IMG/VR virus record: IMGVR_UViG_3300033145_000568
Coordinates: 1 to 61,649 of that record
Origin: a virus
Direction: 5' to 3' (one strand)
DNA: 61,649 nucleotides
Part shown: piece after piece, positions 1 to 61,649 of the stretch
Layout of the letters: each line of letters opens with the position of its first letter
How positions within the stretch are numbered: the stretch's first letter is position 1
Made by a program: the position numbers and the translations under genes
The notes under the pieces: generated by a model
The model's input: the letters and a program-made list of their open reading frames with translations, nothing else
What the model was told of the DNA's origin: nothing
Databases searched by the model: none

Positions 1-114
1 ATAGATACCCGGAACCCCTGCCTGCCCTCTTTCTTCTACATCATCAGTCATGATAGCTCCTCTTTCTCTATATGTTCCGCAATCGCATCCTTGTATTCCT
101 GCGGTAACGCATCA
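1..114. repeat. Terminal direct repeat, left copy
   Basis: These 114 bases are identical to 61536-61649. The simplest reading is a circular or concatemeric genome cut at an arbitrary place by assembly, giving about 61,535 unique bases. Bases 1-51 are the first 17 codons of the gene annotated at 60783-61586, read on the minus strand. Confidence 0.95.
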
Positions 115-338
115 TACCATTCCATTATGAGCCGCAAACACTCTTGGAGGGCAGGCCGTAGCCACTTGATGATTTCTGCCCATGTTAGCATCGCATCCTT
201 GAATGCTGTACGGCTCGTTGCGATGAGTTCCTCTTCGGACATAGTATTGACTTGTTCTGGTAAAAGGGCAGGCAACCATTCGCTACCCGCTAGTTTGCGG
301 AGACCCGTGCGCATTTCGTCAATATCTTCCTTCTTCAT
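48..338 (-). CDS. Hypothetical protein (96 aa)
   Basis: Not recognised. A mostly helical, acidic protein ending EHIEKEELS. Its start overlaps the stop of the MazG-like gene (335-586) and its stop overlaps the start of the next gene across the circle join, so it belongs to one tightly coupled minus-strand operon with MazG-like, nuclease and replication genes. Confidence 0.7.
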   Translation of the reverse strand: MKKEDIDEMRTGLRKLAGSEWLPALLPEQVNTMSEEELIATSRTAFKDAMLTWAEIIKWLRPALQECLRLIMEWYDALPQEYKDAIAEHIEKEELS

Positions 339-586
339 CTGGATCCTCCTTTTTGAATCTGTTCCAGAATTGCCACAGCAACAGCTGCGACATCAATCGC
401 CTCATCCTCAATGTCGCACAAGTCAGAGGGTTTTAGTTTATCCTCCAGAACCGCTTTTGCCAATTCACCAAGCTCCTCCGCTAAAATCGTCACCCAAAAT
501 GGGAAAGAATGGGGCCTTTGTTTCCACTTAATGTCCTGCTCTTCTCGTTTATGCTGGATTCGTTTGAAAATCTCATTACGCAACAT
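335..586 (-). CDS. MazG-like NTP pyrophosphohydrolase
   Basis: 83 residues, short for the all-alpha NTP pyrophosphatase group. The first helix pair carries AEELGELAKA (residues 36-45), which matches the EExxE metal-binding helix, and a second acidic helix has DEAIDVAAV (near 60-68), matching the EAxD-type second half. Such phage proteins hydrolyse nucleoside triphosphates to monophosphates and are thought to adjust nucleotide pools or alarmones. It overlaps the nuclease gene upstream by one base and the next gene by ATGA. Family call is fairly secure; the substrate is unknown. Confidence 0.75.
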   Translation of the reverse strand: MLRNEIFKRIQHKREEQDIKWKQRPHSFPFWVTILAEELGELAKAVLEDKLKPSDLCDIEDEAIDVAAVAVAILEQIQKGGSR

Positions 587-993
587 TACTGTTCTTCCTC
601 CTTGTCTTTGCCAGAGCTCAACGCCTCTCGAAGGTCATTGATGCAACCCACTGGATTCTGTCTCAGCATTTCTCCAGTATATCGAAGGATTCGCCACCCC
701 AACAGAACAGCACGGTTAAGCTTTGCATAATCAGTGCTTTTTGTGTGCCTCCCAACTGCTACGTACCGCCGAAGTTTCTTTGACCACCGGACCATTTGAT
801 TTCCACCATCAATTTCTATCGCCAATTTACAATCGACCCATGCGTAGTCAAAGGTCCACATCCGTTCGCAGAATCTATAATTCCTGCGATAGGGAGGAAG
901 ATCAGACCCGATCTCTCGGATCCGCGCCGCGAACTCCCGCTCAAGTGCGCTCTGTACATAAGCATCCCTCGCTTTGCTAATCTTCTTCAACAT
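586..993 (-). CDS. Vsr/DUF559-like PD-(D/E)xK nuclease
   Basis: 135 residues. The core reads FDYAWVDCKLAIEIDGG (about residues 48-64), then GRH, then KLNRAVLLGWRILRYT, the order seen in Vsr/DUF559-type endonucleases, where the first D and the EIDG acidic pair bind metal and the GWxxLRxT strand closes the fold. In phages these act in DNA repair, junction processing or recombination. The operon context (MazG-like, DnaC-like) fits DNA metabolism. Exact substrate unknown. Confidence 0.75.
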   Translation of the reverse strand: MLKKISKARDAYVQSALEREFAARIREIGSDLPPYRRNYRFCERMWTFDYAWVDCKLAIEIDGGNQMVRWSKKLRRYVAVGRHTKSTDYAKLNRAVLLGWRILRYTGEMLRQNPVGCINDLREALSSGKDKEEEQ

Positions 994-1040
994 CTATGCC
1001 TCCCATTTTAAGACGGGGAAATCGGGGGACTCCCCCGCCT

Positions 1041-1136
1041 TGAGAACTCCGGTATCGATCCGTGCGCACCTGCCACAAGGAGGGAGGACAGGGTGTAAGG
1101 GTTTTGTAGCCCTCGCAGCACTCCACTTGAGTTCTC
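1041..1136 (-). ncRNA. Possible degenerate tRNA-like RNA
   Basis: The 156-base gap between two genes holds an RNA-like fold on the minus strand. An 8-bp terminal stem (GAGAACTC with GAGTTCTC) encloses a GAGGG/CCCTT hairpin with loop CTACAAAA and a long stretch where CACC and GGTG arms could form a variable stem. An ATCGATA loop sits where a T-loop would be, but its stem is only three pairs. It is not a convincing functional tRNA. It may be a decayed class II tRNA or a different structured RNA. Confidence 0.3.
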
Positions 1137-1149
1137 TGATAATCTCATC

Positions 1150-1491
1150 TTAACCCTTATATGGCACGAATGCTGGATACCATAGGTGGATACGCGAATG
1201 CCGTACTGGGTGTCGCCAGTATTGCCGGCGATCGTAAGCGTTCCCCCCAGGCCCATGAGCCCGTAGCCCTATGTTACCCACCAATCTTCGTCGCGGATGC
1301 CAACCAGCCAACCATAGCCGCACCACTAATGCAAACTCCCTGAACTGCAATCTAATGGCGTGTTTCAGATCCTGTATTGTAACACAGAATTCTGCCCAGC
1401 GTTCATCATCTTCGTCTACTTCCCGAAGACTAGAAAGCGAGCGCAATCGCTCGATTACCCTGACACTATGGGTTTTTCTGATCATTCTCAT
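1150..1491 (-). CDS. Hypothetical protein (113 aa)
   Basis: Start chosen at 1491 because GAGGAGG lies six bases upstream; an upstream in-frame start at 1506 has no such site. It overlaps the end of the 166-residue gene by 26 bases. The N-terminal 70 residues look like ordinary helical protein; the rest is rich in Arg, His and Trp and looks less natural, so a frameshift in the second half is possible. No family recognised. Confidence 0.5.
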   Translation of the reverse strand: MRMIRKTHSVRVIERLRSLSSLREVDEDDERWAEFCVTIQDLKHAIRLQFREFALVVRLWLAGWHPRRRLVGNIGLRAHGPGGNAYDRRQYWRHPVRHSRIHLWYPAFVPYKG

Positions 1492-1966
1492 TATTCCCCT
1501 CCTCAATTATTTTCGCTAACGCACTGGCAAGTTGGTTGGCCTCGTGATTTACAAGATACCACAACTGGTCCCATATTTTTCCAATCGTCATATTGCTACC
1601 AATCCCTATCGCCATAGCAATCCCAATCTCATTAACTTCATGCGTTAGTTTGCGCATGAACAGCCGGGACAATCCGCGCGCCTCGATCTCTTCCAATAGA
1701 CCATGCTTGCCATGCCAGAGGGCAATATCAGTATCAAAACAAGGTATTCTGTTTGATGCTTCCCCCACAGGCGAGCTCCAATAGAGCGCCCGATAAACTT
1801 CAGCAGCTGGAATCCTGTCCCCTTTCCCAAGATCGCGCTGGAGTTTGGTGTCATACCAAGGATCTTCACCGGATTCAAAATGAAATTCCAAGCCCTCGGG
1901 GTGCCAATTAGGATTTTCTGGTGGTTTCCATCCAGCCCACCCCGCTATCTTCTCATTGTCAGTCAT
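1466..1966 (-). CDS. Hypothetical protein (166 aa)
   Basis: The N-terminus (WAGWKPPENPNWHPEG, residues 10-25) resembles the aromatic opening found in many small phage proteins of unknown role that begin with a GWxW-type stretch. The C-terminal half is predicted helical. It overlaps the DnaC-like gene by ATGA. Function unknown. Confidence 0.65.
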   Translation of the reverse strand: MTDNEKIAGWAGWKPPENPNWHPEGLEFHFESGEDPWYDTKLQRDLGKGDRIPAAEVYRALYWSSPVGEASNRIPCFDTDIALWHGKHGLLEEIEARGLSRLFMRKLTHEVNEIGIAMAIGIGSNMTIGKIWDQLWYLVNHEANQLASALAKIIEEGNNENDQKNP

Positions 1967-2580
1967 CGTTCTTCCCCCCTCTTAATAGTCCGATAATCCT
2001 TGCCCTTCATTTCAATCTCCCTGCAGGTTTCCCACCACCTGGAGAAGGCCCGATCCGAATATTTCAGCTTCAATGCCTCAAGAGTAAGATTTGTCGAAAT
2101 CCCAAGTGGCAACATGGCATTGTAGCGAGCATTGAAAATGTGTGCTAAGTTCTCAACCGTGAAAGGCATTTCCCTCTCTTCCCCTAAGTCATCAAGCAAC
2201 AGAATATCAGCCTCACAGCATTCTGTTACAATGACATATGCACCGTGTCCCATGTTCTTCCGCATTGCATCTACAAGACCAAGAATCGGCCAATAAGCCA
2301 CGCAGTAACTTCGTGTCTCGTCTTTCAATTCTTCGTACAAAGGCGAAGCCTCGGTGATCCGTGGATTCAGCAATACAGTCCGTTTGCTGGCTTCTCTCGC
2401 CAATGCTGCAAATAAATGGGTCTTCCCTAGTCCAACAGGCCCATGCAAGATGACGCCCTTTGTGCCCGCTCTGGCTAGATCTTGGCAAGCCTCTCTCGCC
2501 TTTGGGTTACCAGGAGGAATCTTGTAGTTCTCAAAGGTAGCTTCTGCAAATCTCTTGCCAATGCCTGCGCCAATGATCAT
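1963..2580 (-). CDS. dnaC-like: DnaC-like helicase loader ATPase
   Basis: 205 residues, typical for phage DnaC/IstB-type loaders. Walker A is GPVGLGKTHL (about residues 46-55), Walker B is ILLLDDLGEE (about 125-134), and a sensor region with STNLTLE follows near residue 162. These AAA+ proteins load the replicative helicase onto the phage origin. No phage helicase or polymerase was found, so it probably recruits the host helicase. It follows the replisome-organiser-like and 154-residue genes in one operon with four-base overlaps. Confidence 0.88.
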   Translation of the reverse strand: MIIGAGIGKRFAEATFENYKIPPGNPKAREACQDLARAGTKGVILHGPVGLGKTHLFAALAREASKRTVLLNPRITEASPLYEELKDETRSYCVAYWPILGLVDAMRKNMGHGAYVIVTECCEADILLLDDLGEEREMPFTVENLAHIFNARYNAMLPLGISTNLTLEALKLKYSDRAFSRWWETCREIEMKGKDYRTIKRGEER

Positions 2581-3041
2581 TGCTCCTCCTTCAAAATATC
2601 ATTCTGATCCCCGGAGCCAATCTGAAACCGAGAATCTGCCAGGACTTCATAAAGCGTCTTGCCTTGAGTACTTAGCATATAGGGCAGAAAGACTTGTTCC
2701 ATTACCACCATCTCGGTATCCAGAAATGCCATTTGAGCTCTAATCCAATCCTTGACAATTCTCCAAGCCACCCTGAGTGCTTGCTCTTGAGTCACCAGCG
2801 AACGAGGGACACGCCTATCGCGTTCAAGCACAGCGAAAACTGGTTGCCAATCAACGGGAAGCTGGAATTGTATGGGCTCATCAGCTGGCCCATGAATGAC
2901 AAAAGCCAGAGAAACAATATAGCCGTTATCGTCATACTTCATCAAAATTCCCCGCGCTCCGTGCGTTGCAAGCATTGTCTGAATTTCAGAGACAGTCTTA
3001 TGCGTATTCACTTTTGTGGTGTAGTTTAGCAGTGGCATCAT
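2577..3041 (-). CDS. Conserved phage protein of unknown function (154 aa)
   Basis: The opening LLNYTTKVNTHKTVSEIQ and the later VAWRIVKDWIRAQMAF and EVFLPYML segments match a widespread phage protein that I know by pattern but not by function. It is usually coded near replication genes, as here between the initiator-like gene and the loader. Starts at either of two adjacent ATG codons behind GGGGAGG; ends in an ATGA overlap with the loader. Confidence 0.7.
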   Translation of the reverse strand: MMPLLNYTTKVNTHKTVSEIQTMLATHGARGILMKYDDNGYIVSLAFVIHGPADEPIQFQLPVDWQPVFAVLERDRRVPRSLVTQEQALRVAWRIVKDWIRAQMAFLDTEMVVMEQVFLPYMLSTQGKTLYEVLADSRFQIGSGDQNDILKEEQ

Positions 3042-4117
3042 TCCTCCCCTGTGTATTCACTTATAGGGCGCTGATTGATCAGCTGGCCTGTCTTCGCGCT
3101 GGTGGGATGTACTGCAGGATCCTCCCACCGCCGATCAGTTAGCCACCCTTGCGCCATCTTGGGAGTGCTGCCTTTCTGTCTGATCGAGGCCCTCAGCACA
3201 TTATATCTCTTGGCCCCGGCTATAATCTCAGCAAATAACTGATCTGCCATTGGGTTGAGCTTCACCCAAGAATCTGCTGCCGCTGCTTTCCCAGCTCGAC
3301 TACCAAAAGCATCCAAGAATTTCTCGAAGCGCTCCAAAATCTTGCCCTTGAGGATCTTGCCCTTGGCTGACTTGTATGATTTTGCTGTAGCCTGCGAATC
3401 CGTTTTTGGAGAAAGTTCTTCTTCTTTTTCTTCTTCTTTTTCTTCTTTTATCTCTTTACTGTTACTGTTACTGCTACTGCTACTGGGTCCTACGAACCCC
3501 CTTCGACCCCTCTTCGATGGTTCCTGAGAAGGTTTCTTGATACCTTTCTTGATACGTCCCTTTGGCTTATCCGCAAAGGGAGCAATCCTATCCCAAAAGC
3601 GAGCTTTAAGATCTCTGTTCTTCTGTTCTGCAAGCGGGTTTAGGAGTCCTGCGAACAACCACCCCGGCTTGCCTCCAAGAATGATCTCTAAGTAGTCTCG
3701 AAGTTCTGCAAAAATTGTTGAGCGGGGCAATTCTTCACACGATTCTATCCAACCGTTTAGCTGATTTGGATTATCTGGCCGATTGTAAATAAGGTAATTT
3801 TTTACAATAATGAGATGGTTATCACGAAGCACTAAAGAGCCCTCCTGGGAGCCCTCCTGTAAACCTTTCTTGAAACCTTCCAAAATGCTTTCTGACGACT
3901 CGATCTCGCCGGATTCTCTGAAACACACAGGACAAATCTGATCATTATAATATCCAAGCAATGAATCCATTAACTGCGAGGAGAATACCCCAGCTCCTAG
4001 AGGGGTCATTGCTGGATGAGTTAGAAGAGCAAACCATGCTAGTTTCTGCATTACAGAGAAAGATGAAAACTTCTCGTCATTCCATATTCGGGGATCAATC
4101 TTACGGTATCTGCTCAT
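3038..4117 (-). CDS. Replisome organiser / replication initiator-like protein
   Basis: 359 residues from the start at 4117, which overlaps the previous stop as ATGA and has AGGAG eight bases upstream; an ORF extension to 4150 is unlikely. The N-terminal 130 residues (YRKIDPRIWNDEKFSSF onward) match the winged-helix-like N-terminal domain of phage replisome organisers. A linker near residues 195-245 is rich in Ser/Asn then Lys/Glu (EEKEEEKEEE). The C-terminal ~100 residues contain a WVKLNP/KRY segment like a DnaD-type or helical tail. Such proteins bind the phage origin and bring in the loader coded next door. Confidence 0.75.
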   Translation of the reverse strand: MSRYRKIDPRIWNDEKFSSFSVMQKLAWFALLTHPAMTPLGAGVFSSQLMDSLLGYYNDQICPVCFRESGEIESSESILEGFKKGLQEGSQEGSLVLRDNHLIIVKNYLIYNRPDNPNQLNGWIESCEELPRSTIFAELRDYLEIILGGKPGWLFAGLLNPLAEQKNRDLKARFWDRIAPFADKPKGRIKKGIKKPSQEPSKRGRRGFVGPSSSSSNSNSKEIKEEKEEEKEEELSPKTDSQATAKSYKSAKGKILKGKILERFEKFLDAFGSRAGKAAAADSWVKLNPMADQLFAEIIAGAKRYNVLRASIRQKGSTPKMAQGWLTDRRWEDPAVHPTSAKTGQLINQRPISEYTGEE

Positions 4118-4386
4118 GACATCAACTCCTGCACTTTTGGAGTTAGCCAAAGCCTGCGGTTGGTGTAAGAGGAGTCCTGTTGATCTACTTCGCGTATGAG
4201 GTACCCAGATTGAACGAGTCGCCCAATCTCTTGGTGTAGCCGGATTTTTTTTACACCCGAACAGATCCTGGCAAGGGCTGCGTTGGTCATGCGGCAGCAG
4301 CCATCATCATCAAGATGACGCGCTATCTGTTGGATGATAATCTTCTGGAAACCAGTTATTGTTTCGCTTGTTGGTGAATCTTTCAT
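4114..4386 (-). CDS. Winged-helix DNA-binding protein
   Basis: 90 residues from ATG 4386 (GGAGG seven bases upstream). Pattern of a small winged helix: a first helix (FQKIIIQQIARHL), a helix-turn-helix with TNAALARIC and IRLHQEIGRLVQSGYL, then a wing region IREVDQQDSSYTNRRLWL. First gene of the replication operon, directly behind a promoter and a folded leader, so it could be an operon regulator or an accessory replication factor. Confidence 0.7.
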   Translation of the reverse strand: MKDSPTSETITGFQKIIIQQIARHLDDDGCCRMTNAALARICSGVKKIRLHQEIGRLVQSGYLIREVDQQDSSYTNRRLWLTPKVQELMS

Positions 4387-4423
4387 GCCCAAGCCTCCAC
4401 AAGGATAGGATGTGATGGGTTTA

Positions 4424-4466
4424 GAACCGCCTTGCGGCGATCCACCCGTGGGATGGTATCCGGTTC
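4424..4466 (-). ncRNA. Three-way-junction RNA leader of replication operon
   Basis: On the minus strand GAACC (4466-4462) pairs with GGTTC (4428-4424), enclosing two hairpins: CCATCC/GGGTGG with loop CAC, and CGCC/GGCG with a GCAA (GNRA) tetraloop. It lies about ten bases after the expected transcription start and some 40 bases before the first start codon. No known riboswitch class was recognised. Confidence 0.5.
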
Positions 4467-4483
4467 ATCCCCCACCAGCAATC

Positions 4484-4512
4484 AGTATAGCAAGATCGTT
4501 TCTGAAAAGCAA
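4484..4512 (-). promoter_or_regulatory. Leftward sigma-70-type promoter
   Basis: On the minus strand TTGCTT (-35, 4512-4507), 17-base spacer ending in TTGC, then TATACT (-10, 4489-4484), with an extended TGC before the -10. The same -10 region occurs in three other leftward promoters. It would drive the winged-helix, initiator and loader genes. Confidence 0.75.
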
Positions 4513-4531
4513 ATTCATCAGATCTTGCCTC

Positions 4532-4747
4532 TTATGTTTCTGAAAGCACTATCCCGATTCCAGGATAGTAGATATTCCTTAGCACCGTCTTGCCATAATT
4601 GTACTTAACCGCCCCAATTGCAAAGTTCTCGGCGCGATCATTTCTCTCACTGATGAGCCATTCTGCCACTGTCTTCACTTCGCCGTCAACATGGCTTTTC
4701 ATCTTCATATCCGCAGGAAACTTCTCCAATGCTTCTGTAAGTGTCAT
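4532..4747 (-). CDS. Hypothetical protein (71 aa)
   Basis: Starts at ATG 4747, overlapping the previous stop by one base, with AAGGGGAAG upstream. LTEALEKFPADMKMKSHVDG suggests a small phage protein of mixed fold; no family recognised. The operon promoter at 4484-4512 lies just inside the gap downstream of it. Confidence 0.6.
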   Translation of the reverse strand: MTLTEALEKFPADMKMKSHVDGEVKTVAEWLISERNDRAENFAIGAVKYNYGKTVLRNIYYPGIGIVLSET

Positions 4748-5016
4748 CAATCTTCCCCTTCATCCAAACAGATCACAACCCTGAATCGCTTACTTGAACC
4801 CCGCAAGAGGATCGGATATAGAGGAATGCCAAAAACCATCACGCGCTCCTTGTTGGGATCAATCCCCCAGAGGCTTTCACCCATTGGAGCCGATTCCTTC
4901 ATCAGTGCCCGGCCACATTCACAAGTGCAATAGATAGCTGTTGGGGGCATGCCGTAGCGTCGTCTTATTTGCTGCATCTCGTTATAGATATCATCCGCAA
5001 TGTGTGTCTTTGCCAT
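4747..5016 (-). CDS. Hypothetical protein with CTCECG motif (89 aa)
   Basis: Start at 5016 is favoured by GGAGGTG six bases upstream; the longer reading to 5043 runs back through the previous gene. A CTCECG stretch near residue 41 could bind a metal with another ligand, but only two cysteines lie close together. The rest is a short mixed alpha/beta protein. Not recognised. Confidence 0.6.
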   Translation of the reverse strand: MAKTHIADDIYNEMQQIRRRYGMPPTAIYCTCECGRALMKESAPMGESLWGIDPNKERVMVFGIPLYPILLRGSSKRFRVVICLDEGED

Positions 5017-5017
5017 C

Positions 5018-5668
5018 TCACACCTCCATCTTCTTAAATGCATCTACCCACACCCATTGCGGCACGTCCCAGCCGTAGCCGCGTTTTGCGTTTATTGAAT
5101 CCCAAAGAGCAGTGAAAAGCTCTTTTGCTGTAAATTTGTGCCCCATGCTAGATGATCCAGTTATCACTCCCTCTATTAGCGCATCTTCCTCGCTAATTTC
5201 CTGTAGCTTCTCAACGCGGATGTCGGTGGTCCTGCAAACTGTCCGCGCCGCTTCTGTCGGCATATGGATCGGGCTCAACTGGTTGCGCTTCCAGCGCCAC
5301 TTGAGGTGCTTGCCAGTGATGAGACTGATCACAGGGACGTCGAGACACGGGCTGACATCATCACGATAGTAAGCCATCCCATCCATGCCCGCGACTAACG
5401 GCTCGGTCATGCAGCGCACATCGCCAGGCTTGCCGTAAGGACATTTTATAGCGTCGGGAAGAATGCACCCATCTTCGTGCTCCCCAAAATATGCCACAAT
5501 ATATTCAGAGTTTCTTCCTATAAATTGGAAGGGAAGCTTGGGCTGCGGGTCTATCACCCGCCGTGTTTGTGTCTTCCGATCATCGCGGATCGCTTGCCTG
5601 TTGTCCGCCGTGAACAGCGGCATCCGTCCGACTATCGGGATACCGTGATAGCGGATCGTGTCCTTCAT
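5018..5668 (-). CDS. ASCH-like phage protein (216 aa)
   Basis: Contains the order of motifs seen in a common phage protein related to the ASCH fold: KTQTRRVIDPQP near residue 32, CPYGKPGDVRCMTEP near 77, RWKRNQLSPIHMP near 129, AARTVCRTTDIRVEKLQEIS and then EDALIEG, finishing FTALWDSIN and WVWVDAF. ASCH domains are thought to bind RNA or nucleotides. It overlaps the next upstream gene by ATGA. Confidence 0.75.
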   Translation of the reverse strand: MKDTIRYHGIPIVGRMPLFTADNRQAIRDDRKTQTRRVIDPQPKLPFQFIGRNSEYIVAYFGEHEDGCILPDAIKCPYGKPGDVRCMTEPLVAGMDGMAYYRDDVSPCLDVPVISLITGKHLKWRWKRNQLSPIHMPTEAARTVCRTTDIRVEKLQEISEEDALIEGVITGSSSMGHKFTAKELFTALWDSINAKRGYGWDVPQWVWVDAFKKMEV

Positions 5669-5850
5669 CGCGGCTTCCTGACATCCACAAGGGCCATCGT
5701 TAGATCCATGCTTGCGCGTTTTGCTGCACCGGATTCCCTGCAGCCATATTGAGCATATTTGTCATCCTTCTCCCGCTCAAGATAAGCCTGTCCTTTTGAG
5801 AGAAACCGCTTGGCTTCTTTCATGGCTGTAATTAATGCAAGCTTGTTCAT
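5665..5850 (-). CDS. Hypothetical protein (61 aa)
   Basis: A small basic helical protein (LITAMKEAKRFLSKGQAYLE). Similar short proteins made of one helical hairpin are common in phage early regions. Its stop overlaps the ASCH-like start. Function unknown. Confidence 0.6.
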   Translation of the reverse strand: MNKLALITAMKEAKRFLSKGQAYLEREKDDKYAQYGCRESGAAKRASMDLTMALVDVRKPR

Positions 5851-5872
5851 TTCCTCTTCCTCCTTTTCTTAT

Positions 5873-6082
5873 TCAGGATGCTTGTTCGTCAACAAAGGCA
5901 GCGAGCCTTTCGAGAAACTGAAGGGTAAATGATTTTCCTACCCTTTCAGGATCCTCCTTGCAGCGTTCTTTCATGCCTTTACGAGAAACAAAATCATTCT
6001 CTTTGTCACCCATATCCCTGGCCCATTTGGTGAATACACCGTCAAGCTCTTGTGTGCTTACTACAATTTCTTTAATTTTCAT
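5873..6082 (-). CDS. Hypothetical protein (69 aa)
   Basis: Start at 6082 with GGAG seven bases upstream. Mixed charged protein with a C-terminal amphipathic helix (TLQFLERLAAFVDEQ). It is the first clear gene after the lysis/export region and the hairpin at 6144-6164, so it may begin a new transcription unit, though no good promoter was seen. Confidence 0.55.
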   Translation of the reverse strand: MKIKEIVVSTQELDGVFTKWARDMGDKENDFVSRKGMKERCKEDPERVGKSFTLQFLERLAAFVDEQAS

Positions 6083-6143
6083 TATCAGTCTCCGTATCCG
6101 TAGCTGCTTGCATTACGTCCATCGCAAGATTGATAAAGCGGAA

Positions 6144-6164
6144 GGCCTGCGAACGCCGCAGGCC
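6144..6164 (-). terminator. Putative terminator after the exported-protein genes
   Basis: Perfect 8-bp stem GGCCTGCG/CGCAGGCC with a five-base loop. On the minus strand it is followed by TTCCGCTTTATC, only moderately T-rich. It lies 45 bases after the lipoprotein stop, which suits the end of the structural/lysis transcript. Confidence 0.45.
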
Positions 6165-6208
6165 CTCCTCCTGAAGGGAGTACGACCTTGAAACGTACCC
6201 CTTGTATG

Positions 6209-7270
6209 CTAATAGATGTTGCATCCTGGATCTGGCCCGGTTGGGATTGTCCATGACTTGGTTGTCTCGCCGCCGTCTTGGTCTTGCCAGGTCTCTGTGA
6301 TCGTGGTTTCGGTTGCCGGCTGGCGCACTTTAGACCAGTCGATCGAGCAGTTAGTGCCATTGCCGGGGTAGCCGCTTTCGCCATAGCCCGGCGGAGAGAA
6401 GGGCAGGCCTGTGCCATACACAATTTCGTCAGGCTTTTTCTTCCAGTATTCTTTCCATCCACTACCGCTCAAGCCAGGCTCGTGGTTTTTGTGTGCCTGG
6501 TCAGGATCGGCCTCAATCTTCTTTTTGCACTGATACACCGCCCCGCCCCAGTTCACCACAGCATCCACTGCGTATGCTCGTCCTTTGTGCCACAAGGGGT
6601 GGATATTGAATGCAGTATCGACTGGACCTGTCCACGTAGAATGGAACACGAACGCATTCTCGATTAGCCGATGGTTACGGTCGAAGGCATGGTAGATCCC
6701 AGGCCCCGCATAAGGCGGGCAAAAAACTGTGTCCTCCTCGCCCTTGCGTGCAACCTGGACATGCACATCAACCAGCGTTACTGGGCCGCCCTCTGGGTCA
6801 TAGACATCGGGATTGTCGCAGATATACCGATGGCGTGGATGCAGGTACCAGAGATCGTCGAGGCCATTGAGCCGCAGCCTGCCGACGACTGGCGGCTTGT
6901 TGTCGAGGGCGATGTAGAACTGCGCTCTTTGCGTTGCATATCCAGGACGTTCCCAAACTACTTCTCCTTCGCAGGGTAGACTGTAGAGGGTCAACGGCTT
7001 GATATTGGAGCCTTGAGTGTACGTATGGCCCCCCACAGTGATTGTATATTGCCCCTCAGTGACGCCGCTGGCGGTAATGGTAACATCCAGCGGGGGATAC
7101 CCACTCGGTGGATTTACAACCACTGTCAGTTGATTGCCAGGCCCTGGAGTTACCCCTCCTCCAAGACCAAGATCGACCAGGCATCCACTGAAGGATGCCA
7201 AGATGAGTAACAAACCTAACCCGAAGAGGACTATCTTAACATTGTGCTTGTTCATCAGATGCTTTTTCAT
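6209..7270 (-). CDS. Predicted lipoprotein with carbohydrate-binding-like module
   Basis: 353 residues from ATG 7270 (an ATG two codons earlier is also possible; AGGGGGG lies just upstream). A Lys-rich start and the hydrophobic run IVLFGLGLLLILASFSGC form a type II signal peptide with a cysteine at a relaxed lipobox. A PPSGYPPLDVTITASG segment follows, like a PKD/immunoglobulin-type domain. Near residue 255 WGGAVYQCKKK and a later WKEYW match the pattern of chitin-binding-type modules also seen in other proteins of this phage. Lipoprotein export by a phage suggests host-surface modification, for example superinfection exclusion (inference). Confidence 0.7.
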   Translation of the reverse strand: MKKHLMNKHNVKIVLFGLGLLLILASFSGCLVDLGLGGGVTPGPGNQLTVVVNPPSGYPPLDVTITASGVTEGQYTITVGGHTYTQGSNIKPLTLYSLPCEGEVVWERPGYATQRAQFYIALDNKPPVVGRLRLNGLDDLWYLHPRHRYICDNPDVYDPEGGPVTLVDVHVQVARKGEEDTVFCPPYAGPGIYHAFDRNHRLIENAFVFHSTWTGPVDTAFNIHPLWHKGRAYAVDAVVNWGGAVYQCKKKIEADPDQAHKNHEPGLSGSGWKEYWKKKPDEIVYGTGLPFSPPGYGESGYPGNGTNCSIDWSKVRQPATETTITETWQDQDGGETTKSWTIPTGPDPGCNIY

Positions 7271-7382
7271 TTTCATAACCCCCCTGACATAGTTTGGACA
7301 ACTGCCCCGCCCCGCTTTCACAGGACGGGGGTAGTAAGGAGGTAGAACACCCCGCGAGAATCACAGGGCGTCTACTCAGTGC

Positions 7383-7877
7383 TTATAGATCCCAGTGAAC
7401 ATCAATCCCGAAGAACAAGATGGGTTTCCACCGTTGTCCACCTGCGTAGCCAAGATTGAGTCCCCCCCAAATCTCAACTGGATCGAGTGCGCCGACAATC
7501 TTAGCTTCAATGCTGGATGCATTCGTTACCTTGAGATTGTGCGGATAGTTCTCTGGATTAACCACTATGAGTGAAGCAAACTCGCCCCTCACAGCACCAA
7601 AATCAATATCCAGATCAAGAGCCACATTCCAAGTATTCTCCGGGTTTAGCTCTGCGAGAATGTTATCGAATCCAAAGGAGAAATCCCCACCGAACGAAGG
7701 CCCGGTGAAAACATCACCAACAGTTGTCTCCCAGTCAACGCCCAGCGTTAGGGCGGGTGCAAGTGGTTCAACCATGGTCCCTCTGTTTTCGAGAATGAAG
7801 TATGGCCCTGCGGCAAACGCCAGGGCCGCGATTGCGGTCAATATTACAAGAGCTAAAGCTAGTATTCGTTTCTTCAT
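7383..7877 (-). CDS. Exported beta-rich protein, outer-membrane-protein-like
   Basis: 164 residues. The first 22 form a clear signal peptide (MKKRILALALVILTAI, then ALAFA-AG as a cleavage site). The mature part shows alternating polar/hydrophobic strands such as LTLGVDWETTVG, GGDFSFGFDN and VALDLDIDFG, and the chain ends LFFGIDVHWDL, close to the C-terminal aromatic strand signal of outer-membrane barrels though the final residue is Leu. Too short for a large barrel. It sits between a holin-like gene and a lipoprotein gene. Not a recognised phage family. Confidence 0.65.
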   Translation of the reverse strand: MKKRILALALVILTAIAALAFAAGPYFILENRGTMVEPLAPALTLGVDWETTVGDVFTGPSFGGDFSFGFDNILAELNPENTWNVALDLDIDFGAVRGEFASLIVVNPENYPHNLKVTNASSIEAKIVGALDPVEIWGGLNLGYAGGQRWKPILFFGIDVHWDL

Positions 7878-7906
7878 GTCAAACCTCCGTTAGTTATTTG
7901 ACGTAC

Positions 7907-8185
7907 TTATTTGCGCTCTTTCGTTACCGCAAACAACGATTGTGCAGTAGAAAGAACAATCGCCCAAGCAGATGCAACCGCTGCTAGGCCCTGCCCAGGA
8001 GTAGCTGCAGAGAACTCCAACCCTGCGAATCCCCCCGTCACCATGTTGTACCCCAGAGCTGTAAGCAGCGCTAGTACGATTATGCCCCAGGCCGCCGATT
8101 GATCTGAAAGATGTAGCGTGTGCTTAATGGCACTGAATAACCATCTATAGATCGCTCCCACCAATACCGAAAGTCCAATATCCAT
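7907..8185 (-). CDS. Holin-like membrane protein
   Basis: 92 residues from ATG 8185 (GGAGG eight bases upstream; a GTG three codons earlier falls in the ribosome site). Hydrophobic segments near residues 3-18, 33-52 and 66-86, and a charged tail VTKERK fit a small holin with two or three membrane helices. It is the first gene behind the strong promoter at 8246-8274. No endolysin was recognised next to it, so the lysis role is inferred from size and topology. Confidence 0.6.
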   Translation of the reverse strand: MDIGLSVLVGAIYRWLFSAIKHTLHLSDQSAAWGIIVLALLTALGYNMVTGGFAGLEFSAATPGQGLAAVASAWAIVLSTAQSLFAVTKERK

Positions 8186-8245
8186 GATTTTCACCTCCGC
8201 AAATCCGTATCGTCGTTACTTCTCCGTATCTTTCATATATGGTGC

Positions 8246-8274
8246 AGTATAGCGACCTCACCCCCCGTTGTCAA
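8246..8274 (-). promoter_or_regulatory. Leftward sigma-70 promoter for lysis/export genes
   Basis: Minus strand TTGACA (8274-8269), 17-base spacer, TATACT (8251-8246), both near consensus, with TCGC before the -10. It lies in and just after the last codons of the gene at 8258-8710 and points at the holin-like gene. Confidence 0.85.
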
Positions 8275-8710
8275 GTCTTTGTCCAATAGCGTTGAGAATC
8301 GTGCCCTTGTTGGCGTTACACTGCGCCGCAATCCGCTGAGAGCATCCTGTCAATGATTTGTCTATGGCTGGGCGTAGACCCAACAATGCTTCCGTCTGTC
8401 GCGCCTCACTTGCTGCAAGCTGTGCCATTGTGGTGCTTAGGATAACGAGCTTTTCTGTGTGTCCCTCAAGCACTCTATCTGAGTCTGAGGTCCGCATTTC
8501 GACCTTGGTCAGAATAGTATTCAGGTTCCCAATACTGCTATCGAGCTTGCCAAGGGTTCCATTTAGCGGATTCGTTCTTCGACTGATAAGGGACTTGATC
8601 AATTCTACCAGACTCGTTATCACAACCATCAAAGCGGCAATGATCAACAGAAATATTTTCATACTCATCCCGCCACTCTCTACTGCTGCTTGTACAACTT
8701 GCTCAACCAT
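8258..8710 (-). CDS. Membrane-anchored coiled-coil protein
   Basis: 150 residues from ATG 8710, preferred over GTG 8743 because AAGGA lies upstream. One N-terminal membrane helix (KIFLLIIAALMVVITSLVELI), then a long helical region with heptad-like spacing (LGKLDSSIGNLNTILTKVE). This topology suits a phage lysis accessory or spanin-like protein, or a holin partner. It has no lipobox. Function inferred only from shape and place. Confidence 0.55.
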   Translation of the reverse strand: MVEQVVQAAVESGGMSMKIFLLIIAALMVVITSLVELIKSLISRRTNPLNGTLGKLDSSIGNLNTILTKVEMRTSDSDRVLEGHTEKLVILSTTMAQLAASEARQTEALLGLRPAIDKSLTGCSQRIAAQCNANKGTILNAIGQRLDNGG

Positions 8711-8760
8711 TGACCCATCCTTCTGCTCTTTCGGTTCGCCCACTCATCGTGGCTCAATCT

Positions 8761-9399
8761 TCACTTGCTTTTAAGCATACTTTTTTTATATTTCCACGTT
8801 GGCAAGATCTCCTTCTTTTTATATTGTGATTTAACAGAAGGGGCTTGGTCTTTATCTCCAATCATGTTGCTTACTTTGTTGATTGCTCGTAAACGGGATT
8901 GATCGTTCCATTTCTTCCAATGTCTATATCTATTTTTGCCTTTATATCGACGGACTGCGCATAATTTGTACAACCATCCGCTAAGAGAGAACCCTCCCTT
9001 GTATGAATTACATCGCGGGCATGAGAGACAAAGATTTTCAACTTTATCTTCTCCACCTTTGCAGCGCGGATGGATGTGATCAATATGCGAACCATAGAAC
9101 CTAATTTTCCGATTACAGTAGAAGCAATACCCTTTCTGGCGATCGTACAAATTTCGTTTGATCTTGCGGTAATCTGGAATTAGAAGTTTGCGCTTAATGC
9201 GAGCAGTTGCTCTCTTCTTTTTTGTTCTTGAGCTCGGCCAAGGGATACAAGCCTTTTCATAATGCTGAATAAAATTCACGGATAAAGTGAATTTAGATTC
9301 CAATTGCGAAACTCTCGCTGGCATAGTTTTGGTATCCGGCATTCGTTGGCCAGTGGTCGCTTTTTCGCGGATGCGCCAAGAACCTTTCTGATCTGTCAT
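8761..9399 (-). CDS. HNH endonuclease
   Basis: 212 residues from ATG 9399 (AGGG eight bases upstream; the TTG at 9456 is less likely). The HNH core is CFYCNRKIRF, then HIDHIHPRCKGGEDKVENL, then CPRCNSYKGG: two CxxC knuckles around DH-x-P-x3-GG and an N-x-K end, the usual zinc-ribbon HNH. The N-terminal third is very basic. A free-standing HNH gene between tail and lysis genes is probably a homing endonuclease; away from the terminase, a packaging role is less likely. Confidence 0.9.
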   Translation of the reverse strand: MTDQKGSWRIREKATTGQRMPDTKTMPARVSQLESKFTLSVNFIQHYEKACIPWPSSRTKKKRATARIKRKLLIPDYRKIKRNLYDRQKGYCFYCNRKIRFYGSHIDHIHPRCKGGEDKVENLCLSCPRCNSYKGGFSLSGWLYKLCAVRRYKGKNRYRHWKKWNDQSRLRAINKVSNMIGDKDQAPSVKSQYKKKEILPTWKYKKSMLKSK

Positions 9400-9459
9400 A
9401 TTGATTCCCTGTTCCTTTGCCCTTATCTTCTTCTGTAGCTTTCCGTCTCGCTGCAATCT

Positions 9460-11583
9460 TCAAGCAGCAAGATCCTTCCATGCGTCGCCAATATTGATCT
9501 GTGCTGCCGTTACGGTTTTCCATTCGTTTCCAACATTGATCATCATTAACTCCACCTCTTTTAACTCATCTCCAACATTGATTTTGGGATAATTCGGGGC
9601 AGTGGCGGACTCCACGTAATCTATATCCAGATATGGCTTGTTGGCTCCATTCGCTGTTTGGAACTTCAGATGCTCACCATAGCTTGATCCGAATTCCCCG
9701 GTATCGTATAACATAATACAAAGCTTTGTCAGCCCGGTTTTGTTTATTCTGTTTGTTGGGATAGATACTGATATATATGCATTGACCGCCCCGGGAGCAC
9801 CGTGCCCTTCCATAGTTGCCGAGGATACTGTCGCAAATACATAGTAATGATTCTTATCAAAATCCCCAGCCTCAAGAGCTGGGCTGCCTCCTGATTCAGT
9901 GGGATATGTTCCCGCGCCGTCCTGACCCACCTTGAACCCCTGACCGTGTGAAACATAGCCGGAACCCGTATAAGTTGTGTATGAGGAATAAGTAACATAT
10001 AGCTTCAGTGTTGCGCTAGTGATAGTCTTTCCGGTCAGAGAGCTGGTATCAAAATAAAGGAAACCACGGACAAGGTGGCATTCCCAGCAATTGCTTGCAT
10101 CATCACAACTGGAATACAAATCAATTTCTGTCTCATTTGTTAATAAAATCGCCCGGTTGGGATAGGAATAGTTACCTCCATAAAGCCCGCAATCGGAGTG
10201 CTCTATCTCCGCTACCTGGTCATCTGTGCATCGATAATCACCAGCCCCACAACTTGTGAGAGGGGGCTTTGTCCAAATTCCATAGGTGTACAACGACCCA
10301 TCGCCCGTATCTCCGTCAATTGTGGTATTGGTTTCGATCCCTGTCCTGATCACGACAATGCCGCCGTAAACAATATGTCCTCCATCATCCGTTGTCTGTG
10401 CATAGGCACGGCACAGGTAAATCGAACTCTCATCTAAACTGGCTATGTCAGAACTGAATGCACCCTCCGATCCAGCGCCTTCTTGCGTGTATCCTTCAGC
10501 CGTCGTGGGGTTGGCGGGCGTTCCAGGATCGCCTCCTTTTTTGTAAACCACCCCGCGTTGCGTAATGGAATAGCCTTCATCCTCCACAACCGTGCCGTGG
10601 CATGTTGCGGTGGTATCAGTCACAGCTGTTGCATCCTGGGTTGTAACCGTGAACTCCGCCGCAGGCGCTGATGTCGTGAACTGCACTGCATCCCCATAAC
10701 TCGTTCCACTGCCGTTTGTTGCGTAAGCCCGATAGTAATAGGAAGTGGAAGCAGAAAGTCCGGTAATGGCTGCAGTGAAGGTGCCACCAGCCAAGTCAGA
10801 CCCAGTGCTCTTATGGTCTGCACTAGCTATGTCAACAGGATCGCTGCCGTCATCATTCCAAATGACACCGTACTCAGTGATCGCAGAATCGCCTGTGGTG
10901 TTGATCGTCCCATTTCCAGTTGCATAAGATGAGCCGAGGCCAGAGGCAGCATCGGTAGTGACAGTTGGTTTTGTACCATAGGTAATGACAAGTTTTGGGC
11001 GATAACCCCCGCCTTTTTCTGAAGAATAGAAATCAGCGAGCATGTAGAGATTAGGCACAGTGGGTGTGATATCAAGTGAAGTCCGCACGCAGAACTTCGA
11101 TGTGCCCTCCTTGTTAATCCAGTTTGCTAAACCTGCCGCAGTGAAGGTCATGGCTGCGTAACCAGACTGTCCAGTTGCAACTGAAGCCGGATTCGCTCCA
11201 CCACCAGCATATAAGGTCCGATCGAAATCCGCCAGAGCGAGGGACGCGCCCGGATGGTCGGGCTGGCCGCTAAGGAGATAGATATCAAAGCCCCCAGTGA
11301 TGATTCTCAGCAGCCCATTAAGATACAAAGAGACGGAGGCGGAGAGGATAGTAGCATTTGCTGGGATGGAGGATGTATCAAAGTACAGGTATCCTCGATA
11401 GAAGCGATACCTATCCCCAGGATTGGGAGGGTTTATGTATGCTAATCCAACGCGCAGCGTGTCTCCTGCGATGTCTTTTGAATACGCACTAGCCGCATCC
11501 CTCGCATTGGAGAAGTGATCAGCGGTTCTGGCATACATATGTCCGTCGCCTGAACTTGCGTAGATCGTTACTGATGTTGACAT
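9460..11583 (-). CDS. Large tail/appendage protein with DNRLRE- and Fn3-like modules
   Basis: 707 residues. It appears to be built as: a beta-sandwich domain with RGYLYFDTSSIPANATILSA (about residue 63), two Fn3-like modules (around residues 205-310 and 315-415), a second sandwich with RGFLYFDTSSLTGKTITSA (about residue 520), and a C-terminal triple repeat with INVGDELKEV, INVGNEWKTV and INIGDAWKDL. Duplicate YFDTSS domains resemble DNRLRE-type adhesin domains. It is the last of the tail-tip genes, so it is probably an adhesion or receptor-contact protein. Confidence 0.7.
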   Translation of the reverse strand: MSTSVTIYASSGDGHMYARTADHFSNARDAASAYSKDIAGDTLRVGLAYINPPNPGDRYRFYRGYLYFDTSSIPANATILSASVSLYLNGLLRIITGGFDIYLLSGQPDHPGASLALADFDRTLYAGGGANPASVATGQSGYAAMTFTAAGLANWINKEGTSKFCVRTSLDITPTVPNLYMLADFYSSEKGGGYRPKLVITYGTKPTVTTDAASGLGSSYATGNGTINTTGDSAITEYGVIWNDDGSDPVDIASADHKSTGSDLAGGTFTAAITGLSASTSYYYRAYATNGSGTSYGDAVQFTTSAPAAEFTVTTQDATAVTDTTATCHGTVVEDEGYSITQRGVVYKKGGDPGTPANPTTAEGYTQEGAGSEGAFSSDIASLDESSIYLCRAYAQTTDDGGHIVYGGIVVIRTGIETNTTIDGDTGDGSLYTYGIWTKPPLTSCGAGDYRCTDDQVAEIEHSDCGLYGGNYSYPNRAILLTNETEIDLYSSCDDASNCWECHLVRGFLYFDTSSLTGKTITSATLKLYVTYSSYTTYTGSGYVSHGQGFKVGQDGAGTYPTESGGSPALEAGDFDKNHYYVFATVSSATMEGHGAPGAVNAYISVSIPTNRINKTGLTKLCIMLYDTGEFGSSYGEHLKFQTANGANKPYLDIDYVESATAPNYPKINVGDELKEVELMMINVGNEWKTVTAAQINIGDAWKDLAA

Positions 11584-11593
11584 AATAGACCCC

Positions 11594-13126
11594 TCAAGCG
11601 GAGTATTTTACCCACAAAGTACCAATAGGAGTGCTGCTCGCGGCAGGGGGCGATCCTGTTCCATAAACAATTCCCACTGCACGGGCGCTTGTTGGTGTGG
11701 AATGGTCACCAACCTCAATGTAACCATCTACATTCAGATTGGTATCGACATCCAAAGAACCAGTCAGTTTCTGATTGCCTGTTACATGCAAGGCTTCTGA
11801 AGGATCGTCGATTGCCGTTGATCCGACAACCAGTTTGTTATCAACAGTGACTTGGTTATGCGCGAAGTAAGGATTGGTCGCGTGCGTAAGCCCTGTTGTG
11901 GTAGGGATGTAGGCGATAAGCGTAGGGGTTGCATCGAACAACGTAATATCTTCACTATGGAAATCAATCCGTACATTATTGGATGAGTCTAGTGCTCCTA
12001 AGTGTGCCACAGTATCATTGATTGAAATTCTCTCGTTCCCGGCAGCAGCAGACGCATAAGTAGCTGTTACCAATAACGTCGCTGGCGAAGGGCTCCATTG
12101 AAGGTTTCCGGTTACTCCACCAAGATAGAAAGAGCCATCCTTCTGTACAGAGAAAGGGGCATTGGCATACGTTGCGTTCCCTATTACCAATCTGTAGTTA
12201 TCATCTCCAGCATCGATAGCTATTATGTCGTTTCCTGTGCCCGCGACGATTTTTGCATTCATTGCATCAAGTGTAAGAATCGCTTGTGAGCCACCGAGAA
12301 GCAGGATTCCATTTGCAAGATCAAACTGCGAACCTTCGGCCACTGCCCAGTTAGCTGATTCAAGAACGCCCGCTCTTATGTAATCTGCGATGACCATTGG
12401 GGCATAGACCATCAGACGCCAAACCCCGCCATCATTGTAACCTATGATGACATCTTCTTGCTCAAGTGATGGGGCAACATCCGTAACCTGGAATGTCGTT
12501 GTTGATAAGCTGTAATCCCACCAAATGTACTTCTTATCAGTGTTACCGTCCGCGATTGTGTATTTGTTGTTCTTCCAGTAAAGAATTACATTTGACCAAG
12601 CGACGGAATTGGTGTCTGGGGAATCTTCTGTCCAAATTGCATCTCCGCCAAGTCGGTGCGCCCACAGACCTGCGTCTTCTGGCTCTGTAGATGCAGCTTC
12701 ATTCGCTGCCCCCGATTTTTCATTAGACAAAGCCGACCAGTTATCGTGTGAATCTTGAACACGCACAGCAACATAGTGCGTGTCTACGTCACCCGGCCCC
12801 CATTGAAGCGTCTCTCCAGGCGGGAAATCAACATAGTCATCGTAGATGTCTACTCCAGCGTCCGTGCTGTGATGCATACGGATCTTCACAATCTCTGATT
12901 GAGCCAGAGCGTTCCCATCTGTGTCTGTAGTAGGGAGGCTGATGTTGAGTACCAGAATGCCCGCTGTCTCTACTGGCGCTACCACAGAATCGATCACAGG
13001 GGCACTTGCGAGGGTAGTCTTCTCTGGCACTTCTCCGAAAGTCGGTGTTGAGAAGCCAGAATGATGAGTAACAATCCCTACACATTCACCAAGTGGTAAT
13101 CCTTGTGTTGCTATTGCTACAGGCAT
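11594..13126 (-). CDS. Tail fibre-like protein (510 aa)
   Basis: Good start (AAGGAGG upstream). The N-terminal 130 residues look like an Fn3-like beta domain (VLNISLPTTDTDGNA, HYVAVRVQDSHDNWS). The C-terminal half is repetitive beta structure (NKLVVGSTAIDDPSEALHV, then LTGSLDVDTNLNVDGYIEVGD) typical of trimeric fibre shafts, ending in a compact tip GTGSPPAASSTPIGTLWV as in many tail fibres. It follows the retroelement genes in the same transcript. Confidence 0.7.
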   Translation of the reverse strand: MPVAIATQGLPLGECVGIVTHHSGFSTPTFGEVPEKTTLASAPVIDSVVAPVETAGILVLNISLPTTDTDGNALAQSEIVKIRMHHSTDAGVDIYDDYVDFPPGETLQWGPGDVDTHYVAVRVQDSHDNWSALSNEKSGAANEAASTEPEDAGLWAHRLGGDAIWTEDSPDTNSVAWSNVILYWKNNKYTIADGNTDKKYIWWDYSLSTTTFQVTDVAPSLEQEDVIIGYNDGGVWRLMVYAPMVIADYIRAGVLESANWAVAEGSQFDLANGILLLGGSQAILTLDAMNAKIVAGTGNDIIAIDAGDDNYRLVIGNATYANAPFSVQKDGSFYLGGVTGNLQWSPSPATLLVTATYASAAAGNERISINDTVAHLGALDSSNNVRIDFHSEDITLFDATPTLIAYIPTTTGLTHATNPYFAHNQVTVDNKLVVGSTAIDDPSEALHVTGNQKLTGSLDVDTNLNVDGYIEVGDHSTPTSARAVGIVYGTGSPPAASSTPIGTLWVKYSA

Positions 13127-13142
13127 ATTGCCTCCTTATTCT

Positions 13143-13310
13143 TCATTCTACTGCTTCTACACCCAAGATTTCTTCATAGATCGCCATCCGCTCGCGCAAC
13201 TTTGCCACAGTCTTTTCGTTCGATACAGGGCCGCGCTCTTTCAGCGCTTTCTTTGCCGCCTTGCGTTTCTCGGATTTTCCTTTCGCTTCGACAAGCTTTA
13301 TTACCTTCAC
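13143..13310 (-). CDS. Small basic protein downstream of retroelement (55 aa)
   Basis: GTG start overlapping the previous stop (GTGA), with GGAGG five bases upstream. The first half is strongly basic (KGKSEKRKAAKKALKERG), the second acidic and helical (LRERMAIYEEILGVEAVE). Not recognised. Its coupling behind the RT and the 168-residue gene makes it a possible nucleic-acid-binding accessory, but it could equally be a small virion or chaperone protein. Confidence 0.55.
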   Translation of the reverse strand: MKVIKLVEAKGKSEKRKAAKKALKERGPVSNEKTVAKLRERMAIYEEILGVEAVE

Positions 13311-13813
13311 AATGCCTCCTTTGCGGCTGCTCCATCTTGAATAAGCTTTGTAGCCACATCATTCCATTTCTCAAATTCAGGTGGCGGAGGCGTCCCAGTT
13401 GCATTAAGAAGTACACCCAATGTCAATCTAGCTATACCAAGCTGCTCTTCTTGCCCCGCAAGGGCATTCATTGCTATATTAATAGATCTGCCTGTTTCTT
13501 GATCAATAATAGCTTCCTTCTCTAATGCCGTCAACGTCTGTTTATCATGCTTGGTCTCCCAGAGCGTCTTGGCTACAAGCAGCAATCGCGCTTCCTGAGT
13601 GAATAGGAAGGCCGCTACGCTGTCACGCGATCCCTCGTAGGGCACCACAAACCGAATCTCGTCGTACTCCCACTCTTGACGCGCGCCGTTGTCATCCTCT
13701 ATCGTAATTTGCCTTACGTTCCAGTGAGCCGAGATATGCAACTGTAACCCTTCGTCTGTTGCTTCAAGCTTCCAGAGCCGTAATGTCTCTGGCTGTACGG
13801 TTGATCGTGTCAT
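13307..13813 (-). CDS. Protein of unknown function coupled to the RT gene (168 aa)
   Basis: ATG 13813 overlaps the RT stop as ATGA, with AGGAGG eight bases upstream inside the RT coding end. Residues 1-60 look beta-rich (GLQLHISAHWNVRQITIED, then EYDEIRFVVPYEGS); residues 65-135 are helical (RLLLVAKTLWE, LTALEKEAIIDQETG), with a PPPPEFEKW stretch near the end. It does not match the small basic four-helix Avd protein of classic retroelements. It may be a tail protein or a retroelement partner. Confidence 0.65.
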   Translation of the reverse strand: MTRSTVQPETLRLWKLEATDEGLQLHISAHWNVRQITIEDDNGARQEWEYDEIRFVVPYEGSRDSVAAFLFTQEARLLLVAKTLWETKHDKQTLTALEKEAIIDQETGRSINIAMNALAGQEEQLGIARLTLGVLLNATGTPPPPEFEKWNDVATKLIQDGAAAKEAL

Positions 13814-14892
13814 ACTCCCAGCCTCCTTGCACACTTCCTGAGAGGGTTGCGGAAACCCAAAATAGCGGAAGCGTCATCCATAATTGCCATGATCTCTTGA
13901 TCGTCAAATAAGTATTTTCGTGTTAAGTTGTAGCCGTTACAGTGTTTGATCCAGCCAGCGCGAGCCATGATTGCGCTAACCACGTGCTCCGGGGGCAGCT
14001 CAGGCCAATGCTGTTTGATTGTCGCAAGCTTGGTCTTGAACGATCGCACGGATCTCTTCCGTAGGAGCGTATACTTTCGAAAGGTGCGGTATCCAAGAAA
14101 ATCAATTCCACGTGCATCTACGGGATAGATCTGAGTCTTCGGGTTCAGGGAAAGATATAGGTTCGTCTTGAAATAGGCAGCGATTGCTTTGTGTATTGCA
14201 TTCAAGCGTCGCTTACTTCCGTCCAGAATCACGCCGTCGTCTGCGTAACGGATGTAGTATCGTGCCTTCAACGTCTCTTTGAGCCAGTGGTCGAACTCGT
14301 TCAAGTAGATGTTTGCAAAGTATTGCGAGAGGTAATTTCCGATCGGAATCCCCTTCCCGCTCTCAGGGCTCCTAACGATGTTCTCAAGCAGCCATAGAGT
14401 ATCAGAACACTTGATCTTTCGCTCGATGAGTCCCATGAGAATGTCTTGATTGACCGAAGGATAGAACTTGCTTATGTCGAACTGCAAACAGTACCGCGTC
14501 GCTCTCTCGTTCTTGAGAAATCCTCTCAAACGATTAAGTCCTGCATGAATGCCGCGACCAGGAATTGCAGAGTAAACGTCTGTGATAAACACTCTGTCCC
14601 ATAATGGGCCGATCACTTGCATCACGGCATGCTGGACGATGCGGTCAGGGAAATAAGGGAGCTTAGAGATCTCCCTCTCCTTTGGCTCGTGGATCAAAAA
14701 TCGCTCATAGGGCGCTGTAGTGAACTGCTTCGACACTAAGAGCTTCTGGATCTTCAGCAGGTGCGGCCTTGGGGCCTTATCTACCGCTTGAACCTCAGCG
14801 ACGCCCGTCTTGCCGCGTCGCGCTCTTAGGTGTGCCGACAGTAGATTGTCGTAAGCCAGTATCTTTCTGTACAAGTCGCCGTATCGTTTCAT
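13810..14892 (-). CDS. Reverse transcriptase of diversity-generating retroelement
   Basis: 360 residues, normal for this family. The RT palm motifs are in order: FDISKFYPSV (about residue 138, first catalytic Asp), GIPIGNYLSQYFANIYLN (about 178-195; the IGxxxSQ signature that marks retroelement RTs as opposed to group II intron or retron RTs), YIRYADDGVIL (about 211-221; catalytic Asp pair), LSLNPKTQI and GIDFLGYRTF. It would copy the adjacent template RNA with errors at adenines. No Shine-Dalgarno box is evident. The template repeat and variable repeat lie directly upstream on the same strand. Confidence 0.95.
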   Translation of the reverse strand: MKRYGDLYRKILAYDNLLSAHLRARRGKTGVAEVQAVDKAPRPHLLKIQKLLVSKQFTTAPYERFLIHEPKEREISKLPYFPDRIVQHAVMQVIGPLWDRVFITDVYSAIPGRGIHAGLNRLRGFLKNERATRYCLQFDISKFYPSVNQDILMGLIERKIKCSDTLWLLENIVRSPESGKGIPIGNYLSQYFANIYLNEFDHWLKETLKARYYIRYADDGVILDGSKRRLNAIHKAIAAYFKTNLYLSLNPKTQIYPVDARGIDFLGYRTFRKYTLLRKRSVRSFKTKLATIKQHWPELPPEHVVSAIMARAGWIKHCNGYNLTRKYLFDDQEIMAIMDDASAILGFRNPLRKCARRLGV

Positions 14893-14899
14893 AGTAAAT

Positions 14900-15018
14900 G
14901 CGGGGAGTCCATTAAGACAAGACGTTCCCTTCGGGGTACTAGCCTCACCTTGCTTTTAGTTGTGTGTTTCACCGCTACGGTGAGGATAAAGTCGCTGTTC
15001 ATAGAATGTCCTCCCCGC
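14900..15018 (-). ncRNA. Structured spacer of retroelement template RNA
   Basis: Between template repeat and RT the minus strand has GCGGGGAG (15018-15011) and its exact complement CTCCCCGC (14907-14900), enclosing about 100 bases. Inside, CCTCACC can pair either with a far GGTGAGG or, as TCACCG, locally with CGGTGA. In the Bordetella phage system the corresponding spacer folds and is needed for template-primed cDNA synthesis; the same role is inferred here. Confidence 0.6.
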
Positions 15019-15027
15019 GTAACACCC

Positions 15028-15140
15028 TGAGCTCCAGCCGGCACCCAATATTACGATTCGAATTGGACGCGACATTGTTCGAATTCAGGTAACTGAGACC
15101 AGCATTCGAAGCGTTATTCCAGTTGCCGCTTGCCAGCATT
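15028..15140 (-). repeat. Template repeat (TR) of diversity-generating retroelement
   Basis: 113 bases matching 15227-15339 except at 20 positions. Nineteen of these are adenines of the minus-strand template (29 adenines in all); the one other difference is a C/T in the conserved 3' end. Read in the target frame the template codes mainly Asn codons (AAC/AAT) at the varied positions. It does not itself code a protein. Confidence 0.95.
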
Positions 15141-15218
15141 CGCGTCTTTACCCTTTTGTTCATCAGTTTATTCCATCCTTCAGAGTTGCTTCTCTCGCCA
15201 CACTCGCATCTGCTTTCA

Positions 15219-16514
15219 TTAGCCTATGAACTCCAGCCGGCACCCAACATCACGAGACGAACCGGACGCGACAAAGCCCGAATACAGGCAACTGAGACCA
15301 GCATGCGAAGCGCAACTCCAGTTGCCGCCCGCCAGCAGTATGTTTACTTCGCCAGCATCGTGGGCGTAGAAATAGTCGGGAATATACGTGCTATCAGAGC
15401 CAGCTACGGCTGACGCGATCAGCAGATACTTGAGCGCGGCCTCGTACACAATATTACTGAGGTAGCCGTCCGTTGTTATCGGCGTCGCTGTGCTTGCGTC
15501 GTAGTCGCCACTACCCCACACAGATGGACCTGAGTTAGTCCAGCCGCCGGTTGCTTTCAGGATGTGGTAGGCCGCGTCCACGGCCTCGTAGCCGTCAATG
15601 AATTTCCACGCGTTTCCCCAATGATTCTCGATCCAGCGATAGGCGATCGGGACTAGACCGTCTGTGCCTGTGCCTGTGCCAGTGCCGTTGTCGCCCAGGT
15701 TGCTGTTGATTGACGAGGCGGCTGTAAGTTCACCCGCAAAGCCTGTACCGCTTGCTTTGTCTACAATGCCGCGCCCGATGCCAGTTTGCGAGTCCATGTT
15801 GCCATATTCGATCATGTAGAGCATCTGAATAGCAGCCATTGTCCAGATATTTTCAATACCCCAATGTGAGCCGATATTCTCTGCGTAAGTGCGAGCCTGG
15901 TCTATCGTCAAGGAATCGCTTGGGAGGTCTGGATACGGTTCCCCTGTCGTGCCGGTCACTGGCTGTTTGCCTGAGCGTGAATGCAGCTTGAAGGTGCCAC
16001 TATCGTCGTATCCATCTGCTTCATAAGCAGCTACGTAGATATAATCAGCAGGAGCCGAAGCCGTACGCTGATTGAAAACAGGATGCACTTCAAAGCCGCT
16101 TGCGGCGTAGTTGGCTATCCACCAGCGATATTTATTGGCTGAGGTCTCTTCCGACTTGACCCAGAACTTCGGTATCTGGACCATAACACGCCCGTTCGTG
16201 CCGTCTTCCTTGTAGCCCGCGTCGCCGTATACGTTATTTATTGATCCATCCGCCGCCATGTTCACGCGACGCATTCCAGCCCACGGCAGGAAATGATCGA
16301 ACGACGCCCTGGCAAGTCCGCCCCATTCAACGCCGTCAGCATCTATGCGTGTCCATGTATCGGTGCCCTGATTCCATTCAACGCCAACAATCAGATCTAC
16401 CTGTTGTCCGATGTCGTTAGTAGTGGCCTCTCCATTGCTATTATAGACGCGAACGCCTGGCATCTTGGCGTATCCCTTCATTGTCCCATCTGCTGCGAAC
16501 AGTCGCGTGCCCAT
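15219..16514 (-). CDS. Retroelement-diversified tail-tip receptor-binding protein
   Basis: 431 residues. The C-terminal end (GGNWSCASHAGLSCLYSG, then DVGCRLEF) has the GGxW...AG...GxR layout of C-type-lectin/formylglycine-enzyme-like variable domains in retroelement targets. The middle holds MVQIPKFWVKSEE and YAASGFEVHPVFNQ, typical of phage proteins with this fold; the first ~80 residues resemble a fibre-attachment part. Variable codons give Gly, Ser, Cys, His, Tyr, Phe and Asp in place of template Asn or Tyr. Placed among tail-tip genes, it very likely binds the host receptor. Confidence 0.92.
   Translation of the reverse strand: MGTRLFAADGTMKGYAKMPGVRVYNSNGEATTNDIGQQVDLIVGVEWNQGTDTWTRIDADGVEWGGLARASFDHFLPWAGMRRVNMAADGSINNVYGDAGYKEDGTNGRVMVQIPKFWVKSEETSANKYRWWIANYAASGFEVHPVFNQRTASAPADYIYVAAYEADGYDDSGTFKLHSRSGKQPVTGTTGEPYPDLPSDSLTIDQARTYAENIGSHWGIENIWTMAAIQMLYMIEYGNMDSQTGIGRGIVDKASGTGFAGELTAASSINSNLGDNGTGTGTGTDGLVPIAYRWIENHWGNAWKFIDGYEAVDAAYHILKATGGWTNSGPSVWGSGDYDASTATPITTDGYLSNIVYEAALKYLLIASAVAGSDSTYIPDYFYAHDAGEVNILLAGGNWSCASHAGLSCLYSGFVASGSSRDVGCRLEFIG
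15227..15339 (-). repeat. Variable repeat (VR) at 3' end of target gene
   Basis: Copy of the template with substitutions only where the template has adenine, apart from one C/T change in the 3' end that marks the IMH/IMH* difference. It spans the last 35 codons of the target gene up to two codons before the stop and contains the invariant GTGCCGGCTGGAG stretch near its 3' end. Twelve codons differ in amino acid within the body of the repeat, plus one at its 5' edge. Confidence 0.95.
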
Positions 16515-16837
16515 TATGAGACCTCCACGCCATAGACGGTGTAAGTCAATGAGGTAGCTGCTGATCCCTCAGCTTGTAATGTGTCCCCGGTCTCCATCGT
16601 AAAGGGGCCATCCATCTCCAACCAACCACCAGCCTCAATCGTAATCGAAGGAAGAATCGCGTTCGTGTCTGCGTGCCCATCGTGCCACACCTCAACGGTT
16701 CTATTTGAGATTGATGTGTTCACGATCACTATCAGCTTTACGATAGCTTCGGTGCTCGCCGGTACCGTGTACATCGCATCTTGAGTACCAGATCCAGTCA
16801 GCACCCCTTGGCCTAGTTTCTTGTATGCGTTTGCCAT
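16514..16837 (-). CDS. Small beta-rich tail-tip protein (107 aa)
   Basis: Begins MANAYKKLGQGVLTGSG and consists of beta strands (EAIVKLIVIVNTS, RTVEVWHDG, ITIEAGGWLEMDGP, TYTVYGVEV). Small proteins of this kind accompany tail fibres in many phages and may cap or decorate the tail tip. One-base overlap with the variable-protein gene suggests coupled synthesis. Confidence 0.7.
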   Translation of the reverse strand: MANAYKKLGQGVLTGSGTQDAMYTVPASTEAIVKLIVIVNTSISNRTVEVWHDGHADTNAILPSITIEAGGWLEMDGPFTMETGDTLQAEGSAATSLTYTVYGVEVS

Positions 16838-16838
16838 A

Positions 16839-18182
16839 TTATCCTCCTAAAAAGAATGCGAATGCTTCGGCAGATGCGCTATCTCCGCCGATCCCAGCCG
16901 CCCATGAAAGAACGCTGCTCCCATCCGACACAAGATATTGCGTTCCTGTTGAATCCGCTATAGGCAGGGTCCATATTACATTGCCGGCGAGCGCGTCCGA
17001 CGCCTTGAAACCAACATAATTGGTGCCCCCGCCCGCAAGCTCAAGGAATCGGATTTCGCCCGTTTGCCCTGCGCCTGTATTGAATGGACTGATTTGAATA
17101 GCGTTTTGTGTGTTCAATCCTGTCAATCCAGTGATATCAGTGTTGATACCATTTGCCGCAGCCCCGAGTGTAGCCAGAGCTGTTGCCGCACTCACGTCAT
17201 CAAGAAGAGTTTGAGCAAAGGCAGTGCAATCAATCATTCCCACAGTCCCTGCACCCGTGCCAATGATCATCTTATCATCGGCAAATGTGAGCCCAGCAAG
17301 TGCAGCAAGCTCGTCATCATAGGCTTGAACATTCGTGCCGATAACAAGACCAAGTGTAACTCTTTGCGCAGTTGCATTTGTATCATCAAGCAAGTCTCGT
17401 CCTGCGGCTGTGCAAGCAATTTCCTCTACCGTTCCAGCTCCAGCAGTTGATCTCCCCAGCAATTTGTCTGTCGCACTCACATCCTGCATTTTGTCGTAGG
17501 TGACAACATCACTATCAATCGTCCAGGTTGCGCCTGAAACGGAGACAGTAATATCGCCCTTATCGCCGTCGCTTATCCCTGAGCCTAGTTGGATATCCAT
17601 CCCAGCATCATCAGTAAACCATAATGTGTTTGGTGTGCCAGCCTTTACCCATATCTGTCCTTTATCAGCTACATCTGCTTCAGCCGCTGCTTGTTCTGTC
17701 AGGAAAATAACCCCAAGATTCGTAAGATCCTGTCCATTCAAATCGAATGCTGCAGTTGCCTGTCCTGAGAGAATTGTCATGACTTCAGTAGGGGTCTTCG
17801 TTTCTGGGGTATTATCTGCCGTCGCATATAAGAATGTTGTTGCATCGAAATCAGCTTCCATGACTTGCCCTGTGTCTACTGCCCCGATCATGGAATGATT
17901 TTCATACATCTCATTCATGACCGTGAAGTCAAGACCGCTCTTAGAAAAGACGATATCGAGTTCATAATCGCAGCTTGCCAAGGTTTCTACATCAACGAAG
18001 AAGGCCCATACACCCTGTGCGTTTGTGTCAAATGGATTTGTCTTTGCCTCCGTTCCTGCTTTGTTGGCTTTTAATGTAACCTTTGTAGTTGTTCCTGCTT
18101 TGTAGACGGTAACGGCAACGCCACCAACCTGGCCTTCAGAATCAGTTACAATTCTACCTGTTCGCCTTCTCCAATCAGCCAT
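16839..18182 (-). CDS. Tail fibre shaft protein (447 aa)
   Basis: N-terminal beta domain (VTVYKAGTTTKVTLKANKAG) as found at fibre roots, then a long repetitive part with GDKGDITVSVSGATWTID, LLGRSTAGAGTVEEIACTAA and DDELAALAGLTFADDKM, sequences common in trimeric phage fibres. Ends in a hydrophobic AEAFAFFLGG. Fibre role is secure; attachment point unknown. Confidence 0.8.
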   Translation of the reverse strand: MADWRRRTGRIVTDSEGQVGGVAVTVYKAGTTTKVTLKANKAGTEAKTNPFDTNAQGVWAFFVDVETLASCDYELDIVFSKSGLDFTVMNEMYENHSMIGAVDTGQVMEADFDATTFLYATADNTPETKTPTEVMTILSGQATAAFDLNGQDLTNLGVIFLTEQAAAEADVADKGQIWVKAGTPNTLWFTDDAGMDIQLGSGISDGDKGDITVSVSGATWTIDSDVVTYDKMQDVSATDKLLGRSTAGAGTVEEIACTAAGRDLLDDTNATAQRVTLGLVIGTNVQAYDDELAALAGLTFADDKMIIGTGAGTVGMIDCTAFAQTLLDDVSAATALATLGAAANGINTDITGLTGLNTQNAIQISPFNTGAGQTGEIRFLELAGGGTNYVGFKASDALAGNVIWTLPIADSTGTQYLVSDGSSVLSWAAGIGGDSASAEAFAFFLGG

Positions 18183-18191
18183 TTCTGCCTC

Positions 18192-20201
18192 CTATGTACC
18201 GGTGACGATTGGCACGGCTGCCACTTCGATCATATACTCATTACCTTCCGGGAGCCCTGGCAGCTGAATGAATTGCTGATTGCCAATGGTTACCTCATGC
18301 CATTCTCCCGCTGCCCAGTATATCTCATATCCTTCGCTAATTCCTGGCGCAATTGTCAATGCCTTCAAGAATGTGAGTTGATTCGCTGTGTTGGTGAGGA
18401 TCCTTTTTAGGTTGTCTGTTCCAAGTCGTGAGACAATTGTACAGACACCATCATTCCAATACTCGCCGTCTACGGTCGGTCCTGATTTTCCTGTCAAGTA
18501 GCAATAGCCACCATTGCGGAATTCATCTGGTGTCCAAGCCTTGTAACAATCCGTGAGTGTTGTTGTGGAGCCTGTTGTTACTGTTCCTGAATCCCGCGGA
18601 CTGAGTAATCTGTAGCGTAGCACATGCGTGCGTGTTCGCCCATCCTTTGCCCCGAACCACGACACATCAATAATCGGTGCTGGGGATCCCGCTACGTCTT
18701 TTCCCCATACGCTCTTCGCAATTATGTTCGTTGGCACTTTGGGTAACGGACCATGTAGAAGTTCAAGATATCGATCTTGTTTCCACTGATTGTCTGTCCG
18801 GGCTCGATCGAACCAATATCCGTAATTCCCTATTCTTCGTGCGAGGGTTCCTGCAATAACCGTATTACCAATTTCATCACCCTCTCCAAGCTTGAGCGTA
18901 ATTGATGTGATCCCGATATCCATGGTCTTCGACGGACTTACAATGCGGACAATATCACCACCCTCAATATCAAGAGCCAACCAAGGAATAACTGCTGAGA
19001 CTGCTATAGGAGGAACACCGACATCTGCTGCAGCAGCATTTGCTTCTCGCTGTGCTTCTGAGGGAGTGTCAATCCATGACAGATCATTCTCAACAATACG
19101 CATCCGCTTATGAAGACGCACTTCACCGGCCCCCGGAATCCCATAAAGTGCCAATGATTCAAGCTTCTCTGCATCCACATAGTGCGGGGATCCATCTTCA
19201 TCACTATAGAAGACTACTCGAACAAACGTGCGCACATTTGCTTCAGAGCGATTCGATCGTACGACACTGATGTTGCCTTCCAGGTCAATATCAGGGGTTG
19301 TGTTGTCTCGATCAGGATCAACAACAGTTGGCACAAAATCCCCTTGCGTCGTGTTGTACTTTTCCATCAGCATGAAGCCAATTGCGCTGATTGGTCTTTG
19401 GATGGCATCACCAATTGAAATGTCTCCAATTTCGTAACGCGAACAGAAGAATGTCAGAGTATCTTGCCCGGTTGGGGAGGGAGCAATCACAATATCCGCG
19501 CTGTGGCCATAGTCAAGAAGGATTTGGTTAAGCACATTGTTCGTTCCTGAAAACACGGTCCAGTACGTGGCATTGGGTGGCTCGTTATTTGTGCTGTTGA
19601 GAATGCATTGATAGGCTATCCCATCCAATGTCACTATATCGCCCACCACAAAGGCCGTAGTAGAATTCCAGATTCCCGACACATAACAGTCTGTATAGAC
19701 ACGACCCTCATCAATTTTGTCGATGTAGTGAGCGAAGTATTTTTGCATCACGCCAACAGCACGCACAACAATATAATCATTGCCCTCAATCCCCTCTTCA
19801 GGCTCAATTGAATCCGGCCCCAGCCGTCCACTGAAGACCATTGCATTTGCCCCTGCAACTGGATTGTCTCCAACACCATCATATTTGCCAATCCAAATCT
19901 GTATCTTGTGGTAACAGCCGAGCAAAGGAACTCCGGCAGGATTGAAGATGGATGTGTCTTCAGGATCAAGGCTTTCACTTGCCGATCTGTATTCCGGTGT
20001 ATTGAGAATAGTAATTGTTGCTGTCCATTTCCCTCCACTTTGAGCGTATGTCCATTGTAATGACTTTACACGAGACTTCCCTGGGAAGGCGGACCCGGTA
20101 GGATTCACAAGATCAATCCAATCTGTACCGTCGTGGATCTTTATCTGGCGGCCACTCACTTTCGATAAGATATGAGCATTTTCTATATCATTGCGGGCCA
20201 T
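18192..20201 (-). CDS. Tail-tip/baseplate protein with inserted binding module (669 aa)
   Basis: Directly follows the tape measure, the usual place of distal-tail and tail-associated proteins. Residues about 175-215 hold a chitin-binding-type module (FVVGDIVTLDGIAYQCILNS ending NATYWTVFSG). The flanks look like tail-hub beta domains; the C-terminal part (PTNIIAKSVWG, VLRYRLLSP) is Fn3-like. The inserted module is nearly duplicated at DNA level in the gene at 25801-26880. Confidence 0.75.
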   Translation of the reverse strand: MARNDIENAHILSKVSGRQIKIHDGTDWIDLVNPTGSAFPGKSRVKSLQWTYAQSGGKWTATITILNTPEYRSASESLDPEDTSIFNPAGVPLLGCYHKIQIWIGKYDGVGDNPVAGANAMVFSGRLGPDSIEPEEGIEGNDYIVVRAVGVMQKYFAHYIDKIDEGRVYTDCYVSGIWNSTTAFVVGDIVTLDGIAYQCILNSTNNEPPNATYWTVFSGTNNVLNQILLDYGHSADIVIAPSPTGQDTLTFFCSRYEIGDISIGDAIQRPISAIGFMLMEKYNTTQGDFVPTVVDPDRDNTTPDIDLEGNISVVRSNRSEANVRTFVRVVFYSDEDGSPHYVDAEKLESLALYGIPGAGEVRLHKRMRIVENDLSWIDTPSEAQREANAAAADVGVPPIAVSAVIPWLALDIEGGDIVRIVSPSKTMDIGITSITLKLGEGDEIGNTVIAGTLARRIGNYGYWFDRARTDNQWKQDRYLELLHGPLPKVPTNIIAKSVWGKDVAGSPAPIIDVSWFGAKDGRTRTHVLRYRLLSPRDSGTVTTGSTTTLTDCYKAWTPDEFRNGGYCYLTGKSGPTVDGEYWNDGVCTIVSRLGTDNLKRILTNTANQLTFLKALTIAPGISEGYEIYWAAGEWHEVTIGNQQFIQLPGLPEGNEYMIEVAAVPIVTGT

Positions 20202-20204
20202 TGT

Positions 20205-23200
20205 CTACATCCTTATTGGCGCGAATCCCACGCCAGCGTCATTTACATTCTTGCTTGTGAGTTCCTTGAGCATGATGGTCGTCAGTCGCTGTTGTGACAG
20301 ATTGATATTGATCGTTGCTCCATGGCCACCCGCTCCCGCCGCTGCATATTGTGCTGATGGACTGAAAGGATTGATCCCCCCCAATCCTGCTGCCGAGACC
20401 ATTGGTTGTGTCGAAAGCAATCCTGCTAGTCTATCAAGGGGCAGCACTACTTCAGGCCCTTGTTCCCCGATAAGAGAAAGCGTTGGGTCCATTGCAATTC
20501 CGCCTTTTCCCATAGCCTCAAAGTACGGAAGCTCATCAATATGCACTCCTAGCCATCCAAGAGCCCAATTTATTGCTGCGATGAATGCATTCCCGGCACC
20601 GATAAACAAATTCATGATACCGCCGAGCACATTAACAAAGAATGTGAATACACCGCCGACTGTTTCAAGAATTGATCTAAAACTATTAACAGCCGCATTA
20701 ATGAATTCTAAGCCCGTATTTATCGCACCAATCAGCCATTCCCAGTTTGACGTTTCTCCTTCAAGATCTTCTCCCAGCAGCCACGCCTTAATGTTGCCCA
20801 GAACAGTACCAAGATTCGTGACAATATCATTGAGAACGCCTTGTAGCCTCTCAAGAAGATTGTCCTTGATATCATCCCAGTTTTCGTTTACCCATGCACC
20901 GAACTCCTCGAACATGTCCAATACTGTGTCCACGAATGGCTGTATAGCCCCCCACACGTCTGTAGATAGCCACTCCCACCCTTCGGTAGAGAAGAAACCA
21001 ATGATGGCATCTAACCACCCATAGATTCGATCCAGCCACTCTCCTACCTGCGGAGCCATGTCCTCTTTCCAGAAAGGATCGACCATATCTGTCCAAAAGG
21101 TTCCGAATCCTTCCGCAAAGGCTTTTAGATCATCGACGAACACATCCTCAATCCATTTAGAAAGCTGATCCAGCGTCCATCCGAAAGTGTCAAGGACGGG
21201 CAAAATTCCCTCTATTATGGACGGGAAGATGGCTTCGTATGCTGCTTGTACAGTATCTCGAAAATTAGCAATTGGCTGAATGGCAAGAATGATTTCATCA
21301 CGGAATGGTTCCATTGCCTCTTGCCACCACGTTAGCACCTCGGATGGTTCTTCTTCTTCGGGGGTTGCCGTGCTCCAATCGAATTGGACTGCTTCTCCGG
21401 GTGTAGCTGCTCCAAATCGAGTTCGGTTTATCGGCCATCCAATAGGTACATTGAGGTTCGATAGAAGTTTCTGCCGTGCTTCCACCTCTTTTTTGATAGT
21501 TTCTTCCTGAATGATGAATAAATCAGTAATTGAAGTCAATATGTCTGCCAATGGCCATAGGAAGCCAAGAATCGTACTCATGATGTCAACTTGCAGTTGC
21601 GCAAGTCCTTCTTGGATTGAGGCAACGGACTCTGCTGACTGAACGAGATCCCAGAACGCACCAGCAAGGGCTTGTGATGCCTCTATGAGTTCGTCTTCGG
21701 TAGCCTTTTGTGCTGCTGCAGCAGCGGCTTCATCTTCTGCCCATTTGTCCATAATCCACGAAATGGCCCCAATAGCTAATCCAACCCCTGATCCAATCAA
21801 CGGAGACAGGGCTTCAGGCCCAGCAGCTGCGCCACCGAATCCTGCACGAATATAAGGACTTATTGCTCCAATAACAGCCGCAAGTTCTGACCCAAGATCG
21901 CCTGCGAACGCTCCAACTACCTGTGTTAAGGCATCAGTCGTAATTCCTGTAACATCAACCTTTGCTGCGGCAAGACCAAAATCTTCAAGATCCGCAATGA
22001 GTTTCAATAGTTGATCATCGGCCTTAATTCCTATTGAGGCCAACGCTTGTTGAAGACCAATGGCTGTTTGATAGAGGGATTGCAAGCCTTGCAGCGATTC
22101 TGCTTGAGCAATGGAGCCAGTTGTAGTCTCAGTGAAGGCTAAATGCAATTCATTAAATTGACGAATCAGGGCAGGAAGACTGCTTTCTCCAAGCAAAGCA
22201 TTGATCCTATCAACGAGAGCCTGAACCATCTTGGTTCCTGCCCAGCCCTTGTTAGTGAATACTTCAAGCACATCCTTTGAATCGCCCAAATAGTCCTGGA
22301 GTTTAGCAACGGCCTCCATTGTGCCTTCGACATTGGCAGGATCGAGTTTTGCAGCCTCAACAGCCACCTTACCGAACATCTCAGAGACCCAATCCCATGT
22401 ACCAGGCTGTGTGAGTGGCGGGGCTTCTTTGGTTTCTCCCTTTACTTCCTCGCGGAATAACCGGATTTGGGCAAGTGTATAGCCAAATGCTTCAGCAACA
22501 GTCTTTGCCACTTCATCTGATTCGTCTGCTAATTCTTTTTGAAGTATGCGGAGTTCGGTTGTCGATCGTGCCAGATCAAACGTGCGTTGTTCTAAATCAA
22601 TTATAGATACACCAAATTGCTCTAACCCGGCTTTAGCCGCTGCGCCAATTTCTGGGATGCCTTCTTTCATTGCTGTAAGCATCTGGTTAGTAAGCCCAGC
22701 CATGATTTCGGTCACTCGTGCTTGAACCATAAACACTAGCGGTTGCTTTACTATCCCTCCCCAAGCGGTTGTCCCTTCACCCATGGAGGGAACGGGAATC
22801 ATAGAAGGGGGAAGTGGAAGCCCTGTCGGGATTTCTTCTTCAATAGGACGAAGTTTTTTTACTTCATCTAAATACTTTTTCAGTGCATCGACATTATCCT
22901 CAGTTGCATCTTGCATGTCTTTTAACTTCGATACAAGAAATCCAATGCCTGTTCCCAGCAGCATCAATGTTGCAGAGATTGCTGCAACGACAGGATGAGC
23001 GTTTATGGCAACAAGGGCTGCATTTATTGCCCAAATACCGGCTGCCAATGCGCCTGCGGCAACAGCGCCGCCAGCCATGTACCCTGCTATATCAGCAAAT
23101 GCTTCTCCGGCAGGCCCCAACAGATCCACTATTATCTCAAATCCTTCCGATAGACCTGTCCATGATTTCAGGAATGATTCAATTGCAGGCATCAAAACCT

Positions 23201-24524
23201 CACCCACGCTGATTGCCACATCGTTGATCTGTGATTTCAACGTCTCTATTCGGTATTCCCACGACTGAGCTACTTTCTGGAAAGCAACATCCATCGTGCC
23301 TGCTGCGGCTCCTGTCCTCTCTAGGTCTAATGCAAAACCTGCGGCGGCAGTAGTTACCAACGGCAAGACAGCTGTAATCGCACGAACGTTTGTGAATAAG
23401 TTTTCGAGAGGAATCCCTCCTTTTTCAGCACCCTCCGAAACCAGTTTTAGAGCTCCAGCAAAGCCGTTCGCTTGGATCATCGATCGGCCAGTATCATAGC
23501 CTAAGTCTCTAATCAAATCTGCCAGATGTCCAGTGGGTCTGAACATTTGCATGATTGTCTGTCGCAATGATGTGACTGCCCAATCTGTTGCGATCCCCTG
23601 CCTGGTTAGGGTCGCAATTGCGGCCGTCATTTCTTCAAGCCGTGCGCCTGCTGGAGCAGCGACGCCTGCAAGGCGACCGAATTGAGCCGCTAATTCTGAA
23701 TAGGTTGTCTTGCCATATCTTACAGCAGTGAATAACAAATCATTAACGTGTTCTGATTCTGTTGCACTCATATTGTAGGCATTTAAGACGGTCGTCATCA
23801 TGTCTACTGCTGTTGTTATATCCGTTACGCCAGCTGCTGCCGCTCGCATACCAGATTCAAAGATCTCTGTTGCATCAGCCGCAAAGAAGGTCGCGCTGTA
23901 GATCTGATACATAGCTTTCGCGCCATGGGCGGCAAAAACGTTGTAATCGTAGGCTAGATTCCTGATCTCATCACCAAGAGCGTCAATGCCTTGTTGATTG
24001 AGATCTGTTAGAGTCCACAACTGATATAGCTCTTTGTTGTACTCTCGTTGTGCGTCTGTAGCCCCACTAGCCATGCTAAGGGTCTTTGTGATAGCTGCAA
24101 AAGCTGCCATGTAAGGCAAAACTGCCTTCATCATGGTCAGCATAGAGCCGATGGTCAATCCTGTCGCCATTGTTGCTGTACCAACGGCGGCTACGCCAAC
24201 AGACAGATCTACTGCACCAACGGCCATCAATTGTGTGGCCACAGCGCCTTGATGCATAGCAAGTGCAAGATTGTTCGATGAGAGAGTGGCCATCTGTTGG
24301 GCGCTCAATAGCCCCATAACTGCGCCCGTGACCATGTTGTAGCTAGTAACTAAGCCTGTATTTGCGGCAGCAATAGCAGCAGCAGCAGCCTGTCCCTCGC
24401 TGATCATCCGTGATGTATGGGATGCAAACGAAGTACCGACTCCTGCCATCTGAGATTCAAATTGAGCTCTTGGGACAACAATCTCTACGAATGCTCTACC
24501 GAGAGCACCTGCTTCACCTGCCAT
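20205..24524 (-). CDS. Tail tape measure protein, TP901 type
   Basis: 1439 residues, the largest gene; at about 1.5 Angstrom per residue this implies a tail near 200 nm. Residues 150-400 carry the TP901-type core (GMRAAAAGVTDITTAVDMMT, LNAYNMSATESEHVNDLL, AQFGRLAGVAAPAG). Hydrophobic segments occur near residues 105-150 and 475-525, as usual for proteins inserted in the host membrane at DNA entry. Coiled-coil and Trp-rich repeats fill the C-terminal half. Confidence 0.92.
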   Translation of the reverse strand: MAGEAGALGRAFVEIVVPRAQFESQMAGVGTSFASHTSRMISEGQAAAAAIAAANTGLVTSYNMVTGAVMGLLSAQQMATLSSNNLALAMHQGAVATQLMAVGAVDLSVGVAAVGTATMATGLTIGSMLTMMKAVLPYMAAFAAITKTLSMASGATDAQREYNKELYQLWTLTDLNQQGIDALGDEIRNLAYDYNVFAAHGAKAMYQIYSATFFAADATEIFESGMRAAAAGVTDITTAVDMMTTVLNAYNMSATESEHVNDLLFTAVRYGKTTYSELAAQFGRLAGVAAPAGARLEEMTAAIATLTRQGIATDWAVTSLRQTIMQMFRPTGHLADLIRDLGYDTGRSMIQANGFAGALKLVSEGAEKGGIPLENLFTNVRAITAVLPLVTTAAAGFALDLERTGAAAGTMDVAFQKVAQSWEYRIETLKSQINDVAISVGEVLMPAIESFLKSWTGLSEGFEIIVDLLGPAGEAFADIAGYMAGGAVAAGALAAGIWAINAALVAINAHPVVAAISATLMLLGTGIGFLVSKLKDMQDATEDNVDALKKYLDEVKKLRPIEEEIPTGLPLPPSMIPVPSMGEGTTAWGGIVKQPLVFMVQARVTEIMAGLTNQMLTAMKEGIPEIGAAAKAGLEQFGVSIIDLEQRTFDLARSTTELRILQKELADESDEVAKTVAEAFGYTLAQIRLFREEVKGETKEAPPLTQPGTWDWVSEMFGKVAVEAAKLDPANVEGTMEAVAKLQDYLGDSKDVLEVFTNKGWAGTKMVQALVDRINALLGESSLPALIRQFNELHLAFTETTTGSIAQAESLQGLQSLYQTAIGLQQALASIGIKADDQLLKLIADLEDFGLAAAKVDVTGITTDALTQVVGAFAGDLGSELAAVIGAISPYIRAGFGGAAAGPEALSPLIGSGVGLAIGAISWIMDKWAEDEAAAAAAQKATEDELIEASQALAGAFWDLVQSAESVASIQEGLAQLQVDIMSTILGFLWPLADILTSITDLFIIQEETIKKEVEARQKLLSNLNVPIGWPINRTRFGAATPGEAVQFDWSTATPEEEEPSEVLTWWQEAMEPFRDEIILAIQPIANFRDTVQAAYEAIFPSIIEGILPVLDTFGWTLDQLSKWIEDVFVDDLKAFAEGFGTFWTDMVDPFWKEDMAPQVGEWLDRIYGWLDAIIGFFSTEGWEWLSTDVWGAIQPFVDTVLDMFEEFGAWVNENWDDIKDNLLERLQGVLNDIVTNLGTVLGNIKAWLLGEDLEGETSNWEWLIGAINTGLEFINAAVNSFRSILETVGGVFTFFVNVLGGIMNLFIGAGNAFIAAINWALGWLGVHIDELPYFEAMGKGGIAMDPTLSLIGEQGPEVVLPLDRLAGLLSTQPMVSAAGLGGINPFSPSAQYAAAGAGGHGATININLSQQRLTTIMLKELTSKNVNDAGVGFAPIRM

Positions 24525-24535
24525 GCGGCCTCCTA

Positions 24536-24865
24536 CTATGATTGCGGGCCTATTAGTCCATGAAACTCACTTTCTGTTCGTGCATCTTCAAACCGCGCTT
24601 CACTTGGGAGCAGGAGTTCCGGTGTGGCTTCCCTTATCTCAAGGGCTCTGGCTTTGATCTCTGTCGCGTCTTTACCCCCTGCTTCCGGGGGGAAGAAGTT
24701 CCACAGCCAGCGTCCAAACCGTTGCGCCTGGGTCACAAAATAGCTGAACTGGATGTCATCCCATGCTAGAACCTCATCCTCTGTCTTGCGGTAGAGGATC
24801 ATGCATGTAGCAATTGCCAGTTCGTAATCTATTCTGAGTCCTGCTCCCCGCTTGAGTTTTCCGCA
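24536..24865 (-). CDS. Tail assembly chaperone, -1 frameshift extension
   Basis: In the -1 frame relative to 24829-25521 the reading is open from 24865 to 24536. The first ATG (24802) has no ribosome site, whereas the codons before it read DYELAIATCMILYRKTEDE, which looks like continuous protein. This is the arrangement of lambda G/GT and most long-tailed phages: a minor share of ribosomes shift to make a fusion that contacts the tape measure. The extension adds about 110 residues. Confidence 0.75.
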   Translation of the reverse strand, partial: CGKLKRGAGLRIDYELAIATCMILYRKTEDEVLAWDDIQFSYFVTQAQRFGRWLWNFFPPEAGGKDATEIKARALEIREATPELLLPSEARFEDARTESEFHGLIGPQS

Positions 24866-25521
24866 TCACCGACAGTCTCCTTGACAATATCGTCCATTGT
24901 CATTCCGGGGCCGAGGGGTGCCTCTCCAGCCTTTTTCTGTTCGGCAAGCCCCACCACCCACAGGAAAACGTTTTCGAGCTTTCCTCCTGGCTCAGAACTA
25001 AACAACTTATCGGCAAACTCCGAATCGATTAGGGCAGTAACTTCTTTTTCTTCAGACTTCCCGTCGTCATGCTCTACGGTTACTGTGTATGTGATATTCG
25101 GACCATATTGAACTTCTAATGACTTGGCCAATGCCCACAGCATCTGATCACGAGTGATCCCAGAGAAAATGCGGTCTGCGTATGGCTCGAAGCGCTCCCA
25201 AATCTCTGTCTGGAGCTTTTCTGCCCATTCTTTTGCTTCCGCCTCACTCTTGGTGGTTTTGGGTTGTCCTTCTGCGTCACGAAGTTCTGCCATTGCTTTC
25301 TGTGCTCTTTGGAGCACTGTAGCCATTGTCATTGCTGCTTTGTTGCGGGTTGCAGCCAATGAAAACATATGATTGGTCTCTCTTACCTTTGTCTCGAACG
25401 CTCCCTGATGAGCAATCGAGAGTCGCGGGAACACAAGCATCTGTCCCGCGACCTCGAATTCTCGTTTGTGTGTCGTTGCACTTGCCTGTTCAATCGCTGA
25501 CTGAAGATTTCCTAGTTCCAT
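24829..25521 (-). CDS. Tail assembly chaperone (G-like)
   Basis: 230 residues, start with CGGAGG upstream. Acidic and helical, with a C-terminal low-complexity tail (AENSSGEQDSE). Placement between the tail tube gene and the tape measure, and the -1 extension overlapping its end, identify it as the G-type chaperone that coats the tape measure during tail assembly. Confidence 0.8.
   Translation of the reverse strand: MELGNLQSAIEQASATTHKREFEVAGQMLVFPRLSIAHQGAFETKVRETNHMFSLAATRNKAAMTMATVLQRAQKAMAELRDAEGQPKTTKSEAEAKEWAEKLQTEIWERFEPYADRIFSGITRDQMLWALAKSLEVQYGPNITYTVTVEHDDGKSEEKEVTALIDSEFADKLFSSEPGGKLENVFLWVVGLAEQKKAGEAPLGPGMTMDDIVKETVGDAENSSGEQDSE
24856..24862 (-). promoter_or_regulatory. Candidate -1 slippery heptamer GGAAAAC
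   Basis: In the zero frame the codons are GCG GAA AAC; slipping back one base re-pairs them as GGA AAA. The shape (G GAA AAC) parallels the T7 gene 10 site G GTT TTC. It is the only run of four like bases in the short window where both frames are open (24831-24865). Confidence 0.6.
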
Positions 25522-25618
25522 TTCATTCCTCCGTTATTCACATACTTTATGTAGCCTTGATTTTCGCCCGAGAGAGTCAGATTTTTTGCATTCCCATCAA
25601 TCTATCCCTACTCCAGGG

Positions 25619-25675
25619 CGGCTCTATCCATTTGAGGCGATTTATGACCCCTCTCAGTCGATTTGCCCTGTGTGT
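25619..25675 (-). repeat. Dispersed hairpin element, copy A
   Basis: One of four copies of an element with core CTGAGAGGGGTCRTAAATC preceded by ACARGGCAAA. In this copy the right arm is degenerate (CGCCTCAA). It overlaps the stop of the 44-residue gene and shares a downstream GGRTAGAGCCG with copy C. See copies at 38593, 47750 and 59048. Confidence 0.75.
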
Positions 25676-25788
25676 CGGCGTTTCCGTGCTGCAATCGCTG
25701 TTTCAGCAACTTTTTTGTCTGCATTGTTGCTAACAGGAGCCTTTGACTTCACAGACTTCCTTTTCGTTACTTTCCTTTTCGTTACCAT
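25654..25788 (-). CDS. Small basic protein (44 aa)
   Basis: Perfect AGGAGG four bases before ATG 25788. Two tandem TKRK repeats, then an Ala/Lys helix (KKVAETAIAARKRRH). Very basic. It ends inside the dispersed hairpin element; in a shifted frame the element would continue as TERGHKSPQMDRAALE, so this gene may have been longer before a five-base deletion. Position between tail tube and chaperone genes. Function unknown. Confidence 0.6.
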   Translation of the reverse strand: MVTKRKVTKRKSVKSKAPVSNNADKKVAETAIAARKRRHTGQID

Positions 25789-25800
25789 ATTTCCTCCTAT

Positions 25801-26880
25801 TTAATCTTTAGCTCGATCAACGAATCCAACAATCCCATCAACTATTAGCGTAAACGGGTTTTGCACCATACCAGCAAGCGGTGCGATAATCCCCGCAGCG
25901 GGAACCTTCGCCCAAAACTCAAATCGTTCATCGGCAGCCGCAACATCCGTGAAGACAATCACAAACACCTTTTCACCTGAAAGCAATTCGCTGTGATGCG
26001 ATTCCGAACCAAGCACTGTCCAATACGTGACATTAGGGGGCTCGTTGTTTGTGCTTGCCAGGATGCATGTGTAACTGCGGCCTTCGTGTTGAACAACATC
26101 TGGCCCAGAACTTCCACAACTGCCATCAGGTGAGTATGTATCCGATCCGTTCCATCTTTTCTGGACTCCCCAGTAATTCTTGATAGGGAGTTCACCGGCA
26201 TTGATCAAATGTGTCTCGAATGTCCTGAATTGCTTCTCATCTTGCATACTTTTGAACGTACTTACGTCTTCGCGTTCCCTGTTCTGATCGATTGAGAGGC
26301 TTTCGTGAGCGCCTATAACCTGTCGAAGGCATGTTGCACGCACATTGTCAACATAGAGCGTTTGAGGGGATGTAGGTTCAATGTCAATGACAAATGACTT
26401 CGTCGTCAGTGGGGCAGTGAGATAAAGAGACCAATAGCCCCAATTCGTATCACCATAGTTCGCATTGTTTGCAGTGATTGTTAGCACATCAGGAGTCCCG
26501 ATCGTAGCCTCTGCCGCGTTTCGGAATGTCACCGTCAGCGTTGCTTCCTTTGTCGTCTGCAGTTTTGCCCACAACGAAACTGAAAGCTTCTTGGTCTCAG
26601 TAAGGGCAGTAGCCAGTGTGATCGTTTGACTCAGCTTTGTATCGATTGCTGTATCAACGATCTTACAACCACCAGAGAGGTCATTGTATCCGTACTGGGC
26701 GCCCCAGGAAATTGATCCCGAACCTTCCGTCAAATCCCAAAAATCCAAGGACAATGCGTTGGTGAATTGCCCGCTGACACCATTAGTGCCAGCGAGCAGA
26801 TGCACTTCTTCCGCTGCCCCGCCAATATCGACCTTCTCAGACTTGAAGATCCCGGCTAAGTAGCCTTGCTTCAGTGCCAT
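25801..26880 (-). CDS. Tail protein with inserted binding module (359 aa)
   Basis: Begins MALKQGYLAGIFKSEK, like tail tube proteins, and ends with a beta-rich part. Inserted segments include a jelly-roll-like region (LSVSLWAKLQTTKEATLTV, residues ~100-190) and a chitin-binding-type module (VQHEGRSYTCILAS, VTYWTVLG, residues ~270-295). Could be a decorated second tail tube protein. Follows the shorter tube protein. Confidence 0.65.
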   Translation of the reverse strand: MALKQGYLAGIFKSEKVDIGGAAEEVHLLAGTNGVSGQFTNALSLDFWDLTEGSGSISWGAQYGYNDLSGGCKIVDTAIDTKLSQTITLATALTETKKLSVSLWAKLQTTKEATLTVTFRNAAEATIGTPDVLTITANNANYGDTNWGYWSLYLTAPLTTKSFVIDIEPTSPQTLYVDNVRATCLRQVIGAHESLSIDQNREREDVSTFKSMQDEKQFRTFETHLINAGELPIKNYWGVQKRWNGSDTYSPDGSCGSSGPDVVQHEGRSYTCILASTNNEPPNVTYWTVLGSESHHSELLSGEKVFVIVFTDVAAADERFEFWAKVPAAGIIAPLAGMVQNPFTLIVDGIVGFVDRAKD

Positions 26881-26895
26881 TGTAGTTCACCGTCC

Positions 26896-27318
26896 TTATA
26901 TCGTTTCGCCAAGGAACGTTGTCGGTGCGCCAGAGAATAGGAATGTAACGTTCTTAATCTGCATCTCGTTTTCCATTCTGGCCGTAACATTTATTCCAAC
27001 AACCTTTGCGTTGCCATCGATGTGCGGGTGTGCGCTTCCTGCCTCATCCTCGAATTTCAGCGGAGTGTTCGTGCCGCAGATGTACTTGGCTGCAATCTCC
27101 GCTATTTCTGGAAGTGAATAATCCCAGAGGATCGGGATCGTAATCTCAATTGGATCGAACAACCCGACCTCAAACGAACGGAACGGCAAGCTAGAATCAC
27201 CATGACAAGTTACGTCAATGCGCCCCCTGGAGGTGTCCAGTGTGATGTCAGCCCGTGTTTGTAGCACATGGTCAGTATCCCATGTGACTATTCCTTTATA
27301 CCCATGAGTAAGTGCCAT
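26896..27318 (-). CDS. Putative major tail tube protein (140 aa)
   Basis: Compact beta-rich protein, GYKGIVTWDTDHVLQTRADI at the start and RIDVTCHGDSSLPFRS after it, the strand-loop pattern of siphovirus tail tube proteins. Length suits the minimal tube fold. Position after the tail terminator and before the chaperone pair supports this. The neighbouring 359-residue gene is the rival candidate. Confidence 0.65.
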   Translation of the reverse strand: MALTHGYKGIVTWDTDHVLQTRADITLDTSRGRIDVTCHGDSSLPFRSFEVGLFDPIEITIPILWDYSLPEIAEIAAKYICGTNTPLKFEDEAGSAHPHIDGNAKVVGINVTARMENEMQIKNVTFLFSGAPTTFLGETI

Positions 27319-27332
27319 TGTATTTTCCTCCT

Positions 27333-27797
27333 TTACTTGAGTAACAAAACTTCATACCGTGCGCCTGCTCCATACATCGTGACCTCAGAGATAACATCCA
27401 CCTGTGGCCATGGATCACCGCGCATAAACAACCTAACAGATCCCCAAGCATCAGAGACAACAATGTCTCGACCGTCAAGTGCTTGAACTAATGCATCCAT
27501 AATCTTTAGCGATTCCCATTTCGTTTGTGCCCACACTGATGCCTGAAAACGAGACCAATGAGCCACTGCATCACCATCTGTCCCATGAACATATGCTGGA
27601 TCTCGGCCCCCGAAGGGATAATCAATAACCACAAAGCTTTCTGAAGGCTCATCCGGCCTTTGGGGATAGATCCTTGGAGCATCATCTGTGCAGTCATCAT
27701 AGACCAATTGTAAGAGGTGAGCCGTTCCCTCATGTGTATTGTCCTGAAGGGCAGCAAATAACGCCTCGGCAAACGGTACTATAAAGGCAGCATTCAT
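27333..27797 (-). CDS. Tail terminator/completion protein
   Basis: 154 residues. Features of the gpU/DUF3168-type fold: RIYPQRPDEPSESFVVIDYP near residue 42, a strand RFQASVWAQTKWESLKIMDA and a final strand GARYEVLLL. These proteins end tail-tube growth and join tail to head. Four-base overlap with the gp10-like gene. Confidence 0.7.
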   Translation of the reverse strand: MNAAFIVPFAEALFAALQDNTHEGTAHLLQLVYDDCTDDAPRIYPQRPDEPSESFVVIDYPFGGRDPAYVHGTDGDAVAHWSRFQASVWAQTKWESLKIMDALVQALDGRDIVVSDAWGSVRLFMRGDPWPQVDVISEVTMYGAGARYEVLLLK

Positions 27798-28201
27798 AAT
27801 GATCCTATTCCTGTCATAATTCCTACAAGCTCAGCCCAAGATTCATCGAGGGTAATTGTCAACCATGGTCGCGGATCCATAATGCATGTCCCTGTTTCCA
27901 GGTATCCTGGATAAACAGCCAATCGTCCTGGCAGATCCTCTCCAATGATTCCTGCCTGCAACACCACGGAATTCCCACGATCAAATACAGTGTAGTCAAT
28001 GTAATCTCGCATTTCCACTATTTCCCTTGGGTCTACATGTGGATATTCCCATGGCTCCGAAGGCGGGGGTGATACACCCATAAAGTTGGCTTTGGCTCTC
28101 CCAACCAGCAACTCACCAGCAGCCTCCAAGCGCTGCTCAACATTCTTCATCACTACATTGATGAAAGAAGTCGCATTGAATTGAACACCTTCGTAAGCCA
28201 T
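27794..28201 (-). CDS. HK97 gp10-like head-tail/tail completion protein
   Basis: 135 residues from ATG 28201, overlapping the previous stop as TAATG. N-terminal helix with RLEAAGELLVGRAKANF, then AVYPGYLETG and PRPWLTITLDESW, the YLExGT...RPWL pattern of HK97 gp10-like proteins that act at the head-tail joint. Order of genes agrees. Confidence 0.8.
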   Translation of the reverse strand: MAYEGVQFNATSFINVVMKNVEQRLEAAGELLVGRAKANFMGVSPPPSEPWEYPHVDPREIVEMRDYIDYTVFDRGNSVVLQAGIIGEDLPGRLAVYPGYLETGTCIMDPRPWLTITLDESWAELVGIMTGIGSL

Positions 28202-28563
28202 TATGTCGCCGCCTTCATTGCGCCCTTGACTCGCACAATTGGGCATTGGTATGTCTGCCCCATTTGCGAAACATCCTCCGCGCCCAGAATCAAATAGTTG
28301 TAGCCGGTTTCCACTTCTTGTGCGATATCATCTTCTTGTACCGTTATCTCAATCGGCATAATCAGTAGAAACTCCTCTACCAATGGACGAGACGACTTCT
28401 TGGTCTGAACCTCCACCCTCTTGCTTGCATCCCGGCGCGTTTTTCTGCACCAGATGTTCTCAAACAGCGGATGCGCTAATGCATAGCACTTCGTTTCCTC
28501 AAGAATTGCATTCCTGGATTTAACGGCTCGGTAGAAGGTGTATTGTCCATTTGCGCCAATCAT
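28201..28563 (-). CDS. Head closure/adaptor-like protein (120 aa)
   Basis: Small beta-rich protein with EEFLLIMPIEITVQEDD and TGYNYLILGAEDVSQM, a pattern found in head-closure (stopper) proteins. It is coded between the connector and gp10-like genes with short overlaps on both sides, exactly where a stopper gene is expected. Confidence 0.65.
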   Translation of the reverse strand: MIGANGQYTFYRAVKSRNAILEETKCYALAHPLFENIWCRKTRRDASKRVEVQTKKSSRPLVEEFLLIMPIEITVQEDDIAQEVETGYNYLILGAEDVSQMGQTYQCPIVRVKGAMKAAT

Positions 28564-29189
28564 CTAACCGCCCTTAGAACCATCCCTTTATTGTTTAACT
28601 TTCGGTATTGATCGGCAAATGCCATTTCTTTATTGGCAAAGACCGAACGAATTTCGCCATCTCTGAATTGATCAACGTTTCCGTAAACGCGGTACTGCTG
28701 ATCGATGCGCAGCAGTATACGAGTAGCAATCTCAGCACAGACATCTGTAAAGACTGTTGGCAATGGCGTTGCTGCATCATCGTATCCACCCACATAGATC
28801 ACCGTGTACCGTTGCGGCGTTGTGTCATTGCGAGCTACCCGCCCAGTTGTTGCCGGGCGTGGAAGCTTGATGTACTTATCGTAGATCCAATATTCCCCAT
28901 CAGCCAAAGAGAGTTCTTCGCCCTCTTCATTGTCCGTGACCGAAATGACAGAGATGAGGGGGGGGTGTTTTACCTTCAGAATATACCGCCCCCCATCATA
29001 TGTTTCCGTCACCGTCGCTTGCTCAAATCCGCGAGATCGTCCGCAGACAGCAGCCATATCAGCAATCACTCGCTCAATTAGCGTCGTCACGTTGTAAGAG
29101 TAGTCGGTAGTCTTCCATACACCAGTTGGCTCTTCCGTCAACTCAATACGTGCCGCAATTCCTATCTCAGATTCAGTTGGCCACCCCAT
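28560..29189 (-). CDS. Head-tail connector (gp6-like)
   Basis: 209 residues. Starts with an N-terminal helix, has LKVKHPPLISVISVTDNEEG and a WIYDKYIKLPRP strand, then TVIYVGGYD followed by a long helix VCAEIATRILLRIDQQ. This strand-then-helix order matches HK97 gp6/gp15-like connectors that sit under the portal. Good family fit by position and pattern. Confidence 0.75.
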   Translation of the reverse strand: MGWPTESEIGIAARIELTEEPTGVWKTTDYSYNVTTLIERVIADMAAVCGRSRGFEQATVTETYDGGRYILKVKHPPLISVISVTDNEEGEELSLADGEYWIYDKYIKLPRPATTGRVARNDTTPQRYTVIYVGGYDDAATPLPTVFTDVCAEIATRILLRIDQQYRVYGNVDQFRDGEIRSVFANKEMAFADQYRKLNNKGMVLRAVR

Positions 29190-29198
29190 GCGAACCTC

Positions 29199-29816
29199 CT
29201 AGAGCGCTGCGCCCTTATAGATCTCCCAGTAAGTCCCTGTCGATGCCCCAACACCAGGCTCGGATACTGACGTTCCTGCCGCCACCTCTGCCTCTGCAAG
29301 TGCTGTGCCAAAGGCCAAGATGCACTTGAAGTAGTAGCCATCGTTTTGGACGATCTCATCAACAATATAGGTCTCTCCAAGATTCCACTTCTTGAAGATA
29401 GGGCGTTCCAATGCTCGGAAGCCGATGAACGTTACGCCATATTCCGTAGTTGTATCTCCGGCTGAATTGTAGTGAGAGACTCGGACATACCCGCCCTCAT
29501 ACAACTCATCAACTGCAAGGGGAAGCAGATTGTCTTCTCCTAGCCCAGCAGCATCTGTGATTTCGATATCGGCAGACGAGTAGCCAATTGGCGTCAAGTC
29601 ATGCCAATTAGTGCCGTCTGGCGAATGTTCGCACGTAATGTAGATCGTGCCGCCTGCTTCAATCGTCCCTGCAGCGACCAAGAATACCCCGCCACGACAC
29701 CCACAAGTTCTGTAGGCTGTTCCATTGGCTTCCGATGCCGCTCCTGCCACTACTGCAAAATCAAGCAGCGAAGTGGCATAAAACAAACTATTGAAATCGC
29801 GTGTCATTTCTGCCAT
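29199..29816 (-). CDS. Virion protein with C-terminal binding-like module (205 aa)
   Basis: Coded directly after the capsid gene, the place of decoration proteins. Beta-rich (LDFAVVAGAASEANG, GGTIYITCEHSPDGTNW). The last 65 residues read YIVDEIVQNDGYYFKCI and end TGTYWEIYKG, matching the chitin-binding-type module found in other proteins here. A capsid decoration protein that binds sugars is possible (inference). Confidence 0.6.
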   Translation of the reverse strand: MAEMTRDFNSLFYATSLLDFAVVAGAASEANGTAYRTCGCRGGVFLVAAGTIEAGGTIYITCEHSPDGTNWHDLTPIGYSSADIEITDAAGLGEDNLLPLAVDELYEGGYVRVSHYNSAGDTTTEYGVTFIGFRALERPIFKKWNLGETYIVDEIVQNDGYYFKCILAFGTALAEAEVAAGTSVSEPGVGASTGTYWEIYKGAAL

Positions 29817-29837
29817 CGTGATTCACCTCCTGCTTTT

Positions 29838-31220
29838 CTATGAAGTCGTCAGTCCGGTAAGGAACTGAATGTCTGCTTCGCGTCGGATACCGAAGTCAAT
29901 TTCCTTCGATGCCAACACCCCAACCTTGAATTGCAATGCGTAGAGCTCTTTCAGGATCGTGATTTCCGTCTGTCCACCATCGGCCAGCATGATCGTCTTG
30001 ACATCACCGACTAACATTGCCCGTGATTCATCTGATCCGACACCAAGGTCGCTACGAATCTTTGAAGATGTGTAGACAGGAAGCCCAAGGATGCGGTCAG
30101 CAGGCATATCAGTCAGATCCATAATGTACGAATATTCGGCTGTGCCGGTCTTCGACTTCTGGAAAAGGCTAAGATACTCTTCTGACATCACCCACGCACT
30201 CTGAGATACATCAACAACGCCATCGCGCTGTCGAATTACCTTCATCGCATCGAGCAGTGTGTCAAAATTAGGCACACCAATTGAGCCCGACGTGTATTTA
30301 GACATAGCGGGTTGCAGGAACAACCCAAGAGGCTGCTTGGATCCTGTTCCGCGCAATCCGACCTTCGTCTGTTCGAGGGCCATTGCCCTGACGATCTTTC
30401 TACGAACATCCTCTTCGACATTTCGTCTTGCGTGCTTGATCAAATTAAGACGAATCGGGACAACCGCCGCCATCGGATGAAGGGTCAGCGTGATATCGCC
30501 ATAGTCGATATCGGAGGCCGTAAGATCAGATGTTGGAGTATCCCCAGGCCAGTAAACGACTGGATCGCGCCCTTCCTTATCCCATTGCTGGAATTTTGGA
30601 GAATCAGGCAAATAATCAACACCCATTCGCATCCAGATTTCTTGACCGCGCAACTTCTCAACCATCTCAGTATTGACTTCTGTCGGAATGAAGAAACTAC
30701 CAGCAACTTCTGACCCAAGGTTGAGATCCTTGAGCTGGGCTTGCTTTTCCATGAGTGCCTTTTGTGCTACTTCGCTCATTGGCTCTCTGGAGCGAGCTCT
30801 TTGTTCCTTGAGAACTTCAATCTCCAAGCCTGCATCCGCAAGATACGGATAGTTGCTGCCAAGCGACAAGATACCGATCGCATGAGCAAGCGAGAAATCC
30901 TTCATCTCGCGCTTTGTTGCTTCATGGATGATTGCCGGTGTCTTTAGCTTCTTCTGTGGACCAATCCCATCCAATTCCAGATCAGCGGGAGCGGGGGTGG
31001 CCTGTGCAGGATCAACAGCCGCCATCACCGTTGGCTTCTTAACCTCAATAGTAACACCGTTGGCTTTCGCCCATGCTTCCATCTCTGCAGGAATAGCCGG
31101 ATCCTCATTCGGTGTTCCTACTTCTTTTGCTTTGTACTTTGCAAGAATACTCCGTGCGCCTTCGCGCAAGACCTCTTGGTCTTCAGGAGACATCTTGGTT
31201 AGATCTAGTTTGTCTACCAT
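29838..31220 (-). CDS. Major capsid protein, HK97 fold
   Basis: 460 residues. N-terminal ~120 residues are charged and helical (the scaffolding-like delta part removed by the protease coded next to it). The core begins near LGSEVAGSFFIPTEVNTEMVE and runs through MALEQTKVGLRGTG, then ILGLPVYTSSKIRSD and AMLVGDVKTIML, typical of HK97-type capsids (E-loop, P-domain helix, A-domain). It follows the protease gene. Confidence 0.88.
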   Translation of the reverse strand: MVDKLDLTKMSPEDQEVLREGARSILAKYKAKEVGTPNEDPAIPAEMEAWAKANGVTIEVKKPTVMAAVDPAQATPAPADLELDGIGPQKKLKTPAIIHEATKREMKDFSLAHAIGILSLGSNYPYLADAGLEIEVLKEQRARSREPMSEVAQKALMEKQAQLKDLNLGSEVAGSFFIPTEVNTEMVEKLRGQEIWMRMGVDYLPDSPKFQQWDKEGRDPVVYWPGDTPTSDLTASDIDYGDITLTLHPMAAVVPIRLNLIKHARRNVEEDVRRKIVRAMALEQTKVGLRGTGSKQPLGLFLQPAMSKYTSGSIGVPNFDTLLDAMKVIRQRDGVVDVSQSAWVMSEEYLSLFQKSKTGTAEYSYIMDLTDMPADRILGLPVYTSSKIRSDLGVGSDESRAMLVGDVKTIMLADGGQTEITILKELYALQFKVGVLASKEIDFGIRREADIQFLTGLTTS

Positions 31221-31239
31221 TATGATTCACCTCTCTTTT

Positions 31240-32694
31240 TTATCCAAGTGCTTCCACAATCTGACCGCTGAGATCAATGACCTCCGCTTCCAGTTCATGA
31301 ATTCGATCCATCGTTGCTATCACCGTCGCGTCTTTCTCTGCAATAGCAACCTCCTGTGCTTTAACGAGTACTGCGATCAACTCAAATGCCTTATCGATCT
31401 CTATTATCCCAGCCACCGCAGCCAGACGAATAGCATCAACCGTCCATTCTTTCAATTCAGCTACATCTTCGGGGGCCACACCAAAGTCATCTACAAGGTG
31501 TTTCTTCACATGCGCATAGACACCGCCCCGATCATCATCCGGTATATTTGTGCCACCTCTCCCGCCATTCAGCACACCGATAACCGCCGAACAAGCACGT
31601 TTGTTGACAGCCTTATTCGATTGATGGTGATGTGCAAATTTATAGTCTCCCTTGTTCTCACCATCGCCATCCTCAACCCATGCACACATAACCTTGAGAT
31701 CATCAACATCAGCGGCTGCTCGCTCTTTGCCGTTATCCCACGAAGCATCAGGATCAGCTTTCGGTGTACCATCGGGATGCGCACGCGAATAAGAAATGGC
31801 ACCCTTGTAGTCTTCTGTGGGCCTAGGATCAGCAATATCACTTACCTCGCAAGTCATCGATACTTTCGCTTCATCGCCATCTTTCAATGCTTGTGCAACG
31901 CCTTCCCGCACGGCCTGCTGTAGTTCCTTTGCACCTGCAAGATGAATGCTAACAGGCACCTGGACGGGCGCACCATTATGCTCAATCTCCTCGAACCACT
32001 TTTGCAGAATAGGGGATGATCCTTCATAGACTCGTTCAGCGTAGGACCGGAAAAGCGATTTCAATCCATCCGTGCGCATGGCTTCACGATTAGAAGGCAA
32101 AGACACAGGGCTGTGTTCAAGCATTTCCCATTCCTTAATCTCCCATCCACCCCAAAAGTCGTCACCGTCAATGGGGGCCCACTTATCAATCAAGAATCCT
32201 ACGGAGGTACAATTGAGTACGTGTTTTGCCCACATCTCGTAGTAGTCTTTTCCTTCTGACTGCTCAACATCAGTAAGCCACTGCCAACGCGCCCACGAAA
32301 AGCCCTCATACTGGCGAAGTAACTCAGTAAACCCTACAGGGATCGTGTGTTCATGTAACCCAAATACAGTAGGATTCTTCGTATAATTCTCAGTGATAAT
32401 CAATCCCTGCTGGCTCATGATGTCACCATCACGATCTGGCATTGAGGATGAAATCACGGACTCCGCCTTTGGTCGCCCCGCGAGCAGAACCCCGCCCTGT
32501 TCGCCCACATGAAACTCTCTCTGTGGGTCGCCAACAGAATCCGGTAATGCCCGTTCATGCAAGGCATACTTGTACATGCTGACAAGATTCCCTTCCTTCA
32601 ATAGATCCCTGATCTGACCACGATCGAGGACAACATGACGATCGCCCTCGCCTTTTACCGCGACCTCGGTTGCTATCAAAGCCTTCCTAGCCAT
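31240..32694 (-). CDS. Prohead protease fused to a phage C-terminal domain
   Basis: 484 residues. The N-terminal part resembles prohead/XkdF-type assembly proteases (VISSSMPDRDGDIMSQQG, FGLHEHTIPVG with a candidate catalytic His, and EWEMLEHSPVSLPSN with the E-x-S-VS/LP pattern usually carrying the active Ser). Residues ~300-420 have DASWDNGKERAAADVDDLK, DYKFAHHHQ and GGRGGTNIPDDDR, a domain common in phage protease genes. It cleaves capsid precursor during maturation. Confidence 0.8.
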   Translation of the reverse strand: MARKALIATEVAVKGEGDRHVVLDRGQIRDLLKEGNLVSMYKYALHERALPDSVGDPQREFHVGEQGGVLLAGRPKAESVISSSMPDRDGDIMSQQGLIITENYTKNPTVFGLHEHTIPVGFTELLRQYEGFSWARWQWLTDVEQSEGKDYYEMWAKHVLNCTSVGFLIDKWAPIDGDDFWGGWEIKEWEMLEHSPVSLPSNREAMRTDGLKSLFRSYAERVYEGSSPILQKWFEEIEHNGAPVQVPVSIHLAGAKELQQAVREGVAQALKDGDEAKVSMTCEVSDIADPRPTEDYKGAISYSRAHPDGTPKADPDASWDNGKERAAADVDDLKVMCAWVEDGDGENKGDYKFAHHHQSNKAVNKRACSAVIGVLNGGRGGTNIPDDDRGGVYAHVKKHLVDDFGVAPEDVAELKEWTVDAIRLAAVAGIIEIDKAFELIAVLVKAQEVAIAEKDATVIATMDRIHELEAEVIDLSGQIVEALG

Positions 32695-32845
32695 TGTTCT
32701 TCCCCTTCCTTGGGTTTGGCATTTTTCTGGCCCTCCCCTTTTTGATGATAGCCCTGCCTATAGGCACTGTTCTGATGTTACAGCGCGGGCAATACAGCGC
32801 TGTACCGGCATACACTACACCACAGGCAGGGCATATTCGCTTCAT
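32687..32845 (-). CDS. Zinc-ribbon microprotein (52 aa)
   Basis: Start ATG 32845 with AAGGGG seven bases upstream; stop overlaps the protease start by eight bases. Two knuckles, CPACG and CPRC, 13 residues apart form a zinc ribbon; the rest is basic (KKGRARKMPNPRKGK). Such microproteins often bind nucleic acid. It sits between two head genes, so co-expression with capsid assembly is expected. Confidence 0.65.
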   Translation of the reverse strand: MKRICPACGVVYAGTALYCPRCNIRTVPIGRAIIKKGRARKMPNPRKGKNNG

Positions 32846-32846
32846 A

Positions 32847-33194
32847 CTACTTCCCCTTATCAAAATCCTTCTCTACGAAGATCGAGTAGATCGCAAGATG
32901 AGCCTCACGGAGCTTCCCTTTATCGCTGAGCTTCTTCAGTTCTACACGCACGATATCAAAAACGGTTTCCGTTATCTCAAACGCCCGTGGTGCGAGCTCC
33001 TTATCCTTCGGCCACTGTGGTTGTCCTTGAGCGTTGATGATCATCCCAACTTCTTCCTGTTCCGTCGCAGTTGGCAACAGTGCTGCCCGTAACGGCTTCA
33101 TCGCCTTGAGTTCAAGGACGTGTGCCTCGTTTGGCAACAGCGAATGCAGCGCGAATCTGTCATTCAATCCCAACTTCACTTTCATAACTTTCAT
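32847..33194 (-). CDS. Hypothetical head-region protein (115 aa)
   Basis: AGGAG upstream of ATG 33194. Helical (LRAALLPTATEQEEVGMII, KLSDKGKLREAHLAIYSIF). Small helical proteins between portal and protease genes may serve as scaffolding or protease helpers, but nothing specific is recognised. Confidence 0.6.
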   Translation of the reverse strand: MKVMKVKLGLNDRFALHSLLPNEAHVLELKAMKPLRAALLPTATEQEEVGMIINAQGQPQWPKDKELAPRAFEITETVFDIVRVELKKLSDKGKLREAHLAIYSIFVEKDFDKGK

Positions 33195-33281
33195 GCTTTG
33201 CTCCTTTTGTTGCTTTGTTTTGTGCGGCCCTATGCCGCATATTAGATCAAGGGCGAGGCGGTTAAGCCCCGCCCCAATAAT

Positions 33282-35444
33282 CTAGCCCTTGATATCGAGC
33301 AACAGGGCTAGTCCATCTAATTCTGCATGGATATCCGAGCTGGCGCTTTCAACAACGTTTGTCGTGATGACGATATTCAGAATGTCACCAGCGACCAAGC
33401 CAGATCCAGTCACAACAAAGTCTGTGGTCTGCCAGGCCGATGCACCTGCATAAGTTACAGCGGTAGTCGTACATAGATCGGCCCCAACTGCACCATTGCC
33501 GTCCTGCTCAAAGACTTCAACATCCAGCGTTGATCCGTTGTCTGTTCCAGCCCCAAGTACCATACGGTTCTTGATGCGAACCGTTACATCGCCACCAGAT
33601 ACATACTCAGGAGGCAACACAAACTGGAATGCGCCTTCGCTGGTTTCAGTTTCATTATTGGCGATCTCGCCCTGAATCAGCCAAACATCAGAAGTAATGT
33701 CAAGGTTGAATGTGCCAGCACTCTCAGATGCAGACAGCGGGATTCCAGTAACTTGCTTCACAGCAGTTGCCGGAAGACCATAGACAGCTAAAGCTTCCTC
33801 TGTCAGATCAGCACGAGTAAGCGTTCCAGCTACGGCCTGTGCGCTTGTTAGCAACACGATATTCGCACTTCCGCCAGCATCAGGCATGGTATACGTGCGA
33901 GCGCCAGCTTGTGCAGCTATATTGATGTTCGTAGTAGTGTCGCCGACATTGTCAGTCATGGTATACGTTGTAATGCCGCTGACAGTTGTAGTTGGGAACA
34001 AAGTAAACGTTCCAGCTACAGCATCAGCACCAACAGTCAACAACCCACTGGCGACAAGAAGCTGTGCGGCACCGCTAAAGATCAAATCGTCTTCACTTCG
34101 ATCCCACGTGACATATGCACCGCTGGTATCACCGTAGAACACAACATCAATACCTTTGCTGCCACCAGTTGCTCCAAACGTCAATTGCCCGTTGGTATCG
34201 CCGCTCGGATCCCAAAAAACACCACAACCAGTTATGTCGCCGTACAGGTTGAACATCAGGCCCTTGCTGTCTGCACCAACATACATTGCTCCATTGGTAT
34301 CGCCATCAGCATCAAATGTAATAACATATGCTGCCGTAGTTCCGTACCACAGAAAGTCACCAGCAGTGGTTCCAGACACACCAAGTTGCAACGCGGCCGT
34401 AGAGCCCAGGCCCGTGACTTTAATCCCCGTGGCACATGCCCCGCTGATGAGAAGCCCAGTCGTTGGCGCATCGGCAATCTCGATTCCTGCTACGGTTGCA
34501 CTATCGATGTAGAGTCCATATTCCCAATCGATCCGTGCCGTCGAGTCTGACCAGTTGGTCGTGTCGTAGGTTGTGACCAACAGGCCAGCCGTCTTCCCGG
34601 TCGCCGTCAGATCGCCAGTGATCTTTGAAATCGCCGCGAACCCTGCCAGCACATGATTGGTGTCGATCGTGACAACGCCGTCATTCTCAACACACGCAAT
34701 AGATCCAGCAGAGATTCCGTAGTCTGTTAGTGTAACCGTCTCTGAGTCTCTCGCGATTTCCAAGTATCCATAGACACCGGATACCTGTTCATTGCCCCAG
34801 ATGCCGTCATAGGACTTTATGTGCCCCATCGCACCTGAGAAGCGAACATCGTTAGCCGAGTGATCTACGGTTACCAGGAATCGACTGAGGAGCCCCCTGG
34901 TGTCACCCACAGCACCTGCGTGTACAATCGCTGCGCCCGCATCATCACTGTAGACACGGAAGTTACCGCTCTCGGTTGTTGACAGCGGGATACCGCTTCC
35001 CTGCGTGGTGCTGTTGAATGCACCAATATGTACCATGTCCAAGAACTCGATGTAGGTAGCTACTCCACCACATGAAAGCGATGGAATATCGTCTGCACTG
35101 AAACCAAGCATCACCCAACTGTCTTTGTCCAGATCAACAACTGCAAGATTCGTCTCCGTGTAACCGTCGAAGAAGCCCAAGTCCACAGCCCCAATTGCTT
35201 GGCCAAGGACCATCAAAGGTACTTCTTCACTATCTCCTGCTGGTAGATCGACCACTAATACTTCTGCGTTTGCATCTGCGGTTGACCAATTCAATTGAGC
35301 GTCGCCGATCGAAAGATCGTCAACCGCCTCCACCTTAAATCCAGCAAGGGTCTCCAATACGCCAGCATCGGTCACTCCCATGATACAGGTCTGGCAATCG
35401 CTGGCGAGCCAATAAACTCTATAGTCACTAGCTGTAAGCGCCAT
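33282..35444 (-). CDS. Large beta-rich head fibre/decoration protein (720 aa)
   Basis: Start ATG 35444, with GAGGTG upstream (the GTG at 35453 is part of that site). Residues 300-480 are a run of short beta repeats rich in Gly, Asp and Thr (GDTNGAMYVGADSKG, GDTNGQLTFGATGGSKG), like trimeric beta-helical fibres; the C-terminal ~130 residues look like a jelly-roll tip domain. Its place among head genes, not tail-tip genes, points to a capsid fibre or surface-binding decoration. Confidence 0.65.
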   Translation of the reverse strand: MALTASDYRVYWLASDCQTCIMGVTDAGVLETLAGFKVEAVDDLSIGDAQLNWSTADANAEVLVVDLPAGDSEEVPLMVLGQAIGAVDLGFFDGYTETNLAVVDLDKDSWVMLGFSADDIPSLSCGGVATYIEFLDMVHIGAFNSTTQGSGIPLSTTESGNFRVYSDDAGAAIVHAGAVGDTRGLLSRFLVTVDHSANDVRFSGAMGHIKSYDGIWGNEQVSGVYGYLEIARDSETVTLTDYGISAGSIACVENDGVVTIDTNHVLAGFAAISKITGDLTATGKTAGLLVTTYDTTNWSDSTARIDWEYGLYIDSATVAGIEIADAPTTGLLISGACATGIKVTGLGSTAALQLGVSGTTAGDFLWYGTTAAYVITFDADGDTNGAMYVGADSKGLMFNLYGDITGCGVFWDPSGDTNGQLTFGATGGSKGIDVVFYGDTSGAYVTWDRSEDDLIFSGAAQLLVASGLLTVGADAVAGTFTLFPTTTVSGITTYTMTDNVGDTTTNINIAAQAGARTYTMPDAGGSANIVLLTSAQAVAGTLTRADLTEEALAVYGLPATAVKQVTGIPLSASESAGTFNLDITSDVWLIQGEIANNETETSEGAFQFVLPPEYVSGGDVTVRIKNRMVLGAGTDNGSTLDVEVFEQDGNGAVGADLCTTTAVTYAGASAWQTTDFVVTGSGLVAGDILNIVITTNVVESASSDIHAELDGLALLLDIKG

Positions 35445-35485
35445 TTCTTTCACCTCTCTTTTATAGTTTTCCCTTTATTGCTTTT

Positions 35486-35695
35486 TTACAGCAATAACCC
35501 AATCTTTTCTGGCAATTTAGCTTGCTTCTCCAAATGCTCTGCTCTATACTCTGCTCTACGCTGTCGATAAGCAGAATCAAGGTGATACTTAACCGTTTTG
35601 CCGCTTACCGCCAAAGCCGCGCCTATCTCTCTGTAAAACATCCCTTCATCCCTCATCTTCTGTGCCTGTGCAATTTTCTCTGCCGTCATCTTCAT
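35486..35695 (-). CDS. Helix-turn-helix protein (69 aa)
   Basis: Resolvase-type HTH: KMRDEGMFYREIGAALAVSG then KTVKYHL, residues 13-40, followed by a basic helix. It overlaps the portal stop as ATGA. HTH proteins of this size can be small-terminase fragments or local regulators; next to the portal either is possible. Confidence 0.65.
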   Translation of the reverse strand: MKMTAEKIAQAQKMRDEGMFYREIGAALAVSGKTVKYHLDSAYRQRRAEYRAEHLEKQAKLPEKIGLLL

Positions 35696-37080
35696 TGTTC
35701 GTCACCACCAAGTAACTGACTCTCGCTTGATACCTCTGAGGGCACTGGGGCATGACCGATGATTACATCGCCTTTAGGCGACCATATTGCATTCATATCC
35801 ACATCAGGACTAATTGGCAGATTCCACAGAAACGCCCTCATTTCATTAAAACTCCAGCCCTGATTTCTAACACGGGCACCAACTTTTGCCATTTCCAACA
35901 CATCGCCCTTCAATGCCTCGATAGCTCCCAGATCGAATGCAAGCCGTAGTCCGCTCCCCGATTCCAGCAACGCCATATTCAACATGTCTTCGATCAAATC
36001 GCATCTAGGGAGAACAGCATTCTCGTAGTAAAGCCTGTACATAATCTCTGAGCTTGCGCGATTTGCATCATGATAATCTCCGGCCACAATAGGAGGCACT
36101 CCATAGGCACCCAAGATCTCCTCTTTTGTATACCTTCGCAGCTTTGGGAAATCCATATCGCGGTGAGAAGATCCTACATCTTCCCACTTCATGCCTTGCC
36201 CCATAACGGCCGGACGATGCCAGTTCTCCTCTCCCAAATGAGCATCTTCCCACGTTGCGAGGATCGTGTCGATATCGCCTTCAAGCAATCGCTGCTCCGA
36301 CACAAGCATTCCACCAGGGACTGCCCCTCGCTCGAAGAAAAGATAATTCCAGTTGATTGCCTTTAGGTCACCGGCTATAAGCACTCGCAACACCTGAGTC
36401 GGGGAATAGCCATAGAATGGACTCTCGGGATTGAACGATCGCATATAGATCATGTCCTCTGGCTTGAAGACAATGACCCCTGTAGGGCCAACCCACACAT
36501 AGCCATCGATCAACCGTTCTTTCCCAGCGACAACCATCATCTTACGCGGATCAATCAATGGCCAAAGCCCGGCTAATTTGGTTGGATCGTCCTTTGAATA
36601 CAGCTTCTCAATATAGGCCATGCCTGTCAGTTCCATGTAGGAAACAATCGCTGCTTTCAGCATATGGCCTGTTAATTGTGATGCTGCCGAGGGGCTTTCC
36701 AACACATCCAAAAGATCGTGATGCCGGATGACCTTACCGCCCTCGATTGAGGCCCATTTGTCTACTACCCCAGCGTACGTCTTTGACTGCGAGGATTGAT
36801 AGAAACTGCGCGCGCTCCTGAATTTGTTCTTTGCCGGATCATTCTCCATTTCGACAAGAACAAATGGAATATCTGCCACGGATTTAGCAAGGCGCTCTAT
36901 GGCCGTGAACACAGCAGGACATTCCTTGAATGCAGCGAAGATGGTTTGCAGCTCAGGGGGTATAGAGATGCGCCCTGAATTGTAGTTGGGCCTAACTGCT
37001 GGCAACAAACGGCTACCGATCTCTTCTTCCTTGATGATCGGTTTCCCCATTGCTCTATCCAGTGTCGCCAGTAGCCCCAT
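35692..37080 (-). CDS. Portal protein, HK97 type
   Basis: 462 residues from ATG 37080 (GAGGAGG six bases upstream). Matches HK97/SPP1-type portals: AIERLAKSVADIPFVL near residue 60, LTGMAYIEKLY, PEDMIYMRSFNP, FYGYSPTQVL and FERGAVPGGML, then a late helix with EILGAYGVPP. It forms the DNA gate and tail attachment vertex. Overlaps the preceding gene by 26 bases. Confidence 0.92.
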   Translation of the reverse strand: MGLLATLDRAMGKPIIKEEEIGSRLLPAVRPNYNSGRISIPPELQTIFAAFKECPAVFTAIERLAKSVADIPFVLVEMENDPAKNKFRSARSFYQSSQSKTYAGVVDKWASIEGGKVIRHHDLLDVLESPSAASQLTGHMLKAAIVSYMELTGMAYIEKLYSKDDPTKLAGLWPLIDPRKMMVVAGKERLIDGYVWVGPTGVIVFKPEDMIYMRSFNPESPFYGYSPTQVLRVLIAGDLKAINWNYLFFERGAVPGGMLVSEQRLLEGDIDTILATWEDAHLGEENWHRPAVMGQGMKWEDVGSSHRDMDFPKLRRYTKEEILGAYGVPPIVAGDYHDANRASSEIMYRLYYENAVLPRCDLIEDMLNMALLESGSGLRLAFDLGAIEALKGDVLEMAKVGARVRNQGWSFNEMRAFLWNLPISPDVDMNAIWSPKGDVIIGHAPVPSEVSSESQLLGGDEQ

Positions 37081-37426
37081 CAAGCGCCTCCTCTACTTGC
37101 GTTGATGCCTTAACCTCTTCTTTCTCAACGACTGCCTTGAATCCTGATCCACCACAAAGTTCACAATCCGTCCAACATCGTGCCATTGCATTGCATTCAC
37201 ACTTCTCTACGAACCCATTTGCTTGCAAGAGCGTCCAGAAAGAATCGATTGCATTGTAGTGAACCCTCATCGTTTCTTGCTTAAACCGTTTGTACCCTGG
37301 GTTTTCTCGATCCCCGCCATAGATCATTTCTCCACGTTCAAGCATGTCCTTCATGAGATCTATCTGCTCATGAAATATCTGCCGCAGCAACTCCCCTGTC
37401 ATCATGTTCACCGATCCTTTTTTCAT
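37055..37426 (-). CDS. Cysteine-rich protein before portal (123 aa)
   Basis: Start chosen at 37426, overlapping the stop of the 40-residue gene as ATGA. Helical N-terminal half (LRQIFHEQIDLMKDMLERG). Residues 82-98 hold CECNAMARCWTDCELCGG, five cysteines that could bind zinc. Unknown family; location suggests a head-assembly or DNA-packaging helper. Confidence 0.55.
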   Translation of the reverse strand: MKKGSVNMMTGELLRQIFHEQIDLMKDMLERGEMIYGGDRENPGYKRFKQETMRVHYNAIDSFWTLLQANGFVEKCECNAMARCWTDCELCGGSGFKAVVEKEEVKASTQVEEALDGATGDTG

Positions 37427-37545
37427 TTGGTTTTCTTCAGCATCTCGATCAACTTTGCGCCCTGCTTCTTCAACCATCCTAAGATCGCTGCCAGCAGCAT
37501 CTTCCTGATCCATGCTGCTATTGGCCCCCTTTTGCCTCTCTTCAT
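37423..37545 (-). CDS. Basic amphipathic microprotein (40 aa)
   Basis: AGGAAGG six bases before ATG 37545; stop coupled to the next gene by ATGA. The whole chain is one or two amphipathic basic helices (AAWIRKMLLAAILGWLKKQ, AKLIEMLKKTK) with the look of a membrane-active peptide. No known family. Confidence 0.5.
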   Translation of the reverse strand: MKRGKRGPIAAWIRKMLLAAILGWLKKQGAKLIEMLKKTK

Positions 37546-37587
37546 TGCTGCCTTCCTATCCTCTATTGCTCAATTTCAGATAGAGCA

Positions 37588-38295
37588 CTATGCATTTTCG
37601 TAGAAACCATTGAGTTCTGCACTAATTGCACCACTGCCTGTGGCAAGGAAAAAGATATCAGACTTAGCCGCACATTCAAGAGGAGTAATATAAGATATTG
37701 TTTCACCATTGAAATATACATTCAGCGTACGCCGAACTTCAGCCACTTTTCCAAAAGATCGGTACATAAGCCGAACTTCAGAAGCTGCTGCCGCTGCAAT
37801 GTATGCACTTACCTGAATGATTCTCCCGGTTTTCCCCGCAGGAACACTCTGCCGGCAGGCCATTGACCTCTCAAAGCCAATAGGCACTTTAAGTTGAACC
37901 TTGGCTTGTGTCTGAGGCACACCAGTAACTACAGTGTCATCGAGATAGCAATAGAGATCACCAACCGCCGGGACTGCACTAACATTGTGCATTGAGAATA
38001 CTCGGATCCATGTCTTTCCAGATCCCACCTCTGTTTCTGTTTGCCCGTTAAGAGTTTGGACAACTGTCTGTGGATTCCAATCTGCATCAAGCCCCTTAAC
38101 TTCCACATCAAACGTGTCGCTTCCGCTTGAACTTGATATCTTGAGGGCTGCTGCCGTTGCGATCTCAGTATGCCGTGCCCCAAAAGACCAAATATCTTCA
38201 AGCGTTCCCGCCACCGCAGGATTTTGTCCAAAAGCACGCCATTTCCTTGCCCCAGCATCGAGAACATTATGAACAGCCAGCAGATGAATCGACAT
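37588..38295 (-). CDS. Virion-associated beta protein (235 aa)
   Basis: Begins MSIHLLAVHNVLDAGARKW and is beta-rich throughout (VQLKVPIGFERSMACRQSVP, VRLMYRSFGKVAEVRRTLNV). The pattern is like phage decoration or fibre-attached domains. First gene of the head cluster, just behind the promoter and terminator-like unit at 38314-38399. Function inferred from context. Confidence 0.6.
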   Translation of the reverse strand: MSIHLLAVHNVLDAGARKWRAFGQNPAVAGTLEDIWSFGARHTEIATAAALKISSSSGSDTFDVEVKGLDADWNPQTVVQTLNGQTETEVGSGKTWIRVFSMHNVSAVPAVGDLYCYLDDTVVTGVPQTQAKVQLKVPIGFERSMACRQSVPAGKTGRIIQVSAYIAAAAASEVRLMYRSFGKVAEVRRTLNVYFNGETISYITPLECAAKSDIFFLATGSGAISAELNGFYENA

Positions 38296-38313
38296 AAACC
38301 CTCCTCACAACAT

Positions 38314-38332
38314 AAAAAGCCCCCAGCGGGGG
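38314..38332 (-). terminator. Rho-independent terminator
   Basis: On the minus strand CCCCC-GCT-GGGGG-CTTTTT. An alternative hairpin GGGG-AAT-CCCC just upstream uses the same C run, so the two forms exclude each other. It lies 20 bases before the start of the 235-residue gene and only about 40 bases after a predicted transcription start. Confidence 0.7.
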
Positions 38333-38370
38333 ATTCCCCGACAGGAGCTTTCGTATTTCGCTCTGCGGCT

Positions 38371-38399
38371 ACTTTAGCGACTTCCGTCTACAATGTCAA
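38371..38399 (-). promoter_or_regulatory. Leftward sigma-70-type promoter
   Basis: Minus strand TTGACA (38399-38394), 17-base spacer ending GTCGC, then TAAAGT (38376-38371). The -35 is perfect, the -10 weak. Transcription would start near 38363 and meet the terminator hairpin 35-45 bases later, so it drives either a very short RNA or an attenuated head operon. Confidence 0.6.
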
Positions 38400-38404
38400 G
38401 CCCT

Positions 38405-38650
38405 TTAGCCATCTCCTTCATCTGGATCTGGCCGCTTTCGCACTATTGCGTACTCTCGTATTCGCCTGGCAAGTTCCTTTGCGAAGAAGGCTGCTATTGT
38501 CTTGTTGTTTAGATCTGTTGATCCCTTCTTCTTGAACCCTTGGGCAAAATCCTGTAGTAGGGCTTCCAGCGTTGTGTAATCCTCCGCCTCACCCGTTTGA
38601 GAGGATTTACGACCCCTCTCAGTTGATCGAGATTGCCTTGTAGCCATCAT
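38405..38650 (-). CDS. Hypothetical protein (81 aa)
   Basis: TGATG coupling to the previous gene. The first 20 residues (MMATRQSRSTERGRKSSQTG) are coded by the dispersed hairpin element, copy B. The remainder is helical and basic (EALLQDFAQGFKKKG, FFAKELARRIREYAIVRKR). Unknown family. Confidence 0.6.
   Translation of the reverse strand: MMATRQSRSTERGRKSSQTGEAEDYTTLEALLQDFAQGFKKKGSTDLNNKTIAAFFAKELARRIREYAIVRKRPDPDEGDG
38593..38645 (-). repeat. Dispersed hairpin element, copy B
   Basis: Core CTGAGAGGGGTCGTAAATC then CTCTCAA, preceded by TACAAGGCAA and a spacer five bases longer than in copies A and D. Here it is translated as the N-terminus of the 81-residue gene (STERGRKSSQ). Confidence 0.8.
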
Positions 38651-39036
38651 CAAGTAGCCGCTTCTATTGTTCGCACCGCACAATAGCAACAAAGGTCAGG
38701 ATCAGCGCGTAACAATCTCCACATTCCCATCATCCCAAGCCTGCCATCAATCGAAACGTCTTTCTCGCCGCTTACAGAAAGCCAATACATCAGATAGTGG
38801 CTAACGAGATCTCGTCGCTCAATCTTGTCCAGCACCAAAGCGCACGCATTGCGGTCAGTGGTAAAATGCTGTGTATCAGAAATCTGTTTCCTGGCTAATT
38901 CAGACTCCCAACCAGTATACCATCGTCCATATCCGCTTTTCTCCACAAAGGAACGCCAACCCATTACGCGGACACCAATAATCCCGTCTTTCTTGTCTGC
39001 CTCCATCGCATCCCACTCAGCCTTGTTCATCATCAT
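38650..39036 (-). CDS. Phage ABA-sandwich-like protein (128 aa)
   Basis: IIGVRVMGWRSFVE, GRWYTGWESE, then FTTDRNACALVLDKIERRDL resemble the small phage 'ABA sandwich' proteins (GWR...TDxxAxxxVxxxI). Role unknown. The first of three ATG codons overlaps the previous stop as ATGA; GAGGGG is upstream. Confidence 0.65.
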   Translation of the reverse strand: MMMNKAEWDAMEADKKDGIIGVRVMGWRSFVEKSGYGRWYTGWESELARKQISDTQHFTTDRNACALVLDKIERRDLVSHYLMYWLSVSGEKDVSIDGRLGMMGMWRLLRADPDLCCYCAVRTIEAAT

Positions 39037-39431
39037 CCCCTCGGAGAAAATTGGTCAACCTTCCCACGCAAGAAATCCACAACAATAAAGCCTGCGCTCA
39101 TCTTGCGCAACTTATATCTACAAGCCGTAGCTCCTGCTTTTCTGAGAGCGCGCCGGCAATTAACAGAGAGTGTTTTCTCTCCCGGATGAGGGCACATGAC
39201 CTTGCGCGCCCCTTCCCCGTTTGTGTAAAACTGGAAGGCAACCAGGCTTGAATCAGGGTATGGCCCTTTGCCAAAATTAGGCGGAGGAACATTATTGGAT
39301 GGCGTTACGGTTTTGAATCTATCAAGGTGCCATTCCCGGACTGTTGCTGCACCAAAAACAAAACGCCCACATTGCATATTAACCTTCCCTACTCCCAGCT
39401 TCAGTTTGGTGCTCTCTATTTCTTCCCACAT
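39033..39431 (-). CDS. Hypothetical protein (132 aa)
   Basis: Beta-rich basic protein (VREWHLDRFKTVTPSNN, LVAFQFYTNGEGARKVMCP, CRYKLRKMSAGFIVVDFLRG). Nothing recognised. Overlaps the next gene by four bases. Confidence 0.6.
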   Translation of the reverse strand: MWEEIESTKLKLGVGKVNMQCGRFVFGAATVREWHLDRFKTVTPSNNVPPPNFGKGPYPDSSLVAFQFYTNGEGARKVMCPHPGEKTLSVNCRRALRKAGATACRYKLRKMSAGFIVVDFLRGKVDQFSPRG

Positions 39432-39433
39432 AA

Positions 39434-39985
39434 CTAGACCTTCCTCTTATGTTGTACCCGCGCAAGCTGTCTCAATAGCGCGTAATAGTGAAATTTGTAG
39501 GCTGCCTCCAATTTCTGCATCTGGCTATCCGTTACTGGCTTTGCAGATCGGAGAACCGGAGCTCCTTTTTCAATAAGCACCTCATATCCTTTTTGCTTAA
39601 CTTGTGTTGCTTTGCGCCAATATACATAGAGTAATCCTGCATAGTCAGGCACATCATCAGCGCTTACAAGGTTTTGAGGAACCGCGATGTAATACTGCCG
39701 AGGAACACCAATAGCAAAACCTATTGGGCAATCTGCCTTCATTGCTGCAGCAAGACATTCATGCTTCCGCTTTTTCTTGAACTCAGCACGGAAATCACTT
39801 GCAGAGATCTTGACTTCAACCTCAATACCGTACCCGGCTTTCGTAATTGAATAAACATCGCATTCATGCCACCAGTGAGGGTAAAAGTGAGTAATGGCAG
39901 ATGCATGGCCGCGCTCAAGCAGCCATTCTGTTACTGCTAGTTCGATCTCGCATGTTGTCAATCCCTGCTTGGTCTTATCCAACAC
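39434..39985 (-). CDS. MmcB-like/PD-(D/E)xK-fold protein (183 aa)
   Basis: GTG start at 39985 coupled as TAGTG to the membrane-protein stop, with AGGAGG nine bases upstream; a longer reading has no site. HECDVYSITKAGYGIEVEVKIS (residues ~35-55; D, then ExEVK) fits a nuclease-type core, as in MmcB-like DNA-repair proteins, followed by a basic SDFRAEFKKKRKHE. Probably acts on DNA, specificity unknown. Confidence 0.65.
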   Translation of the reverse strand: MLDKTKQGLTTCEIELAVTEWLLERGHASAITHFYPHWWHECDVYSITKAGYGIEVEVKISASDFRAEFKKKRKHECLAAAMKADCPIGFAIGVPRQYYIAVPQNLVSADDVPDYAGLLYVYWRKATQVKQKGYEVLIEKGAPVLRSAKPVTDSQMQKLEAAYKFHYYALLRQLARVQHKRKV

Positions 39986-40176
39986 TATCCGCCCCCTCCT
40001 GCTGGCCCCAACCACTGCATGATTAGGTAGATCACACTGAAGGTCGCGGCCGTGCCTATGCCCAAAAGAGCCACGATGTCTTCCCATTCTTGGCTCTTAA
40101 CAAATAGAGTCCCGCAAATGCCGATCACCACTCCCAGCCCACACAGCAGCAAGAGCCCATTCAGTGTCCACAGCAT
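39985..40176 (-). CDS. Small membrane protein (63 aa)
   Basis: Two hydrophobic segments (LLLLCGLGVVIGICGTLF and IVALLGIGTAATFSVIYLIM) joined by KSQEWED, and a Gly-rich end that contains the ribosome site of the next gene. Small phage membrane proteins of this form can be holins or exclusion factors; function unknown. Confidence 0.6.
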   Translation of the reverse strand: MLWTLNGLLLLCGLGVVIGICGTLFVKSQEWEDIVALLGIGTAATFSVIYLIMQWLGPAGGGG

Positions 40177-40177
40177 G

Positions 40178-40255
40178 TCACATCCTCCCGGTCACTTGTA
40201 CCCATATGACCGCAATCAACGCCCCAATGACGAAACCGAACAGTAACCATCCCAT
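40178..40255 (-). CDS. Single-helix membrane microprotein (25 aa)
   Basis: ATG at 40255 overlaps the previous stop (TAATG) with GGAGG four bases upstream. Nearly the whole peptide is one membrane helix (GWLLFGFVIGALIAVIWVQ). It is followed two bases later by the two-helix membrane protein, so the two may act together. Confidence 0.5.
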   Translation of the reverse strand: MGWLLFGFVIGALIAVIWVQVTGRM

Positions 40256-40461
40256 TACTCCTCCTCTGACAGCTTGGATGCCCGACCAGCCAAGAAAGCT
40301 TCGCGTAACGCCCACCCGTGCCACGCAAGCGCATTCTCGAAATCAGATGTATCAATAACACCATGAACGTAATCAGACGCGCTTTTGATAGCCTCGTAGC
40401 TTGCCGCCGTGTAGAATGGTGTCAGATCCTTCCCGCTTGAGATGATTTCTCTGCTACCCAT
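40255..40461 (-). CDS. Hypothetical protein (68 aa)
   Basis: Helical, with AAIK... replaced here by AASYEAIKSASDYVHGVID and ALAWHGWALREAFLAGR. Ends LSEEE exactly like the upstream 147-residue gene, and the DNA at both ends (CTGTCAGAGGAGGA) is duplicated. Unknown family. Confidence 0.6.
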   Translation of the reverse strand: MGSREIISSGKDLTPFYTAASYEAIKSASDYVHGVIDTSDFENALAWHGWALREAFLAGRASKLSEEE

Positions 40462-40904
40462 TATTCCTCCTCTGACAGCAGTGCAAGGGCAGTATCTACA
40501 GCAGCCAAGACGTGTGTTAGTTGTCCAACGCCTGTTTCGTGATATGATTTGACATATAGTAACGCCCCCCTCACCGGCTCCAGCTTTGCGGCGATGATGG
40601 CAATAACGGTTTCATCAGCAACGCCATATGCAGTCCCAACCGAGCTGCTATCCGGCGCTCCATTCCCTCCGCTCAATATAGTAACCGGCTTACCATCATC
40701 TGTCTGTAGCCGAACAAGGCTAATGCCGCTCTCTACTAATGCTTCCCTGATCTCCTTCGCTAGCCTCATCTCACACCCCCTCCTCAGAATTGCATCTGTC
40801 GGATGTGCGCCTGAGAATCCAACCTTCTCATACATCTTTATGTCATCAAGGTGTCTGTTGAGAACGCTCTCCCTCTCTAAATCAACCTCTATCGTCACTT
40901 TCAT
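40461..40904 (-). CDS. Hypothetical protein (147 aa)
   Basis: GCAGGAGGG upstream. Begins with a beta strand (MKVTIEVDLERE), then helices; SLVRLQTDDGKPVTILSGG lies mid-chain. Ends LSEEE, shared with the next gene. Not recognised. Confidence 0.6.
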   Translation of the reverse strand: MKVTIEVDLERESVLNRHLDDIKMYEKVGFSGAHPTDAILRRGCEMRLAKEIREALVESGISLVRLQTDDGKPVTILSGGNGAPDSSSVGTAYGVADETVIAIIAAKLEPVRGALLYVKSYHETGVGQLTHVLAAVDTALALLSEEE

Positions 40905-40917
40905 TATGCCCTCCTGC

Positions 40918-41067
40918 TCAGTCCATGAATGGTTCTACATACCACGGCGGACCCTCCTTGACCTCCCAAAGCATTGATTGCACAATGCCCTGATCTCCCA
41001 CCCCGTCAAATCTGGAATCGTCATCAATCCCTTCGTACTCTCCGCCATCTCCCCACTTATCCATCAT
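40918..41067 (-). CDS. Acidic microprotein (49 aa)
   Basis: ATG overlaps the previous stop (ATGA). Very acidic (WGDGGEYEGIDDDSRFDG) and ending GPPWYVEPFMD. Open throughout the otherwise empty gap between two genes and ending just before the next ribosome site. Acidic microproteins can mimic DNA, but there is no direct evidence for that here. Confidence 0.55.
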   Translation of the reverse strand: MMDKWGDGGEYEGIDDDSRFDGVGDQGIVQSMLWEVKEGPPWYVEPFMD

Positions 41068-41585
41068 ACATCCATCAGCAACTCAGGATGCCTTACTTGT
41101 CCCAGCACCGCCAAGACAAAGATATTCCACTCAGGAAGCCGGTGATTACTGCGTTGCCTGATCATCCGCTGTAGAGTCATGTAGTTGGCGCATACAATCC
41201 GTCGCTGCAAGAACGACTCTGGCAGATGTCGCTTCGTCCAACGCCAATCATTCGCCCGAATGTGCAGATTCAGTTGATCGAGTAACGCTTGGCTTTGGAT
41301 CCCGCCCTCAAAGTCAGATTGACCTAACTCACGCTTAGTAATCGTGTGCATGGTGCTTTCACTCTGTCGAGTGATCCCGACTCTGTACGTCGCCTCTTGC
41401 TGCCACCATTCACGAGCGGCTGTCACGTCAAGCCAAACCACGATTGATTCAAGGAACTTGTTGTGTCCATCGCCCTTAAATGCCAGCTTCCTTGCAACAA
41501 CCGGGTCCGGCTTCTTGTTGTAAGACAAGGACAAACCCAGCAATGCCTCTTCATACCCCGCTTCCTTCAAGATCGCTACTTTCAT
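41064..41585 (-). CDS. ThyX-like phage protein (173 aa)
   Basis: AREWWQQEATYRVGITRQSE followed by STMHTI recalls the substrate-binding RHRxxSxNE region of flavin-dependent thymidylate synthases, and LPESFLQRRIVCANYMTL then HRLPEWNIFVLAVLGQ are conserved in a phage protein family I know only by pattern. Much shorter than ThyX (over 200) and without the RHR triad, so enzyme activity is doubtful. Confidence 0.6.
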   Translation of the reverse strand: MKVAILKEAGYEEALLGLSLSYNKKPDPVVARKLAFKGDGHNKFLESIVVWLDVTAAREWWQQEATYRVGITRQSESTMHTITKRELGQSDFEGGIQSQALLDQLNLHIRANDWRWTKRHLPESFLQRRIVCANYMTLQRMIRQRSNHRLPEWNIFVLAVLGQVRHPELLMDV

Positions 41586-41842
41586 TATGATCTCCTGCTT
41601 AATCCGCGAGCCGCATCCTCATTCAAATTTCTTGCGGTATCAAGGGTATACAACTGCAAGAACTCATCCACGCCGGAGGGATCCCCTTTGTAGAAACGAT
41701 CCGCCATATCCTTGAGATTCACCACTAATTCCCGTAAAGAAAACCCATAGTATTTGCCATTGTGTGAATCGCAAAGCCGCGCAGCTTGCTCTAACAGCCC
41801 TGGGGCACTTACCTTCGATCCCGGCCTCGTTGGATATTCCAT
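41585..41842 (-). CDS. Hypothetical protein (85 aa)
   Basis: Start set at 41842 because AAGGAGG lies five bases upstream; the longer frame upstream overlaps another small gene. Helical (APGLLEQAARLCDSHNG, LRELVVNLKDMADRFYKG). Unknown. Confidence 0.6.
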   Translation of the reverse strand: MEYPTRPGSKVSAPGLLEQAARLCDSHNGKYYGFSLRELVVNLKDMADRFYKGDPSGVDEFLQLYTLDTARNLNEDAARGLSRRS

Positions 41843-41960
41843 CAGTCCTCCTTGCTTCTTGAATCTGTACGGGACGGGCAGCTTACTTACACGAACGCCA
41901 ACGTCTCCGCCCGCCCCGCTTTCTCTCCCTGTGAGAGAATCGTTTATATCTAAACCAAGC

Positions 41961-42080
41961 CTACCAGCCAAACTGGACAGTCCCGTCAAGCTGAATGAAC
42001 CCCACACAGCGCTCATTCTCGCCCTCGATCCATCCAAGCCATCCGACTTCTTGCGGCTTCTTGTACAGTCTAATGCTCAT
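41961..42080 (-). CDS. Microprotein (39 aa)
   Basis: AGGAGGGGG seven bases before ATG 42080. Sequence VGWLGWIEGENERCVGFIQ and a C-terminal QFGW suggest one small beta sheet. The 118 bases after it, before the 85-residue gene, are non-coding and hold a small TCTCTC/GAGAGA hairpin. Confidence 0.5.
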   Translation of the reverse strand: MSIRLYKKPQEVGWLGWIEGENERCVGFIQLDGTVQFGW

Positions 42081-42099
42081 TATTCACCCCCTCCTACAT

Positions 42100-42231
42100 T
42101 TAGTCTGCACTCGTTCTCTCGGGTTCCTGTATAAACACGATTGCTTGTTGGCTGCCAGATGCCGCATCAGGACTGTCTACAATAATCCCAAAACTTCGCC
42201 CGCAATGAGGACATGTGATAATTCCCGTCAC
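42100..42231 (-). CDS. CPHC microprotein (43 aa)
   Basis: GTG start at 42231, AGGAGG eight bases upstream. One CPHCG knuckle at residues 7-11, then a hydrophobic strand and an acidic tail. A single knuckle can bind zinc only as a dimer, so it may be half of a zinc ribbon. Unknown function. Confidence 0.5.
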   Translation of the reverse strand: MTGIITCPHCGRSFGIIVDSPDAASGSQQAIVFIQEPERTSAD

Positions 42232-42323
42232 GTCAATCACCTCCTACATCCTAGCTACTTTTTCAGACCGCCCTATCCTTGCGCTTAGTTGTCAATCCTA
42301 CGTAAAGCGTTTCGCCTACCAAT

Positions 42324-42398
42324 TCAGCGTGTGATCACTGGATACGCTTCCCCCGGTTGCTGCGTATATGGTTGTCCGTAGTACTGCGGATCACCCAT
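42324..42398 (-). CDS. Possible Gln/Tyr/Pro microprotein (24 aa)
   Basis: AGGGTG eight bases before ATG 42398. QYYGQPYTQQPGEAYPV is low-complexity. Too short to judge by content; retained because of site and spacing. Confidence 0.35.
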   Translation of the reverse strand: MGDPQYYGQPYTQQPGEAYPVITR

Positions 42399-42403
42399 GC
42401 CAA

Positions 42404-42601
42404 TCACCCTCTCAATATCTCGATATATGCCTTCACCACGGCGACAAGCTCCTCGCTTGCCTCCGCCTTCCGTATCAGCAACGCCTCGACCACTTTGGAA
42501 TTCTCTCTGCTTTGCCGGTTCGCACGACCCAGCATCCATATGTAGCACAGCGTCGTGACTGTCATCCCCGCGCCCGCGCCTAAGATTATCCCGTATACCA
42601 T
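42404..42601 (-). CDS. Single-span membrane protein (65 aa)
   Basis: AAAGGAGG four bases before ATG 42601. N-terminal membrane helix (GIILGAGAGMTVTTLCYIWML), basic stop-transfer (GRANRQSREN) and a cytoplasmic helix (ALLIRKAEASEELVAVVKAY). Unknown role; one of several membrane microproteins in this block. Confidence 0.65.
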   Translation of the reverse strand: MVYGIILGAGAGMTVTTLCYIWMLGRANRQSRENSKVVEALLIRKAEASEELVAVVKAYIEILRG

Positions 42602-42726
42602 GCTGCCTCCTTTTGTTGCGGGTACTCACGCTCCAGGAAAGCAGCAACTGCCACCGTTTCAGGTTCATCTGCATTGCCCACACACAGAGCTACAATTTCT
42701 CGCGCTACTCTTTCACTTTTATTCAT
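42586..42726 (-). CDS. Hypothetical microprotein (46 aa)
   Basis: ATG overlaps the previous stop as ATGA. Helical: SERVAREIVALCVGNADEPE then VAVAAFLEREYPQQ. Its end overlaps the next start by 16 bases. Unknown. Confidence 0.55.
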   Translation of the reverse strand: MNKSERVAREIVALCVGNADEPETVAVAAFLEREYPQQKEAAWYTG

Positions 42727-42932
42727 CGTACTTTTCCCTCCCTTTTTTCAATATCGTGAGTCATTGACCACTTCAGCGCTTCCCAGAATGTTGAGCTATG
42801 TAATAGTCGGCCAAAAGCCTTAACTGCCAACATGATCAGTTTGCATACTTCTCTCAATTCATCCGTTCTTTTCACAGTTCGGTCCTCTTGCGGTATAAGT
42901 GCGGTTTCGACTCCGCAGACTACTTCACTCAT
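42723..42932 (-). CDS. Hypothetical protein (69 aa)
   Basis: Start overlaps the end of the 110-residue gene by eight bases. Helical, with two cysteines and a basic end (WSMTHDIEKREGKVR). Unknown. Confidence 0.55.
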   Translation of the reverse strand: MSEVVCGVETALIPQEDRTVKRTDELREVCKLIMLAVKAFGRLLHSSTFWEALKWSMTHDIEKREGKVR

Positions 42933-43257
42933 TCAGGCTGTAAATACGCGTGATGATAGTCCGCAATACATCATCAGTCGTCATTTCCTCAACTATGACC
43001 CGGACGCGCTCTTTGAACGCTTCATTGTCCCGTAGCGAGGCAGTGATCGTGTTATTGATGATCTGTCTCACCACTTGTCGCACGGCTTCTTCGACGAAGG
43101 TGTTCGATCCAAATCTTTCTGGTTTCATAAGGGCCTTGTCAATGGCCTCTTCAATGCGCTCCCCAATGGCACTGTCTAACACTGCCTGTACCACTTGTTG
43201 CTCAACAGCTTTCGCATCTAGCTTTACCTTCAGATCCATGCCTTCCTCCTTTGTCAT
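42925..43257 (-). CDS. Hypothetical helical protein (110 aa)
   Basis: Almost entirely helical and regularly charged (QQVVQAVLDSAIGERIEEAI, AVRQVVRQIINNTITAS). No motif of known function. ATGA overlap with the DUF5662-like gene upstream. Confidence 0.6.
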   Translation of the reverse strand: MTKEEGMDLKVKLDAKAVEQQVVQAVLDSAIGERIEEAIDKALMKPERFGSNTFVEEAVRQVVRQIINNTITASLRDNEAFKERVRVIVEEMTTDDVLRTIITRIYSLNE

Positions 43258-43748
43258 CGCAGAACTGCCAGGGTGTTCAATAGCACCATCTCTAGTTGTT
43301 CGTCAACGTCGTATTTCTCTTTCAGGAATGTCATTGCTTTTGCTGGATCATTCCCTTTTCTCTTTGCAGCCGCTATCCAATCGCAGAGCATCTCGATCAG
43401 ATTAAACATATCCATCGAAGAGATGGCGTCCCGATCTTCTCCAAAGAATTCAGGGTGGTGGGAATTGACGCTTTTGTGATGTTCCCAGCCTTGCCCCATC
43501 TGCGCAGTCAACGCCTTGTACTCTGGCGATCCGTATTCGACACCGCTGTGATTCAAAGCCCAAACTGGCTTTTCATAATACGGCCTTTCTTCATCAGTCA
43601 GTTTGCTTGCATCATGCTTCGCCGCTCTGTCAAGCAAGATCTTCGCTGCCAACATCATGCGCTCAGCCACCATATGCCTGTGCTTCCAAACATCAGATTC
43701 ATAAAACAAGCGCTCTAACTCATCTTGTGTTGATTCTCTGTCATTCAT
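43254..43748 (-). CDS. DUF5662-like phage protein (164 aa)
   Basis: RAAKHDASKLTDEERPYYE, VEYGSPEYKALTAQMGQGWEH and HHPEFFGEDRDAIS with EMLCDWIAAAKR match a common phage family of unknown function. Conserved His and Asp residues (H-D...H...HH) suggest a metal site, perhaps an HD-like hydrolase (inference). Confidence 0.75.
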   Translation of the reverse strand: MNDRESTQDELERLFYESDVWKHRHMVAERMMLAAKILLDRAAKHDASKLTDEERPYYEKPVWALNHSGVEYGSPEYKALTAQMGQGWEHHKSVNSHHPEFFGEDRDAISSMDMFNLIEMLCDWIAAAKRKGNDPAKAMTFLKEKYDVDEQLEMVLLNTLAVLR

Positions 43749-43772
43749 ACTCAGTACTCTCCTTTTTCACTT

Positions 43773-43997
43773 TCAACCGTGCGTCAGCGGACCCTCTACA
43801 TTCGCCACAATGTGACATATCGTTTTCCCGTCTTTCCATAGCAATAAGCCCTGTTTGGTTCCAGCCCAAACGCGCCTAACAACACCACGCTCTAATTCCA
43901 TGGTGACAAGACCCGAATGATCGGTCGCGGCAATATTGCGTATCGCTACCATGCTCGTCTCAATTGAGATTTGCCTCATTTTCTCTTTTGCGCTCAT
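43773..43997 (-). CDS. Hypothetical protein (74 aa)
   Basis: Beta-rich (SGLVTMELERGVVRRVWAG, GLLLWKDGKTICHIVANV), perhaps an SH3- or OB-like small barrel. Overlaps the zinc-finger gene by ATGA. Unknown. Confidence 0.6.
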   Translation of the reverse strand: MSAKEKMRQISIETSMVAIRNIAATDHSGLVTMELERGVVRRVWAGTKQGLLLWKDGKTICHIVANVEGPLTHG

Positions 43998-44512
43998 ACA
44001 TCAACTCGCCGTTGCGTGTCAGGACTGTACTCAAACGATGTTGGACAAATGCCCCATACGCCATTCTCAGCATCATGCTCAAACGTATTGCTTCCCTTGA
44101 CAGGAATCCTGGGGGGATCCACAGCTATTCTGCCTGTCCCGCCGCACCTGGGACAAGCATCATTATCTCCCATCAACCCAGTGCCTTCGCATTTTGGGCA
44201 AACATCCCAATTGCATTCCTTGATTGCCAACAACTTCCCCAAGACGGTTTGTAGCTCAAGCCTATCATTCCCACCAAGCGTAATCTCAACGAAGATCGCT
44301 CGACATACATCTGGATCAAGACCTCGCCCTGGAGCATGTGTGCGAATGACGCGGAAATCAATAAAAGACGGCATATTCGGCGCAGCCTTCATCTTGCGCG
44401 TTCGCAATTGAGCAAATGGGTGCCAGTCTTCACGATCTACTATTGCTTGCAAGAATGATGTAGCAAGCCCTAATAGACGCTTATTCCGCTCTTTCTTCTT
44501 CTCTGTCGCCAT
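43994..44512 (-). CDS. DnaJ-type zinc-finger protein (172 aa)
   Basis: Two CxxCxGTG knuckles, CPKCEGTG and CPRCGGTG, 18 residues apart near residue 115, as in the cysteine-rich domain of DnaJ but only one pair of knuckles. The N-terminal ~100 residues begin KKKERNKRLLGLATSFLQAI and are not a J domain. AAGGAGA before the start. Probably a nucleic-acid or protein-binding factor. Confidence 0.65.
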   Translation of the reverse strand: MATEKKKERNKRLLGLATSFLQAIVDREDWHPFAQLRTRKMKAAPNMPSFIDFRVIRTHAPGRGLDPDVCRAIFVEITLGGNDRLELQTVLGKLLAIKECNWDVCPKCEGTGLMGDNDACPRCGGTGRIAVDPPRIPVKGSNTFEHDAENGVWGICPTSFEYSPDTQRRVDV

Positions 44513-44567
44513 GTTTGTCTCCTTTTATGCCACTATACCGCTTTGTAAGCGCCTTCTTCTTGCCATA

Positions 44568-44774
44568 CTATTTCAATGGAATCCATCCATCACCATGCAG
44601 CCGATCCATAGAAACCCTAACACCTTCACCAATAATCCTCTGTGCTTCTCCATTGATGTAAATAACGTCACCCACCTCATAATGCGTAGATGGATTCCAC
44701 CCTGTCATAGATCTGCGGTTAGCGTGTCCATGACGCTTACACCATACGCAGAATAGATCCCAGTAGCGTTTCAT
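44568..44774 (-). CDS. Hypothetical protein with CxxC/HxH (68 aa)
   Basis: N-terminal FCVWCKRHGHANRR could be a CCHH metal site; the remainder is a small beta barrel-like part (HYEVGDVIYINGEAQRIIGE). GGGAGGGG precedes the ATG. Unknown. Confidence 0.55.
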   Translation of the reverse strand: MKRYWDLFCVWCKRHGHANRRSMTGWNPSTHYEVGDVIYINGEAQRIIGEGVRVSMDRLHGDGWIPLK

Positions 44775-44784
44775 GTCCCCTCCC

Positions 44785-45048
44785 TTACCATCCTGTTGTA
44801 ATCATTCTCCACAACACACGCACCACCGCCGTTGTGATTACGAATATCACCATCCCCGTAAGGCAATAGAATTCCCATTGCCCAAATAGGAACAACATTT
44901 TGTATTTCTTGGGCATGTTCGCAAAGTGTTTTTTCTTGTCGTTTGTCCACCACACGTATTGAGCAAGGGCCGAAACCATGACAAACAAAGCAACACCCAT
45001 GAATGCAAGGAGCTTACCTACTCCCTCCAGTATTTCTAACGAGGTCAT
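44785..45048 (-). CDS. Two-helix membrane protein (87 aa)
   Basis: Membrane helices at residues ~12-32 (LLAFMGVALFVMVSALAQYV) and ~58-78 (YCLTGMVIFVITTAVVRVLW) with a basic loop (NDKKKHFANMPKKYKM). Could be a holin or exclusion factor. Overlaps the next upstream gene by four bases. Confidence 0.6.
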   Translation of the reverse strand: MTSLEILEGVGKLLAFMGVALFVMVSALAQYVWWTNDKKKHFANMPKKYKMLFLFGQWEFYCLTGMVIFVITTAVVRVLWRMITTGW

Positions 45049-45380
45049 GCTGTATCCCCCTCCTCTTGGACGATGGCAGGAGCGTCCCCGGAATCAATAA
45101 GCCCCTCATTCCTATCTTCATAAACTACTGGCAAAAACTCATCGGAATCGGTTAATGGAAAGTCTAGTAACGAGTATGAGCTTCTCATAAACGCCACAAC
45201 AAAAGCGTATACTTCAGAAGCCACATCCATGTTTTCATACACAGCATAGCGGTACCGCTGGCCATCCGCCGTAATCAACGAAAGCCGCCAAATTTCCTTG
45301 TCTCCCGGTCTTCCCTTCCTTGGTAGCAACAACTGTGAAACGGAAACAACCGATCCATCTTGCGCTCTAATGTATTTCAT
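45045..45380 (-). CDS. Hypothetical protein (111 aa)
   Basis: Beta strands in the first half (IWRLSLITADGQRYRYAVYE), an acidic tail (DRNEGLIDSGDAP). GGGAG upstream. First small gene after the terminase. Unknown. Confidence 0.6.
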   Translation of the reverse strand: MKYIRAQDGSVVSVSQLLLPRKGRPGDKEIWRLSLITADGQRYRYAVYENMDVASEVYAFVVAFMRSSYSLLDFPLTDSDEFLPVVYEDRNEGLIDSGDAPAIVQEEGDTA

Positions 45381-45392
45381 AGTTCATCTCCC

Positions 45393-46997
45393 TCACTTTC
45401 TTTTCCCCCTCCCTCGTGGACTGAAAAACTGCATCCTCTCTGCATCCGATCCTTGGAATTTCTTGCCTGCAAAAACCGCGTAATTAAAGGCGTGTAGGAA
45501 GTGATCTGCCTTTGTGTTCACGTAGGAAATGTAAACCGTTCCATCGTTCCTCTTAATGTACTGGCGAGAGACCGCCCGGAAATGGGCCCAGAAATCTGTT
45601 GGAAGATTGTTTGGCACACCCTCAGTCTTTGTGTGAATAAGAGCCAGCGCCTCATCAAGCATAGGGGTCCGCAAACCAGTATAAACAGGAATACCCTTCA
45701 CCTCCTTCCACTTCGGTTTTGTAGCCATTGGATTAGGGTTGTATTCAACCAGAGTCACTTTCCCGGGGAAGAGCTTCGCAAACTCAGCTGCCTTGGTCGT
45801 CTCGGGCCGAATATCCACACCACAATGCACAACATTGTAAGCTGCCATAAGACGTCCCATTTCGTCCCACGCTGAATCGCCAGCCAATGCACCCGCCCAC
45901 AGAATGCCGCCATATGTCCTACGAATCACAACGTGTAGGAGGGTCCCTACATCAACACCCATCACGCTCTGTCGATCATAAGAAGGAACCATCGCACCCA
46001 TTGAGGGCAATCCAGATACATCTGTAACCTGCGTTCCTGCTTCCGCCCATGGCAACCCCAGATTCAGGTTATAGAATGCCTGCATCTTCGTTGGGTCGCC
46101 TTGGATCCTATCCCATTTATTAAGCATTTCAATGGGGGTTGACCGTGGAGATGAGAAATGATCCATGTGGTAGGATGGATATGGACCTTTGGGCTTCTTG
46201 GGGATCCATATTCCACGCATCTTGTCTAGCTCATAATCATAGCCTGGATGCATTGGGGTATTGGGATGATTCCTGTTCGCGCTTTCTGGCCATCGAGGAA
46301 CAACATATTCCTTGCTTCGGTCGCACCACAAGGCCCACTCTCCTTGCGTTCCACCAAGCCAATCAAGATGGATTCCGTGTTCTGGTATAGAGGGGTTCGA
46401 GAGCATGATCGTCCATTTGTGGATCATCCCCTCTTGACGACCATAGGACGCTTCAATTCCCCTTTCGTCCATAGGGTCTTTCTCGTCTTGGACAATAAGA
46501 CCTGCTGAGAATTCTACGAGACTTCCTACTGATTTGGCCCCACGAAAGTGAAGGGCTTGCCCCCAACCTATCTTGAGACCAACACTGTCCACATCACTTT
46601 GTGAAAATCCTTCTTCGAGATATAGAGAATTCAGAATTGCTGTATCTACCCTTGCCTGAACAAACCTACCAAGCTGCTTGTCCGTCTGTAACATGTACAG
46701 GGCTGGCTCGCGCCGGGTGTCCATGAACCAAAACGTTGAGTTGAGCGCCCATTCCGTCCAACCCGTTTGTACGCATTTCATGACAGCAATTTTGCCGCCC
46801 GGAATGGGCAATTGAGCAACTTTAAGATGCGGTTCATGAAGATATCCTTGATACCTATCCCAATCGAAAATAGAATACGTAAATCCATCATCCATCACTC
46901 GGTATGCACGAGCCCACATATAGGGGTCTCCTCTCGCCGAGGGATCAACGAGCTTCTTCAACTGCTCTTTTGCCGAAACGTTGTTAGTTTTTGTCAT
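45393..46997 (-). CDS. terL: Terminase large subunit, GpA-like
   Basis: 534 residues. ATPase part: MKCVQTGWTEWALNS (about residue 73) stands where Walker A lies, in the lysine-lacking form seen in GpA-type terminases, and LIVQDEKDPMDE (about 168) is Walker B with its catalytic Glu. Nuclease part: SVMGVDVGTLLHVVI, VVHCGVDIRPETT and KADHFLHAFNYA supply acidic residues of an RNase H-type site. It cuts concatemers and drives DNA into heads. Confidence 0.85.
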   Translation of the reverse strand: MTKTNNVSAKEQLKKLVDPSARGDPYMWARAYRVMDDGFTYSIFDWDRYQGYLHEPHLKVAQLPIPGGKIAVMKCVQTGWTEWALNSTFWFMDTRREPALYMLQTDKQLGRFVQARVDTAILNSLYLEEGFSQSDVDSVGLKIGWGQALHFRGAKSVGSLVEFSAGLIVQDEKDPMDERGIEASYGRQEGMIHKWTIMLSNPSIPEHGIHLDWLGGTQGEWALWCDRSKEYVVPRWPESANRNHPNTPMHPGYDYELDKMRGIWIPKKPKGPYPSYHMDHFSSPRSTPIEMLNKWDRIQGDPTKMQAFYNLNLGLPWAEAGTQVTDVSGLPSMGAMVPSYDRQSVMGVDVGTLLHVVIRRTYGGILWAGALAGDSAWDEMGRLMAAYNVVHCGVDIRPETTKAAEFAKLFPGKVTLVEYNPNPMATKPKWKEVKGIPVYTGLRTPMLDEALALIHTKTEGVPNNLPTDFWAHFRAVSRQYIKRNDGTVYISYVNTKADHFLHAFNYAVFAGKKFQGSDAERMQFFSPRGRGKRK

Positions 46998-47002
46998 GCT
47001 CC

Positions 47003-47185
47003 CTATGAGTTTACACCAGCAAGATACTCATGGACTGCCGCTCTAATCATGCTTCCAATCGTCGTTCTTATTCCGTGGCTTCCTTGCTCTTTTATTACGG
47101 CCTCGCAACGCTCAAGGTCTTCTGCGGGGAACGTAACTGTCAATCTCCGCGTTGGTTTCTTGCCTGGTCTCTTATTGTGGTCCAT
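47003..47185 (-). CDS. Ribbon-helix-helix DNA-binding protein (60 aa)
   Basis: RRLTVTFPAEDLERCEAVIK (ribbon and first helix) and RTTIGSMIRAAVHEYL (second helix) are an Arc/MetJ-type ribbon-helix-helix. It sits five bases before the terminase start, so it may regulate packaging genes or act as a small-terminase-like site binder. Overlaps the previous gene by 14 bases. Confidence 0.75.
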   Translation of the reverse strand: MDHNKRPGKKPTRRLTVTFPAEDLERCEAVIKEQGSHGIRTTIGSMIRAAVHEYLAGVNS

Positions 47186-47399
47186 TTAGAACACGTCCTT
47201 GCGATTTTATTACTGCCATAGCCTCAAGGAAGGCTTCGTGAGCTTCACCGGCATCCTCTATCAGTTTCCCTTTGTACGTCATGCCTGTCTCGTCAATGCG
47301 CAGAATCTCTGTTCCATCAAACGCACAGAATCTCCAAGAGGGCAGAACTAGTTCATCGGAACTATCGTGGATCAGCTTCTCGCCTATCTCTCTCGCCAT
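47172..47399 (-). CDS. Hypothetical protein (75 aa)
   Basis: WRFCAFDGTEILRIDETG then GEAHEAFLEAMAVIKSQ: a small beta sheet followed by a helix. Unknown. It may be a component of the small terminase region by place only. Confidence 0.55.
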   Translation of the reverse strand: MAREIGEKLIHDSSDELVLPSWRFCAFDGTEILRIDETGMTYKGKLIEDAGEAHEAFLEAMAVIKSQGRVLNGPQ

Positions 47400-47443
47400 G
47401 TTTACTCCTTCGGTGGTAGACCCAAAGCCCTAAACCAACATTC

Positions 47444-47725
47444 CTAACAGATATCAATCAACAACGGGGAATCCTTTCCGAGCCTATCGCCATAGACACC
47501 TAATTGCTTCTTGAAAAATGCAAGAGCGGAATCACGATGTGCCGAAAGCTCAAATGACATCCCGATAAAAGCAGCCCCGGTTACAGGATCCACCATATTC
47601 TTCCCGCATATGGAACAATACCTTGGATCTTTGAAATTGCTCGAATAAACAGAGTTTACCGCCTTTCCCGTCATAGAATCTACTTTTCCATTTTTAGCCT
47701 CTGCCGGTCTACTTCTTTCTACCAT
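47444..47725 (-). CDS. CxxC protein (93 aa)
   Basis: AGGAGG eight bases before ATG 47725. YCSICGKNM (residues 36-44) looks like half of a zinc ribbon; no second knuckle is close. The reading frame stays open upstream of the ATG back to a TGA at 47792-47794 inside the dispersed element, copy C, and beyond that TGA joins the 45-residue reading at 47792-47929. Confidence 0.6.
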   Translation of the reverse strand: MVERSRPAEAKNGKVDSMTGKAVNSVYSSNFKDPRYCSICGKNMVDPVTGAAFIGMSFELSAHRDSALAFFKKQLGVYGDRLGKDSPLLIDIC

Positions 47726-47749
47726 GCTTATTGCCTCCTGTAAAGAGAC

Positions 47750-47808
47750 GGCTCTACCCCACTGAAAGGATTTACGACCCCTCTCAGCAGATCAAGTTTG
47801 CCTTGTAA
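47750..47808 (-). repeat. Dispersed hairpin element, copy C
   Basis: CTTACAAGGCAAACTTGAT then CTGAGAGGGGTCGTAAATC and CTTTCAG. The right arm has a G-T wobble that keeps the 8-bp stem. Followed by GGGGTAGAGCCG as in copy A. The TGA here aligns with a CGA codon in copy B. Confidence 0.8.
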
Positions 47809-47929
47809 GAGATGCATCCACAGTCCCAGTTCTGGACCCAGCGGGAAGACCAAACTTCACAGCGGTTTTTCCATAGGCATACTCTGCCGCTGACTCTCTA
47901 GCCCAATCCTCCCCTTGCTGTAGATACAC
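47792..47929 (-). CDS. Possible small protein (45 aa)
   Basis: GTG start at 47929 without a ribosome site. Protein-like composition (QQGEDWARESAAEYAYG, KTAVKFGLPAGSRTG). Stops at a TGA inside the dispersed element and is in frame with the next gene (47444-47725). It could be the front of an interrupted longer gene. Confidence 0.3.
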   Translation of the reverse strand: MYLQQGEDWARESAAEYAYGKTAVKFGLPAGSRTGTVDASLTRQT

Positions 47930-47939
47930 ATTTTGGATT

Positions 47940-48113
47940 CTAGGCTTTCGTCTCCTCACGCTCGATGTATTGGAGAACGGCCTCAACCACCAAGTAGTTG
48001 ACTGATCGTTCTCTCTTTGCCCCAATCTTAATGAGGCGTTCCACTATGTGCTCATCCTGCTTCAATTTTGGGATGTACACACTGAGCTTCGATGTATCTG
48101 GGTTCATGTTCAT
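47940..48113 (-). CDS. Ribbon-helix-helix protein (57 aa)
   Basis: AAGGAGGTGA directly before ATG 48113. SKLSVYIPKLKQDEHIVERL and RERSVNYLVVEAVLQYIERE form ribbon, helix and helix of the CopG/Arc type. Second such protein in this region; a likely repressor of nearby genes. Confidence 0.7.
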   Translation of the reverse strand: MNMNPDTSKLSVYIPKLKQDEHIVERLIKIGAKRERSVNYLVVEAVLQYIEREETKA

Positions 48114-48135
48114 TCACCTCCTTCATGTTCGTGAT

Positions 48136-48351
48136 TCAGTCGTTAAGTAACTCGTTTTGGATGCGCTCTCCTAAGACCTTTGCCTTCTGAACAGTTAAGT
48201 TCATCCACCGCCGACCATACAATAACTCAAGCAATGTCTCCAACTTTGTAATGCGGCTTTGCTGGAGCATTGTAGCTTCCTCTAAATCGCCAACCGAGGA
48301 GTTGGCAGCGTCAATTAGATCATCAATCTCGTTTTGTGTTTGCATATTCAT
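48136..48351 (-). CDS. Coiled-coil protein (71 aa)
   Basis: Start at 48351 (or the ATG two codons later) keeps it clear of the tRNA gene. One long helix with heptads (NEIDDLIDAANSSVGDLEE, LETLLELLYG). Unknown. Confidence 0.55.
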   Translation of the reverse strand: MNMQTQNEIDDLIDAANSSVGDLEEATMLQQSRITKLETLLELLYGRRWMNLTVQKAKVLGERIQNELLND

Positions 48352-48368
48352 CTTCCTTTTTCCTGCTG

Positions 48369-48443
48369 AGGGAGGGACGGGACTCGAACCCGCGATCCCC
48401 GGTGCCACAGACCAGTGCTACATGCCATCACAGCTACCCTCCC
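48369..48443 (-). tRNA. tRNA-His (anticodon GUG)
   Basis: 75 bases folding as a standard cloverleaf: acceptor GGGAGGG/CCCTCCC, D stem GCTG/TAGC, anticodon stem CTGGT/ACCGG with loop CTGTGGC, T arm GCGGG-TTCGAGT-CCCGT. The anticodon GTG reads His codons. Odd points: no G at -1, a T at position 73 where His tRNAs normally have C, and no encoded CCA. Confidence 0.85.
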
Positions 48444-48460
48444 ATTCATCCTACCATCAA

Positions 48461-48573
48461 AGCGGCTGGCCAGATTCCCGCCTAGTTCCGGCTCCCGACA
48501 GCGCTTGGACCCCTATGGTAGTAAAGTGGGGCCAAGATCATGTCCCGCCCAGTGCTACCACACTGCAACCGCT
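48461..48573 (-). ncRNA. Structured RNA between tRNA genes
   Basis: Terminal stem AGCGGTTG/CAGCCGCT (one G-T pair) closes 113 bases. Inside are a D-arm-like AGTG-TGGTAG-CACT hairpin and a strong CTTGGCCCC/GGGGTCCAAG stem with one bulged base. No T-loop consensus. It may be a tRNA altered by an insertion or an independent structured RNA. Confidence 0.4.
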
Positions 48574-48576
48574 CTG

Positions 48577-48659
48577 AGGAGGAGACAGGAGTCGAACCTG
48601 CACGCCCGTTAGGGCACTCGGGCTCGGACCGAGGGCGATCCATTACGCTTTACTCCTCC
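48577..48659 (-). tRNA. tRNA-like gene, class II, possibly Ser (CGA)
   Basis: Acceptor GGAGGAG/CTCCTCC, D arm GCG-TAATGGAT-CGC, anticodon stem CTCGG/CCGAG with loop TCCGAGC, a variable arm GCCC-TAA-GGGC type, and T arm GCAGG-TTCGACT-CCTGT. By geometry the anticodon is CGA, matching the long variable arm of Ser tRNAs, but position 33 is C not T and two extra bases separate acceptor and D stems. May be degenerate. Confidence 0.6.
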
Positions 48660-48753
48660 ATGCAATCGTACAACATGGCGGCCTCAACACTGGCAAAACA
48701 GAAAAGATGGTTGCCTTGAGGTGATAGCCGTTGAAGCCGCCAAGCTTTGATGT

Positions 48754-49059
48754 TCAATCATCTCCAGCACTCTTGTCTTTCTTGAATAGCTTCTCCGCAA
48801 AAGGAGATGGAGGTAATACGCGCAGATCCACTGGAATCCCAAGTGTTGCATAGGCCAAAGCAATTTGCGACAATCCATGCGCCCATGATTGAATTCCAGC
48901 AAGAAGCATCGGAGTACCCACCGCTGCCTGCATTGGCCTTTGCTGCAGAAGCGCATTCAATGCCTTGAGTGTTTCACTCCCCGCTAATGGGGTTGGAGAG
49001 TGTGCCTGCGCAGTCCTTAACAGCACAGTCAGTTCTTCTTGTAGTTCAGTAATGGTCAT
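48754..49059 (-). CDS. Hypothetical protein (101 aa)
   Basis: GGAGG three bases before ATG 49059. Helical first part (TELQEELTVLLRTAQAHS), hydrophobic middle (TLGIPVDLRVLPPS), basic end (FKKDKSAGDD). Unknown. Confidence 0.6.
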   Translation of the reverse strand: MTITELQEELTVLLRTAQAHSPTPLAGSETLKALNALLQQRPMQAAVGTPMLLAGIQSWAHGLSQIALAYATLGIPVDLRVLPPSPFAEKLFKKDKSAGDD

Positions 49060-49094
49060 TTTCCTCCATGTGAGTCTTTTCTTCCGCCTTGCCC

Positions 49095-49334
49095 CTATCT
49101 CTGAAGGATTCTGCCTATTTCACCTTCAAATTCTCGCCAATCACATTCACGCATTCTCTTGTTGAATAGCCTTTCACAAGCACCGCTAGAATTCACCAAT
49201 GCCTGTATCTGTCTATTCAGCTCAAAATAGGATGCCCGCAGTGAGATCCCGGCAAGCGTCGCTATTGCCTGAGACATAACCTCAATACCCACCCCTCCCG
49301 TATTCGTGCATCGGGCAGGCTCAACTACGAGCAT
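49095..49334 (-). CDS. Hypothetical protein (79 aa)
   Basis: Begins within the end of the previous gene (14-base overlap) behind GAGGG. Helical (SQAIATLAGISLRASYFELN, RMRECDWREFEGEIGRIL). Unknown. Confidence 0.55.
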   Translation of the reverse strand: MLVVEPARCTNTGGVGIEVMSQAIATLAGISLRASYFELNRQIQALVNSSGACERLFNKRMRECDWREFEGEIGRILQR

Positions 49335-49626
49335 AATCCCTCACCTGTATACCATTCTCATCGCAACATTCGAGGCGTGCCCGCGCTTCGCGTTTTGCCT
49401 CACGCTCTGCTGCTACCATCTCTCTCTTTTCTTGATCAAAGTCTGTGAAGACACGCCCTTCTGGATCCTCACGGTTATCCCATACCCCGCCTAACCGGAT
49501 TCCACCACTTTCTTGATCAATGATTGCTTCCAACGCCAACCCCAAAGGATGGAAGAACAAGCGGTTTGCCTCTTGGAGATAACCTCGATCCCGAAACTCT
49601 TTGATGTCAATCCGCTTCACTGTCAT
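49321..49626 (-). CDS. Conserved phage protein (101 aa)
   Basis: IKEFRDRGYLQEANRLFFHP, LGLALEAIIDQESGG, LGGVWDNREDPEGRVFTDFD: a phage family I recognise by this pattern; function unknown. C-terminal helix is strongly charged. Confidence 0.7.
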   Translation of the reverse strand: MTVKRIDIKEFRDRGYLQEANRLFFHPLGLALEAIIDQESGGIRLGGVWDNREDPEGRVFTDFDQEKREMVAAEREAKREARARLECCDENGIQVRDYARS

Positions 49627-49646
49627 CTACGGCCTCCTTCTATCTG

Positions 49647-49886
49647 TTATCGAATCTCGTAACCAGATATTTCTGCTCCATTCGACATCAGGATACCCAC
49701 ATGCACAAGCCCAAGCACAAACTTCCGCTTCGGGCCTGCCCCTGTTTCTACAACATCAAAATCAATGTCAGATATCTTGGCTCCGTTTTCTTTCTCCCAT
49801 TCGCGAACAAGAGGCTCTACCGCTTTATGGATTGCGGATTCCAATTGGCCGCGTGCCTTAATCACATCCTCAACATATCTATCCAT
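49647..49886 (-). CDS. Hypothetical protein (79 aa)
   Basis: ATG 49886 has AAGGAGG six bases upstream and follows its own promoter. A charged helix (DVIKARGQLESAIHKAVEPL) followed by a beta part (ISDIDFDVVETGAGPKRKF). Unknown. Confidence 0.65.
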   Translation of the reverse strand: MDRYVEDVIKARGQLESAIHKAVEPLVREWEKENGAKISDIDFDVVETGAGPKRKFVLGLVHVGILMSNGAEISGYEIR

Positions 49887-49913
49887 CTGGAGCCTCCTTT
49901 TCATGTTATCAGC

Positions 49914-49942
49914 AGTATAGCATAAACTCCGATGTGATGCAA
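49914..49942 (-). promoter_or_regulatory. Leftward sigma-70-type promoter
   Basis: Minus strand TTGCAT (49942-49937), 17-base spacer ending TATGC, TATACT (49919-49914). Nearly the same sequence as the promoter before the methyltransferase. Confidence 0.75.
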
Positions 49943-49956
49943 GGCGGGGCTTACCC

Positions 49957-51297
49957 TCAAAGCAATCTATCCATCGGACACTCACTGTTAATGCGCTTCC
50001 GCGCCATTTCTACATATTCTCCGTTCAATTCGATCCCAATATAGCGGCGTCCCTCTTGCTTGGCAACAACACCAGTCGTCCCTGCTCCAAAAAATGGATC
50101 GAGGACAGTACAAGAAATGCTGTCCAGCGGTGCCCATAAATCCAACAACCGTTGCCGTTCTTGACGTATAGGCTTACATCGTCCCTCATAAGCTTCATCG
50201 CTTTCATCTTTCCCTTGGCGTGGATACTCAAGCCACTGATCAACCTGCGGATAGTGATTGCAAGTAGGCCGCCAGCCAAGCGTTTCCGAACCAACAGGCT
50301 CTTTATAGCTTTGCCCTTGCGAGCCTCTGCTGTGCCGCGCAGTCTGTTTATCACCGAACCAATGCTCGTGAATATGATATTTTGTTTCCACTACTCTTTC
50401 CCACGGCGCACCACACTCAGGACAACAACCCCTTTCGCTTGATCCAGCACGGATACAGGGCCGAATCAAATCGGGAGGGTATACGGCAAAGTGGGCCTCT
50501 TTGAACGGCCTTGTAGCAATCGTCCAGACATCGCGTTTGTTGCGCGAAGAGCCATTGTATTCTTTATTCCGGCCCAGCCGCTTCTGCGCCATGTGTCCAG
50601 GTTGAATCCCTTGCGATTGACGTGGCGCAAACGTTGCCCCCTTGCCTGTCTTCTTGGCCCGTCGTGTAAATCCCTGCCCATAAGGGGACTTTATTGATCC
50701 TGGCGAGTTTGGTATCCCATAAGCAGCCGATTCCTTAATTGCCCGTTGATCGTAGTAGTACTTTTTCGACTTTGCCAGCAGGAAGATGTGTTCGTGGGAC
50801 TTTGTGGGGCGATCTGTTACACTTTCAGGCATCGGATTGGTTTTAACCCAAATGATCTCGCTTCTAAGGTACCACTCTTCTGCTTGAAGAGCAAAAGCTA
50901 CACGCCAAGGAATGCCAACAAGGTCTTTGGGCTTGAGACCAGGTGCATATTTGCCTGATGCTCGATCCGCTGGGTTCATAGAATCTGCGCCGATTACATT
51001 CCTGCGCCTACATTCCCATCCCCCAGCGTAGTAACTATCACCAAGGTTAAGGAAAAGCGTCCCATCATCCCTTAGCACCCGCTTGACTTCCCTAAAGATC
51101 TCCACAAGCCTTTCTACATACTCTTCGGGTGTCTTCTCACAACCCAGTTCCATCTTCTTGTCGGAATGATCTTCCGGCAAATATGACCGCAATCCCCAGT
51201 AGGGCGGAGAAGTAACACAACAATGCACAGATTGATCAGGCATCCCGCGCAACACCCCTAAAGCATCACCACAGACAATCTGATTTTCTCCGTTCAT
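49957..51297 (-). CDS. DNA methyltransferase, likely N4-cytosine
   Basis: 446 residues, beta-class order: TSPPYWGLR (catalytic motif IV; the SPPYWGLR form is typical of N4-cytosine enzymes) near residue 30, then at the end DPFFGAGTTGVVAKQEGRRY (motif I) and IGIELNGEYVEMARKR. A long insert (residues ~175-375) holds GCCPECGAPWERV with a C-C-C zinc-like knuckle and is probably the target-recognition part. No partner restriction enzyme is near, so it likely protects phage DNA. Confidence 0.88.
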   Translation of the reverse strand: MNGENQIVCGDALGVLRGMPDQSVHCCVTSPPYWGLRSYLPEDHSDKKMELGCEKTPEEYVERLVEIFREVKRVLRDDGTLFLNLGDSYYAGGWECRRRNVIGADSMNPADRASGKYAPGLKPKDLVGIPWRVAFALQAEEWYLRSEIIWVKTNPMPESVTDRPTKSHEHIFLLAKSKKYYYDQRAIKESAAYGIPNSPGSIKSPYGQGFTRRAKKTGKGATFAPRQSQGIQPGHMAQKRLGRNKEYNGSSRNKRDVWTIATRPFKEAHFAVYPPDLIRPCIRAGSSERGCCPECGAPWERVVETKYHIHEHWFGDKQTARHSRGSQGQSYKEPVGSETLGWRPTCNHYPQVDQWLEYPRQGKDESDEAYEGRCKPIRQERQRLLDLWAPLDSISCTVLDPFFGAGTTGVVAKQEGRRYIGIELNGEYVEMARKRINSECPMDRLL

Positions 51298-51315
51298 TCA
51301 TCCCTCCTCGCAGAG

Positions 51316-51344
51316 AGTATAGCATAATCTCTAATGTGGTGCAA
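51316..51344 (-). promoter_or_regulatory. Leftward promoter of methyltransferase
   Basis: Minus strand TTGCAC (51344-51339), 17-base spacer ending TATGC, TATACT (51321-51316), then GAGGAGGG before the start codon. Extended -10. Confidence 0.8.
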
Positions 51345-51615
51345 GCGTTTCGAGGATGACGCGAAATTCACGAACTACCCCCCCACCCCCGGCGTCGTAT
51401 AAGTGAATTGGGCCAAAAGGAATCTAACATACGCGCTTCTCCTTGCCCTCTTGCCCTCGATATTGCGTCACTCTCTCACCTTATCCTCATTTTATGTGAT
51501 CTTACACCCTGCACGGGTCACCATAGAACAGCGTACCTATGCACGGTAGCTCGACAGTACGTCACACTCTACCTATTGTGTGACATTGCGCACCTGGACA
51601 AGTATCCGAATGCTA
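51345..51615. other. Divergent control region
   Basis: About 270 bases between leftward and rightward promoters without a credible gene. It holds a C-run (CCCCCCCACCCCC near 51380), pyrimidine-rich stretches and several GTAC/TGTGAC motifs (for example TACGTCACAC and TGTGTGACATT near 51555-51590) that could be regulator sites. No clear palindrome or origin was identified. Confidence 0.5.
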
Positions 51616-51645
51616 TAGACACCACATACTAGTTAGTGATAGAAT
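51616..51645 (+). promoter_or_regulatory. Rightward sigma-70-type promoter
   Basis: TAGACA (51616-51621), 18-base spacer, TAGAAT (51640-51645), followed by ATCCATGCGAGGTG. The same downstream stretch follows the promoter at 53777-53805, so the two early operons share promoter-leader design. Confidence 0.65.
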
Positions 51646-51663
51646 CCATGCGAGGTGGTACAG

Positions 51664-51840
51664 ATGGCAAACACAATCGGCTCGACGCGTGCGGATGTCC
51701 TGCAGGCATTGAAAAACATCGTAAAAAGAGACTCCAGTAACTGCGTATGGAATCCCGTTCAGCTTGACGACGGACGGTTTTTCGATCTCATGCGTCTAAA
51801 AGTAGCAATCGGAACGTATTACAAGCGAGATGAACAATGA
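51664..51840 (+). CDS. Early small protein (58 aa)
   Basis: GAGGTGG five bases before ATG 51664. A helix (STRADVLQALKNIVKRDSSN) followed by a short beta part. First gene of a four- or five-gene early operon with ATGA overlaps. Unknown. Confidence 0.65.
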   Translation: MANTIGSTRADVLQALKNIVKRDSSNCVWNPVQLDDGRFFDLMRLKVAIGTYYKRDEQ

Positions 51841-52124
51841 TGGCAAAAACAACTCGCGTCACCCCTGTAAACGATACACAACAGGGCGTTATAACAGGTT
51901 TTCAAGGATCCTTCGGTAGTGGTATCGCTACTCTATCGGTAGACGGTGTACCTGTTTACTGTGAGAACGGGCCCACAGTGCAAGCGTTAAACGCTTGCTT
52001 TGGATGCATTGCTGATGGTCATACGGTAGACGTGTCCGCTCTCATAGGGCAAACAATCGCGTACACAACCGATGATCTAGGTATGCTGGAAAGCTTCGCG
52101 CCTGCAGGGGGTGATGAGCTATGA
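51837..52124 (+). CDS. Early small protein (95 aa)
   Basis: Beta-rich (GVITGFQGSFGSGIATLSVD, HTVDVSALIGQTIAYTTDD), with an all-beta look such as a small barrel. Overlaps both neighbours. Unknown. Confidence 0.65.
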   Translation: MMAKTTRVTPVNDTQQGVITGFQGSFGSGIATLSVDGVPVYCENGPTVQALNACFGCIADGHTVDVSALIGQTIAYTTDDLGMLESFAPAGGDEL

Positions 52125-52513
52125 TGAGCATAACAACGATTCAACGCATGGCAACTGAACAGGGAGACCTTGCAAGAGAACAGGGAAGGGAACCGCTACG
52201 CTTTCAATTTAACGACATCGGTATGTTCCCACCTTTCCCCTTTCCCTATCTCGGAGACTATATCCCCGAAGGTTACATCTCCCTGTTAGATGATGAAGGG
52301 GATCCCGTTACGCTTTTTTGTGATAGTACAGGATGGAGTAATGGTAATGAACCCGCCTTGTCAATCCCACAACTGAAGGAAAGGCTATACCGGCTACTCC
52401 TCTCGCATGGTCAAGTGACGCCAGAACATCATCATGCGCATCTCTATGGTGCTATTGTAGAGAGTGGAGAATGTCAGCTCATAGTTGCGCTATACACTAA
52501 GGATGGTGAGTGA
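52121..52513 (+). CDS. Early protein (130 aa)
   Basis: Aromatic/proline-rich middle (IGMFPPFPFPYLGDYIPEG) between a helical start and a C-terminal beta sheet (HAHLYGAIVESGECQLIVAL). Unknown. Overlaps both neighbours. Confidence 0.65.
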   Translation: MMSITTIQRMATEQGDLAREQGREPLRFQFNDIGMFPPFPFPYLGDYIPEGYISLLDDEGDPVTLFCDSTGWSNGNEPALSIPQLKERLYRLLLSHGQVTPEHHHAHLYGAIVESGECQLIVALYTKDGE

Positions 52514-52773
52514 TGCTGAGACTCTATGCTGAGAACACACAAGCAGTACGCAAGATCGTTGACCGATCAATCCACAAGGGCCTTGACTGTACACGGTACA
52601 AGGGCAACGGATCCTATAAGGGAGAGAGCGAACGATCTCTCATAATTGAAACAACGGATGATAACTTACCCAAGATACGCTCACTCGCAACGTCAATCAC
52701 CACTGACACCATGCAAGAAGCGGTGTTGTTAGTGCGCGTAGCATCAGAAGTACTGGATCCTATTTGTGGATAA
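52513..52773 (+). CDS. Early small protein (86 aa)
   Basis: ATG 52513 overlaps the previous stop (TGATG). A small alpha/beta protein (MLRLYAENTQAVRKIVDRS, TMQEAVLLVRVASEVLDP). Unknown. Confidence 0.65.
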   Translation: MLRLYAENTQAVRKIVDRSIHKGLDCTRYKGNGSYKGESERSLIIETTDDNLPKIRSLATSITTDTMQEAVLLVRVASEVLDPICG

Positions 52774-52785
52774 TGGAGGGATAGA

Positions 52786-52911
52786 ATGCAAGCTCAGCAA
52801 TTACCAACAGTCACCATCGACGGGAAAACATACTTCATAGATCTCCGGTTGTGTGAATTGCGTAACGTGAACAATCCACACGACAAAGCAACGGATACGA
52901 TTGACGTATAA
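52786..52911 (+). CDS. Early microprotein (41 aa)
   Basis: GGAGGG five bases before ATG 52786. TVTIDGKTYFIDLRLCELRN forms a beta hairpin; the end is polar. Last gene before the hairpin at 52925. Confidence 0.55.
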   Translation: MQAQQLPTVTIDGKTYFIDLRLCELRNVNNPHDKATDTIDV

Positions 52912-52924
52912 TACACCCACAAGG

Positions 52925-52952
52925 GGGGTGATGCCTTGCAAAGCATCACCCC
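52925..52952 (+). terminator. Strong hairpin, end of first early operon
   Basis: Perfect 10-bp stem GGGGTGATGC/GCATCACCCC, loop CTTGCAAA. Followed by TTCTCCC, poor in T, so termination may depend on the stem or the hairpin may be part of the array that follows. Confidence 0.6.
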
Positions 52953-52953
52953 T

Positions 52954-53003
52954 TCTCCCTGGTCTCTCTCCCTGGTCTCTCTCCCTGGTCTCTCTCCCTG
53001 GTC
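52954..53003. repeat. 13-bp tandem repeat, four units
   Basis: TCTCCCTGGTCTC repeated three times exactly plus an 11-base fourth unit. Non-coding, between convergent genes, directly next to a GGCG-rich iteron array. Confidence 0.9.
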
Positions 53004-53062
53004 AGGCGAAATGGGCGGAATCAGGCGGAATGGGCGAAACTAGGCGGAATCAGGCGGAATGA
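53004..53062. repeat. GGCG iteron-like array, six units
   Basis: Six units of form (A/G)GGCG(A/G)AAT or AAC at 9-10-base spacing, such as AGGCGGAAT and GGGCGAAAC. The last part codes the end of the minus-strand HTH gene. Regular helical-turn spacing is typical of protein-binding iterons. Confidence 0.7.
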
Positions 53063-53729
53063 CCGTTCCTTCGATGTCAATAGGCTCATTCTTATCAGCC
53101 GCCGCGCGGAGTGCCTTTTGTGCCCTTCTAGCCCGCCTTTCGATCTCTTGCGCCTGGTCAAGATCCTCCGGGATATAGGCGTCAGGCGAATCATTGCGGG
53201 CGAATATCGCGGTCGCCTTGCCTTCAAGCAAACGACGGTGTCGTCCCGTCTCCGTTAGCGTTCTCATACCCTCGTTGATCACCGCTGAAAGCTCTCTCCC
53301 GGTCAATGCCTTGAGACGCGCCTCGGCTTCTATATGCGCCTCGATCGGAGCCTCTGGGGGTGGGAAGAGCAGTTCGAGCGAACTCAAAACGACCTTTTGG
53401 AGACGAAATTCAAGCTGTTTGAAAGCCGTAACATCATCACCTCTATCTTGAGCAAGAATTGCAGCCAGTCTTTCTTCTGTTGTTTGTGAAAGGCGCACAA
53501 AGTGAGCTACTTGCTTGTCTAACCACTTGCCGCCAGACTTGCCATTCCCGTGGGCCTCAACTGTCCTTATCGTTATGCCAAACCTCCTAGCCGCATCGGA
53601 CAAACTGACATTTGGCGTAGTAACAACCCATTTTTCAACGGCTTCCCAATCAATGCGACCTCTTTTTCTTGGCTTCCCGTTGATAGCTACGCCTTTTCTT
53701 GTCTGTATCTGCGTTTTGTTGGTGGACAT
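53040..53729 (-). CDS. HTH DNA-binding protein (229 aa), regulator or small-terminase-like
   Basis: Helix-turn-helix near residues 40-62 (VSLSDAARRFGITIRTVEAH), followed by basic GNGKSGGKWLDKQVAHFVR and long helices with heptads. Size and shape fit phage small terminases, but the gene is isolated, opposite to its neighbours, with its own promoter carrying a palindrome, and ends inside an iteron array. An autoregulated replication or transcription factor is the other reading. Confidence 0.75.
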   Translation of the reverse strand: MSTNKTQIQTRKGVAINGKPRKRGRIDWEAVEKWVVTTPNVSLSDAARRFGITIRTVEAHGNGKSGGKWLDKQVAHFVRLSQTTEERLAAILAQDRGDDVTAFKQLEFRLQKVVLSSLELLFPPPEAPIEAHIEAEARLKALTGRELSAVINEGMRTLTETGRHRRLLEGKATAIFARNDSPDAYIPEDLDQAQEIERRARRAQKALRAAADKNEPIDIEGTVIPPDSA

Positions 53730-53735
53730 GCCCCT

Positions 53736-53764
53736 ATTTTATAAGCGCTAACTGCGCTCGTCAA
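53736..53764 (-). promoter_or_regulatory. Leftward promoter with palindromic operator
   Basis: Minus strand TTGACG (53764-53759), 17-base spacer, TAAAAT (53741-53736). The spacer holds the palindrome AGCGC-AGTTA-GCGCT (53758-53744), well placed for a repressor that blocks the promoter, perhaps the 229-residue HTH protein itself. Confidence 0.75.
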
Positions 53765-53776
53765 GTAAATACGCCC

Positions 53777-53805
53777 TTGACAACTCTTAGATTTTGTGGT
53801 ATGAT
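53777..53805 (+). promoter_or_regulatory. Rightward consensus sigma-70 promoter
   Basis: TTGACA (53777-53782), 17-base spacer, TATGAT (53800-53805), then GAGGTG before the start of the 384-residue gene. Divergent from the promoter at 53736-53764 with only 12 bases between the -35 boxes. Confidence 0.88.
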
Positions 53806-53824
53806 CCATGCGAGGTGATAGATC

Positions 53825-54979
53825 ATGATGCACAAAGTACAGACTGTACAAGCAAAACGCGGTTATGCACTTCCAGAGAATCAACTGGAAAACACCGTGC
53901 GGACGGTATCAGCAGATACCCTAGCCACAACCCAAAAAGCCATTACAGCAGCACGCAGGATGCTGGGCACACCCATTGCGCTACAAATAGGTGGAGACAC
54001 CCTGGCGGTTTTGCCTTACGCCCTGGGGAGACTGGCAAACACATTCGACAAAGACACACCACTAGGCATTCTGCCGCGCCCTGATTCCTTGCTCGTTACC
54101 TGGAGCGGCGGCTACATGCGCCTCAAAGCCCTTGATATGCCAGCGCACGAGACGCCGCGTGTATTGGACTTCGATCAGTTGGCCACACTAGCAAGCACAG
54201 GAGACACCGGAACGGAGATCGCCGCTAGAATTCTCGGAGATAGCGTTGAAGAAGCCAAAGAGCGAAAGCAGTTAGAGAAGATTGACGAAACCTGGGATGA
54301 GTGTGTCCTGCGTGGCGGCAACCTATACGCTTGGGTACATGGTGAAAGCCCCCGGCATTATCGGTATATCGGCCGCGATGACACTGAAGCAAGGGCCGCC
54401 GCTGCATTCAAGAGCGCGGGGAAGCTACAGAAAGCAGCGAAAGCTTATGCAAAGCTAGGTGGGGATTATGCCAAAGAGATTCGTGATTTGTTGATACAGG
54501 CACAAGCAAAGGTCATCAATGCGGCGTTGGATCTTTCCCCTGACTTCGACGAATTGAAGAGCACGCAGACTAAATACACGGAGATGTTCGCGAGCCAAGA
54601 GGGGTTACCAGATGATGTTCTGGCCGCTATCAAGGAACAGCAACAAGCCGATGATATCTGGATGAACTCCATGGGTACCGGACAGGACGACGACACATTC
54701 AACACATACATGGAGGCAAAGGAAAAGGCCAAAGCCATATTCATCGCATGGTCGAAGGTGGACCCGTCTATGAAAGCCTGGGGCTACGACAAGCCAAACA
54801 GTGCGGCCACAGTCTCCACGCGCCTACAGGCGGCAATAGAGGCACAGGGGAGGCTGCAATCGGCCAAAGACACCCTAGAACATTTAGAGAGGCAGGTCTT
54901 TGCAGTTGATAACCTGAATCAGGCGCTTACAGTTCCGGGCAAGCTATTCCAAGCACCCCAAAAGGGGGCAACAGAATGA
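53825..54979 (+). CDS. Unknown early protein (384 aa)
   Basis: First gene behind the strongest rightward promoter. N-terminal ~135 residues are mixed (LGTPIALQIGGDTLAVLPYA, SLLVTWSGGYMRLKALDMP); the remainder is helical and Lys/Ala-rich (AAAAFKSAGKLQKAAKAYAK), with acidic stretches. No known family. It is coupled by ATGA to the RadC-like gene, so the two products may work together, possibly against host DNA defences (inference). Confidence 0.75.
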   Translation: MMHKVQTVQAKRGYALPENQLENTVRTVSADTLATTQKAITAARRMLGTPIALQIGGDTLAVLPYALGRLANTFDKDTPLGILPRPDSLLVTWSGGYMRLKALDMPAHETPRVLDFDQLATLASTGDTGTEIAARILGDSVEEAKERKQLEKIDETWDECVLRGGNLYAWVHGESPRHYRYIGRDDTEARAAAAFKSAGKLQKAAKAYAKLGGDYAKEIRDLLIQAQAKVINAALDLSPDFDELKSTQTKYTEMFASQEGLPDDVLAAIKEQQQADDIWMNSMGTGQDDDTFNTYMEAKEKAKAIFIAWSKVDPSMKAWGYDKPNSAATVSTRLQAAIEAQGRLQSAKDTLEHLERQVFAVDNLNQALTVPGKLFQAPQKGATE

Positions 54980-55404
54980 ACACTCTACAAATCAGCATCG
55001 TGGCAGAACCGACACCAAGAGCAGGAGGGCCAAAGATCACTGAAGCATCTAGCGCGGCAAAGATGTTTGACACTGTCCGCGATATAAACCAAGAGGCGTT
55101 CGTGGTTGCTAGTCTTGATGGCCAGAACAAAGTTATAGGCAATCCTCGCGTAATCACACTAGGCTTGCTGAATTCCAATCAAGTGCACCCGCGCGAGGTG
55201 TTCGCGCCCGCTTTGATGGATCGAGCTGCAAGCATCATAGTGGCTCACAATCACCCCAGCGGCACGCTTGAAGCAAGCCCGGAAGATGTCGCACTCACTG
55301 ACCGGCTTGCCCGCGCTGGTAAGCTTCTCGGGATCCCGTTGCTTGATCACATCATCATGACCCGTGATAGCCATCTGAGCATGAAGCAGGCAGGCTATCT
55401 GTAG
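54976..55404 (+). CDS. radC-like: RadC/JAB-domain protein
   Basis: 142 residues, matching the JAB domain alone. EVFAPALMDRAASIIVAHNH then PSGTLEASPEDVALTD gives the HxHPSG-x7/8-SxxD zinc site, and LLGIPLLDHIIMTRD follows, all intact. The N-terminal HhH of full-length RadC is absent. Such short RadC proteins are common in phages, plasmids and islands; they are linked to DNA repair or anti-restriction, but the biochemical role is not settled. Confidence 0.9.
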   Translation: MNTLQISIVAEPTPRAGGPKITEASSAAKMFDTVRDINQEAFVVASLDGQNKVIGNPRVITLGLLNSNQVHPREVFAPALMDRAASIIVAHNHPSGTLEASPEDVALTDRLARAGKLLGIPLLDHIIMTRDSHLSMKQAGYL

Positions 55405-55455
55405 GACACAATTCCCGCGCCAGTCCGGGCAAAGGCTGGTGAGGAGATCAAGATC

Positions 55456-55779
55456 ATGACAGACACAAAACACACGCCGATACCGTGGGTAATCAGCAAA
55501 GTTGGCAATAACTATGACGAGTACATGATTTACGAGGAAGATGGCCCCGTTGTTGGGGGTCATACTGTTAGGGGCCATAACGTTTGCAACACGGTTTACG
55601 GTGAGGCTAACGCCGCCTTTATCGTGAAGGCGTGCAACGAATACGATGAGCATGTCAAGGCTATTAGTCTTGCCATCCGTACGATCAACGACACACTAAG
55701 GCACGGCACTACGGAAAGCGTGCTAGAAGAGCTGGTGAGCCAGATTCTACTTCCATCTATCCAACAGGAGGAATCGTGA
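55456..55779 (+). CDS. Phage HTPxPW-type protein (107 aa)
   Basis: Starts KHTPIPWVISKVGN and has GEANAAFIVKACNEYDEH, the HTPxPW...ANAxFIVxAxN pattern of a very common small phage protein of unknown function. C-terminal helix ends in a ribosome site for the next gene. Confidence 0.75.
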   Translation: MTDTKHTPIPWVISKVGNNYDEYMIYEEDGPVVGGHTVRGHNVCNTVYGEANAAFIVKACNEYDEHVKAISLAIRTINDTLRHGTTESVLEELVSQILLPSIQQEES

Positions 55780-56168
55780 ATAAAGACCCGGAAAGCATAT
55801 TCGGCCCAGTGGTATCGGTCTACACGCGAGAGCAAGCGATCGCCGATGGTGTACTTGTTGATGTTACTAAAACGGCGAAGGAGGCAGGTTTTACGGTCCC
55901 GGTAGCGGTAACGGATCACGTGTGGGGCGAAGTAATAACCCCACGCGACCAGCAACGCAGCACAGGCCAGAGTGAGGCCGGCAGGCTTTGGGATGTGCTG
56001 TCAGTGCTGCGCTATGCGGTGAAGGCTTCCCAAGAAGATGGAGCGTTGCTCCTCTTCAAGGTCTTGATGCAAGACGCATATCGCCACTACGTGCAATTGA
56101 AGTCAGAGATAGGCCCAGGAGACCACGGGGAGCCCGTTATTACAATCATGCTGCCAGGCGAAGACTAG
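55776..56168 (+). CDS. DUF6573-like protein (130 aa)
   Basis: GTG start overlapping the previous stop, GGAGG upstream. EQAIADGVLVDVTKTAKEAG, VAVTDHVWGEVI and GRLWDVLSVLRYA match a family found in many plasmids and phages, of unknown function. Confidence 0.75.
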   Translation: MNKDPESIFGPVVSVYTREQAIADGVLVDVTKTAKEAGFTVPVAVTDHVWGEVITPRDQQRSTGQSEAGRLWDVLSVLRYAVKASQEDGALLLFKVLMQDAYRHYVQLKSEIGPGDHGEPVITIMLPGED

Positions 56169-56185
56169 CGCACCAATAAAGGCCC

Positions 56186-56204
56186 GCCGGGAGCCTATCC
56201 CGGC
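56186..56204 (+). other. Hairpin before small gene
   Basis: GCCGGGA-GCCTA-TCCCGGC, a 7-bp perfect stem just before the ribosome site (AAGGAG) of the gene at 56216. No T run follows, so it is more likely a translational or RNA-stability element than a terminator. Confidence 0.5.
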
Positions 56205-56215
56205 AAGGAGACAAC

Positions 56216-56449
56216 ATGGTGACTAACGGTTGGACTGAACTAGCAGAGAGGCACCGGGCGCTATTGAAGGCCGCGAAACAAGCACACCAAGACCTCGTGA
56301 GCACCGATGGCGGGGACTGGCAGATTGCCCAACTGACACTAGCGGAGGCGATCGCCGCCGAATCCAACATTCAGGGCAAATCTGATCGAATGAGAGGGGC
56401 AATGAATCCAGGCGAACAAGCGAAGCCGTCCCCAGGTGGGGGCAAATAG
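56216..56449 (+). CDS. Hypothetical protein (77 aa)
   Basis: Helical (ELAERHRALLKAAKQAHQDL, QIAQLTLAEAIAAESNIQ), AAGGAG before the start, Gly/Pro-rich tail. Unknown. Confidence 0.6.
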   Translation: MVTNGWTELAERHRALLKAAKQAHQDLVSTDGGDWQIAQLTLAEAIAAESNIQGKSDRMRGAMNPGEQAKPSPGGGK

Positions 56450-56483
56450 GCGAATTAACAACACACAACGGAGGTGAGCCAAG

Positions 56484-57062
56484 ATGAAACGAGTATACCC
56501 AATCAGAAAGATCGAGCAGATCAACAGGATTAGGCGAAACCTGAAGAAGCCGAAGACCGCTGTTTTCTATGCGCTGTTCGTGATCGGCGTGAATACCAAT
56601 CTGCGCGTGAGCGATCTTCTCAACCTTAGATGGAAGCAGTTGTGGGTGGAGGGAACGCACAAGTTCCGTGACAACATCTTCCTCGGCGAAAAGAAGACCA
56701 AGAAGACAAGGCGTATCAAGATCTCGGACAATATGCAGGAAGCCCTTCTCTATCTACTTGAGAACATCAGACCTCCTAAGCCCACAGACCCGATCTTCCG
56801 CAACAAGAAGACTAAGAAGGTCTACTCTCGTGAGTACATATCTAGGCGAATGGGCGTAGAGGGGCGAAAGGTAGGGATCCAAGATCCGATCGCTATCCAC
56901 TCCCTGCGGAAGACCTGGGGCTACCACGCAGCCGTGACCTTCCATCAGCCGCTTGTCCTTGTCCAGGCAGCATTCAACCACGCCAGCGAGGGCGAAACGA
57001 TGGGCTATCTGTCCATCAACGACGACGATCTCGAAGATGTATACGATGCAGTTGCACTATAA
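56484..57062 (+). CDS. Minimal tyrosine recombinase
   Basis: 192 residues: the catalytic domain only, without an arm-binding or SAM-like core-binding domain. All residues can be placed: Arg in NLRVSDLLNLRW (about residue 39), Lys in the TKKTRRIKIS hairpin, HSLRKTWG (His and second Arg), FNHASEGETM, and Tyr in MGYLSIN. Possible roles are integration or dimer resolution; at this length it resembles XerC-like phage resolvases. No attachment site was identified. Confidence 0.88.
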   Translation: MKRVYPIRKIEQINRIRRNLKKPKTAVFYALFVIGVNTNLRVSDLLNLRWKQLWVEGTHKFRDNIFLGEKKTKKTRRIKISDNMQEALLYLLENIRPPKPTDPIFRNKKTKKVYSREYISRRMGVEGRKVGIQDPIAIHSLRKTWGYHAAVTFHQPLVLVQAAFNHASEGETMGYLSINDDDLEDVYDAVAL

Positions 57063-57072
57063 AGGAGGAATG

Positions 57073-57456
57073 ATGGAAACGAAGTGGACAAAAGGACCAT
57101 GGAGTGTCGATGGAAATGGAGACAACCTTACTGTGTTCATGCCAAGTATCAACGGGCATCCGCATCGCGCCATTGCCATCAGCAATGACATACCAACAGA
57201 GGAATATGTTGGTACTGGTGTAGCTATGATTGTTTGGCCAGAAGAAGACGATAGCCTGAAACTGCGCAAGGAAATGATAGCCAACGCCGATCTCATCTCA
57301 GCCGCACCAGAGCTGTATGAGGCACTGGAAAAGGCTCTCAAGACCATCGAGGACGACAATTTCTACCGACAAGAAGAGGATAAGGCTAAGGAGAAAGCCT
57401 TGTATCGCGCTGTCTTGGCCAAGGCCCGGGGCAAGAGCAAGAGCGAACCAATATAG
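57073..57456 (+). CDS. Phage WTKGPW-type protein (127 aa)
   Basis: AAAGGAGG before two adjacent ATG codons; the second is used here. Opens KWTKGPWSVDGNGDN and has NADLISAAPELYEALEKALK, the ADLIxAAPELYEAL pattern of a common small phage protein. Function unknown. Confidence 0.75.
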   Translation: METKWTKGPWSVDGNGDNLTVFMPSINGHPHRAIAISNDIPTEEYVGTGVAMIVWPEEDDSLKLRKEMIANADLISAAPELYEALEKALKTIEDDNFYRQEEDKAKEKALYRAVLAKARGKSKSEPI

Positions 57457-57473
57457 AGTGAGGAAGGCAAGCA

Positions 57474-57920
57474 ATGATAAAATGGGACCCCAAGCGAGTG
57501 GGCAAAGCATTGCGAAAAGCTCGTCTTGAACATGGGTGGAGCATGAACGCGATGGCGAACCGGACGGGCATCAAGAGCCAGACAATCAGCAGAATCGAGC
57601 GGGGGGTAATGCATCGCCCTCCGAAACAAGCGACACGGCAGAAGTTAGAAGCAGAGCTAGGGATCGATCTACTGATCCCTCAGAACACTTCGCGGACGAT
57701 CAGCGTGTACATCCCGCCCGAGGAGATAGGCTACTTAGAAGAGGCCAGAAGCGCGTTCCCAGACAAGAACGCAAGCCAAGCGGTACTGGAGGCATTGAAA
57801 GCCTGGTCGGAACACCGAGCGATACTGGCGAAATGGAAGAAGGAGCACGACGTAAACTACAAGTATCAGATTGAGCGCATAGCAATGAAACACTATCTGC
57901 GAAACAAAAAGGCTGCATAA
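57474..57920 (+). CDS. XRE-type HTH regulator with second binding domain (148 aa)
   Basis: Residues 8-62 are a Cro/CI-type helix-turn-helix (KALRKARLEHGWSMNAMANR, IKSQTISRIERG). Residues 75-115 (RTISVYIPPEEIGYLEEARS and NASQAVLEALKAWS) look like a ribbon-helix-helix. Two DNA-binding units in one chain is unusual. It may be the lysogeny or early-gene repressor. Confidence 0.78.
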   Translation: MIKWDPKRVGKALRKARLEHGWSMNAMANRTGIKSQTISRIERGVMHRPPKQATRQKLEAELGIDLLIPQNTSRTISVYIPPEEIGYLEEARSAFPDKNASQAVLEALKAWSEHRAILAKWKKEHDVNYKYQIERIAMKHYLRNKKAA

Positions 57921-57954
57921 GCAGACACAGCAAAACAAGAACAAGGAGGTCAAA

Positions 57955-58227
57955 ATGAACGAGAATCAAGCGGGATGGGTCATTGGGCTGCTGATAGTGG
58001 TCATTGGGCTGCTGTGTGGAGAGATCTGGGTTGCACTATTCGCGCCAAGCGAATTACAAACATGGAAATACACAATTGTGGCTCCCGATGACACCAATTT
58101 GAGAACAACGATGCGCGAAATGGGAAACAAAGGGTGGGAGATTAGCTTTGCCCGCCGCGTCTATGATTCATCAACCGAAACAGCCGTCTACGAGATGATA
58201 TTCAAACAGCCAATGAAAGGAGAGTGA
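57955..58227 (+). CDS. Membrane protein with DUF4177-like domain (90 aa)
   Basis: AGGAGG before ATG 57955. One N-terminal membrane helix (GLLIVVIGLLCGEIWVALF), then a small alpha/beta part (WKYTIVAPDDTNLRTTMREM, GWEISFARRVYD) like DUF4177. Unknown role. Confidence 0.65.
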   Translation: MNENQAGWVIGLLIVVIGLLCGEIWVALFAPSELQTWKYTIVAPDDTNLRTTMREMGNKGWEISFARRVYDSSTETAVYEMIFKQPMKGE

Positions 58228-58232
58228 GAACA

Positions 58233-58745
58233 ATGAAAGCACGAATTAGAGCAGGAGCATGGGTTGGGCAAGACTTCACACAAAAGCAGTGGCCAATTGA
58301 GGAAGGAACAGAACACCTGATCTTTGAGGCCGAGGACATTAGGGGCGGACGCTTCAGGTGTACTGCGCGTGGATTCGGCGAAAGGCCCCACTACGGCAAC
58401 GGGGCGTTGTACGTTGAGCGGCGGGATCTGATCCCCATCACAAGACAGACGGCGGGCTGGTTCACTGACGATGAGGGGAAAGATCATCGGGTGAGCGACG
58501 TGATGGAAGAGCTGACCACATTGGAAGCAGGTTTTCGAGCAGCCTTGAAGCACATTGATCCCACAACAGCGATGTATGTAGCAGACCCAGTGCGGCGGGT
58601 CAGAGAACTCTCACTCAGCGCAGGGGACCGTGATGACATTGAGGCAATCCGAAAAGCGCTCGGGATGATGGAAACAAAGGGAGGCCCCAAGTATTGGATG
58701 AGGATAAAACTCGAAGGCAACAAACCCAGTCCAGCAGGGCGATAA
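58233..58745 (+). CDS. Hypothetical protein (170 aa)
   Basis: ATG 58233, GGAGAG upstream. Begins with a beta barrel-like part (ARIRAGAWVGQDFTQKQWP, RFRCTARGFGERPHYGNG); the second half is helical (VMEELTTLEAGFRAALKHI). Last gene of the plus-strand operon. Unknown. Confidence 0.6.
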   Translation: MKARIRAGAWVGQDFTQKQWPIEEGTEHLIFEAEDIRGGRFRCTARGFGERPHYGNGALYVERRDLIPITRQTAGWFTDDEGKDHRVSDVMEELTTLEAGFRAALKHIDPTTAMYVADPVRRVRELSLSAGDRDDIEAIRKALGMMETKGGPKYWMRIKLEGNKPSPAGR

Positions 58746-58830
58746 CACACACCAACATCACACAACACCCACAACGCACCATTTAAGCGACACACGGAAA
58801 CAAGAGCACACAGCGGCAATGCGGGCAGGG

Positions 58831-58872
58831 ACACAAGGGCCAAGGGAGGGATCACTGAGGCCCTTTTGTGTG
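58831..58872 (+). terminator. Terminator of plus-strand operon
   Basis: ACACAAGGGCC pairs with GGCCCTTTTGTGT (two extra T), 17-base loop, and the T run falls in the right arm. Sits 85 bases after the last plus-strand gene. Confidence 0.7.
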
Positions 58873-59047
58873 ACTGTCCGCAGGAGAGTAAAACACGATT
58901 GTGCTATCCCTATCATTGCTACTGCCACAGATAATGGGGCGGGCGAAGGTGGGCGAACGTTTTTGGCCTGAATCTGGTTGTTGAAGATCCACAAACTCAA
59001 GCATTGGACGAAGAAGAACAACAGGTGATCAAGATACCCGGATCTGG

Positions 59048-59095
59048 TTACAAGGCAAATCGACTGAGAGGGGTCGTAAATCCTCTCAGAGGGGC
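59048..59095 (+). repeat. Dispersed hairpin element, copy D
   Basis: TTACAAGGCAAATCGA, then CTGAGAGG-GGTCGTAAAT-CCTCTCAG with a perfect 8-bp stem. The only copy on the plus strand and the only fully symmetrical one. Confidence 0.8.
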
Positions 59096-59178
59096 GGGGA
59101 GGGAGAAGGAGGGGAAGCGAGGGGTTCCAGTGGAGGGAAATAGGCGGAAATTTGATGTCAGGGGGATCTCAGCAAGGA

Positions 59179-59215
59179 GGCACCCCCGCGTTTTTTAGTG
59201 AAGCGCGGAGGTGCC
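59179..59215. other. Inverted repeat between convergent operons
   Basis: GGCACCCCCGCG with CGCGGAGGTGCC, 12 positions with one mismatch and a 13-base loop containing six T. Could terminate transcription from either side, though no T run follows the stem in either direction. Confidence 0.55.
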
Positions 59216-59243
59216 ATGATCAGAATGGTGGAGAAACGGTTGC

Positions 59244-59507
59244 TTAGTTAGCCACAGACGGACTGTAGTGAGTCTCCCCTGATGCGTCGGTTGGACTCGG
59301 GGGTGCGTCAGTTGGGGCCAGGCTCAACCTTGTCTCATTCAACCACTCAGAGGAAAGGATCGTTCCATCCTCCTTCAGCTTACCGGGATGGACAAGGTAT
59401 TGAACGCAACCCGTCTTGTAGAAAACAACGCCAACCACCTTCCCTGTGAACCCAGAGTACTCATCTTGCACGGTATTGCCAAAGCCAAACTTTGCCATGA
59501 AATCCAT
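59244..59507 (-). CDS. Conserved small phage protein (87 aa)
   Basis: KFGFGNTVQDEYSGFTGKVV, then TGCVQYLVHPGKLKEDGTIL and EWLNETRLSL: a common phage protein made of an SH3-like barrel (KxKxGDxVxDxxTGFxG...GCxQYLVxP). Function unknown. The C-terminal 20 residues are Pro/Thr-rich. AGGAGG before two adjacent ATG codons. Confidence 0.75.
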   Translation of the reverse strand: MDFMAKFGFGNTVQDEYSGFTGKVVGVVFYKTGCVQYLVHPGKLKEDGTILSSEWLNETRLSLAPTDAPPSPTDASGETHYSPSVAN

Positions 59508-59538
59508 CATAGACCTCCTTTTGGTCTTGTGTGTTATC

Positions 59539-59658
59539 TCAATCTGTTCCCGCAGTGGACGCGGCTTCTAGCAGCGGCAACCGCCATTCATCAACCATTT
59601 CTACGCCACGCACTACAGCATCATCCTTGTGGATCGGCATTTTGTAAATCAGCATCAT
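59539..59658 (-). CDS. Possible small protein (39 aa)
   Basis: In the gap after the zinc-finger gene and overlapping its end by 38 bases. IYKMPIHKDDAVVRGVEMVD looks protein-like, but the ribosome site is weak. Confidence 0.4.
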   Translation of the reverse strand: MMLIYKMPIHKDDAVVRGVEMVDEWRLPLLEAASTAGTD

Positions 59659-60004
59659 GGACATTCTCTTGGTCTTGCAGATTAGCTTGTGCCCCTGGGT
59701 CAACCAGATCGTCCTTTTCACCATCGCTATTGGTCAAAGCCACAGTAGAAGACAGATTCTCCTTTTTCTTTCTTGCCTCGATTGTGGCCACCTCAATCAA
59801 ATCGACTGGACTGGATGGCTTGATCGGAGTGCGGCAGTTGGGGCATTCAAACCGCTGTCGCATTTGCCCGCCACGACTACCGTTATGCACCTGTCCCATC
59901 TCATCACTGGCCAATTCCTTTACTTTGACCACTCGCGGATGAATTCCTATCCACCCACAAACCGCGCAACTGTACACATCAAGCTCAAGCTTCGTGTGTC
60001 CCAT
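59621..60004 (-). CDS. Zinc-ribbon protein (127 aa)
   Basis: ATG 60004 has GAGGAGG six bases upstream. Knuckles CAVCGW (residue ~13) and CPNCRT (~54) form a zinc ribbon; the C-terminal half is acidic and disordered (NSDGEKDDLVDPGAQ). Likely nucleic-acid or protein binding. Confidence 0.65.
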   Translation of the reverse strand: MGHTKLELDVYSCAVCGWIGIHPRVVKVKELASDEMGQVHNGSRGGQMRQRFECPNCRTPIKPSSPVDLIEVATIEARKKKENLSSTVALTNSDGEKDDLVDPGAQANLQDQENVHDADLQNADPQG

Positions 60005-60419
60005 TTTCATCCTCCTCTAGCTCTTTCCGCAGCGTGTTGCTGATAGTGTTGAAGGCGTGCTTCGTGTAATCGCCAATCGGCGCTTTGAGCGCATCCTCCC
60101 ATTTTCCATCAGGAGCATAATCAACGATTGCCGCTGCTGCTTCTTTCCTTATGAGCTTTGCCTTCTTCTGTTTCTCTGTCCAGAAATGGAAAGCCATAGC
60201 GCAATAGTCTTTCCCAAAGGACAGAACCCGATTCTTTTGCTCGATAGCAATTTCTTCCAAAGCCCCATCGCTGATTGGTCTGTCAGGAATCAAGATATGC
60301 ACCACACAGCGCGGAATCACCAGCGAGAAGCCAGGCATTGGCCCCAGTGGAACCTCACGGATGTAAAGCCTCATAGCCTCATAGCGTTCAGTTGATCTAT
60401 CAACTTCTCTGTTCTTCAT
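59985..60419 (-). CDS. Hypothetical protein (144 aa)
   Basis: AGGAGG before ATG 60419. Helical C-terminal half (KAKLIRKEAAAAIVDYAPDG, HAFNTISNTLRKELEEDENG). Beta-rich start (RLYIREVPLGPMPGFSLVI). Unknown. Confidence 0.6.
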   Translation of the reverse strand: MKNREVDRSTERYEAMRLYIREVPLGPMPGFSLVIPRCVVHILIPDRPISDGALEEIAIEQKNRVLSFGKDYCAMAFHFWTEKQKKAKLIRKEAAAAIVDYAPDGKWEDALKAPIGDYTKHAFNTISNTLRKELEEDENGTHEA

Positions 60420-60431
60420 CATGCCTCCTTC

Positions 60432-60761
60432 TCAAGTCACGCTCTTCGCCTGCGCAAAGAAAATCACAAATACCTTTCTCAGAACATCGTCGCCAATATG
60501 TGGATGAATCCGTCGCCAGAAAGCAAGGAAATCATCTAGGGAATCGTAGCCCAACGTCCAATACCACCTATGCGCTGCAGCATCAACCGACATCTTGGTT
60601 ATTGATGTGATCACGCACAACAATCCGGTGCGGCCTGCATAAAAGCAATCGCCCACCCGCATCCCGGCCTTTTTCACGCGAACTGTGGCGCTAATCCTGC
60701 GATCTAGCAGCATCTGATACTGGTCTGGCAAAAACTCTAGGACTATCAACCTGCCAGCCAT
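60432..60761 (-). CDS. ASCH-domain-like protein (109 aa)
   Basis: ATVRVKKAGMRVGDCFYAGR, CVITSITKMSVDAAA, LGYDSLDDFLAFWRRIHP: strand-VGD-strand then SxxDFxxxWxxxH as in ASCH domains. Second ASCH-like gene of this phage. May bind RNA or modified nucleotides. Confidence 0.7.
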   Translation of the reverse strand: MAGRLIVLEFLPDQYQMLLDRRISATVRVKKAGMRVGDCFYAGRTGLLCVITSITKMSVDAAAHRWYWTLGYDSLDDFLAFWRRIHPHIGDDVLRKVFVIFFAQAKSVT

Positions 60762-60782
60762 GATCCGCCTCCCTTCCTTCGC

Positions 60783-61586
60783 CTAAAACGGAACCCCTTC
60801 ATGGTCTTCCGTTTCATCTTGTGGATCTTCGATATTCCGTTCTACTGGCTCATCCTCTACCTTCCCCGTAAACCGGCCGCCACCCATGATTGAGGCAATC
60901 ATTGCAAAATTGTCACCCACATAAGCCTCGTAGGTCTCTTCACAGGCCGCCATCTCCTCATCACTTAGAAAACGATGAGAATCGAAAGTCATCTTAAAAT
61001 ATCTCCGAATACCTTCCCCTGCCCCTACGCCGCCCAGAGTAATCTCTGCCGAGAACAGATCCTTTCCCGATCTATTGAGTACAGTCATCATCCGGCTCGC
61101 AGCAGGTATTGACGTGCCACGGACACTGAAAATGAACGGCGTGCTTGGATTATCAGGCCGCACCGCCAGGAAATTCCAACTCACTGTACACTTTGGCGGT
61201 TGTCTTTTGCCTTCTTCGTCCTGGTTCCATTTCGCATACTGGCAATCCGCACACATTCTTGGCGGTATGTCATCCCTCCAGAACCCAGGTTGGATCCATG
61301 TGGGGGCATTGTCATCAGCAGAGCGGCAAAGCACATCTGAGCTATCTTCCTCGGGATCGAATAAGACGCGTGACTTGGACATAAAAAGCGGCACAATGGT
61401 CAATTGATCCGTTGCTTCAGTCTCGCCACCCAAGTTAAACTCAAAGACTCCTGTCTTACCATTCAACCGCACTCGCGGCAAAATTGCATCTTCAGGGCTG
61501 AAATTCTGAAACCCACGGCCACTTGCCCCGGGATGATAGATACCCGGAACCCCTGCCTGCCCTCTTTCTTCTACATCATCAGTCAT
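60783..61586 (-). CDS. Putative zinc-binding protein with SSB-like acidic tail
   Basis: 267 residues. The start has an AGGAG box five bases upstream and overlaps the stop of the previous gene (48-338, across the circle join) as ATGA. Near residue 110 there is a CADC-x3-K-W segment followed about 15 residues later by PPKC, a possible zinc site. The last 30 residues are very acidic and end DHEGVPF, which resembles the DDxPF tip by which bacterial SSB proteins recruit partners. It stands among replication-type genes. A single-stranded-DNA-binding role is my inference; no OB fold could be confirmed by eye. Confidence 0.75.
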   Translation of the reverse strand: MTDDVEERGQAGVPGIYHPGASGRGFQNFSPEDAILPRVRLNGKTGVFEFNLGGETEATDQLTIVPLFMSKSRVLFDPEEDSSDVLCRSADDNAPTWIQPGFWRDDIPPRMCADCQYAKWNQDEEGKRQPPKCTVSWNFLAVRPDNPSTPFIFSVRGTSIPAASRMMTVLNRSGKDLFSAEITLGGVGAGEGIRRYFKMTFDSHRFLSDEEMAACEETYEAYVGDNFAMIASIMGGGRFTGKVEDEPVERNIEDPQDETEDHEGVPF

Positions 61587-61649
61587 GATAGCTCCTCTTT
61601 CTCTATATGTTCCGCAATCGCATCCTTGTATTCCTGCGGTAACGCATCA
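61536..61649. repeat. Terminal direct repeat, right copy
   Basis: Exact copy of 1-114. It closes the circle: the 267-residue gene that starts at 61586 is preceded, across the join, by the 96-residue gene at 48-338, with the ATGA overlap used throughout this genome. Confidence 0.95.

Follow-up and report, generated by a model that had tools for sequence, protein, structure and literature searches.

The window analyzed here, a stretch of 61,649 nucleotides that makes up IMG/VR record IMGVR_UViG_3300033145_000568, almost certainly contains a genuine diversity-generating retroelement (DGR) of a tailed virus, which would rewrite a tail protein that is presumably receptor-binding and which has no recognizable accessory gene. 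This reading draws on a reverse transcriptase (RT) of the DGR kind, an adenine-biased pair of template repeat (TR) and variable repeat (VR), a conserved structured spacer, and a target protein with the fold of DGR variable proteins encoded in a tail gene cluster. An earlier note on this DNA had claimed a DGR acting on a tail protein, and all of the core parts were indeed present in the usual order, i.e., target-VR-TR-RT, with the RT and target coordinates of that note corresponding to correct open reading frames. The window adds one more DGR of a kind that is already known, more than 30,000 of them having been catalogued (PMC8144416); it comes from a poorly known tailed virus that very probably diversifies a tail protein, and methanogen and Chloroflexota loci are among the relatives of its RT.

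Table 1. Features of the DGR and its surroundings (positions within the window).
Feature	Position	Strand	Details
Template repeat (TR)	15028-15140	minus	113 bp; 29 A, 10 Asn AAY codons
Variable repeat (VR)	15227-15339	minus	113 bp; last ~37 codons of the target
A-poor, IMH-like 3' end of VR (TTGGGTGCCGGCTGGAGTTCA)	15227-15247	minus	one T/C difference from TR
IMH*-like 3' end of TR (...GGAGCTCA)	15028-15048	minus	
Spacer RNA, TR to RT	14893-15027	minus	motifs TGAACAGCG, GTGAAACACA, TAGTA; four covarying helices
DGR-type RT, 360 aa	13810-14892	minus	IGNYLSQ, YADD; matches to phrog_1423, RVT_1, 8ub7
168-aa protein	13307-13813	minus	RT stop overlapped by ATGA
Target, 431 aa, VR at 3' end	15219-16514	minus	tail family; predicted FGE-type C-type-lectin fold
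Upstream tail module	16514-24524	minus	three tail/fibre-like genes and the tape measure gene (20205-24524)

The positions of the two 113-bp repeats and the 20 differences between them were reproduced as the earlier note had given them, and a recount likewise returned 19 differences at the 29 template adenines and a single C/T near the 3' end. Read on the coding (minus) strand from TR to VR, these are 19 A->N changes and one C->T change (on the plus strand, 19 T->N and one G->A). Given the 29 adenines of the TR, the probability that at least 19 of 20 differences would fall at A is 2e-13 (hypergeometric). Similarity between TR and VR ends sharply at both 113-bp borders, and 8 bp of the ORF lie beyond the VR. 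The sole non-adenine difference lies in the 3' ends of the repeats, which are A-poor and alike but not identical, i.e., GGGTGCCGGCTGGAG[C/T]TCA, with C in the TR and T in the VR. By analogy with BPP-1, these ends may be assigned as IMH in the VR and IMH* in the TR; the single non-adenine change in an A-poor 3' end is as expected for IMH* versus IMH. Across the 84 non-A positions there was no decay except for this C/T, which argues that homing has been recent relative to background substitution.

The adenine differences alter 13 residues of the target, in agreement with the number that had been claimed, and the C/T difference adds a fourteenth (Leu to Phe), just inside the 3' end; one A->G difference (GCA to GCG) is silent. 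Among the adenine-bearing codons of the TR, 10 of 17 are AAY, and changes at the TR adenines can specify about 1e15 possible proteins without ever producing a stop codon. The record holds no third copy of the repeat, i.e., no second VR or TR. Searching IMG/VR with a DNA pattern of the TR scaffold returned no contigs of the same virus with other VRs, in a searched set outside which near-identical records may lie.

The RT matched phrog_1423 (3e-121) and RVT_1 (1.8e-17). It has the SQ-type motif 4 (GxxxSQ) of DGR-clade RTs in the form IGNYLSQ and also the YADD motif, so that both of the RT motifs that had been claimed, IGxxxSQ and YADD, are there. Compared with solved structures, its profile matched best by far the RT of PDB 8ub7 (E 7e-61), which is labelled simply 'Reverse transcriptase' and which we take to be the BPP-1 DGR RT, and the runner-up was a group II intron RT (9e-33). 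Between TR and RT, the 135-nt spacer folded with a z of -2.72 relative to shuffled sequences, 4 of 200 shuffles being as good. An alignment with eight relatives revealed the common motifs TGAAcAgCg, GgtGAAAcACA and TaGTA, together with a four-helix consensus that has 29 compensatory cells and of which 0 of 500 shuffles reached any of five measures, the structure having been predicted from the same alignment on which it was scored, so that the scoring leans towards it. Slid versions of the consensus scored far lower, and the spacer of the window, as read from the alignment, forms 17 of the 18 consensus pairs. No Rfam family matched the spacer at E<=1. A BPP-1-like hairpin or cruciform was sought downstream of the VR, where folding was not better than in shuffles (z 0.88); some DGRs require such a hairpin, but not all of them do (PMC3521204).

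The 168-aa protein had no Pfam or PHROG match, and similarly placed proteins come after the RT in relatives, including Firmicutes prophages. A role for this gene as a DGR factor is the less likely reading, given these prophage genes and a counterpart that follows the TR of locus L029, which is without an RT; it is probably a tail-associated gene instead. In L029 itself, a VR and a TR (3063-3342) have 24 of 25 differences at A, the target is ~57% identical to that of the window, and the spacer motif is followed directly by the tail-associated gene, while the RT is absent from the whole 7-kb contig: either the RT has been lost or one acts from elsewhere.

The target matched phrog_5302 'tail' (1.7e-61) and had no Pfam match. 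A profile built from 17 target sequences matched PDB 5vf4 (E 1.1e-11). The earlier note had proposed that the C-terminal domain of the target be modelled, and a predicted model of the target, which is of modest quality (mean pLDDT 58), was TaqVP-like: Foldseek found TaqVP, the DGR variable protein of Thermus aquaticus (E 2.4e-6), and in VIA-align TaqVP was again the best match (Z 15.4 over 256 residues, rmsd 4.2), followed by formylglycine-generating enzymes (FGE; Z about 6) and, weakly, by Mtd (1yu0, Z 4.6). Profile and predicted model together indicate that the target folds as an FGE-type C-type lectin, as known DGR variable proteins do. It is encoded within a minus-strand structural cluster that comprises terminase, portal, major head protein, tape measure and tail genes, and both the PHROG 'tail' families and the synteny downstream of the tape-measure gene would place it at the tail tip. 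It is very probable that the DGR serves to diversify a receptor-binding protein of the tail, the target being presumed to bind a host receptor. In the closest relative of the target (L028:5001-6205, 73-74%), the contig breaks off at roughly the start of the VR, which is what a failure of assembly at a hypervariable or repeated segment would produce. A target homologue also occurs in the tail module of an archaeal virus, Methanosarcina virus MetMV (L140, 43200-44768), with no RT annotated alongside, so that the fold is found outside a recognized DGR too.

RT relatives were drawn from IMG/VR and from GTDB genomes. The closest ones in GTDB belong to Methanoregula, Methanomethylophilaceae, Dehalococcoidales and Methanogenium loci, and by group the RT relatives come from methanogens, Dehalococcoidales and Bacteroidota. 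For terminase and capsid, the relatives are distant and mixed. A TR/VR pair could be detected in 99 RT loci, the window among them, and 1602 of their 1633 differences are at adenines; since pair detection demanded at least 75% of differences at A, this count characterizes the family and does not serve as an independent test. Elsewhere in the window are an HNH endonuclease gene (8761-9456) beside the tail genes, a tRNA-His (48368-48443), a tyrosine integrase gene (56484-57062), from which a temperate lifestyle is likely, and a DNA methyltransferase gene (49957-51297) that the profile matched mainly at its two ends, which suggests an insertion in its middle.

Mutagenic retrohoming is the mechanism established for BPP-1. 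If the DGR of the window operates in the same manner, the TR would be transcribed together with the structured spacer RNA, and the RT would make a cDNA of the TR, with misincorporation at template adenines. In the tail gene upstream, this cDNA would take the place of the VR at the 3' end, in a direction set by the A-poor 3' end (IMH versus IMH*). About a dozen residues would be rewritten on the presumed ligand-binding face of the C-type-lectin-fold tail protein. From these sequence features we infer that the DGR is active at present.

The earlier note had described the DGR as complete, and this stands for the target, VR, TR and RT but not for an accessory: neither Avd, nor HRDC, nor the OB-fold gene of this clade was found. 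In the record, bAvd (PF22296) had no match at E<=10, and HRDC (PF00570), MutS_I (PF01624) and SSB (PF00436) had no match; a ~97-aa OB-fold ORF, which stands beside the RT in many relatives, is absent from the window and from its nearest RT relative, L003. A degenerate OB accessory was considered and rejected, the best profile match (E 0.096) being a short frame (17270-17425) that falls within a longer coding region (16839-18182). These accessory searches cover this record only, which may be a genome fragment. Other known DGR accessories named in PMC10053308 are HRDC, MSL and one protein of Wu et al. 2018 that has no Pfam attribution.

In the relatives, the ~97-aa ORF either separates VR from TR or directly follows the RT, often overlapping the RT stop. 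Its product is not covered by any Pfam family and matches PHROG only weakly. The predicted structure is confident (pLDDT 91) and of OB-fold type, and at Z 5-7 the model resembles SSBs, PriB and the OB domain of RuvB-like proteins. Such values suggest a type of fold, not a function. The OB-fold profile matches 78 of the 92 RT loci with enough flank; the carriers are most of L004-L018, L027, L034-L050 and L053-L132, and also L137:3992-4288 (ANMV-1) and L138:3992-4279. In four or five Bacteroidota loci (L087, L091, L107, L128 and probably L129), the OB-fold protein is part of the same ORF as the RT. Linkage of the two was assessed in whole genomes of Flavobacteriaceae (n=299), where two genomes have this RT and the same two, and no others, have the OB-fold protein, the genes being adjacent in both. 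The OB-fold protein is likely to be an alternative accessory to Avd. It may be the Wu et al. 2018 protein without Pfam attribution, and we do not claim the family as new.

In a quick RT tree, the window and L003 are nested among OB-fold carriers (SH-aLRT 90-96), so that the simplest reading is loss of the OB-fold accessory in the window/L003 lineage. A Firmicutes clade (L069, L079, L100, L114 and L116) is also without the gene. Where a pair was detected in OB-less loci, the differences at A were 21/22 (L003), 19/19 (L079), 22/22 (L114) and 28/29 (L116), and such clean A-only pairs argue that these loci still work. Because its own TR/VR pair is without decay, the DGR of the window probably still works as well, with no recognizable accessory of its own. 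We suggest, tentatively, that the window lineage shed its OB-fold partner and still diversifies its target, and that accessory-free mutagenic retrohoming has evolved at least twice, in window/L003 and in the Firmicutes phage clade.

Alternatively, it is possible, though less likely than not, that an accessory is supplied in trans, by a host SSB or other OB protein, by a divergent unrecognized gene, or by a gene in some portion of the genome that the record does not contain, a reading that refines the main explanation and is not exclusive with it. The usual accessory of the clade is OB/SSB-like in fold, so a host SSB could substitute, and the record may be incomplete; set against this are the lack of an SSB in the record and several negative profile searches, of which the 0.096 match was the best. 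We regard it as unlikely that the DGR was active until recently and has now fallen silent with the loss of the accessory kept by sister lineages. Such a reading would fit the presence of the OB-fold gene beside the sister RTs L004-L007 and L053-L056 and its absence from the window and L003, as well as the report that Avd is essential in BPP-1 (PMC12875486), whereas the undecayed non-A positions, the intact RT ORF and spacer RNA, the A-only pairs kept by the OB-less loci, and the report that about a quarter of DGRs are without an accessory homologue (PMC7290462) all speak against it. Ordinary duplication under diversifying selection beside an unrelated neighbouring RT has nothing specific in its favour and next to no chance of being correct, being contradicted by the A-only pattern with its P of 2e-13 and also by the DGR-specific RT, the DGR-type target fold and the same layout in most of ~100 related loci. 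The window and L003 offer a compact natural test of the need for an accessory, which is a question of mechanism, against close relatives that have an OB-fold partner. For the engineering of DGRs, a system reduced to RT and TR would be of value.

Compared to known systems, the window shares with the BPP-1 DGR (mtd-avd-TR-brt) the target-VR-TR-RT order, the A-specific differences, the similar but not identical IMH and IMH*, a structured spacer of similar length, an RT homologous to that of 8ub7, and a target of C-type-lectin fold (with the weak match to Mtd). It differs in having no avd, in that no hairpin was found after the VR, and in a target that is TaqVP-like, not Mtd-like. TaqVP (PDB 5vf4, from a Thermus aquaticus prophage) has the same FGE-type C-type-lectin fold with a C-terminal VR, at 15-19% identity to the window target, and, unlike the window, the Thermus DGR has avd (PMC6328139). 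Related RTs stand in the tail modules of ANMV-1, a virus of ANME archaea (32%), and vir525, a Methanosarcinales virus (41%); in contrast to the window, both have the OB-fold protein just after the RT, and their targets are not detectably homologous to that of the window. The ANMV-1 DGR has already been published, and its OB-fold protein directly after the RT is annotated as hypothetical. Another 'hypothetical protein' of ANMV-1, the 64-aa AJP62063.1 (L137:2720-2914), has a translation that resembles the C-terminus of the target adtA, and looks like the TR of the ANMV-1 DGR read as protein. The Psychrobacillus phage Perkons, a large phage of 137 kb in which the OB-fold protein was unmatched in a search of a phage collection, has a related RT (45%) and target (33%) in the same order. 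PMC7290462, citing Wu et al. 2018, places the crAssphage LMMB DGR in 'lineage 3' and describes such DGRs as typically without avd; as quoted there, the order and the lack of avd that mark 'lineage 3' are both found in the window, a resemblance in these two features. Although crAssphage LMMB belongs to a different phage group, its DGR shares with the window the TG-VR-TR-RT arrangement without avd, a C-type-lectin tail target and an RT that is about 40% identical, and has 28 template adenines to the window's 29.
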